Positions 1 to 43,712 of a stretch of DNA of 43,712 nucleotides are shown one piece after another. The notes below the pieces were generated by a model. The model did not search any database, was not told where the DNA came from, and was given only the letters and a program-made list of their open reading frames with translations. Made by a program: the position numbers and the translations under genes. Source of the DNA: Gammaproteobacteria bacterium (GTDB taxonomy: Bacteria > Pseudomonadota > Gammaproteobacteria > UBA9214). The DNA is taken from the NCBI GenBank assembly GCA_029860045.1, contig JAOUBY010000010.1, positions 1 through 43,712 on the forward strand. The letters are read 5' to 3'. Each line of letters opens with the position of its first letter. Position 1 is the first letter of the stretch.

Positions 1-384
1 GGAAGCGGTTGCCGGAAGCCGCAAAGGCGCCAGGAAATAAAGCACTCCCTAATGCATCCCATAGACTAATTAGGGTTCTATGTATTTATAGCGAACTATC
101 TGATTACATGATTCTGTGCCCGGGAAGCAGGAGCAAAAGCTGATTTTTTCACCCGGCGGGGCTGGCTGAAGCAGCGCTGGAGGAGGTTGGTACGGGCGCA
201 ATCTCGACCTGCGTGCAAAAAGCGTAATACGTTGTATTATCTGAATAATTATACAGTTAATAGAGTATTGCGTATATTTCAATAGTACATGATTAATATG
301 TTTGGTGTGCTTTGAGACGGGATATCACGCGCTTCCACAGTCTTTGCCCGGTGACTCTTTACGCCTGGGCGCAAGGTTGTTTTT

Positions 385-1287
385 TCAATCCTGTTTACGC
401 TTGCGCGCACGAGGGTGTGCGGTGTCGTAGACCTGGGCCAGGTGCTGGAAGTCGAGGTGCGTGTAGATCTGGGTGGTGCTGATGTCGGCATGACCGAGCA
501 ATTCCTGCACCGCGCGCAGGTCGCCGCTGGACTCCAGCAGGTGGCTGGCAAATGAATGCCGCAGGGTGTGCGGGTGCAGGTCGCCGGGAATACCGCGCTT
601 GCGGGCGCGCTGTTTGACCCGTTGTTGCACTGCGCGTGCGCTGAGTCGCCGACCGCTGCGCCCGGTGAAGATGGCCGCTTCGTCGGCGGCGGCAGTACGC
701 ACCGCAAGCCAGTCTTGCAGTGCGCGAACAGCCTTGGCGCCGACCGGCACCACGCGGGTCTTGGCGCCCTTGCCGGTGACGCGTACCACCTGTTCGTTGT
801 AGTCGATGTCGCCGGTATCCAGCGAGACCAGCTCTCCCAGGCGCAGGCCGGAGGAGTACAGCAACTCCAGCATGGCGATATCGCGCAGGGTCAGCGGCTC
901 GCGATCGGTGACACCGACCAGTTGCGTAACGTCATCGACGTTGAGGGTATCCGGCAGGTGGCGTTCGGTGCGCGGTGCGTGCACATCCAGGCCCGGGTTG
1001 GTGGTGGCGGCCTGCTCGCGCAACAGGTAGTTGAAGAAGCTGCGCAGGGCCGACAGGCGGCGCTGGATGCTGCGTCCGCTCAGGCCGCGGCGATGTGCCT
1101 GGGCGGCATAATGGCGCACCTGGCGGGTATCGAGTTGTTGCCAGGATGACACGTCATTATCCTGGCACCACGCCCAGCATTCGAGCAGATCGCGTCGGTA
1201 GTGTTTGACTGTATTGGCTGACAGGCGCCGTTCGGTCTGCAGATGATGCAGGAAACGCTCGATCCAGTCTGCTGACTCAGCTGCCAC
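385..1287 (-). CDS. xerC: Tyrosine recombinase XerC
   Basis: 300-aa ORF with phage-integrase N-terminal domain and catalytic region (HTLRHSFASHLLESSGDLRAVQELLGHADISTTQIYTHLD); located after dapF-DUF484 as in many gammaproteobacteria. Confidence 0.96.
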   Translation of the reverse strand: MAAESADWIERFLHHLQTERRLSANTVKHYRRDLLECWAWCQDNDVSSWQQLDTRQVRHYAAQAHRRGLSGRSIQRRLSALRSFFNYLLREQAATTNPGLDVHAPRTERHLPDTLNVDDVTQLVGVTDREPLTLRDIAMLELLYSSGLRLGELVSLDTGDIDYNEQVVRVTGKGAKTRVVPVGAKAVRALQDWLAVRTAAADEAAIFTGRSGRRLSARAVQQRVKQRARKRGIPGDLHPHTLRHSFASHLLESSGDLRAVQELLGHADISTTQIYTHLDFQHLAQVYDTAHPRARKRKQD

Positions 1288-1300
1288 GGGGCAGGTCGGA

Positions 1301-2041
1301 TCAGTCGGAATCCGTGTCCGCAGGGGCCATGACCCCGATCTTCTTGGAGTGCAGTGCCAGCAACATGCCCAGCAGTTCGCCGAGATGGGTCAGGAACAGC
1401 GTGCCCATGCCCGGGTGGAAGTGGCTGGCATTCTGGCTGCCGATGGCGAGCAGGCCAAATGCGCATTTCTGGCCCAGCGGGACCAGCGCGGCGGATTCAA
1501 TTGCCTCGGACTGGTCACCGAACAGGTAGGTGAGCTGCGCGGGTTTGAAACGCCCGCACTGGGGTCGCGAGGACTTCAGAAATGATTCCAGGTGTTCGAG
1601 TTCAGGGGCTTCCGGGTTGAAGCTGTTGACGTCACATTCGCGGGCCAGCGGATCGGGGATGCCGGTCACGCGCAGGGTGACGGTATCGGCCTTGAATTCT
1701 CCCAGCAGGTTGTCGCGCAGGGTATCCAGCAGCTGTACCAGCGAGGTGGTGCTGATCAGCTCCAGCGTCAACTGGTGCATGCGCTCGTTGAGGCGGTTGT
1801 TGTCTCGCGCGACCTGTACCAGGTCCATGAGCTTGCGCTTGAGCTGGCTGTTCTGGTCACGCAGTATCTTGACCTGGTGTTCGACCAGCGAAACAGCTGG
1901 CCCGACACTGTGCGGGATCTCCAGGTCGGCCAGCAGGCTGGCGTTATTCTGGAAGAACTCCGGGTTTTCACGCAGGTAGTCTGCGACCGTCTTCTCATCC
2001 AGAGGCTGTGTCTCCGGGCGGGGCTGCTGTGATGACGTCAT
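1301..2041 (-). CDS. DUF484 family protein
   Basis: Protein from [31 protein letters not shown]..., typical DUF484 N-terminus; the ATG at 2041 overlaps the dapF stop (ATGA). The ORF-track start at 2176 is an upstream extension into dapF. Confidence 0.92.
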
Positions 2042-2868
2042 AGCTCGATTCGTCCCTGGTAAACGGTGGTGGCGGGCCCGGTCATCATAACCGGGCTGCC
2101 AGGCCCGGACCAGCTTACCACAAGTTCGCCGCCGTTCAGGATTACCCGGACCGTGCTGTCCAGCTCGCCCCAGCACTGCCCGATAACGGCTGCGGCACAG
2201 GCGCCACTGCCGCAGGCCAGGGTTTCACCGGCGCCGCGTTCATGGACGCGCAGGCGCACCGTGTCGCGATCAATGATCTGCATGAAGCCGGCATTGACGC
2301 GCTCGGGAAAGCGCGCGTGGTTTTCGATGCGTGGGCCCCATTCGGCGACCGGTGCGGTGCTGGCATCGTCCACGCGCAGTACGGCATGCGGGTTGCCCAT
2401 TGATACCGCTCCGATCTCGATGCCCTGGTCGCCGAGATCGAGGGCATAACGGACGTCCTGCGCCGGGGCGATAAACGGAATCTCGGCGGGTACAAAGCGG
2501 GGTACGCCCATATCGACCGTGACCAGGCCGTCGTCATCACGCACCAGTTCCAGTGTGCCGTTCAGGGTTTCGACGCGTACCCGACGTTTGTCGGTCAGCC
2601 CGCGCTCGTTCACGAATTGCATGAAGCAGCGTGCCCCGTTGCCGCATTGCCCGACCTCGCCACCGTCCGCGTTGAATATGCGGTAGCGGAAGTCGCTATC
2701 CGGCCCGGTTGCTGCTTCCACCAGCAGCAACTGGTCGCAACCAATACCGAAATGCCGATCCGCCAGCATGCGCACCTGTGCCCGTGTCAACTCGACCGGC
2801 TGGCTGATGGCATCAATCACCACGAAATCGTTACCGAGCCCGTGCATCTTGGTGAATTCAAGGGTCAT
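2038..2868 (-). CDS. dapF: Diaminopimelate epimerase
   Basis: [20 protein letters not shown]..., both catalytic Cys motifs ([18 protein letters not shown]). Confidence 0.98.
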
Positions 2869-3009
2869 GGGCTACATCATGCCAGAGTTCGGCTGAAAAT
2901 GAAGTGAGCTACGTTGAAAGGAAAATGTTACTCATGCACACGGCCGCGAAGAATACACAAGATCTTTACACAGTGATGTGCTCTGCAGTCCCTGCACGGG
3001 GCCAGTCCG

Positions 3010-4017
3010 TTAATAGGTGCCCCCGAGCGAGGCCTCCAGCCTGATTTCGATGCCCGGTGTGGCATCGAAATCGTCTTCATCCCGGAACGCGAGCTGGGGA
3101 TTGACCTCGTAGAAGAGCCACTTGCGCCAGATGCGTTGCCGGTAACGAACCCGCAGGGTGGTGCTTTCCAGGTGAAAGTCCGGCCGGCTGTTGAATACAT
3201 TGAACCACTGGTAATCGATGCCCGCACGGCTTTTCAGTCGTTGCGTCAGGGTTGGTGTGACTGCCAGCTGGAACCCTTCCTCATCGAAGTCCTGCTCATT
3301 CCAGCGCAGGTCGGTGGTGGCGCGAACAAACAGGTCTTCCCTGAGCAGTCGCTCGAAATCGAAACGGGTGCGTGACTCCCAGCCGAGGTCGGCATACCAG
3401 CGTACCTGCTCGGTGAAACGCATCTGCCAGGTGTCAAAGGCCCATGTCCTTCTATAGCGCGGGCCAATGAAAAAATCGATCGCGTGATCGTCACCGCTCT
3501 TGAGGCCGGCGGTGAGACTGAGATTGAGTTTGTCCCTGGCGCGCAGGAAGTATTGCAGGCCGACCGCCGTGGTATCGTTCCGGGCTGTCCCGGCATCGGA
3601 AAACGTTTCCTGGTCCAGGATGCTTTCCTCATCTTCGCTGGTATCAGCGATAACCAGCCGCAGTTTCTTGCTGAGCCGTGGTAGCCAGAGCCTGGCATTG
3701 ATCCTGAGCCGTGTCTCGGCCGGCTCGCCTTCTTCAATAAAAATACTCGGGGTCAGGCGGATGCGCGAACGGGCTTCCTCGGCAACGTAGCGCTCGTCAC
3801 CGAAAAACGCGTCGAACCACCTGGCGGCATCATTGACCGATCGACTCATGGCCTCCTGTGCCAGGTCGACGCCGGTGGGTTCGGTCGGTTCGAGGTGCAG
3901 GTCCGGTGCGGGAGTTTCTGCCCACAACGTGTCCGGTAACCAGCAGAAGACCAGGGCAGACAGGAAGATCACCAGCGCGGCAATCGACGGTTGATGATGT
4001 CTGTCCCTGTTGCTCAT
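3010..4017 (-). CDS. Hypothetical secreted, probably outer-membrane beta-barrel-like protein
   Basis: 335-aa ORF with N-terminal signal peptide-like segment (ALVIFLSALVFCWLPDTLWAE), alternating amphipathic strands and an aromatic-ending C-terminus; lies between lysA and dapF. Confidence 0.75.
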   Translation of the reverse strand: MSNRDRHHQPSIAALVIFLSALVFCWLPDTLWAETPAPDLHLEPTEPTGVDLAQEAMSRSVNDAARWFDAFFGDERYVAEEARSRIRLTPSIFIEEGEPAETRLRINARLWLPRLSKKLRLVIADTSEDEESILDQETFSDAGTARNDTTAVGLQYFLRARDKLNLSLTAGLKSGDDHAIDFFIGPRYRRTWAFDTWQMRFTEQVRWYADLGWESRTRFDFERLLREDLFVRATTDLRWNEQDFDEEGFQLAVTPTLTQRLKSRAGIDYQWFNVFNSRPDFHLESTTLRVRYRQRIWRKWLFYEVNPQLAFRDEDDFDATPGIEIRLEASLGGTY

Positions 4018-4032
4018 TGCGCGGAAGGGTGG

Positions 4033-5283
4033 TTACCCGGGCAGCAGGTGCTCACCGCGGGTCAGGTCTTCGATAGTTTCGCGGTCGCGGATGATATGAA
4101 CCCGGTCGCCGTCCACCATTATCTCCGCAGCACGCGGCCGCGAGTTGTAGTTGGAGCTCATGGTAAAGCCATAGGCACCCGCGGAGCGCACGGCAAGCAG
4201 CTCGCCCTCGATGACATTGAGCACGCGGTTTTTACCGAGAAAATCACCGGTCTCGCATACCGGGCCGACAATGTCGTAGACCTGTGCGTCTCCGGCGTGC
4301 GGTTCAAGCGGAACGATATCGTGCCAGGCGTCATACAGGGCCGGGCGCTGCAGGTCATTCATCGCAGCATCCACGATGGCAAAATTTTTGTGTGCCGTGT
4401 GCTTCAGGTATTCCACGCGGGTGAGCAGCACGCCGGCATTGCCGGCAATTGCGCGGCCCGGTTCCAGCAGCAGTTCCAGTGAGCGGTCGGATAACTGCTC
4501 TAGCAGCGCATGTACATAGGTGTCAGGCGGCGGCGGCGCATCACTCTCCTTGTAGGCAATACCCAGGCCACCGCCAAGGTCGATGTGTCGCAGGCTGATG
4601 CCGGCCTCCTGCAGGCGGTCAACCAGTTCGAGCACGCGTGCCAGCGCATCGACGAACGGTTCCACCGTGGTCAGTTGCGAGCCGATGTGGCAGTCGATCC
4701 CGGTGACTTGCAGGTGCGGCAGTTCGGCAGCCGCCCGGAAGGCGTCAAGCGCGGTGTCCACGGCAATGCCGAACTTGTTGTCGCGCAGTCCGGTGGAGAT
4801 GTAGGGATGTGTCTTTGCGTCGACGTCCGGGTTCACGCGCAGTGATACCGGGGCGCGTAGTCCGAGCGCGCCGGCGACATCGTTAAGTCGCCGGAGTTCT
4901 GATTCGGATTCCACGTTGAAGCAGCGGATGCCGGCCTCCAGTGCCACGCGCATTTCATCAGAGCGCTTGCCGACCCCGGAGAACACCACGCGCGAGGGGT
5001 CACCCCCGGCCAGCAGCACGCGCTGCAGCTCACCGACCGAGACGATGTCGAAACCGGAACCGAGCCTTGCCAGTATTTGCAGGATGGCCAGACTGGAATT
5101 GGCCTTGACGGCGTAACAGACCAGGTGTGGCTGTTGCGCGAGTGCCTCGTCGAAGACGCGCCAGTGGCGTTCAATAGTGGCACGCGAATACACGTAACAG
5201 GGGGTGCCGAATTTTGCAGCGATCCCGGCGAGCGCAACGTCCTCCCCGTACAGGCGGCCGTCCCGGTAGTTGAAGTGATCCAT
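4033..5283 (-). CDS. lysA: Diaminopimelate decarboxylase
   Basis: 416-aa ORF with PLP-binding (CYAVKANSSLAIL) and HIGSQ, GGGLGIAY motifs. Confidence 0.98.
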   Translation of the reverse strand: MDHFNYRDGRLYGEDVALAGIAAKFGTPCYVYSRATIERHWRVFDEALAQQPHLVCYAVKANSSLAILQILARLGSGFDIVSVGELQRVLLAGGDPSRVVFSGVGKRSDEMRVALEAGIRCFNVESESELRRLNDVAGALGLRAPVSLRVNPDVDAKTHPYISTGLRDNKFGIAVDTALDAFRAAAELPHLQVTGIDCHIGSQLTTVEPFVDALARVLELVDRLQEAGISLRHIDLGGGLGIAYKESDAPPPPDTYVHALLEQLSDRSLELLLEPGRAIAGNAGVLLTRVEYLKHTAHKNFAIVDAAMNDLQRPALYDAWHDIVPLEPHAGDAQVYDIVGPVCETGDFLGKNRVLNVIEGELLAVRSAGAYGFTMSSNYNSRPRAAEIMVDGDRVHIIRDRETIEDLTRGEHLLPG

Positions 5284-5289
5284 GGCGGC

Positions 5290-5424
5290 TCAGCGATCCT
5301 GTTGTTCTGGCGGGTCCGGTTGCGGCGGCGAGGGCAGGTACAACTCGCCACTCTGACCGCAGGCGGCCAGTACGACACACAGGCCGATCAGGATCGGCAG
5401 GATGTTCAGATTGCGGGTAGGCAT
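5290..5424 (-). CDS. lptM: Small lipoprotein LptM (YifL)-like, 44 aa
   Basis: Translated by eye: MPTRNLNILPILIGLCVVLAACGQSGELYLPSPPQPDPPEQQDR; lipobox LAAC followed by GxxGxLYxP as in LptM; adjacent to lysA/dapF. Not in the supplied ORF track (too short). Confidence 0.85.
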   Translation of the reverse strand: MPTRNLNILPILIGLCVVLAACGQSGELYLPSPPQPDPPEQQDR

Positions 5425-5536
5425 GACAGTATCCTGTTAACAGGCAGCCAGTATACGTGGGCTGCCGCGCAAACCCAATGTACCTGGCAGGACTGCCGGG
5501 TGAAATAGGCACGGGTCCTGATGCATACTGGCGGGC

Positions 5537-6214
5537 ATGGATATGCCCTTGCTTAATGCCGTCGAGATCAACCCGCCGGGTACACCGAATGCCTGCATCA
5601 TCTGGTTGCACGGGCTTGGCGCCGACGGACATGATTTTGAGCCGCTGATTCCGCAGCTGGACATTGTCCGGGAGTACGGAGTGCGCGTGGTGCTGCCGCA
5701 TGCACCGCGCCGCCCGGTGACAATCAATGGTGGCATGGTGATGCCGGCCTGGTATGACATCCTGGCGCCCGATTTTCGGCGCGGCGAGGATGACGCTGGC
5801 ATCCGGCAGTCACAGCAGCGCTTGCATGCATTGATCGAACGCGAGATTGCTGCGGGTATTGCGCCACAGCGAATTATTCTTGCCGGTTTTTCCCAGGGCG
5901 GCGCCATTGTGCTGCATACCGGTTTGCGTTATCCGCAGCCGCTGGGTGGCATCCTGGCGCTGTCTTGCTACCTGCCATTGAATGAATCGCTGGCCACCGA
6001 GGCAGCTGCCGCCAACGCACAGATCGCGCTGATGATGGCGCATGGTAGCGCCGACCCCGTGGTGCCGCTGGCACTGGCGGAGCAATCGCGCGACCTGTTA
6101 CGCGAGCAGGGTTATGCAGTGGAGTGGCACAGCTATCCCATGCAGCATGCGCTCTGTGCCGAGGAAATGCGGGATATGCGTGCGTGGCTGGTGTCGCGCC
6201 TGGCAGAAGGCTAG
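5537..6214 (+). CDS. Alpha/beta hydrolase, phospholipase/carboxylesterase family
   Basis: WLHGLGADGHDFEPL, GFSQGGAIVLHTGLRY (GxSxG), terminal SYPMQHALCAEEM. Confidence 0.95.
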   Translation: MDMPLLNAVEINPPGTPNACIIWLHGLGADGHDFEPLIPQLDIVREYGVRVVLPHAPRRPVTINGGMVMPAWYDILAPDFRRGEDDAGIRQSQQRLHALIEREIAAGIAPQRIILAGFSQGGAIVLHTGLRYPQPLGGILALSCYLPLNESLATEAAAANAQIALMMAHGSADPVVPLALAEQSRDLLREQGYAVEWHSYPMQHALCAEEMRDMRAWLVSRLAEG

Positions 6215-7029
6215 ATCGCGATCGAGCGTCCGCTGTCGTTGATGCGTGCTTCTGCCAGCGCTGACTCGGCGCGCTCCAGCAGGTCGGCAGAAGAATCGTT
6301 TTTCTGGCACTGGGTAATGCCGTAGCAGGCCTGCAGACTGTCATCTGAAGACGCATTCAGGTGTTCCACGTGTTCATCCAGCTTTTCCACCAGTTGCAGT
6401 GCAGCATCCTGGGTAGTTTCCTGCAGGATCAGGATGAAGTCGTGGGCGTCGTTGCAACCCACCAGGTCAGCCCAGCGTGTCTGGTCCTTGAGCACCGCGA
6501 CGGCGCGTTGCAGCGCCTGGTCACGTGCGGATTCGGGCTCGCTGCTGATACCCATGGTGACGATTGACAGCGGGCTGTTATAGCGTCGGCTGCGTGCCAC
6601 CAGTGGTTCCATCGAAACGAGGATGCCATTACGGCTGAGCAGGCTGGGCAGGTGTCCGTCACGGATGGACTGCTCGCTGAGTTCGCCGGCCAGTGCATCA
6701 CATGACTTGCGCAGGCGTATCTGTTCGGTGATGTCGGTGTAAAACCGGGCCATGCTACCCGGTGCGTCATCAATGGTAACCGTCTCTACCGTCAACCAGC
6801 GTTCGTCGCCTTCTGCCGTGATCCAGTGGATTACCGTGCCGCTTCCAAGCAGCGGCGCAATCAGGTCGTCGGGTTGCGCACTGCCCGTTATATTTTCCGC
6901 GCTGGTACCCACCAGTGTGGCAAAGGCACTGTTGCAGGCGCGTATCCGTCCATCACTGGCTTGTAGCAGCATGGCCACAGGGCAGCTATCCAGCAGGGTC
7001 AGGGCTTCGTTCAGGACAATGTCTTTCAT
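6211..7029 (-). CDS. PAS domain plus degenerate GGDEF-like domain protein
   Basis: N-terminal PAS features (LLDSCPVAMLLQASDGRIRACNSAFATLVG), C-terminal diguanylate-cyclase-like fold (SRNGILVSMEPLVARSRRYNSPLSIVTMGIS) with GGDEF replaced by CNDAHDF. Confidence 0.8.
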   Translation of the reverse strand: MKDIVLNEALTLLDSCPVAMLLQASDGRIRACNSAFATLVGTSAENITGSAQPDDLIAPLLGSGTVIHWITAEGDERWLTVETVTIDDAPGSMARFYTDITEQIRLRKSCDALAGELSEQSIRDGHLPSLLSRNGILVSMEPLVARSRRYNSPLSIVTMGISSEPESARDQALQRAVAVLKDQTRWADLVGCNDAHDFILILQETTQDAALQLVEKLDEHVEHLNASSDDSLQACYGITQCQKNDSSADLLERAESALAEARINDSGRSIAI

Positions 7030-7053
7030 GATGTTAACCGGCCTGGCAGTTCA

Positions 7054-8448
7054 TTAACGGGTCAGTCGCTGCCGAGCTGCAGCTATTGCTGCTGTCACCT
7101 GCGCTGGTGCTGTGCCGCCCGCGTGGTTGCGTGCCGCCATGGAGCCCGTCAGTGACAGTACCTCGAAGACATCGGCCTCAATCGAGCCGGAGAACGTTTG
7201 TAATTGCTCAAGGGTCATTTCGGAAAGGTCCTTGCCCTCGTCGATACCGAAGCGTACCGCGCGCCCGACAATTTCATGCGCATCACGGAACGCGATGCCC
7301 TTGCGCACCAGGTAGTCAGCCAGGTCTGTGGCTGTGGAAAAACCCTGCTGTGCGGCGGCCGCCATGGCAGTGTGGTTGACCTCGATGGCCGGGACCATGT
7401 CGGCGAACACCCGCAATGAGCCGGCCAGCGTGTCAACGCTGTCGAACAGGGGCTCCTTGTCCTCCTGGTTGTCCTTGTTATAGGCCAGTGGCTGACCCTT
7501 CATCAGCATCAGCAAGCTGATCAGGTGACCGGTGACCCGTCCGCTCTTGCCGCGTACCAGTTCCGGCACGTCCGGGTTTTTCTTTTGTGGCATGATGCTG
7601 GAGCCAGTGCAGAAGCGGTCCGGCAGTTCAATAAAGTTGAACTGTGCCGATGACCAGAGTATCAGTTCCTCGGAAAAGCGTGACAGGTGCATCATGATCA
7701 GCGACGCCGCTGCGCAGAATTCAATCACGAAGTCGCGGTCGCTAACGGCGTCCAGCGAGTTGCCGGCCGGTGCATCGAAGCCCAGCAGTTGCGCACTGTA
7801 TGCACGGTCTATCGGGAAACTGGTGCCGGCCAGCGCAGCTGCGCCCAGCGGCATGACATTGACCCGTTTGCGGCAGTCCAGCAGGCGTTCATGATCGCGT
7901 GCCAGCATCGCCTCCCAGGCCAGCATGTGATGCCCGAAGCTGATCGGCATGGCCACCTGCAGGTGAGTGAAGCCCGGCATGATGGTATCGGCCTCGCGCT
8001 CGGCGACGTCGACCAGCGCCGTTTGCAGCCGGTGCAGGACCGTGCAGAGTGCATCGATTTCATCGCGCAGGTAGAGGCGCAGGTCGGTGGCGACCTGGTC
8101 GTTACGCGAACGTCCGGTGTGCAGTTTCTTGCCGGTCTCGCCGACACGCTCGATCAGGCGCGCCTCGATGTTCATGTGGATGTCTTCCAGCGCCACCGAC
8201 CAGTCAAATTCGCCGCGCTCGATTTCGGCCTGGATATCCTCCAGCCCGGCGCTGATGGTGCCGGCCTCGTCAGCGCTGATGATGCCGACATGGGCGAGCA
8301 TGCGGGCGTGTGCGATCGAGCCCGCGATGTCCTGGCGATACAGGCGATGGTCAAAGCGGATAGAGGCAGTGAATTCCTCGACGAAGGCGTCGGTGGACTC
8401 GGTAAAACGTCCACCCCAGGGTTTCGCTGCAGGTTTGCTGTCGGTCAT
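7054..8448 (-). CDS. argH: Argininosuccinate lyase
   Basis: 464 aa, signature [16 protein letters not shown]. Confidence 0.98.
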
Positions 8449-8591
8449 GGTCAGGTCGGGCCGTTCAAAGTGCGTGCAGTATATCGAATCCCCGCCGGGA
8501 ATGCGTTTGCAGGATGTGAATACGGTAACAGACTACTATAGAAATGGTCGCGATACTTGCAAGTCCCTAATACAGGAATGAAACTCGCATT

Positions 8592-9668
8592 ATGAGCAAC
8601 ACCGCGAAATCACGGCAGCAAGGCATCGAGTCGCTGGAGCAGTTCTTCCTGCCCAGCTTCTGTGAGGTGCGCATGGTGTTTGCGGTAGTGGTCATTGCCG
8701 AGCTGCTGGCCTTTATGCTGACGCTGGTCAGTCCCGGCGTCATCGAGGACCCCTGGGGCAACCTCGGCCTGATCTCGGTGTTCATGCAGTGGATTGCGCT
8801 GACCAGCGCGGTGGTACTGTGTATTGGCCGACCGCTGCTGTCGCGCCTTGGCAATGCGGCTGCGGCCATCGTCAGCTACCTGCTGGTGCTGGTGGTGACC
8901 GCCGTGGTCAGCGAGCTGGCGTTCTGGCTGATGCAGCGCAGCACGCTCTTCCCGAACCTGTCAGAAGGTGATCATGCCATCTTCCTGCTTCGTAGCCTGA
9001 CCATCAGCACCGTGGTGGCGGCCATCGTGCTGCGTTACCTGTATGTGCAATTCCAGTGGCGCCAGAAACTCAAGGCAGAGGCGACGGCGCGTATCCAGGC
9101 ATTGCAGGCACGTATCCGCCCGCACTTCCTGTTCAACAGCATGAATACCATTGCGGCGCTGACGCGTTCGGATCCCGCGACCGCCGAGTCGGCCATCGAG
9201 GACCTGTCAGACCTGTTCCGTGCCTCGCTGAACAGTGCGCCCGGGCAAACCACGCTCGGTGATGAGCTCACGCTGGCGCGTCGCTATCTGAACATCGAGT
9301 CCCTGCGCCTCGGCGAACGCCTGGCCGTGAACTGGGACATGGACAATGTTTCCCTGCAACAGGCGGTACCACCACTGATCCTGCAACCCTTGCTGGAAAA
9401 TGCCATCTACCACGGTATCGAGCCACTGCCTGCAGGGGGGTGTATCACGGTCAGCGGCAGGGCGGATGACAAGGGCCTGACAATCACCATCAGCAACCCG
9501 GTCGCAGCGGGTGGAGTGCGCTCGCAGCACGAGGGCAATCACATCGCCCAGGAAAATATCCGTCAGCGCCTGCAAATTGAATTCGGCAACCGGGCCGGGC
9601 TGGAAAACCGCCAGCACGACGGCATGCATGCTGTGGTGCTGACGATACCGGCGACGGGTGTGACATGA
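8592..9668 (+). CDS. algZ: LytS/AlgZ (FimS)-type sensor histidine kinase
   Basis: His_kinase motif LQARIRPHFLFNSMNTIAAL, PLLENAIYHGIE; argH-algZ-algR-hemCD order as in Pseudomonas. Confidence 0.88.
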   Translation: MSNTAKSRQQGIESLEQFFLPSFCEVRMVFAVVVIAELLAFMLTLVSPGVIEDPWGNLGLISVFMQWIALTSAVVLCIGRPLLSRLGNAAAAIVSYLLVLVVTAVVSELAFWLMQRSTLFPNLSEGDHAIFLLRSLTISTVVAAIVLRYLYVQFQWRQKLKAEATARIQALQARIRPHFLFNSMNTIAALTRSDPATAESAIEDLSDLFRASLNSAPGQTTLGDELTLARRYLNIESLRLGERLAVNWDMDNVSLQQAVPPLILQPLLENAIYHGIEPLPAGGCITVSGRADDKGLTITISNPVAAGGVRSQHEGNHIAQENIRQRLQIEFGNRAGLENRQHDGMHAVVLTIPATGVT

Positions 9669-10399
9669 AAATCCTGATCGTTGATGACGAGGCGCTGGCG
9701 CGTGACCGTCTGCGTCAGCTGGTGGACGAGATCGACGGCTGCACGGTGTGCGCCGAGGCCGTCAACGGCGACGATGCGCTGGAGTGCGTCGCACAATACC
9801 AGCCGGATGTGCTGTTGCTCGATATCCGTATGCCCGGTATGGATGGCCTGGAGGCGGCGCGTCACCTGCAGGCACTGGAGCATCCGCCGGCGATCATCTT
9901 TACCACGGCCTACAATGACTACGCCCTGCAGGCCTTTGAGGCGCATGCCGTGGATTACCTGATGAAGCCGGTGCGCAGCGAGCGCCTTGCCGAGGCATTG
10001 CAGCATGCGCGCCGCCTGACGCGAGTGCAGGCAGCTGCCCTGCAGGAGGCCGATGTTGAAGGTGCAGTGCGGGAACGCATCTGTGTCAATGTGCGCGGCA
10101 GCCTGCAGCTGATCCCGGTTACTGAAATCCGTTATTTTCTGGCAGACCAGAAATACGTCACCGTGTGCGCTGCCGATGGCAAGCTGCTGACCGAGGAGAC
10201 CCTGAAGTTGCTGGAGCAGGAATTTGCCGACCGGTTCGTGCGCATTCATCGCAATGCGCTGGTCGCCCGGCAATACATCACCGGTATCGACAAGGACGAG
10301 GAGGGCCATGCGCGGGTCGTGCTGGCCGGGACTGACGACACGCTGGAAATCAGCCGCCGTCACCTCGCGGACATCCGCAAGCTGGTACGGGCGCTGTAG
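9665..10399 (+). CDS. algR: LytTR-family response regulator, AlgR-like
   Basis: Receiver MKILIVDDEALARDRLRQLV...DIRMPGMDGLEAA, C-terminal LytTR domain. Confidence 0.93.
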   Translation: MKILIVDDEALARDRLRQLVDEIDGCTVCAEAVNGDDALECVAQYQPDVLLLDIRMPGMDGLEAARHLQALEHPPAIIFTTAYNDYALQAFEAHAVDYLMKPVRSERLAEALQHARRLTRVQAAALQEADVEGAVRERICVNVRGSLQLIPVTEIRYFLADQKYVTVCAADGKLLTEETLKLLEQEFADRFVRIHRNALVARQYITGIDKDEEGHARVVLAGTDDTLEISRRHLADIRKLVRAL

Positions 10400-10406
10400 T
10401 TACCAG

Positions 10407-10937
10407 CTAGTTGCGCCCGGGGTCGTCGCAGCCGGCATATTTCACCGTGCTGTCCGGGTCACGAATTCTCAGCAGCGCGGTATCGATGCAGGCATCCAGG
10501 TAGCCGCCAAACAACTCCGGTGTATTGATGCCCACTATGCGCCCCGCCACTTCCCGGCCGCTGCCATCGATAAACACGATGGTCGGTGTCAGCCAGGCCT
10601 TGTAACGGCCGGCGATCTCGTCCACCGCATGGCGCTGGCCGTCAAAGTCGGTGACCCGGGAGCCATCATCCAGTATCAGCCGGCGGATGATGACCCTGTC
10701 GGTGTACTCGCCGCTGATCAGCATGGGGCCAAGAAAATCCTGCTCCAGCTGTCGGCAATACGGGCAGTCGATGGCGCTGAAGGTCAGCATGATCGGTAAT
10801 TGCCGTTGCTGCGCGCGCACGCCGTCTTGTTGCAGGCTGTCACTGACCGGAACGTCGAATTCGGCCTGCGCGCTGCAGACGATCCAGAATAAGGCCCAAA
10901 CGGTGAGTACGGGATTGTATAATCGTCGTTTCATCAT
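10407..10937 (-). CDS. Secreted thioredoxin-fold protein (CPYC active site)
   Basis: Signal peptide MMKRRLYNPVLTVWALFWIVCSAQA, FSAIDCPYCRQLEQDF, cis-Pro region LTPTIVFIDGSGREV. The ORF-track start at 11054 runs into hemC; the MM start at 10937 is preferred. Confidence 0.87.
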   Translation of the reverse strand: MMKRRLYNPVLTVWALFWIVCSAQAEFDVPVSDSLQQDGVRAQQRQLPIMLTFSAIDCPYCRQLEQDFLGPMLISGEYTDRVIIRRLILDDGSRVTDFDGQRHAVDEIAGRYKAWLTPTIVFIDGSGREVAGRIVGINTPELFGGYLDACIDTALLRIRDPDSTVKYAGCDDPGRN

Positions 10938-10963
10938 TCCATTAAGAGGTTGGACCGCAAGCA

Positions 10964-11893
10964 ATGTCAACCAGTTCACTACGTATTGCGACCCGTAAAA
11001 GTCCGCTGGCCCTGTGGCAGGCCGAGCATGTGCGTGCACGTTTGCAGGAGGCACACCCGGGACTGGTAGTGGAACTGCTCACCATGAGTACACAGGGTGA
11101 CCGGATACTGGACAGCCCGCTGGCAAAGATCGGCGGCAAGGGCCTGTTCGTGAAGGAGCTGGAACAGGGCATGCTGACCGGGGATGCCGACATAGCCGTG
11201 CATTCCATGAAGGACGTGCCGGCCGAGCTGCCGGATGGGCTGGAGATCGGCGCCATTCTTGAGCGCGAGGATCCGCAGGATGCGTTCGTGTCCAACCACT
11301 ACGCGAATGTCGATGCGCTCCCGCAGGGTGCGCGTGTCGGCACCTCCAGCCTGCGTCGCCAGTGCCAGTTGCGTGCGCGGCGCCCGGATCTCGAAATCCT
11401 CGACCTGCGCGGTAATGTCGGCACACGACTGGGCAAGCTGGATGCCGGTGACTATGACGCCATCGTGCTGGCCTGCGCCGGGCTGAAACGCCTTGGCCTG
11501 GGCGAACGTATTACTGCAGCATTCTCCCCCGAGACCATGCTGCCGGCCATTGCGCAGGGTGTGATCGGTATCGAGTGCCGCAGTGACGATGTGTGGGTGG
11601 CCGGGCTGATCGATGTATTGAACGACCCGCACACCGCGATCCGTACGCAGGCGGAGCGCGCCATGAATGCGCGTCTTGCCGGCGGCTGCCAGGCGCCGGT
11701 CGCCGGGTTTTCCGAACTTGTCGACGGTACGCTGGAGCTGCGCGGCCTGGTCGGCCGTCCCGATGGCAGTGACATCATTCACGGCGCGATCAGCGGCCCT
11801 GCGGACGATGCCGTGGCACTGGGGCGCGAGCTGGCCGAGGACCTGCTGGGGCGCGGCGCCGATGTCATCCTGAACGAGTTGCTGGGTGACTAG
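10964..11893 (+). CDS. hemC: Porphobilinogen deaminase (hydroxymethylbilane synthase)
   Basis: [26 protein letters not shown] cofactor site. Confidence 0.98.
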
Positions 11894-12635
11894 CGTCCTG
11901 GTTACCCGTCCGGCCGGTCAGGCAGACGGTCTGTGTGAGCGCATCACTGCACTGGGGCATGAGCCCATTCATCTTCCCTCCATCGAGATCGCTGAACCCG
12001 AAGACAGTGCTGCGCTGGATGCATTCGTCAAACGGATGGATCACTGCGACCTCGTGGTACTGGTCAGTGTCAACGCGGTACACATGGGGCTTGCAAAGAT
12101 CCTGCAACAGCGCGACTGGCCGCAACACACACAGTTGGCTGCCGTGGGCCCCACTTCAACTGCAGCCGTTGCGGCGCTGGGGCTGCATGTTGATCACGTG
12201 CCGGAACACGAATTCAGCAGTGAAGGTTTACTGGCGCTGCCCGCATTGCAGGACATGCAGGGCAAGCAGGTTGCCATCCTGCGCGGCAACGGCGGACGTA
12301 ACGCCCTGTCTGAAGCCCTTGCTGCGCGTGGTGCGCAGGTGGAGTACGTCGAGGTGTACCGGCGCGTGTGCCCGCGGGGTTTGGCAGAGCAACTGCAACA
12401 ACTGTTGCAGGATCACGCGCTGGACGTAATCACCGCGACCAGCAACGAGACCCTGCAGAACCTTTACGACATGGCCGGTAGCGCAGGTCAGTCGTTGCTG
12501 CGTAATATCCCACTGGTGGTGGCTAGCCGACGCCAGGCCGCGCTGGCCGCGCAACTCGGCTTCACACAGGGCGCGGTGATCGCCGGACACGCGAGTGATG
12601 AGGCGATGGTGGCGAGTGTGAAGCAAATTGTTTAG
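11886..12635 (+). CDS. hemD: Uroporphyrinogen-III synthase
   Basis: GTG start overlapping the hemC stop; [30 protein letters not shown]. Confidence 0.95.
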
Positions 12636-12647
12636 CCATAAAATATC

Positions 12648-12965
12648 ATGAACATAATTTCATTCACGCAATTTGCGTTACTTTTCATTGCGGTAATTGT
12701 TTTGCATGTGGTCTGGGCTAAATACAGGATAAAACAATGGGCGTTACGTAATGATTACGTTATCAACAAATGCAAAATTTGCCTTACAGATATAGGGCCC
12801 TTTTCATACTTTGGAACAAGTGGCGGTCAATCTGTTTTCAAAGTAGAAGCAGTGAATTCTGAAGGAGAAATTGAAAAAGGCTATGCGCGCGCTGGCGGTT
12901 TCTTTTTTGGATTATTGAGAAAACGTGTTGAGGTGAAGTGGGATAGAAAACCGTTGGGCGAATAA
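12648..12965 (+). CDS. Hypothetical small membrane-anchored protein (orphan, AT-rich)
   Basis: 105-aa ORF with N-terminal hydrophobic helix (FALLFIAVIVLHVVWAKY), CxxC (CKIC); visibly lower GC than neighbours. Confidence 0.65.
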   Translation: MNIISFTQFALLFIAVIVLHVVWAKYRIKQWALRNDYVINKCKICLTDIGPFSYFGTSGGQSVFKVEAVNSEGEIEKGYARAGGFFFGLLRKRVEVKWDRKPLGE

Positions 12966-13138
12966 TCGTTTGCCAGGGCCGTCAATTTTATGCATGGAAT
13001 CGCGCCTTCATCGCTAATGCGCATCCCTGCGCTACGCGATGTACCTACATCCGTGTAGGCAAAGGCGCTCCTGCAATTAATCGTCGTTCCTTGCGCCTTG
13101 GCGCGAGCTTATTTTAGTTACAAAGTGCCAATCAAAAA

Positions 13139-14182
13139 CTAATCACGCTTCAGACCCTTGATGCTCTCTGCCATGGCGGCGTACTCGAAGGCATCCGAGA
13201 AGAAGCGTGATGCATCGAGTTCGTGCTGCATGAACAGGCTGTGTCCGGCATGCACCATCACCGGTGGGCCGCTCATGTAAATGTCGTGTTCGGACAGATC
13301 CGGGTACTGTTTGACCACGGCATCAGTGACCAGGCCGGTTTCTCCGGTCCATTCGTCTTCCGCCATTGGGTCGGACAGCACCGGGGTGTAGCTGAAGTTC
13401 GGGTGTTCCCTGAGCCACTGCTGCGGCAGTACATCAAGGTACAGGTCGCGCACGGCGCGTACACCCCAGAACAGGTGCATGGGCTTGTCGATACCGGTTT
13501 CAAACGCGTGTTCCAGGATACCCTTGATCGGCGCGAAGCCGGTGCCGCCGCCGATCAGGATAGCGGGACGGTCCGAGTCCTCGCGCAGGAAGAAGGTGCC
13601 CAGTGGCCCGCGAATGCGCCACATGGCCTTTTCCTTCATGCTGTGAAATACCTGGTCGGTAAACAGGCCACCTTCCACGAAGCGGATATGCAGTTCGACG
13701 AATTCATCGTCATGCGGTGCATTGGCAATCGAGAAGGCGCGCGGCTCGTGGTCCTTGATCAGCACGTCGATGTACTGGCCGGCGAGAAACTGCATGCGTT
13801 CCGTGGCCGGCAGCTTCAGGTAAATGCGGATGACATCGTGCGCCAGGTGCTCGAGTTTCTGCACACGGCAGGGCAGGGTCTTGACCTCGATGTCGCGCGC
13901 GGCATCGACTTCGCGCACCACGATTTCAAGGTCGCTGGCTGGCCGCGCCTGGCAGAACAGCGCCCTGTGTGTGGCCCTGTCGGTCTCGTTCAGCGCCGGT
14001 GGCGGGCCGTCGGGATAGCCCACCGTGCCGGTTGCCAGCGTGCCCATGCAGGAACCGCAGGCGCCATTGCGACAGCCGTATGGCAGAATAACGCCCTGGC
14101 GCAGCGCGGCATCCAGCACGCTTTCGTTTTCATCAACGGAAAAGCGGTGACCGCTGGACTGTATGGTGACCGTGTAGGGCAT
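13139..14182 (-). CDS. 2Fe-2S ferredoxin plus FAD/NAD-binding oxidoreductase (CDP-6-deoxy-delta-3,4-glucoseen reductase-like)
   Basis: N-terminal CRNGACGSCMG 2Fe-2S motif, RAFSIANAP FAD site, ILIGGGTGFAPIKGI NAD site. Confidence 0.94.
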   Translation of the reverse strand: MPYTVTIQSSGHRFSVDENESVLDAALRQGVILPYGCRNGACGSCMGTLATGTVGYPDGPPPALNETDRATHRALFCQARPASDLEIVVREVDAARDIEVKTLPCRVQKLEHLAHDVIRIYLKLPATERMQFLAGQYIDVLIKDHEPRAFSIANAPHDDEFVELHIRFVEGGLFTDQVFHSMKEKAMWRIRGPLGTFFLREDSDRPAILIGGGTGFAPIKGILEHAFETGIDKPMHLFWGVRAVRDLYLDVLPQQWLREHPNFSYTPVLSDPMAEDEWTGETGLVTDAVVKQYPDLSEHDIYMSGPPVMVHAGHSLFMQHELDASRFFSDAFEYAAMAESIKGLKRD

Positions 14183-14232
14183 GGTGCTGCAAGAACCTTA
14201 TACAAGAGGATGGGCATTGTCGCTGATCTGGT

Positions 14233-15102
14233 ATGGAAGATAAACCGGGAAACTCTGTGCTTATCGTTGGTTGCGGCTACATTGGCCGGCGTGTGGCGGC
14301 ACTGTTAACGGCGCAGCAGTGCGCGGTAACGGGCATGGTGCGCAGCCCGGAGAGCGTTGCGGCGCTAAAGGCAACTGGTATCGATGGTCTTTGTGCAGAC
14401 CTTGATGCCGGGCTTCCCGATATCTCTGCTGATGAGATTTACTACTTTGCGCCACCGCCCCGCGATGGCGACCGGGATACGCGCATGTCACATTTCCTTG
14501 CCGCGATCACAACAGCGCCACGACGCATCGTATATATCAGTACCAGTGCCGTGTACGGCGATTGCAGCGGTGCCTGGATTACGGAACAGCAGCCAGTCAG
14601 TCCTACCACTGGCCGGGGCCGGCGACGGCTGGATGCCGAGCGCCAGTTGATTGCATGGTCTGAGGCGAATGATGCGCAATGGCTCATCCTGCGCGTGCCC
14701 GGCATTTACGGTCCGGGCAAGTTGCCGCTGGCGCGCCTGCGCAAGGGCTTGCCGGTGTTGCGCGAGGCGGATGCGCCGTGGACCAACCGGATTCACGGTG
14801 ATGACCTTGCTGCGATTTGTGTGGCTGCCATGCAGTCGGCCCATGCGAACACGGTGTACAACGTCAGCGACGGACACCCCAGTAACATGACGGATTACTT
14901 CTTTCGTGTTGCCGATGCCGCTGGCTTGCCACACCCCCCGCAGGTGTCGCCTGCCGAGGCCGAGACGGCATTGTCTGCCGGTATGTTGTCATTTCTCAAC
15001 GATTCGCGGCGCATGAACAACGACAAGTTGCTACGTGAGCTGGATATCAGTTTGCAGTACCCGGAGCTGGCCGCGGGTCTGAAATCCTGCTTTACAGACT
15101 GA
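14233..15102 (+). CDS. NAD(P)-dependent epimerase/SDR family protein (YeeZ-like)
   Basis: VLIVGCGYIGRRVAALL Rossmann motif, YISTSAVYGDCSG, LRVPGIYGPGK. Confidence 0.9.
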   Translation: MEDKPGNSVLIVGCGYIGRRVAALLTAQQCAVTGMVRSPESVAALKATGIDGLCADLDAGLPDISADEIYYFAPPPRDGDRDTRMSHFLAAITTAPRRIVYISTSAVYGDCSGAWITEQQPVSPTTGRGRRRLDAERQLIAWSEANDAQWLILRVPGIYGPGKLPLARLRKGLPVLREADAPWTNRIHGDDLAAICVAAMQSAHANTVYNVSDGHPSNMTDYFFRVADAAGLPHPPQVSPAEAETALSAGMLSFLNDSRRMNNDKLLRELDISLQYPELAAGLKSCFTD

Positions 15103-15859
15103 ATTCGGCGACCACCGGCGTGTGGTCGGACGGGCGTTCCAGCCGGCGTGGTTCCTTGTCGATAGTGCACGATAGGCACTGTTCAGCCAGTGCGGGGCTG
15201 GCCAGTATCAGGTCAATACGCAGCCCCCGGTTACGCCGAAAGCCGGCGGCGCGATAATCCCACCAGCTGAAACTGTTCTCTTCCTGTGTGAACTGGCGAA
15301 ACGTGTCGCTCAGGCCCAGATCAAGGATCTTCTGCAGGGCCTGGCGTTCCGGTGTGCTGCACAGGATGCGCTCATGCCAGGCCTCCGGATCATGCACGTC
15401 ACGGTCATCGGGGGCGATGTTGAAATCACCGACGGTGACGAAACGCTCATGTGTCTTGAGCTGGTCGGCAATGTGATCGGTGATCTTTTCCAGCCAGTGC
15501 AGCTTGTGGGCGTATTTCTCGCTACCGACTTCCTGTCCGTTGACGACATACAGGTCGAGGATGCGCACGCCATTGATGGTGGCGCCGAGGATGCGCCGCT
15601 GTGGATCGTCGAGCCCCGGCACATCGGTAACCACGTCACTGGCTTCACTCTTGCTGATGATCGCGACGCCGTTGTAGGTCTTTTGCCCCGAGAACACGAC
15701 GTGATAACCGGCCGCACGGATTTCATCCGCCGGAAAATTCTCGTCGGTCAGCTTGGTTTCCTGCAGGCACAGCACATCTACTTCACTTATGGCCAGCCAG
15801 TCGAGTACCTGCGGCAGGCGGACCTTGAGGGAATTGACGTTCCAGGTGGCTATTTTCAT
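15092..15859 (-). CDS. xthA: Exodeoxyribonuclease III
   Basis: MKIATWNVNSLKVRLPQVLDWL, LQETKL, GDFNIAPDD, SDHTPVVAEF. Confidence 0.97.
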   Translation of the reverse strand: MKIATWNVNSLKVRLPQVLDWLAISEVDVLCLQETKLTDENFPADEIRAAGYHVVFSGQKTYNGVAIISKSEASDVVTDVPGLDDPQRRILGATINGVRILDLYVVNGQEVGSEKYAHKLHWLEKITDHIADQLKTHERFVTVGDFNIAPDDRDVHDPEAWHERILCSTPERQALQKILDLGLSDTFRQFTQEENSFSWWDYRAAGFRRNRGLRIDLILASPALAEQCLSCTIDKEPRRLERPSDHTPVVAEFSL

Positions 15860-15867
15860 GAAAGAAC

Positions 15868-17904
15868 CTACGCGGCCAGTCCGGAATGTCTGAGCAGCGC
15901 GTCGATCTGCGGTTCGCGGCCGCGGAATTCCACGAACAGTTCCATGGGTTCGCGTGAGCCACCCTGTTCAAGGATGCTGTGCAGGAATTTGTTGCCGGTG
16001 TCGCGGTTAAAGATGCCGGTTTCCTCGAAAGCGGAGAAGGCATCGGCAGACAGCACCTCTGCCCACTTGTAGCTGTAGTAGCCGGCCGCATAACCGCCGC
16101 CGAAGATGTGCGTGAAGCCATTCTCGAAGCGGTTAAATTCAGGTGGCTGGACCACGGCAACCTGTTTGCGCACGTCTTCCAGTGTTTCATGGATGCGTGC
16201 GCCTTGCTTGCTGTCGTAGTCGCGGTGCATGTGGAAATCAAACAGCGCAAATTCCAGCTGGCGCAGCATCTGCATCGCGGACTGGAAATTCTTTGCCTTG
16301 TGCATGCGCTGGTACAGTTCCTCCGGGATTTTTTCTCCGCTCTGGTAGTGACCCGCAATCAGGTCCAGCGCGTCGCGCTCCCAGCACCAGTTTTCCATGA
16401 ACTGGCTGGGTAGTTCCACCGCATCCCACGCCACACCGTTGATGCCGGATACGCCGGCGTGGTCGATCTGTGTGAGCATGTGCTGCAGGCCGTGACCGAA
16501 TTCGTGGAACAGGGTGATGACCTCGTCATGCGTGAACAATGCAGGGTCATCGCCAATCGGCGGCGAGAAATTACAGGTGAGGTAGGCTACCGGCGTCTGT
16601 ATGCCATCAGCTTTTCTCCGGCGGCATACGCATTCGTCCATCCATGCGCCGCCACGTTTGTGGGGTCGTGCATAGAGGTCAAGATAGAACTCGCCCCGGG
16701 TGTTACCCGTAGCGTCGTTGATGCGATAGAAACGCACGTCCTCATGCCAGGTGTCGATACCTTCAACTGCATTGATCTGTAGCCCGTACAGGCGCTCCAC
16801 GATGGCAAACAGTCCGCTGACCACGCGTGGTTCCGGAAACCACGGTTTCAGTTCTTCCTGTGAAATGGAATATTTCTGCTGGCGCAACTGTTCCGAGTAG
16901 TACGGAATATCCCAGGCCTGCAGGTCTTCAAAGCCCTGTGTCGCGGCGAACTTGCTGACCTCTTCCAGTTCCAGTTCGCCGGCCGCCTTTGAGCGTTCCG
17001 CGAGGTCATTGAGGAAGCTGATCACCTGGTCGGTCGTTTCGGCCATCTTGGTAGCCAGCGAGCGTTCCGCGTAATTGTTGAAACCCAGTAACTGCGCAGC
17101 CTCGTGACGCAGTGCCATGATCTGCTGCATGTTAGCGCCGTTGTCATACACTCCTGCAGTCGGCCCGTTTTCCGATGCGCGGGTGACATAGGCAGTGTAC
17201 AGCTCTTCACGCAATGCCCGGTTTTCAGAATAGATCATTACCGGGTAATAGGACGGAAATTCCAGCGTGAACACCCAGCCGTCCAGTTCGCGCTGTTCTG
17301 CGGTCTGGCGCGCCAGCGAACGTGCACTCTCCGGTAATCCGGCAAGCAGTTGTTCATCGGTGATCTGCTTGTGCCATGCGGTGGTGGCATCCAGTACATT
17401 GTCGCTGTACTTCGAGGACAGCTTCGAGAGTTCCTGCATGATTTCCTTGTAGCGATCGCGCTGCGCCTGTTCCAGTTCAATGCCGGACAGACGGAAATCG
17501 CGCAGTGCGTTATCGATGACCTTGCGCTGCGCGGTATCCATGCGCCGGTATTCCTCTCCCTCGGCGATCTGCCGGAACGCCCTGTACAGGCCCTCGTGCT
17601 GGCCCAGTTCGGTGCCGTACTCGCTTAGCAACGGCAGGCATTCATTGTAGACCGCGCGCAGTGCATCCGTGTTGAGCACGGCATTCAGGTGACCGACAGG
17701 AGACCAGGCACGGCTGAGGCGGTCGTCCATGGCCTCCAGCGGCGCGACCAGGTTGTCCCAGTCATAGCTGTTATTTTCCGACAGCAGTTTTTCAACCAGG
17801 GCGCGGCCTTCAGCAAGTAATTGCTCGACGGCAGGTTTGACATGCTCCGGCCGGATGTCTGAAAAGCGCGGCAATCCGCCGTCGTTTAACAGGGGATTTG
17901 ACAT
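15868..17904 (-). CDS. prlC: Oligopeptidase A (M3 metallopeptidase)
   Basis: 678 aa, zinc motif TLFHEFGHGLQHML. Confidence 0.97.
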   Translation of the reverse strand: MSNPLLNDGGLPRFSDIRPEHVKPAVEQLLAEGRALVEKLLSENNSYDWDNLVAPLEAMDDRLSRAWSPVGHLNAVLNTDALRAVYNECLPLLSEYGTELGQHEGLYRAFRQIAEGEEYRRMDTAQRKVIDNALRDFRLSGIELEQAQRDRYKEIMQELSKLSSKYSDNVLDATTAWHKQITDEQLLAGLPESARSLARQTAEQRELDGWVFTLEFPSYYPVMIYSENRALREELYTAYVTRASENGPTAGVYDNGANMQQIMALRHEAAQLLGFNNYAERSLATKMAETTDQVISFLNDLAERSKAAGELELEEVSKFAATQGFEDLQAWDIPYYSEQLRQQKYSISQEELKPWFPEPRVVSGLFAIVERLYGLQINAVEGIDTWHEDVRFYRINDATGNTRGEFYLDLYARPHKRGGAWMDECVCRRRKADGIQTPVAYLTCNFSPPIGDDPALFTHDEVITLFHEFGHGLQHMLTQIDHAGVSGINGVAWDAVELPSQFMENWCWERDALDLIAGHYQSGEKIPEELYQRMHKAKNFQSAMQMLRQLEFALFDFHMHRDYDSKQGARIHETLEDVRKQVAVVQPPEFNRFENGFTHIFGGGYAAGYYSYKWAEVLSADAFSAFEETGIFNRDTGNKFLHSILEQGGSREPMELFVEFRGREPQIDALLRHSGLAA

Positions 17905-18018
17905 TCCTGAATTACCTCTCTGAAATTGTGTTTGTTCAAGCGATCAGGCGCAGACTTTAGCATGGTGAACTTGCCAGCGCCTACAGATTACCGGTAACGT
18001 TGCGTGCAACAATTAGCC

Positions 18019-18090
18019 ATTGCGGGAGCGCCTTGCAGGCGCGATTTGTTCGATAGCCGATCTATCGCGCCTGCAAGGCGCGCCTGCAAT
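18019..18090. repeat. REPIN-like palindrome (two REP-like arms, inverted)
   Basis: attgcgggagcgccttgcaggcgcgat ... atcgcgcctgcaaggcgcgcctgcaat; same core (GGAGCGCCTTGCAGGCGCGAT) recurs at 18674 and 24657. Confidence 0.85.
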
Positions 18091-18122
18091 TTTCGAAGTA
18101 CATAATCCACAGGTATTTTCTT

Positions 18123-18656
18123 GTGACAATCAGGACCTTTGAAACAATCGTGCCGTCTATTGACCCGACTGCCTATGTGGATGACGCGGCACTGGTGCTG
18201 GGTGATGTCACGCTGGCCGAGGATGTTTCGCTCTGGCCGCAGGTCGTTGCGCGTGGCGATGTGAACTCGATTGAGGTCGGTGCACGCACCAACATCCAGG
18301 ATGGCACCATCCTGCATGTCAGCCATGACAGTGAGTTTGCCCTCGGCGGTTTTCCGCTGCGCATCGGTGCGGACATCACGGTCGGACACCAGGCCATCCT
18401 GCATGGTTGCACCATCGAGGATAGTTGCCTGATTGGTATGGCGGCCACCGTGATGGACGGTGCCATTGTGCGCTCCGGCGCCATTGTCGGCGCTGGTAGC
18501 CTGGTGCCACCCGGGCATGACCTGGAAGGCGGTTACCTGTGGGTGGGCTCACCGGCGCGCAAGGTGCGGCCATTGCGTGACAAGGAGATCGGCTTCCTGG
18601 AGTATTCGGCGAAACATTACGTGGAGCTGAAGAACCGCCACATGGCGGGCAAATAA
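18123..18656 (+). CDS. Gamma-class carbonic anhydrase family protein
   Basis: Left-handed beta-helix repeats: VLGDVTLAEDVSLWPQVVARGDVNSIEVGARTNIQDGTILHV..., ITVGHQAILHGCTI. Confidence 0.95.
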   Translation: MTIRTFETIVPSIDPTAYVDDAALVLGDVTLAEDVSLWPQVVARGDVNSIEVGARTNIQDGTILHVSHDSEFALGGFPLRIGADITVGHQAILHGCTIEDSCLIGMAATVMDGAIVRSGAIVGAGSLVPPGHDLEGGYLWVGSPARKVRPLRDKEIGFLEYSAKHYVELKNRHMAGK

Positions 18657-18673
18657 TCTGCCATTTGATTGCC

Positions 18674-18740
18674 GTAGGAGCGCCTTGCAGGCGCGATGGT
18701 AGCTTGGTTTGACCACATCGCGCCTGCAAGGCGCTCCTAC
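18674..18740. repeat. REPIN-like palindrome
   Basis: gtaggagcgccttgcaggcgcgatgg ... ccacatcgcgcctgcaaggcgctcctac; near-perfect inverted arms. Confidence 0.88.
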
Positions 18741-18767
18741 AAAATTCTGTTGCTCTGCAGTTGCAAG

Positions 18768-19586
18768 TCAGCCTTCCCTCAGCGCCGTAATCACCGGCGC
18801 GGTGTCCGGTCGTACCTTGCGCCACAGGTAAAACGATTCCGCCGCCTGTTCCACCAGCATGCCCAGGCCATCCATAACCTGCTGCGCGCCCTGAACCTGC
18901 GCCCAGGCCATGAACGCGGTGGGTTCGCTACCGTACATCATGTCGTAACAGCAGGTATCCGGCGTGACTACGCTGCCTGCGATGGCGGGGACAGCACCAG
19001 ACAGGCTGGCCGCGGTGGCATTGATGATGAGGTCAAAGGTTTGCCCGGTAACATCATCCAGTCCGCAACCTTCGATGTGGCCCAGCGTGCAGAAGTGTTG
19101 CGCCAGAGCCACCGCCTTGTCCGCGGTGCGGTTGGCGATGACCAGCAGGGCCGGTTGTTCCTGCAATAACGGCTCGATTACACCGCGCGCGGCACCGCCG
19201 GCACCCAGTAACAGCAGGCGTTTGCCCTTAAGGGTGATGCCGTGATTGCTGCACAGGTCATGCACCAGCCCGACGCCATCGGTGTTATCGCCAAAGTGTG
19301 CGCCGGAAGGGTCCAGCACCAGCGTATTGACCGCGCCTGCATGCTCGGCGCGCGTGCTGCGTGTGCTGGCGAGTTGCCATGCCTCTTGCTTGAGCGGTAC
19401 GGTGATGTTCAGTCCCTTGCCGCCACGGCTTACGAAATCCGCTACTGCCGCGTTAAACGTGCCGGGCTCGACAAGGATGGCGCTGTAGTCAAGTGCCTGG
19501 TCGGTTTGCGCGGCAAACAGGCTGTGAATGCGTGGTGATTTGCTGTGGGCAACCGGGCTGCCCATCACGGCATAGTGGTCAGTCAT
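18768..19586 (-). CDS. aroE: Shikimate dehydrogenase
   Basis: YAVMGSPVAHSKSPRIHSLFA, GKGLNITVPLKQEA, LLLLGAGGAARGVI. Confidence 0.97.
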   Translation of the reverse strand: MTDHYAVMGSPVAHSKSPRIHSLFAAQTDQALDYSAILVEPGTFNAAVADFVSRGGKGLNITVPLKQEAWQLASTRSTRAEHAGAVNTLVLDPSGAHFGDNTDGVGLVHDLCSNHGITLKGKRLLLLGAGGAARGVIEPLLQEQPALLVIANRTADKAVALAQHFCTLGHIEGCGLDDVTGQTFDLIINATAASLSGAVPAIAGSVVTPDTCCYDMMYGSEPTAFMAWAQVQGAQQVMDGLGMLVEQAAESFYLWRKVRPDTAPVITALREG

Positions 19587-19621
19587 CTGTCATTCATTCG
19601 CTGTTTCGGATGCGCCTGTGT

Positions 19622-20884
19622 TCAGGCAGAAAACATGCCCTTCAGCATGAAGAAGAACAGGATAGACAGGATAGCGCCGGCGGGCAGTGTGATGATCCAT
19701 GACATAAAGATGTTGCGGACCACGCGCAGGTCGAGTGCGGCGATGCCACGTGCCATGCCGACGCCCAGTACCGCGCCAACCAGCGTGTGCGTGGTTGAGA
19801 TCGGGATGCCGGTACCGGATGCCATGACCACGGTAGTAGCCGCGGCCAGTTCTGCTGAAAACCCGCGACTGGGCGTCAGCTCGGTAATTTTCTTGCCAAC
19901 GGTGGCGATCACGCGATAGCCGTACATCGTCAGGCCAAGCACGATACCGCCGCCACCGAGCAGCAGGACCCATACCGGCAATGCCGATTTTTGTGCCAGC
20001 TCGCCACCACTGTTGACGATGCTGATAACGGCAGCAACCGGGCCGACGGCATTGGCGACATCATTGGAGCCATGTGCAAACGCCATCGAACATGCAGTGA
20101 TCAGCATCAGAACTGCAAATATTTTTTCGACGTTGGTGTAGTGAAAGTCACGGTCGGCACTCGGGTCGAACTTGACGCGCCTGATCATCAGGATACCGAG
20201 CAGCATGATTATGAATCCGCAGCCGATGGCGGTCACATAGCTTTCCAGTGTGGTGAATTCCAGGCCAATGTGCTTGAGACCCTTGAGCAGCGTGACCAGC
20301 GAAATCATGAAGCCGGCCAGGAACATATAGATCGGAACATAGCGCCGGGCGTTACCCATCGGGTCGGCAGTGTTGAGGATAAGACGCTGCACACTGGTGA
20401 ATATCACATAGGCGATAATTCCGGCCAGTAGCGGCGAGGCGACCCAGCTCATCACGATGGATCCAACCTTGCCCCACTTCACGGCATCCATACCGATGCC
20501 GACAATGGCAAAACCGATAATTGCGCCAACGATCGAGTGCGTGGTGGATACCGGCCAGCCCAGCCATGAGGCGATCAGCAGCCAGATACCTGCTGCCAGC
20601 AAGGCAGCCAGCATGCCATAGATCAGCAACTCCGGTGTGCCGGACAGGGAGCTGGCGTCAATAATGCCCTTGCGTATGGTGGCGGTTACCTGGCCGCCTG
20701 CCAGCACTGCGCCGGTGAATTCAAATACCGCCGCAATCAGGATCGCCTGCCGAATGGTAATTGCACCAGAGCCAACCGAGGTGGCCATGGCGTTGGCCAC
20801 GTCATTTGCCCCGATACCCCATGCCATGAACAGGCCAAATACGGCAGCCAGGCTCAGGAACACAACTGCATATTCAAGTTCCAT
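19622..20884 (-). CDS. Inorganic phosphate transporter, PiT family
   Basis: GANDVANAMATSVGSGAIT and AHGSNDVANAVGPVAAV repeats. Confidence 0.96.
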   Translation of the reverse strand: MELEYAVVFLSLAAVFGLFMAWGIGANDVANAMATSVGSGAITIRQAILIAAVFEFTGAVLAGGQVTATIRKGIIDASSLSGTPELLIYGMLAALLAAGIWLLIASWLGWPVSTTHSIVGAIIGFAIVGIGMDAVKWGKVGSIVMSWVASPLLAGIIAYVIFTSVQRLILNTADPMGNARRYVPIYMFLAGFMISLVTLLKGLKHIGLEFTTLESYVTAIGCGFIIMLLGILMIRRVKFDPSADRDFHYTNVEKIFAVLMLITACSMAFAHGSNDVANAVGPVAAVISIVNSGGELAQKSALPVWVLLLGGGGIVLGLTMYGYRVIATVGKKITELTPSRGFSAELAAATTVVMASGTGIPISTTHTLVGAVLGVGMARGIAALDLRVVRNIFMSWIITLPAGAILSILFFFMLKGMFSA

Positions 20885-20892
20885 GCAGCCCC

Positions 20893-21570
20893 CTACTTTG
20901 CCAGCAACAGTTCAAGACGACTGCCGACCTGCTGCGCGCGGTCACCGAGATCGCCGATCCAGTCGATAATCTTGTACTGGAACATAACGTCGATTGGCGG
21001 CAGTTCCTTTTCCACGGCGGCAAGACCGGTACGGATGTGGACCTGCATGCGGTCGGTATCATGCTCGATTTCATCGAGCTGATGGATCATGGAGGCAACC
21101 AGCTTGACCTCGTTGCCGCGAAAGCCGGTCTCGACCAGTTCATCGAGTTCATTGATTGCCTGTTGCGCCTGTGCACAGGCATCAATGGAGCGCGCCACGA
21201 ACTCGCGTATCTGCGGGCCAAGCGTTTCCGGGAACTCCATTTTCCGGCCCAGTATGAGACCAGCGATATCCTTTGCCTTGTTGGCGACCTTGTCCTGCAT
21301 GGTCAACAACTCAAGCAGGTCGCGGCGTGCGACCGGCATAAACAGGCTGTTTGGCATGCGCAGGCGCAGATGCCGTTTCAGGCGATCGGCAAGCTTTTCA
21401 AGTTCCGAGATCTTTTGCTGCTGCCGGGCTGCTTCGTCCCAGTCCTTGCTCAGTACAGCATCGAAATAGGGCAGCAGTTGTGCAGTACATTCCTGCACGC
21501 TGGCCATGTGTTCCTGCAGGGGTTTGAACGGCGAACTACCGAACAACCCTGATATGGGGGCTTTTGGCAT
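20893..21570 (-). CDS. DUF47/TIGR00153 family PhoU-like putative phosphate transport regulator
   Basis: 225-aa helical protein directly upstream of PiT; FGSSPFKPLQEHM... Confidence 0.93.
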   Translation of the reverse strand: MPKAPISGLFGSSPFKPLQEHMASVQECTAQLLPYFDAVLSKDWDEAARQQQKISELEKLADRLKRHLRLRMPNSLFMPVARRDLLELLTMQDKVANKAKDIAGLILGRKMEFPETLGPQIREFVARSIDACAQAQQAINELDELVETGFRGNEVKLVASMIHQLDEIEHDTDRMQVHIRTGLAAVEKELPPIDVMFQYKIIDWIGDLGDRAQQVGSRLELLLAK

Positions 21571-21582
21571 GTTGTCTCCTGT

Positions 21583-21625
21583 GGCACTGCCTGTCAGTGC
21601 CGGCTCTCAATGCTGTTATCAGCAT
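21583..21625 (-). promoter_or_regulatory. Two tandem hairpins in the 5' leader of the DUF47-PiT transcript
   Basis: Forward strand GGCACTG-cctgt-CAGTGCC (21583-21601) and ATGCTG-ttat-CAGCAT (21610-21625). Confidence 0.6.
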
Positions 21626-21657
21626 CGACGTTATTCAAGACTTCTGGTTCGCGGCGC

Positions 21658-21685
21658 AGTGTACAAAATCTTTTGAGGATGACAA
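21658..21685 (-). promoter_or_regulatory. Putative sigma-70 promoter of DUF47-PiT
   Basis: Reverse strand TTGTCA-N16-TACACT. Confidence 0.5.
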
Positions 21686-21715
21686 GCATTTTTTTCGCTT
21701 TTTTTCGGGCGGTGT

Positions 21716-22783
<1,068 letters not shown>

Positions 22784-22866
22784 CTACCGTGCATGTTGGC
22801 CGGGGTCAGTCCCCCGTGGTGGCCAGCCGGGTACCGCCGGTCGGCCCGGGCGTGTAAGCTGTTTGC

Positions 22867-23436
22867 ATGCCGATCAAGCAGATAAATCAGTTTGTTAGCA
22901 CGGTTTTCGTGGACAGCCTGCTAGGCAGCGACCCTGCACCACTGTCCGGCTGGTATGCCGTACCGATGGCGTTGGAACAGGCCGACCGGTTGTGCCAGGC
23001 GGCGCAGCAGGCCATCCAGGCACGGCTGCGTGCCGGTGCATCCTGTTTTCAGCAGCGCCTGCTGGCGCTGATTTGTTGTGACGTGTCACCGGCAGTCACC
23101 CGGTCCCGCTACAACGAACTGGTGCAAACGGCCACGAACACGCGTGAGCGTGCCCTGCTGGAGCTGGTGTACGGGCAATGGCTGGCAAGCCGCAAGCTGA
23201 TGCCGGCCATGCGGCACCTGGAGGACGGTTTCCGGATGGCGTCCCCGTTACTGGCAAGTGAGGATTACTTCCGGCTGTTGCGCCGTCATGAGCGCCTCGC
23301 CTGCCTGGTCTTTACTGCACAGGCGTCCAGTGCGCAGGATTTGCCGGAGCTGCTGACCGAGGCGGCGGTAACAGAATGCCTGCAAGGGCGGGTGCGCCGC
23401 TCCACTGCACGCAATCACCAGGATACGCTGGGGTGA
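22867..23436 (+). CDS. Hypothetical protein
   Basis: 189-aa ORF with RBS spacing to the downstream transporter; no family recognised. Confidence 0.75.
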   Translation: MPIKQINQFVSTVFVDSLLGSDPAPLSGWYAVPMALEQADRLCQAAQQAIQARLRAGASCFQQRLLALICCDVSPAVTRSRYNELVQTATNTRERALLELVYGQWLASRKLMPAMRHLEDGFRMASPLLASEDYFRLLRRHERLACLVFTAQASSAQDLPELLTEAAVTECLQGRVRRSTARNHQDTLG

Positions 23437-23443
23437 GCATGTC

Positions 23444-24382
23444 ATGTCACTGCTGATCGCGGGTTGTCGCCTGGTTGCCAACCAGCTGGCGCCGATCACC
23501 CTGCTGGGTGCCGTCGCGGCCTACCTGTACCCGCCGTTGTTCATGGTGTTCAAGAGCAGTTTCCTGTGGTTCTTTGCCGCCACCATGTTTGCCATGGGCG
23601 TCGTGCTTGACGCCAGGGAGCTGCGCAACACGCTGCGTAAACCTGCTCGCATCGGGCTGGGTGTGATGACACAGTTTACCGTGATGCCGCTGCTGGGTTT
23701 CATTGCGGCCCTGCTGGCGCCGTTGCCGGAAACCATCAAGCTGGGCTTTATCATTGTGGCCTGCGCGCCCGGTGCCATGGCCAGTAACGTGATGGTGTAC
23801 CTGGCCGGTGGTGCGGTGGCGTTCTCCGTGGCGATGACCACGGTTGCCACGTTCCTGTCGCCGTTGCTGACGCCGTTGCTGGTGGAGTGGCTGGGCGGTG
23901 TATTCCTGGAGATCCCGTTCTGGCCGATGATGCAGACCATCATCCTGACCGTGGTGTTACCACTGTGGCTGGGCATGTGGCTGAGCCGTTTCCTCAGTAA
24001 CCGTCTTGAGCTTGCACGCATTATCTCGCCGGCGGTGGCGGCTATCGCCATTGTCATCATTTGCAGCTACGCGGTTGCTGCCAACCAGGAACGCATTGCG
24101 GTGGTCGGTGGCTGGGTAATTCTGATGGTGATTCTGCTCAATGCGCTGGGTTATGCCGCTGGCTGGTGGCTGGCGCGGTTATACGGTTTTGATGCCAACC
24201 ACCGTCTGACGCTGGCGATTGAGATCGGCATGCAGAATGCAGGGCTGGGTGTAGCGCTGGCCCTCAAGCACTTCGCCCCGGAGGCGGCGCTGCCCGGCGC
24301 CCTGTTTGCTTTCTGGTGCATCCTGACCGCGGCCGGTGCCAGTTCCTGGCTGCGCCGCCGGCACGATATTCTCGCAACATAA
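23444..24382 (+). CDS. Bile acid:sodium symporter (BASS) family transporter
   Basis: 312 aa, multiple TM helices; MFAMGVVLDARELR, IVACAPGAMASNVMVYLAGG, IEIGMQNAGLGVAL. Confidence 0.92.
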   Translation: MSLLIAGCRLVANQLAPITLLGAVAAYLYPPLFMVFKSSFLWFFAATMFAMGVVLDARELRNTLRKPARIGLGVMTQFTVMPLLGFIAALLAPLPETIKLGFIIVACAPGAMASNVMVYLAGGAVAFSVAMTTVATFLSPLLTPLLVEWLGGVFLEIPFWPMMQTIILTVVLPLWLGMWLSRFLSNRLELARIISPAVAAIAIVIICSYAVAANQERIAVVGGWVILMVILLNALGYAAGWWLARLYGFDANHRLTLAIEIGMQNAGLGVALALKHFAPEAALPGALFAFWCILTAAGASSWLRRRHDILAT

Positions 24383-24452
24383 GCCTTTTAAGACTTTAAA
24401 AACAACAAGATAGATAGAGCTCCCCTGCCAGGGGGAAATGCGCAATCAGCGC

Positions 24453-24479
24453 TAAAGCTTTCCCTTCTCCCGCCGATAG
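24453..24479 (+). promoter_or_regulatory. Sigma-28 (FliA)-type promoter
   Basis: TAAAGCTT-tcccttctccc (11 nt)-GCCGATAG vs consensus TAAAGTTT-N11-GCCGATAA: 14/16 with exact spacing. Confidence 0.8.
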
Positions 24480-24485
24480 CCATTA

Positions 24486-24630
24486 CAAGAGCGTCATAGA
24501 ACAGCGCTTTGTGAAACAGGTCTGGCACGCCGGATCCATTTCAGAAAGGGTTTTTTCATTGCACTGTGCACGTAAGGCTCCTCCGACGCTGAAAAGCGTT
24601 TTCCAACCCGCCGAAAGGCGGGTTTTTTTT
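24486..24630 (+). ncRNA. Candidate sigma-28-dependent small RNA (about 140-145 nt)
   Basis: Starts about 7 nt after the sigma-28 -10 element, ends at the intrinsic terminator; contains a long symmetric stem-loop (24507-24548), anti-SD-like GGCTCCTCC (24576-24584) and a GAAA-tetraloop hairpin (24586-24599). TSS is predicted, not observed. Confidence 0.65.
24605..24630 (+). terminator. Rho-independent terminator
   Basis: AACCCGCC-GAAA-GGCGGGTT followed by a T run (8 T in total from 24623). Confidence 0.95.
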
Positions 24631-24654
24631 GCCTTTCTGATGGTGTTTTTATTT

Positions 24655-24682
24655 GCGGCAGGAGCGCCTTGCAGGCGCGATT
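24655..24682. repeat. Single REP-like arm
   Basis: gcggcaggagcgccttgcaggcgcgatt; same core as 18019-18090 and 18674-18740. Confidence 0.8.
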
Positions 24683-24707
24683 GAAACTCACGCAGCGTCG
24701 CGAATTA

Positions 24708-26202
<1,495 letters not shown>

Positions 26203-26219
26203 AGTGTTCGGTCAGTCGA

Positions 26220-28523
26220 TCAGGATTCTTCAGCTGCAGCAGGTATTGGTGCTTCCCACGGCTCGACAAACTTGCAATCCTGTTGCGGGCAGACCCGCTG
26301 GGTGCCGGAACGCTTGGTGGTCTTGATCGACGTAATCGGCCAGTGACAGGTCGGGCAGGGTTGTGCCAGCGGTTCATTCCAGATCGCATAGTCGCAGTCC
26401 GGGTAACGTGCGCAGGAGTAGAAGATCTTGCCGCGCCTGGACTTGCGCTTGAGTATGTTGCCCTTTTTGCACTGTGGGCACTGCACGCCGGAGTCTTCCG
26501 GTTTTTCCAGCGGTTCGATGTATTTGCAGTTCGGATAATTGCTGCAACCGATAAACTTGCCGTAACGGCCGCTGCGGATAATCAGGTCGGATTCACAGTC
26601 GGGGCACTTGCGGCCCTCGACCACCTCGGGTTCGCCGCTGCCGCGTTCATCATCGACATTACGGGTGTAGTCACATTCAGGGTAACCGCTGCAGCCGATA
26701 AAGCGGCCGCGCCGGCCGAGGCGTATGTTCAGCGGCTTGCTGCACTTGGGGCATTCCTCGTCGGTTGCTTCGGTGGTGACATCGCTGCGCGAAACGCTGG
26801 TTTCCTTGTCATCAACCAGGTTCTTGAAGGGTTTCCAGAAATCCTGCATCAGTGGGACCCAGTCCTTTTCGCCACGAGCCACGGCATCGAGCTCATCCTC
26901 CAGTCGCGCGGTAAAATCATAGTCGACGTACTGCGTAAAATGTTCGGTCAGGAATTTGCTCACCACGCGGCCGACGTCGGTCGGATAGAAACGCTTTTTT
27001 TCCAGCGTGACATATTCGCGTGCCTGCAGGGTCGAGATAATGGTTGCGTAGGTGGATGGTCGTCCGATGCCATGCTCTTCCAGTGTCTTCACCAGGCTCG
27101 CTTCCGAGTAGCGCGGTGGTGGCTCGGTAAAGTGCTGGTCTGCACGGATGTCTTTCAGTTTGCAGGTATCGCCTTTCTCCATCGGCGGCAGCAGTTTTTC
27201 ATCACCATCACCCTTCTTGTCGTCCTCACCTTCCTGGTAGACCGCCATAAAACCGGGATCGACCACCACCGAGCCGGTGGCGCGCAGCCGATTATCCTTG
27301 CCGCAGGCGAAGTCGACGCTGACCGTGTTTATGGTTGCGTGAATCATCTGGCACGCGATGGTGCGTTTCCAGATCAGGTTGTACAACTTGAGCTGTTCGG
27401 CGCTGAGATATTTGCTTATTTCATCGGGAGTGTTGCGAATCGAGGTCGGACGGATGGCCTCGTGTGCTTCCTGTGCATTTTTCGCCTTGGTTTTGTAAAC
27501 ACGGGGCGAGTCCGGCAAGGCCTTTTCACTGTAGCGTTCCGGGATGTAGGCGCGCAGCTCATCGAGCGCATCCTGCGCCAGGTTTACCGAGTCGGTACGC
27601 ATGTAGGTGATCAGGCCGACCGTGTCACCACCAATGTCCATGCCTTCATAGAGCTGTTGTGCAACGCGCATGGTACGGCTTGCAGTGAAGCCCAGTTTGC
27701 GCGAGGCCTCCTGTTGCAGCGTCGAGGTGGTAAACGGCGCCGCCGGGTTGCGCTTGCGCTGTTTCTTTTCAACTTCTTCAACGACCAGCTGTCCATTCGC
27801 GGCCTTGAGCAGTTCCTCGCGTGCCTGGTTGGCGGACTTGTCGTTATTGATGCTGAACTGCTTGAGCTTTTCATCGTGCAGATACGTAAGGCGCGCAACG
27901 AAATCCTGCTTGTCCCTGCTCAGGTCGCCTTCCAGTGTCCAGTACTCGCGCGGTTTGAAATTCTCGATCTCGATCTCGCGCTCCACGATCATGCACAGCG
28001 CGGGGCTTTGCACGCGACCGGCCGACAGGCCTCGCCGGATTTTCTTCCACAGCAGTGGCGACAGGTTGAATCCAACCAGGTAGTCCAGCGCACGGCGTGC
28101 CTGCTGGGCGTTGATAAGTTCGGTGGAAAGCCCGCGTGCGTGTTCGAGCGCCTCGTTGACCGCGCGCTTGGTGATTTCATTGAACACCACCCGGTGTACC
28201 GGCTTGTCTCCGAGCGCCTTGCTCTGTTTGAGCAGTTCGCACAGGTGCCAGGAGATGGCCTCACCCTCGCGGTCCGGGTCAGTCGCAAGATACAGGGCGT
28301 CAGACTTTTTCATTGCCTTGACGATGCTGTCGACGTGTTTCGAGTTACGCTCGATCAACTGGTACTTCATGGCGAAGTCGTGATCGGTGTCGACAGCACC
28401 CTCCTTGGGAATGAGGTCGCGCACATGGCCGTACGAGGCCATGACATCAAAACCCTTGCCGAGATATTTCTTGATGGTCTTGCACTTGGCAGGCGACTCA
28501 ACGATGACGAGATTCTTGCTCAT
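26220..28523 (-). CDS. topA: DNA topoisomerase I
   Basis: 767 aa, TOPRIM (LVIVESPAKCKTIKKYLG), GLITYMRTDSVNL active site, multiple C-terminal CxxC zinc ribbons. Confidence 0.98.
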   Translation of the reverse strand: MSKNLVIVESPAKCKTIKKYLGKGFDVMASYGHVRDLIPKEGAVDTDHDFAMKYQLIERNSKHVDSIVKAMKKSDALYLATDPDREGEAISWHLCELLKQSKALGDKPVHRVVFNEITKRAVNEALEHARGLSTELINAQQARRALDYLVGFNLSPLLWKKIRRGLSAGRVQSPALCMIVEREIEIENFKPREYWTLEGDLSRDKQDFVARLTYLHDEKLKQFSINNDKSANQAREELLKAANGQLVVEEVEKKQRKRNPAAPFTTSTLQQEASRKLGFTASRTMRVAQQLYEGMDIGGDTVGLITYMRTDSVNLAQDALDELRAYIPERYSEKALPDSPRVYKTKAKNAQEAHEAIRPTSIRNTPDEISKYLSAEQLKLYNLIWKRTIACQMIHATINTVSVDFACGKDNRLRATGSVVVDPGFMAVYQEGEDDKKGDGDEKLLPPMEKGDTCKLKDIRADQHFTEPPPRYSEASLVKTLEEHGIGRPSTYATIISTLQAREYVTLEKKRFYPTDVGRVVSKFLTEHFTQYVDYDFTARLEDELDAVARGEKDWVPLMQDFWKPFKNLVDDKETSVSRSDVTTEATDEECPKCSKPLNIRLGRRGRFIGCSGYPECDYTRNVDDERGSGEPEVVEGRKCPDCESDLIIRSGRYGKFIGCSNYPNCKYIEPLEKPEDSGVQCPQCKKGNILKRKSRRGKIFYSCARYPDCDYAIWNEPLAQPCPTCHWPITSIKTTKRSGTQRVCPQQDCKFVEPWEAPIPAAAEES

Positions 28524-28570
28524 GGCAATCGGAGGTGTTCTGGCCGGTTAGACGGCCTGGTCAGGGTCAT

Positions 28571-29044
28571 TCAGTGCAGGCAGCGGATGCTATCATCGAA
28601 AACAAGGTCCTCGACCCAGGCATAGGCGGCCTCTTCACCGGGTTGGTTGAACAGCACCATCAGGATCACCCATTTCATCTGGTCGAGGTCGAAGTCATCA
28701 CTTTCCAGCGCCATGGCACGATCAATAGCGAGCTCACGGGAATCCGGGTTCAGGATGCCCATTTGTTCGAGAAACAGGATGAAGCCGCGGCACTCGGTGT
28801 CGAGCCGTCCCATTTCCTCACTGGAGAAATGCCGGATCGAGTACTCTGCCTGGGCGGCCGGTGTGCTGTCGCCATTGGCAAGGCCTTCCATCCACAGGAA
28901 GGCACGGTCAATTTCCCGACTTGGGAAACCGGCCTTGCTAAGTTCCTGCTGCACGCTCTCACGGTCCGGGGTAATCGGGCCGTCATCATCCATATAGTAG
29001 TTCTCGAACAGGTACATGAGCACGTCGAAGACGTTTTCTTTCAT
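28571..29044 (-). CDS. smg: Smg family protein (DUF494)
   Basis: MKENVFDVLMYLFENYYMDD...; located next to dprA and topA. Confidence 0.95.
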   Translation of the reverse strand: MKENVFDVLMYLFENYYMDDDGPITPDRESVQQELSKAGFPSREIDRAFLWMEGLANGDSTPAAQAEYSIRHFSSEEMGRLDTECRGFILFLEQMGILNPDSRELAIDRAMALESDDFDLDQMKWVILMVLFNQPGEEAAYAWVEDLVFDDSIRCLH

Positions 29045-29055
29045 TACTAACCCTT

Positions 29056-30183
29056 CTATTTCAATCGGTTATAGATGCCGCCGGGGCTGGAGGCGACATG
29101 GCCATCCATCTCAAGTTGAAGCAGCATGGAGGAAACTTCCGCTGGCGTCAATCCACTCATGGTCACCAGGCGGTCGATTGGAACGGGATCAAATCCCATG
29201 TTCTCAAGTAGTTGCGTGTATTCCTCGGCCAGTTGCCCGGATTCATCGCGCGGTGTGTCGGTGTCAGCCCGGTCCGACTGGCAGGCGCTGGCCAGTGGAC
29301 CGAGCTCATCGATAACGTCATGGGCTGTTTCGACCAGTTTCGCCCCCTGGCGGATCAGCAGATGACAGCCGCGCGCCAGCGGGTTGTGAATCGAGCCCGG
29401 GATGGCAAACACCTCGCGCCCCTGCTCGGCGGCCAGCCGGGCGCTGATCAGGGAGCCGGAGCGCAGTGCCGCCTCCACCACCAGTGTGCCCAGGCTCAGT
29501 CCGCTGATGATGCGGTTACGGCGCGGAAAATTTTCCGCCAGCGGGGGTGTGCCCGTCGGGAATTCGGATACCAGCGCACCGCGTTCTGCTATACGCCTGG
29601 CCAGGTCGCGATTGCTGGCGGGATAGACGCGGTCCAGCCCGGTACCCATGACGGCGATAGTGGCTGTCCCGGCATCCAGTGCGCCCTGGTGGCTGGCGGT
29701 GTCGATACCCAGCGCCAGGCCACTGGTGACGACCAGTCCGGCAGCGGCCAGGTGGCGCGCGAAGTCCGTGGCGGTCTGCTGTCCGGAGGCGCTCGGGTTG
29801 CGGCTACCGACCATGGCCAGTTGCGGCTCGGACAGCAGGGTGGCATCGCCATGCACGTACAGCAGCGGGGGCGGGTCAGGCAATTGTTTCAGTAGCGGCG
29901 GATAGTGCGGGTGCTGCCAGGTCAGGATGTGGTTGCCCGGCTGTTGCAGCCATGCAAGGTCACTTGCCACACCGGGTGAGTCGCTTTCTCGAAGTGCTTC
30001 TATGGCTGGCCGTGACAGGCCCGCCGCACTCAGTTGCGTGCCGGTGGCCGCCAGTATTGCGGATGGACCTGAAAATGAATCAAGTAATAGCCGGAGGGTA
30101 CGGCCGCCGATACCGGCGGCGTGGTGCAGGACAAGCCAGTCCCTGGCTGGATCCGGTGCTGATTGTGATGAGGGTGTTGCCAT
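29056..30183 (-). CDS. dprA: DNA-processing protein DprA
   Basis: Rossmann-like DprA core: MVGSRNPSASGQQTATDFARHLAAAGLVVTSGLALGIDTASHQGAL. Confidence 0.97.
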   Translation of the reverse strand: MATPSSQSAPDPARDWLVLHHAAGIGGRTLRLLLDSFSGPSAILAATGTQLSAAGLSRPAIEALRESDSPGVASDLAWLQQPGNHILTWQHPHYPPLLKQLPDPPPLLYVHGDATLLSEPQLAMVGSRNPSASGQQTATDFARHLAAAGLVVTSGLALGIDTASHQGALDAGTATIAVMGTGLDRVYPASNRDLARRIAERGALVSEFPTGTPPLAENFPRRNRIISGLSLGTLVVEAALRSGSLISARLAAEQGREVFAIPGSIHNPLARGCHLLIRQGAKLVETAHDVIDELGPLASACQSDRADTDTPRDESGQLAEEYTQLLENMGFDPVPIDRLVTMSGLTPAEVSSMLLQLEMDGHVASSPGGIYNRLK

Positions 30184-30266
30184 TGTGATGGCAACTATAA
30201 TGCAATGCCGGCTGTCCGGCTGTCATCTCCTCACCTTCCCTGGTGAGCGAGACGGCTTACCCCTTA

Positions 30267-31292
30267 TCAGGGGGTGCGTACATAGTCGTTGACATGAATG
30301 GCACGCGTGGCGGACATGATCAACCCGTAGCTGACCTTTTCAAAGGTCTTGAACACCATCACGATGCCGGCCGCCTCGTCCGGCAGCTTGACCTTGTCGC
30401 CGAACTTGCCGCTCACCGTATCCTTGATGACATCACCCTGCTGGAACACGCGCATGACGTGGCCGGCTTCCATGCCGTCACGTGCGCCAAGGTCGAGTGC
30501 CACCACATTGAACTGGCCGATTTCGGTCACACCGTCAAGGACCGAGATGATATGGCCCTCGGTACCGGAGGGCACCGCGTGTGGCTGGAAATGAGCCGGC
30601 AATGTGCTGCGGTCGGCCGGACGCAGGCGGTCGCCGACGCGGACTTCACGCGCCGTTCTGACCAGCTTGATTGTGGCCGGGTCGCCAAATTTCTGCACCG
30701 GCCCGGTGCCGGCATACAGGGCTTCATAACCCAGTAGCTCGTTGGTATCCGGATCGATGTATGGCCCGCGCGGCTCAAATATGTCAAACAGGGTGACATC
30801 GGTATTTTCAATGCCGCGTACATAGGCACGGTCACCGGCGCCGGTGACGATGTGCTCGTCCGCGTTTTGTACCACGTAGGGTGCGTCATCCAGCTCGCCT
30901 TTCTCAACCACGATGGCACGCGTCAGGAACTGCTGGATGGCATCAAGCGGGATGGTCGGGATGGCATTGTCCAGGCTTTCCTCGCGGATGCGCGGCGACA
31001 GACGGACCGTCGAGCCATCTCTCTGAATGCGCGGCTTGCCGTCGACGTAGACCAGGTTCAGGATATCACCCGGGTAAATGAGGTGTGGATTGGCAACCTG
31101 GGGGTTGACGTACCATACCTCGGGCCAAAGCCACGGGTCGCGCAGGAACTTGCCTGAGATATCCCACAGCGTGTCGTCCTTGACGACGACATAGCTTTCC
31201 GGGTGATTCGGATTGAGCGCCACATCGGCGGCGATCAGTGAACCGGTCAGCAGCGCGGCGCAGACCGTGGTGAGTAATTTCTTGATAGACAT
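30267..31292 (-). CDS. LysM domain-containing secreted protein
   Basis: Signal peptide MSIKKLLTTVCAALLTGSLIAA, LysM YVVVKDDTLWDISGKFLRDPWLWPEVWYVNPQVANPHLIYPGDIL; start trimmed from the ORF-track start at 31340. Confidence 0.93.
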   Translation of the reverse strand: MSIKKLLTTVCAALLTGSLIAADVALNPNHPESYVVVKDDTLWDISGKFLRDPWLWPEVWYVNPQVANPHLIYPGDILNLVYVDGKPRIQRDGSTVRLSPRIREESLDNAIPTIPLDAIQQFLTRAIVVEKGELDDAPYVVQNADEHIVTGAGDRAYVRGIENTDVTLFDIFEPRGPYIDPDTNELLGYEALYAGTGPVQKFGDPATIKLVRTAREVRVGDRLRPADRSTLPAHFQPHAVPSGTEGHIISVLDGVTEIGQFNVVALDLGARDGMEAGHVMRVFQQGDVIKDTVSGKFGDKVKLPDEAAGIVMVFKTFEKVSYGLIMSATRAIHVNDYVRTP

Positions 31293-31491
31293 AAGCGTCC
31301 CTTGATGTCGAGTTGCTATCGGTTTATCCAGTACTTGCACACACTGTTGACAGACGACCGCAAGTCAGTCGCGAGTCTAGCGGAAAATCCACGTAGAACA
31401 AAACCTTTTGTCGATTTCGCGTCATTATAAACAGCCACTTTTGTGATACAGTATATTTGATACGTATTTCCTGAATCGTGACGGCAATCAC

Positions 31492-32031
31492 ATGACCACC
31501 CTCAATATTCTGCACTTCCCCGACCCGCGTTTGCGCGCCACAGCCAAGCCGGTGGACCAGGTCGATGATTCCATCCGCCAGCTCGCCGATGACATGCTTG
31601 AAACCATGTACGCCGCCCCTGGTATCGGGCTTGCGGCCACACAGGTCAATGTGGACAAACGCATCGTCGTCATAGATATATCGGAAGAAAAGAACCAGCC
31701 TTTATGCCTGATTAACCCTGAAATCGTCGAATTGGAGGGTGTGGAGGAAATGGAGGAAGGCTGTTTGTCGGTCCCCGGGGTCTACGAAAGCGTGCAGCGC
31801 GCGGATCGGGTACGGATTCGTGCCCTGGATCGTGAGGGCCAGTCGCTCGAGATGCAGGCCGACGGTTTACTGGCGGTTTGCATCCAGCATGAGGTCGACC
31901 ACCTCGATGGCAAGCTGTTTGTCGACTACCTGTCACAGCTCAAGCGCACGCGGATTCGCCGGAAGCTGGAAAAAGACCAGCGCCAGCACGTGGAAAGTGC
32001 GGCGTCCGGTTCCAGCCACCGCGTTATCTGA
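31492..32031 (+). CDS. def: Peptide deformylase
   Basis: [31 protein letters not shown]. Confidence 0.98.
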
Positions 32032-32118
32032 TGCACACAGTGGTCGGACCCCCACCTTCACAGCACGGATCGTGATCCTGTCTTCCCGGCTGTACCTGAC
32101 AAACATCGCGGTGCTGCC

Positions 32119-33054
32119 ATGAAAATCGTATTTGCCGGGACACCGGAGTTTTCCCTGCCGCCCCTGCAGGTCTTGCTGGACAGCCCGCATGAGGTCGTTG
32201 CCGTTTATACCCAGCCCGACCGGCCGGCCGGGCGCGGTCGGCATGTGACGGCCAGCCCGGTCAAGCAACTTGCAACAGAGCACGGCGTGCCGGTCTGCCA
32301 GCCGGCGTCGCTCAGGGACGCGCATGCCGTTGAAGAACTGGCCGCGCTGCAACCGGACCTGATGGTCGTCGTGGCCTATGGCCTGATCCTGCCCGCCGCA
32401 GTGCTGGACGCGCCGCGCCTGGGGTGCATCAACATACATGCCTCGTTACTGCCGCGCTGGCGTGGGGCTGCCCCGATCCAGCGTGCCATCCTTGCCGGCG
32501 ACAGCGAGACCGGTGTCTGCCTGATGCAGATGGAGGCGGGGCTGGATACCGGTCCGGTGCTGGCCCGTGCAAGCACGCCGATTACTCCTGATGATACCGG
32601 CAGCCGCCTGCACGATCGGCTGGCACAGCTGGGCGGCAAGCTGCTTGCGGACAATCTTGCCGCTATCGAACAGCAGCAATTGAACCCCCTTGGCCAGGAT
32701 GAAGCGCAGGCTACCTATGCCCGCAAACTGGACAAGGGAGAGGCGCAGCTGGACTGGGACGACGATGCCGTCGAGCTGGCGCGCAAGGTGCGTGCCTTCA
32801 ATGCCTGGCCGGTGGCCCAGACAACCCTGGCTGGCAAGCAGTTGCGCATCTGGGAGGCGGAAGCGATCAAGGGCCATCACGAAGGTGTACTGCCCGGCAC
32901 AGTTGTTGATGCCGGCCGTGCCGGTATCGATGTGGCCTGCCGGGCAGGCTGCCTGCGTCTGCTGCGTGTACAGTTACCCGGCGCACGCCCCGTGTCTGCT
33001 GCTGATTTCATCAATGCCCATGCCGTCGGGGGTGTGCGTCTTGGCGCTGGCTAA
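32119..33054 (+). CDS. fmt: Methionyl-tRNA formyltransferase
   Basis: [42 protein letters not shown]. Confidence 0.98.
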
Positions 33055-34366
33055 GCGGCCGCGGGGTAGTGACCCGCGCGCCGCTGCAGCCCGGGTGCTG
33101 GTGCAGGTGCGAGACAAGGGGCGATCGCTGGCAACTGCCCTGCCGGCAGCGCAGGCCGAGCTCGCGGATGCGCGGGATGCTGCACTGGTGCAGGAACTGG
33201 TCTATGGCACGCTGCGCTGGTACCACCGGCTCGACACCTTTCTAGGTGGCTTGCTGAGAAAACCACTCAAGGCGCGTGATGCCGATTTACACTGCCTGTT
33301 GTTGATCGGGCTGTACCAGCTCGACCAGCTCGCGTTGCCGGAGCGGGTTGCCGTGCATGAAACCGTGCAGGCGGTGCGTACGCTGGACAAGGACTGGGCC
33401 AGGGGGCTGACCAATGCGGTGCTGCGCAATTTCCAGCGCGACCGGCAGCAGCTTGGGCAGGCGATAACAGGTGATGAGGCCGCTGTGTATGCGCACCCGC
33501 GCTGGCTGATCGAGCGCCTGCAGTCCGACTGGCCGGAGCACTGGCAGGAGATTCTAGCCGCTAACAACATGCGTCCGCCGTTCTGTCTGCGCATTAATCA
33601 ACAGCGCATGACGCGCACCGAGTACCTGGAGGTGCTGGCGGAACAGGACATCGATGCGTCACCGATTGCTGAAACTTCACAGGGTGTTTGCCTGTCGAAG
33701 CCGCTGGCGGTTACGCGTCTGCCGGGTTTTGATGCGGGCAATGTCTCGGTACAGGATGGTGCCGCACAACTGGCGGCACCTTTGCTGCAACTGCAACCGG
33801 GTATGCGGGTACTGGATGCCTGCGCGGCCCCTGGTGGCAAGACTGCACACATGCTGGAGCTGGCGACACAAGTTGAGGTGACCGCCATAGATATAGATGC
33901 ACAGCGCCTGGACCGGATTCATGAAAACCTGGGCAGGTTGGGGCTGCGCGCCGCATTGCTGGCCGGCGATGCGGGCCGTCCCGCTGACTGGTGGGACGGG
34001 CGCAGCTTCGACCGTATACTGCTGGACGCGCCCTGCTCGGCCAGCGGTGTCATTCGCCGCCATCCCGATATCAAAATGTTGCGCCGGCCTGCTGATATTG
34101 AAGTACTGGTACAGCGCCAGGCGGCGTTGCTGAATGCATTGTGGCCCTTGCTGGCGACAGGCGGTATGCTTTTATATTGCACCTGCTCGGTGCTGGCTGC
34201 CGAAAACAGCCGACAGATAGGCGATTTTCTCAAGCAGCACAAGGATGCGTCGGAACTGCCAGTGATGGTTGCCTGTGGGCAAAGGTGTGAACATGGCAGG
34301 CAGATTCTGCCTGGTGACAACGGGATGGACGGATTTTATTACGCATGTCTGACCAGGACCGCCTGA
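33020..34366 (+). CDS. rsmB: 16S rRNA (cytosine-967-C5)-methyltransferase
   Basis: NusB-like N-terminus, [35 protein letters not shown]. Start is uncertain (ATG 33014/33020 or GTG 33032); the ORF-track start at 32690 lies inside fmt and is rejected. Confidence 0.95.
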
Positions 34367-34959
34367 CCTGTCTTTCGCATGTGCCTGTAGCAGGCGGCGT
34401 GCCGCTGTGGCATGTGCTGCTGGCAGCCTTGCTGGCGGCACTGTTCAGCGCGTCGCTGACGGCGAACGAGGCCGGGGAAATCCTTATCGAGGATGCCCAT
34501 GCCTGGGCCAGTGATGACTCGCGCTTGCTGGATGCGCACTTTGCAATACAGCTGGGGTCCGGTGTGGAGGAGGCGCTCGAGAACGGTGTGCCACTCACAT
34601 TCGAACTGCAGATACAGCTGGTCAGGAAAAACGACTGGCTTTGGGATGTGGTCGAGACCGAGCATGTCAGGGTGCGCGAGCTGCAGTACCACGCACTCAG
34701 TCGCAGTTACCAGGTTCGGGATGTCAATGAGGGTACCCAGGCCAATTACAGCCGGCTCGATGATGCGCTGGTTGCTACCGGTACCGTTGACAGCTTCTTG
34801 TTTGCCAGCATGCCGCTGGATTCCGACCGAACATACATTGTCCGCCTGCGTGGCAGTCTCGACATCGAGTCCTTGCCCACGCCGGTTCGGCTGCTTGCCT
34901 ATGTGTCTGAAGGATGGGACATGAATAGCGAGTGGTACGCATGGCCACTCGCCCGGTAA
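34345..34959 (+). CDS. DUF4390 domain-containing protein
   Basis: 204 aa, N-terminal signal-like helix, position between rsmB and ntrY. Confidence 0.85.
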   Translation: MSDQDRLTCLSHVPVAGGVPLWHVLLAALLAALFSASLTANEAGEILIEDAHAWASDDSRLLDAHFAIQLGSGVEEALENGVPLTFELQIQLVRKNDWLWDVVETEHVRVRELQYHALSRSYQVRDVNEGTQANYSRLDDALVATGTVDSFLFASMPLDSDRTYIVRLRGSLDIESLPTPVRLLAYVSEGWDMNSEWYAWPLAR

Positions 34960-37175
34960 GACGTATCGGCTTCGGCATGCTCCCCATGCTGGGGCTGTTC
35001 GTGCTGCTGTTGGTGTCGCTCTCGTTCATGAGTGACGCAACTCATAATTCGGAACGTTTCGGTGAGTTGTATTCCGTGCTGCTGGTGGTGAATGCGGCGG
35101 GTCTCGTCATTCTTGGTGCGCTGGTGGTTGCCAATATCATCCGGCTGGTTCGTCAGCAACGGATGAAGGTGGCCGGTGCGCGCATGACCAGCCGGCTGGT
35201 GATCATGTTCGTGGTACTGGCGGTTGTGCCGGTTTCGGTCGTCTATTATTTCTCGCTGCAATTTCTGCAGCGCGGTATCGACAGCTGGTTCGATGTGCGC
35301 ATCGAGCAGGGCCTGGATGACGCGCTTGAGTTGAGCCGGACAGCACTGGATGTACGCCTGCGTGATGTGCTGCAGCTGACCGTGCGCATGGCCGAAGAGG
35401 TTTCCGAGGCAGTACCGGCGACCATCCCGTTGACGATTTACGACCTCAGGGTCAGGAGTGGTGCGGCCGAGCTGACACTGATCGGCAACGACGGGCGCGT
35501 TGTTACCTCCAGTAGCTCGGATCTGTCACAGATCATTCCGGACCAGCCGCCAAGTGAAGTGCTGTTGCTGCTGCAGAATCGCCAGCACTATGTCGGCCTT
35601 GATCCGGTTGGCGAGTCCGGCCTGTTTGCGCGTGCCCTGGTGCCGGTGCTGTCTGCCCGTGCCGACGGTGAGGTGTATACCCTGCAGGCGCTGTACGAGG
35701 TTTCCGAGCGTTTCAGCACGCTGGCCGACGGCGTGCAAAATGCCTTTGGGCATTACCGGGAGCTGGCCTATCTGCGTACGCCACTCAAGTTCAGTTATTC
35801 GTTGACCCTGTCCATCGTGCTGGTACTGAGTCTGCTGGCAGCTATCTGGGCGGCGTTCCACTCGGCACGGCGCCTGGTTGCGCCGGTGCGTGACCTCGCC
35901 GAGGCGACCCATGCCGTTGCCGAGGGCGATTACAGCAAGCGCCTGCCAGTCGCCAGCGATGACGAGCTGGGTTTCCTGGTCCGTTCCTTCAATGACATGA
36001 CGCGCCGGCTGGACAATTCGCGTGCGCAGGAAAACCGCGGCAAGCGCCAGATCGAGGGGCAGCGCGCCTACCTGGAGGCGGTGCTTGCCAACCTGTCATC
36101 GGGGGTGATCAGCCTGGGCAGTGATACCGTCATACGTGCAGTGAACCGTGCTGCAACCCAGTGCCTGGGGGTAGACGTCAAGGGTTATCTTGGCAGGGAA
36201 CTCGATGTGCTTGCCGGGGAGCATGCCTTTCTGGCGCCGTTTGTGGAGGCGATCAGTCAGCATCACAAGAGTGGCAGTCAGGCCTGGCAGGAAGAAATCT
36301 ACCTGTTTGGCGAACAGGGTCGCCAGGTGCTGATGTGTCGCGGTGCCGCGTTGCAGACGCTGGGGCGGAATGGTGGTGGACTGGTTGTCGTGTTTGATGA
36401 CGTCACGGCAAGTATCCAGGCGCAACGCGATGCGGCCTGGGGTGAAGTGGCGCGCAGGCTGGCACATGAAATCAAGAATCCGTTGACGCCGATCCAGCTC
36501 TCGGCGGAACGCCTGCGGCGCCGTTACCTGGCAGACATGGCGCCCGAGGATGCCGAAATTCTGGATCGTGCGACCCTCACCATCGTCAACCAGGTCGAGG
36601 CCATGAAAAAAATGGTCAATGCCTTTAGCGATTATGCGCGCGCGCCGCAAATCAGCATGGAACCCATGGACCTGCATCAGCTGATACGGGAAGTGCTTGA
36701 TCTCTATCGCAGCAACGATCTGGCGGTCGAACTCGTTGAGCAACTGGAGGCAGACAAGCCCCTGATCGACGGTGATCCAGGCCGCCTGCGGCAGTTGCTG
36801 CATAACCTGTTGAAGAACGCACTGGAGGCCAGCAAGGACAGTGGGCATGCGCGGGTTTGTGTGGCGACACGCAGCGAGAATATCGCCGGTACCAGGCAGG
36901 TGGTGCTGACGGTTACAGACAATGGCCCCGGCCTGGCGCCCGCTATTATGGAAAACCTGTTCGAGCCCTATGTTTCGACAAAGCCGAAAGGCAGCGGTTT
37001 GGGTTTGGCTATCGTGAAGAAGATAATCGAAGAGCATGCCGGCACCATCAGTGCCGAAAATCTTGCCTCCGGTGGTGCGCAGATCGTCATTCGCCTGTTG
37101 CAGTCCAGTGGGTCGGCGACCGGGATACCGGAGCAGATCAATGATGCAAAACCGGCCGGTGAGAGTGGGCTATAA
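34932..37175 (+). CDS. ntrY: NtrY-like membrane sensor histidine kinase
   Basis: TM segments, HAMP, PAS, HisKA (RRLAHEIKNPLTPIQLSAERLRRRY), HATPase (DNGPGLAPAIMENLFEPYVSTKPKGSGLGLAIVKKI). Confidence 0.95.
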   Translation: MVRMATRPVRRIGFGMLPMLGLFVLLLVSLSFMSDATHNSERFGELYSVLLVVNAAGLVILGALVVANIIRLVRQQRMKVAGARMTSRLVIMFVVLAVVPVSVVYYFSLQFLQRGIDSWFDVRIEQGLDDALELSRTALDVRLRDVLQLTVRMAEEVSEAVPATIPLTIYDLRVRSGAAELTLIGNDGRVVTSSSSDLSQIIPDQPPSEVLLLLQNRQHYVGLDPVGESGLFARALVPVLSARADGEVYTLQALYEVSERFSTLADGVQNAFGHYRELAYLRTPLKFSYSLTLSIVLVLSLLAAIWAAFHSARRLVAPVRDLAEATHAVAEGDYSKRLPVASDDELGFLVRSFNDMTRRLDNSRAQENRGKRQIEGQRAYLEAVLANLSSGVISLGSDTVIRAVNRAATQCLGVDVKGYLGRELDVLAGEHAFLAPFVEAISQHHKSGSQAWQEEIYLFGEQGRQVLMCRGAALQTLGRNGGGLVVVFDDVTASIQAQRDAAWGEVARRLAHEIKNPLTPIQLSAERLRRRYLADMAPEDAEILDRATLTIVNQVEAMKKMVNAFSDYARAPQISMEPMDLHQLIREVLDLYRSNDLAVELVEQLEADKPLIDGDPGRLRQLLHNLLKNALEASKDSGHARVCVATRSENIAGTRQVVLTVTDNGPGLAPAIMENLFEPYVSTKPKGSGLGLAIVKKIIEEHAGTISAENLASGGAQIVIRLLQSSGSATGIPEQINDAKPAGESGL

Positions 37176-37254
37176 TTGCCGACGCTGAAGCAGCCGGTGA
37201 GGGTGATGGCAACCCTTGCAGGTCCAGTTGCAGAATAAATTTGGAACAAAGCAA

Positions 37255-38625
37255 ATGACAGGCCAACACATTCTGGTAGTAGACGACGAGCCCGATATCC
37301 GCACACTGGTGCGCGACATCCTGGAGGATGAGGGTTACTCGGTAACCACCGCCGAGAGCGGCGATGCTGCACGCCAGGCGCGTCGCGTGCGGCGGCCTGA
37401 CCTGGTCCTGCTGGATATCTGGATGGAAGACGTGGACGGGATCACGCTGTTGCGTGAATGGTCTGAAAGCGGTGATTTGCCCTGCCCGGTCGTGATGATG
37501 TCCGGTCATGGCACGGTGGAGACCGCCGTGGAAGCTACCCGCCTGGGTGCCTACGATTTTATCGAGAAACCCATTTCATTGGCCAAGTTGCTGCTGACCG
37601 TCGAACGAGCCTTCGAAAAAGACCGCCTGCAACGTGAAAACATCGATCTGCGCGGACACGTCCAGCCGGTGGTCGAGCCGGTTGGCAAGACCGACAACAT
37701 GGAGCAGCTGCGCACGCAGGCACGCAAGATCGCCGAGCACAACAGCTGGGTGCTGATCAGCGGCGAGTCCGGGGCCGGAAAGCGTACCTTTGCGCGTTAT
37801 ATCCATGATCAGAGCCCGCGTCGGGAGGGCCCGTTTGTCGAGATTGCGGTGGGTTCCATCTCGGAGGAAAACTCTGCCGAGGAACTGTTCGGGCACGAAG
37901 ACGGGGAGTCGGTAAGCTACGGCAGGCTGGAACAGGCCAATGGCGGCACCCTGTGTATCGGCGATATCGCAGACATGGATTTGCAAACCCAGGCGCGTTT
38001 GCTGAGCGTATTGCAGACCCACACCTTCAAGCGCATCGGTGGCAGCGAGGATGTCGATGTCGACCTGCGTATCATCGCAACCACAAACCGCAACCTGGAG
38101 GAGGAAGTGGCGGCCGGCCGCTTTCGCAATGACCTGTTCTACCACCTCAATGTACTTCCCATCCAGATACCGGCACTGCGTGAACATGAAGACGATGTTC
38201 ATGACCTGCTGAATTTCTACATCGACTACATGGTGAGCCATGAACGCCTGACATACCGGCATTTCAGTGTGGCGGCACAGAACCGGTTGCGCAGTTATGA
38301 CTGGCCGGGGAATATCCGCGAGCTGAAAAACCTGGTGCAGCGGCTGCTGATTCTTGGTTCCGGTGAGGAGATCGAGGTGGCCGAGGTCGAGCGTGCCATC
38401 AGCAGCCAGCAACCCGCGGCTGCCGCCGGTACTGCACCTACGCTGCCCTATGATCTGCCACTGCGCGAGGCGCGCGAACAGTTCGAGCACGACTACCTGC
38501 TGCACCAGCTGGAGGCGGCTGGCGGCAGTGTAGGCAAGCTGGCGAAACGTGTCGGCATGGAGCGCACGCACCTGTACCGCAAGTTGCGTGCGCTCGGGAT
38601 TGACCACAAAAAAAGTTCTGACTAG
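37255..38625 (+). CDS. ntrX: NtrX-like response regulator (degenerate AAA+ domain, Fis-type HTH)
   Basis: Receiver ILVVDDEPDIRTLVRDIL...LLDIWMEDVDG; AAA+ GESGAGKRT; DWPGNIRELKNLVQRL; HTH AGGSVGKLAKRVGMERTHLYRKLRAL. Confidence 0.94.
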   Translation: MTGQHILVVDDEPDIRTLVRDILEDEGYSVTTAESGDAARQARRVRRPDLVLLDIWMEDVDGITLLREWSESGDLPCPVVMMSGHGTVETAVEATRLGAYDFIEKPISLAKLLLTVERAFEKDRLQRENIDLRGHVQPVVEPVGKTDNMEQLRTQARKIAEHNSWVLISGESGAGKRTFARYIHDQSPRREGPFVEIAVGSISEENSAEELFGHEDGESVSYGRLEQANGGTLCIGDIADMDLQTQARLLSVLQTHTFKRIGGSEDVDVDLRIIATTNRNLEEEVAAGRFRNDLFYHLNVLPIQIPALREHEDDVHDLLNFYIDYMVSHERLTYRHFSVAAQNRLRSYDWPGNIRELKNLVQRLLILGSGEEIEVAEVERAISSQQPAAAAGTAPTLPYDLPLREAREQFEHDYLLHQLEAAGGSVGKLAKRVGMERTHLYRKLRALGIDHKKSSD

Positions 38626-38676
38626 TCAATATCCGCATTACACTTCTGAGAGCCACGGCCAGGAAACAGTTCCGGA

Positions 38677-40050
38677 ATGAAAATAATTATCCTAGGTGCC
38701 GGCCAGGTGGGCGCATCGGTGGCAGATAACCTGGCCAGCGAAGCCAACGACATTACCGTTATTGATGATAATGCCGAGGTGCTGCATGATTTGCAGGACC
38801 GGCTGGATATTCGCACCATCACCGGTGAGGCATCGCACCCCGATACGTTGATGCAGGCGGGTGCCGATGATGCCGACATGATCATTGCCGTGACGCGCAG
38901 TGACGAGACCAACATGATTGCCTGCCAGGTGGCATATACCCTGTTTCATACGCCTACCAAGATTGCGCGCGTGCGTTCGGTTGAATATCTCAATCATCCG
39001 CGCCTGTTTTCACAGGATGCATTGCCGGTCGATGTGCTGATCAGCCCGGAACAGCTGGTGACCGACTACATCAAGCGCCTTATTGAATACCCGGGTGCTC
39101 TGCAGGTGCTGGATTTTGCCGGAGGTCGTGTACAGCTGGTCGCGGTGCATGCCTACCACGGCGGGCCACTGGTCGGTCACGAGTTGCGTGATATCAGGGA
39201 GCACATGCCCGGCATCGATGCGCGTGTCGCGGCAATCTTTCGCAAGGGGAAGCCGATTACGCCGGAAGGCGACACCATTATCGAGATGGATGACGAGGTG
39301 TTCTTCATCGCGGCGCGCAAGCATATTCGTGCAGTAATGGGTGAATTACGCAAGATGGACAAACCGGTCAAGCGCGTGATGCTGGCTGGCGGCGGGAATA
39401 TAGGAATGCGCCTGGCAGAGTCCATTGAGGATCAGTACCAGGTAAGGATTATCGAGCACAACACCAGGCGTGCGAAGCTACTGTCGGAAAATCTAAACCG
39501 CTCTATCGTGCTGCTGGGTGATGCGGCAGACGAGGAGTTGCTGCTCGACGAGAATATCGAGAACACGGACGTGTTCTGTTCGCTGACCAATGACGAGGAA
39601 GCGAACATCCTGTCTGCCATGCTTGCCAAGCGCCTCGGCGCGCGCAAGGTCATGTCGCTGATCAATCGCGCGTCCTATGTGAACCTGGTACAGAGCGAAA
39701 CCATTGATGTCGCGATTTCTCCGCAGCAGGCGACTATCGGCAGCCTGCTGACCCATATCCGGCGTGGCGATGTGGTGATGGTGCATTCCCTGCGCAGGGG
39801 GGCCGCGGAAGCCATCGAGGCGGTTGCGCATGGCAGCCGCGACAACTCAAAGGTGGTTGGCAGGGCGATCGACGAGATCAAGTTGCCGCCAGGGACCACT
39901 ATCAGTGCCATCGTGCGTGGCGAGGAAGTCATTATCGCGCACCATGATACGGTCATCGAAACGGATGACCATGTCATCCTGTTTTTGTCGGACAAGAAAT
40001 GCATTCAGCAGGTCGAGCGGCTGTTCCAGGTCGGGGTTACATTTTTCTGA
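38677..40050 (+). CDS. trkA: Trk potassium uptake system NAD-binding protein TrkA
   Basis: [20 protein letters not shown], duplicated RCK (TrkA-N/TrkA-C) architecture. Confidence 0.98.
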
Positions 40051-40106
40051 TATGCGCCGTGCCGTGAATCTTGTTGTCCGGGTGCCGGGGCGGACTGCCT
40101 GAGAAA

Positions 40107-41558
40107 ATGCACCTGCTTTCCATACAACGCCTGCTCGGTCTGCTGCTGATGCTGTTCAGTTTCTCCCTGCTGCCACCGGCGCTGGTGTCGTGGTTTTACG
40201 ATGATGGTCAGGTTCAGGTATTCACTACCGGTATGGGTGCTGTGCTCGGACTCGGTTGTCTGCTCTGGTTGCCGGCTTGCCGATACAAAGATGAATTGCG
40301 GGTGCGGGACGGCTTCCTGATCGTGGTGCTGTTCTGGGTTGTACTCGGACTTGCCGGTGCCTTGCCGTTCGTGTTGGCCACGACCCCGGAGCTGTCGATC
40401 ACCGAGGCCGTGTTTGAGTCCTTTTCAGGACTGACCACAACCGGCGCCACGGTGATTACCGGGCTGGATGTAATGCCGAGATCAATCCTGTTTTATCGTC
40501 AGCAGCTGCAATGGCTGGGGGGCATGGGGATTATCGTGCTGGCAGTTGCCATTATGCCCATGCTGGGCGTGGGCGGCATGCAGCTGTACCGTGCCGAGAC
40601 CCCGGGCCCGCTGAAGGAGAACAAGCTGACGCCGCGCATCACCGAGACGGCCAAGGCGCTCTGGTATATCTACCTGGCGCTTACCATCCTGTGCGCGGTG
40701 AGCTACTGGCTCGCCGGCATGTCCGCATTCGATGCGATCGCACACAGTTTCTCGACCATTGCCATTGGTGGTTTTTCCACGCACGACCAGAGCATAGGTT
40801 TTTTCCAGAGTTCCAGTATCGAACTGATTGCCGTTGTCTTCATGTTACTGGCGGGGATGAACTTTGCGCTGCACTTTGTCGCGTGGCGCTCTCTGAGCCT
40901 GTCCTCTTACCTGAAGGACTCGGAACTGAAGGCCTACCTGAGCGTGCTGGCACTGGTGACCATGGTCACCGTGAGTTACCTGTATTACACGGATACGTTT
41001 ATTTTCATCAGTGATGCACTGCACGCCGGCCTGTTCCAGGCCGTTTCGATCGGCACCACGGCTGGTTTTACCACTGCGGATTATTTTATCTGGCCCGGTT
41101 TCCTGCCGGTGTTGTTGCTGTTTGTCAGTTTCATCGGTGGTTGCACCGGTTCTACCGGTGGCGGGATGAAGGTGATCCGCTTCCTGCTGTTATTAAAGCA
41201 GGGCCACCGTGAAATGGTGCGACTGGTCCACCCCAATGCACAGATACCGGTAAAAGTGGGTGGCAAACCGATGCCGGACCGCGTTATCAATGCCGTGTGG
41301 GGTTTCTTTGCCGCCTATGTCGGCAGCTTCGTTATTATCATGCTGTTCCTGATGGCTACCGGCCTGGATCAGATCACCGCGTTTTCCGCGGTGGCTGCCT
41401 GTATGAACAACCTGGGCCCGGGGCTTGGCAGCGTCGGCGCCAATTACACCGCGGTCAATGATGCCGGCAAGTGGGCGTTGTCGTTTGCGATGATGCTGGG
41501 CCGGCTGGAAATCTTCACCTTGCTCATATTGTTTTCCAGGGACTTCTGGCGGCGCTAG
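40107..41558 (+). CDS. trkH: Trk potassium uptake protein TrkH
   Basis: GLTTTGATVITG, GTTAGFTTADY, GGCTGSTGGGMKVIR selectivity/pore motifs; start at MHLLSIQRLLG. Confidence 0.97.
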   Translation: MHLLSIQRLLGLLLMLFSFSLLPPALVSWFYDDGQVQVFTTGMGAVLGLGCLLWLPACRYKDELRVRDGFLIVVLFWVVLGLAGALPFVLATTPELSITEAVFESFSGLTTTGATVITGLDVMPRSILFYRQQLQWLGGMGIIVLAVAIMPMLGVGGMQLYRAETPGPLKENKLTPRITETAKALWYIYLALTILCAVSYWLAGMSAFDAIAHSFSTIAIGGFSTHDQSIGFFQSSSIELIAVVFMLLAGMNFALHFVAWRSLSLSSYLKDSELKAYLSVLALVTMVTVSYLYYTDTFIFISDALHAGLFQAVSIGTTAGFTTADYFIWPGFLPVLLLFVSFIGGCTGSTGGGMKVIRFLLLLKQGHREMVRLVHPNAQIPVKVGGKPMPDRVINAVWGFFAAYVGSFVIIMLFLMATGLDQITAFSAVAACMNNLGPGLGSVGANYTAVNDAGKWALSFAMMLGRLEIFTLLILFSRDFWRR

Positions 41559-41694
41559 TTAGCCTGGCCCCGGCCAGTGTCGGACGTTGGTCGGGCAACG
41601 GGGTTCTTGAGTGTTCCGGCATAGCGCGGCGGTCTTACTGCCCTGGATCAGCTGCCGGGTCGTCCCTCAGCCTGACTAATAAACCAGGGTTTGC

Positions 41695-42573
41695 CTAGTA
41701 AAGTGGAGCATCACCTTCCGGGCGGGTGCGAAAGCGCCTGTAGCCCCACTGGTACTGGGTCGGGCATTCACGAATGCAGTTTTCCACGGCCTGGTTGATG
41801 CCGGCTGCCGAGTGTGCCGTGTCTTTTGAGTAGCTGGATTCCGGTGGCTTCCTGAAGTGCAGGTGGTAACCGCGTCCCCAGGACAGCCGTTCGCACCACA
41901 CGAATACAATCGGCGTTGCGTTTTTTGCAGTCAGTCTCGACAGGAACACCATGGTAAATGCGGGAATGCCGAAGAATGGCACAAATACCCCGGTGCCGGC
42001 CTGTGGTTCCTGGTCGGGTAGCATGGCGACCGTGCCGCCCTCCTCCAGTGTTTTGTACAGCGTGCGTATGCCGCGCGCATTGGCCGGCACGTAGTTACCG
42101 CCTGCCCGGCTGCGGGCGCGGTTTACCAGGCTTTCCAGTTGGGTCATACGTAACGGGCGATACAGGCAGGTAATGTCAAAGCGTGCGGCACAGAAAAGCC
42201 CCGCTGCTTCCCATGCGCCCAGGTGGGGTGTTGCCAGAATGACCCCCTGCCCTGCCGCGCCGGCCTGTTCGACATGCTCCACCCCGTCTACCTTGCGAAT
42301 CAGGCGCAGTATCATGCTGGCCGGGCGCAGCCACAGGGCGCCGGTTTCCATCAGGGTCTTGCCGGTTTCCACCAGCGTCTTGCGAACCCGTTGTCGCTGC
42401 GCTTCCGGGGTCAATTCCGGAAAGCACAGGGCGATGTTCGTTTGTGTCGTTTCGCGCAGATGGTTGGGTATCAGGGTGAGCCCCCAGCCGATCACGGTGC
42501 CCAGGGCATGCAACAGCGGCAAGGGCATCAAGGCGCACAGGTAGAGAACTGCTTTAATCAGGATGATGCGCAT
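41695..42573 (-). CDS. Lysophospholipid/lipid A lauroyl acyltransferase (LpxL/HtrB family)
   Basis: ATPHLGAWEAAGLF (HX4E), AMLPDQEPQAGTGVFVPFFG, QYQWGYRRFRTRPEG. Confidence 0.94.
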   Translation of the reverse strand: MRIILIKAVLYLCALMPLPLLHALGTVIGWGLTLIPNHLRETTQTNIALCFPELTPEAQRQRVRKTLVETGKTLMETGALWLRPASMILRLIRKVDGVEHVEQAGAAGQGVILATPHLGAWEAAGLFCAARFDITCLYRPLRMTQLESLVNRARSRAGGNYVPANARGIRTLYKTLEEGGTVAMLPDQEPQAGTGVFVPFFGIPAFTMVFLSRLTAKNATPIVFVWCERLSWGRGYHLHFRKPPESSYSKDTAHSAAGINQAVENCIRECPTQYQWGYRRFRTRPEGDAPLY

Positions 42574-42604
42574 GCCGGCCTGGAGATATTATAAACCCAC
42601 ATCA

Positions 42605-42660
42605 ATGGTATAAAATGGGTATAAGCATAACAAATACCCCACTAGTATGTATTTACCCAT
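42605..42660. promoter_or_regulatory. AT-rich operator-like cluster of GGGTAT/ATACCC elements
   Basis: ATGGTATAAaATGGGTATAA direct repeat; TGGGTAT-N11-ATACCC inverted repeat (42616-42639); further TACCCAT at 42654. Confidence 0.45.
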
Positions 42661-42699
42661 AATATGCCAACTATTGGTTGATAAGTGGTAAATATCTAT

Positions 42700-42727
42700 A
42701 CATATATTCATAAATATAAGTATATGT
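42700..42727. repeat. AT-rich inverted repeat
   Basis: ACATATA-N14-TATATGT. Confidence 0.6.
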
Positions 42728-42938
42728 GTTGTTTTATTGCGTTATACGCCGTCTCGCTACTTTTGGGGCGACCATGGCCCTGTAATGGCAGCGCGATCAT
42801 TTCATGCTTTGCCGGTGTATGTCACCCCGCAGGGTGCGGAAGTCCAGTTAGTGTCAGGATTTGCCATGCCCCGGCCAAGGCTGGAGAATGCGTCGGATGG
42901 CGCCGCTATCACGGTATGCCAAGCCCCGGAGATACTAC

Positions 42939-43364
42939 ATGTCGAACCAGGTAAAGACACTCACGCCCCCAGAAGCCTGGCAACTGATGAATGACGATCA
43001 GCGGGTTGTCATGATTGACGTGCGTTCCAGCATGGAATTCCTGTTTGTCGGGCATCCCAAGGGCAGCGTGCACGTGCCGTGGATCGATGCACCGGAATGG
43101 ACCGTGAACCCGCATTTTGTCGCCGAAGTTCGCAAGGTCATGCTGGGCGGAATCGGCATGGGCAGTGCGGGTGGGGACGCGCCGGTTGTGCTGATTTGCC
43201 GCAGCGGGAAACGCTCGCTGGAGGCAGGTAAGTTATTGTTAGAAAATGGTTTTACCGAGGTTATCAATGTCAGCGAGGGGTTCGAAGGGGAGCTCGACGA
43301 GGACCATCATCGCAGTACGGCGGGCGGCTGGCGTTTCCATGGCCTGCCCTGGGAGCAATGCTAG
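42939..43364 (+). CDS. Rhodanese-like sulfurtransferase
   Basis: MSNQVKTLTPPEAWQLM..., VVMIDVRSSMEF, active-site loop LICRSGKRSLEAG; start chosen at the ATG at 42939 rather than the upstream extension. Confidence 0.93.
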   Translation: MSNQVKTLTPPEAWQLMNDDQRVVMIDVRSSMEFLFVGHPKGSVHVPWIDAPEWTVNPHFVAEVRKVMLGGIGMGSAGGDAPVVLICRSGKRSLEAGKLLLENGFTEVINVSEGFEGELDEDHHRSTAGGWRFHGLPWEQC

Positions 43365-43491
43365 GGGCCTGTAGATTGACCGCCCACGGACAGGTAAATA
43401 TACTTGATGGGCTTATAATAATGAGGATTTCACGATTTTCACCGGTAAACCGGTTCCAGTTCACGGTTTCCAGATAACGACTAACGATAAC

Positions 43492-43505
43492 GCTGAACGT
43501 TCAGC
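43492..43505. promoter_or_regulatory. 14-bp perfect palindrome
   Basis: GCTGAACGTTCAGC. Confidence 0.6.
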
Positions 43506-43567
43506 ATGACACAACCCATTCCTCGACATCCTGAGGTGTTGTGGGGTGTCCTTTGAGGAGAAACTTT

Positions 43568-43712
43568 ATGTCAACAACCGCAGATAATGTACAAGGTAAC
43601 GCCCAGCTGGATGCGTGGCTGGACAAGAAGCTGGACGAGTTGTTACCGACGAAACTGGAAGAGATCGACGCTTCCAAAACCCCCTCCATGTCGATCATTG
43701 CCACCAAGGGCA
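43568..43712 (+). CDS. DsrE2-like DsrE/DsrF family protein (truncated by window end)
   Basis: Translated by eye: MSTTADNVQGNAQLDAWLDKKLDELLPTKLEEIDASKTPSMSIIATKG...; acidic N-terminal region followed by the start of the DsrE2 core (SMSIIATKGT-like); RBS ggag upstream. Confidence 0.75.
   Translation, partial: MSTTADNVQGNAQLDAWLDKKLDELLPTKLEEIDASKTPSMSIIATKG

Follow-up and report, generated by a model that had tools for sequence, protein, structure and literature searches.

Several small RNAs connected with the flagellar sigma factor sigma-28 (FliA) have been described. MotR, FliX, FlgO, and UhpU of E. coli are sigma-28-dependent small RNAs and have been described as derived from untranslated regions (UTRs) (PMC10578931). 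In Campylobacter, the sigma-28-dependent non-coding RNAs CjNC1 and CjNC4 are predicted to pair with the 5' UTRs of mRNAs (PMC4626219), while FlmR (CJnc170) is FliA-dependent and FlmE (CJnc230) is processed from the flgE mRNA (PMC11187230). The FliA regulon of Bdellovibrio is reported to reach beyond flagella and to include small RNAs listed with FliA promoters (PMC3627812). No description of the RNA family presented here was found in the open-access literature.

The window, i.e., the whole stretch of 43,712 nucleotides analyzed, carries a predicted small RNA gene with its own promoter and terminator (Table 1). The family to which it belongs is very probably a real, undescribed family of sigma-28-driven small RNAs, although no transcript data are available. 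According to our main reading, to which we assign a probability of about 0.8, the gene specifies a standalone, trans-acting RNA of about 144 nt, which is transcribed by means of sigma-28, ends at its own terminator, and masks Shine-Dalgarno sites via the motif CUCCUCC. The first-pass annotation had proposed a standalone sigma-28-controlled RNA of 140-145 nt on the basis of this locus: the comparative data support this proposal and its length estimate, the terminator and the two exactly spaced promoter boxes lie where it had placed them, and the family turned out to be far wider than it implied, extending to many gammaproteobacteria.

Table 1. Features of the small RNA locus and its neighbors, with positions in the window.
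Feature	Positions	Strand	Remarks
BASS-type transporter, upstream neighbor, outside the RNA	23444..24382	+	Function named by the first-pass annotation
sigma-28 -35 box TAAAG	24453..24457	+	TMAAG here in almost all 52 members; identity 0.89
sigma-28 -10 box GCCGATAG	24472..24479	+	14 nt past TAAAG; box identity 0.75
Predicted small RNA, about 144 nt	24487..24630	+	5' end inferred about 7 nt beyond the -10 box; 3' end from the terminator
CUCCUCC, invariant, predicted mostly unpaired; candidate anti-Shine-Dalgarno seed	24578..24584	+	Alignment A1
Short hairpin GACGCU-GAAA-AGCGUU	24585..24600	+	Compensatory changes among 52 sequences
Intrinsic terminator, 8-pair stem, GAAA loop, T tract	24605..24630	+	Stem AACCCGCC-GAAA-GGCGGGTT
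hemF, downstream convergent neighbor	24708..25724	-	ORF extent; true start probably further in; neighbor in most relatives

When 57 genomes were searched at the DNA level, the conserved core of the region was recovered in 16 further genomes belonging to the same family, and a pattern scan of named genomes yielded 36 stretches, including those of Thiohalobacter thiocyanaticus Hrh1 and Thiogranum MAGs. A covariance model detected the RNA, usually as a single copy, in 24 of the 370 class genomes at E < 1e-7, distributed over 11 families; within the order it was detected in 17 of 23 genomes and in all eight of the near-complete ones. The strongest conserved block consists of CTCCTCCGACGCTGAAAAGCGTTTT and the terminator, and the block CTCCTCCGACGC-GAAA-GCGTTTT plus terminator is common to 55 distinct relatives.

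The predicted RNA shows a better fold than 198 of 200 shuffled sequences (z -2.9). The mean unpaired probability of CUCCUCC amounts to 0.62 in 52 members, as compared with 0.39 for the whole RNA, and the motif is predicted to be paired in a few of them (L076, L100). The core hairpin and the terminator together comprise 14 pairs, 97.5% of the cells of which are paired in the 52 sequences, while slid controls for hairpin pairing gave 38-52%. Six of the eight pairs of the terminator stem show changes on both sides, and the covariation, consisting of 69 double changes over nine pairs, was not equaled in any of 500 shuffles. The alignment used for this purpose was fitted to the model and therefore leans towards structure; in an unfitted alignment, the terminator likewise changes in step. 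As regards the statement that the interval contains no credible ORF, start codons do occur within the predicted RNA (for example, that of a 57-codon ORF at 24511-24684), yet no reading frame is conserved across 16 relatives, and a conserved micro-protein was accordingly rejected.

Since CUCCUCC is predicted to be unpaired, we interpret it as a Shine-Dalgarno-masking element. When FliA is active, sigma-28 RNA polymerase would transcribe the RNA up to its own terminator; the unpaired motif might then bind mRNAs at Shine-Dalgarno sites of the GGAGGAG type and lower their translation, and the short hairpin and the terminator would contribute to stability and probably to Hfq binding. Transcription, anti-Shine-Dalgarno pairing, and the help of Hfq are inferred; Hfq is encoded in G013, a genome of the same family as that of the window. 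When targets were ranked by energy in G013, no coherent set emerged: the top of the ranking includes a glnA-like ORF and a secreted-protein ORF (both named by eye), and the Shine-Dalgarno background is common, GGAGGA being present in the tested stretch of 65 of the 2247 genes. This incoherence speaks for the possibility that the RNA, although real and sigma-28-driven, titrates some protein or a second small RNA rather than masking ribosome-binding sites, a possibility that also draws on the conservation of the core hairpin, which is as strong as that of CUCCUCC, and on the long conserved 5' domain present in some relatives, which would be unusual for a simple pairing RNA. We nevertheless regard titration as unlikely, if still conceivable, given that the invariant stretch, most of it unpaired, is an exact complement of a Shine-Dalgarno sequence and that conservation does not fall on GGA motifs, which typify CsrA sponges.

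Even in distant families, the RNA locus is flanked by hemB/ORF189/BASS on one side and by hemF/tsaC/topA on the other. The first-pass annotation had recognized that its proposal would fail if the interval were only the 3' UTR of the BASS gene; an interval of this kind, comprising the UTR and its terminator, might also be processed into a small RNA. Read-through is indeed possible, as no terminator-like site was detected between the BASS stop codon and the sigma-28 boxes. However, the conserved promoter boxes are situated between BASS and the core, and the RNA persists in loci where BASS was not found beside it (L002, L007, and L008) as well as in those where the upstream hemB gene is oriented away from it (L015 and L049); in the latter two, the RNA needs a promoter of its own because hemB points away. 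A 3' UTR origin is accordingly rejected as very improbable. A 189-aa ORF (22867-23436) was also observed to accompany hemB and the RNA from family to family, at a low identity of 28-57%.

The promoter TAAAGCTT-N11-GCCGATAG differs at two positions from the sigma-28 consensus TAAAGTTT-N11-GCCGATAA and no other site in the window comes within three mismatches of it (shuffle mean 0.06). Rare in the window, such a match is unremarkable genome-wide at this tolerance: the whole MAG (2.4 Mb) contains 21 matches at up to three mismatches versus 16 with a reversed control pattern, and four sites at two mismatches. The promoter statistic of a single genome is weak, and one genome does not settle the site; since comparable sites also arise by chance throughout the genome, the case for the sigma-28 site rests on conservation. 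TAAAG-N14-GCCGNTA or a close variant was found upstream in 52 of the 55 distinct members, and the third and fourth positions of the -10 box are C and G in all 52. The mean pairwise identity, given for the boxes in Table 1, is only 0.33 in the spacer, 0.28 in the upstream flank, and 0.34 downstream. The strict sigma-28 pattern is present in 42 of 56 members, as compared with 25 of 1608 control stretches (1.6%). The initial promoter scan, which was based on the full TAAAGTTT/GCCGATAA consensus, undervalued the GCCGCTA/ACCGTTA variants, which the flagellin promoters showed to be normal: in 12 of 13 flagellin genes from related genomes, these boxes precede the start codon by about 100-120 nt, and the GCCGCTA and ACCGCTA variants can be taken to be normal for FliA in these lineages because these genes carry them. 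The sigma-28 site was not clear in the box scan in L046, L051, and L099, and in G014 (L017/L085) the core and terminator are kept with unrecognizable boxes, though fliA is present. The co-conservation of promoter and terminator, which had been suggested as a check, was borne out: both are kept around the conserved core, and the intervening sequence has diverged. That the boxes might be a chance match and the terminator alone meaningful is hardly tenable, since, frequent as such matches are genome-wide (21 vs. 16), both boxes are kept at a fixed spacing amid diverged sequence, the control rate is only 1.6%, and the flagellin promoters of relatives match.

Outside the window's family, the sigma-54 motif TGGCAY-N5-HYGC was found in 32 of 39 members, as against 24 of 1608 control stretches. 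It is mostly located 46-49 or 57-60 nt 5' of the sigma-28 box (for example in L041, L067, L082, L088, L124, and L069-L080), these spacings having been obtained by subtracting printed distances; the two classes are about one helical turn apart, and L054 and L057 deviate from them. No member of the window's family shows the motif, the sigma-28 box standing alone there, and this family has probably lost it. Many other relatives have a longer RNA of about 255-285 nt with the conserved 5' domain GTGGTGTGCAGATCCGC...CGGAACTCCTGAAGC (L041, L044, L045, L067, L082, L088, L092, L049, L050, and L052), for which no convincing Rfam match was obtained among the carriers scanned. Two copies of the RNA occur in one MAG, Thiogranum sp. 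MASpbin.12 (L080 and L099), where contamination is not excluded: one is short and has sigma-28 boxes, and the other represents the long form and has degenerate boxes.

A genome devoid of fliA would have refuted sigma-28 control, and this gene is present in G000, the genome of the window (G000:C89, 11798-12526, L145; 262 bits). Of 42 genomes, 39 encode a FliA that scores above the curated cut-off, and FliA was found in all 24 strong RNA carriers of the class sample versus 216 of the 370 class genomes overall. With FliA boxes at the correct spacing and FliA encoded, the locus meets, at the sequence level, the criteria for a member of a sigma-28 regulon, and it has the gene layout of a trans-acting small RNA (own promoter, own terminator, and no conserved ORF), whose base-pairing with mRNAs is inferred. 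The conservation of the promoter boxes, core, and hairpins, the co-occurrence with fliA, and the independence from neighboring genes can likewise be read from the sequences compared.

Flagellin and FlhA were not found in G000 (91% complete), G003, G004 (98% complete), G013 (one contig, used without its last 0.2 Mb), G014, G018, and G020, among which FliA is present in all but G018; both proteins were found in G005 and G008, and FlhA in G016. The expectation that the host of a flagellar small RNA makes flagella is therefore not fulfilled in G000 or in the near-complete relatives G004 and G013, in which neither flagellin nor FlhA was found, and the assignment of this RNA to a flagellar regulon is doubtful here, G000 and most of its family having fliA without detectable flagellin or FlhA. 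No flagellar genes were seen on the fliA contig of G000 upon inspection by eye. In this genome fliA adjoins a fleN-like ATPase gene (named by eye from the sequence), as it does in G013 (L147), and several relatives (G001, G003, G005, and G015) have a short FlgM-like ORF at a distance of about 6 kb from fliA. Sigma-28-like sites were observed ahead of pilus, twitching, and c-di-GMP genes in G013 (L193, L222, L238, L250, L192, and L256) and G000 (L103, L121, and L116). Those of G013 precede genes for a pilG-like response regulator, a response regulator-GGDEF protein, a PAS-GGDEF-EAL protein, a PilB-type ATPase, a GspH-type protein, and a phosphonate-binding protein, and G000 has counterpart sites for the first two; they are consensus matches only, without binding data. 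In the window's family, the RNA would serve a sigma-28 regulon which mostly no longer includes flagella. We tentatively suggest, as a possibility short of an even chance, that an ancient RNA with stacked sigma-54/sigma-28 promoters, which once timed the flagellar program, outlived the flagellum and now serves surface behavior (type IV pilus control and c-di-GMP) together with sigma-28.

The Rfam covariance search that had been recommended gave no match in the window at gathering cut-offs. Neither anti-hemB (RF02837, at least 49.5 bits) nor the Betaproteobacteria toxic small RNA (RF02278, at least 50 bits) was found in the window, and the relatives scanned reached at most 28.5 and 30.1 bits, respectively. 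The new RNA resembles both in having a CUCC-rich stretch, hairpin, spacer, and terminator, and they give sub-threshold matches in relatives; RF02837 proper differs in that CCUCCCU lies inside the loop of a CCCGC/GCGGG hairpin. Homology to either is unsupported, RF02837 occurring separately at other loci of the same genomes (G000:C29 and G016:C4:132144). RF02837-like RNAs with a CCCGCU-UCCUCCCUGA-GCGGG hairpin were observed at G000:C29:78330-78430 and in L288-L317, some of them in tandem, and with E values of up to 0.01, matches of this kind, most of them under the curated cut-off, occur in about half of the class genomes.

With its stacked sigma-54/sigma-28 promoters, the RNA would introduce RNA-based control into the polar flagellar cascade at two of its tiers, and genomes that keep the RNA and fliA but lack detectable flagella make it possible to test what role sigma-28 has once flagella are lost. 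Thiohalobacter thiocyanaticus Hrh1 carries the RNA (L067), which may thus be testable in culture. Among the known systems, CjNC1 and CjNC4 differ in belonging to thermophilic Campylobacter and in having predicted targets among sigma-54-dependent flagellar genes, and no homology with them is claimed. FlmE is similar in plan, its two stem-loops enclosing a segment that contains a putative anti-Shine-Dalgarno motif (PMC11187230), but this motif is CCUU and FlmE is a processing product of the flgE mRNA. MotR, FliX, FlgO, and UhpU share sigma-28 control within the FliA regulon, and Hfq is also encoded in G013, a relative of the window's genome; the Rfam search revealed no sequence relation to them. 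In contrast to these UTR-derived RNAs of E. coli, that of the window has a gene of its own, situated between non-flagellar genes, and it extends the regulon of the flagellar sigma factor by a small RNA that is encoded independently and conserved broadly.
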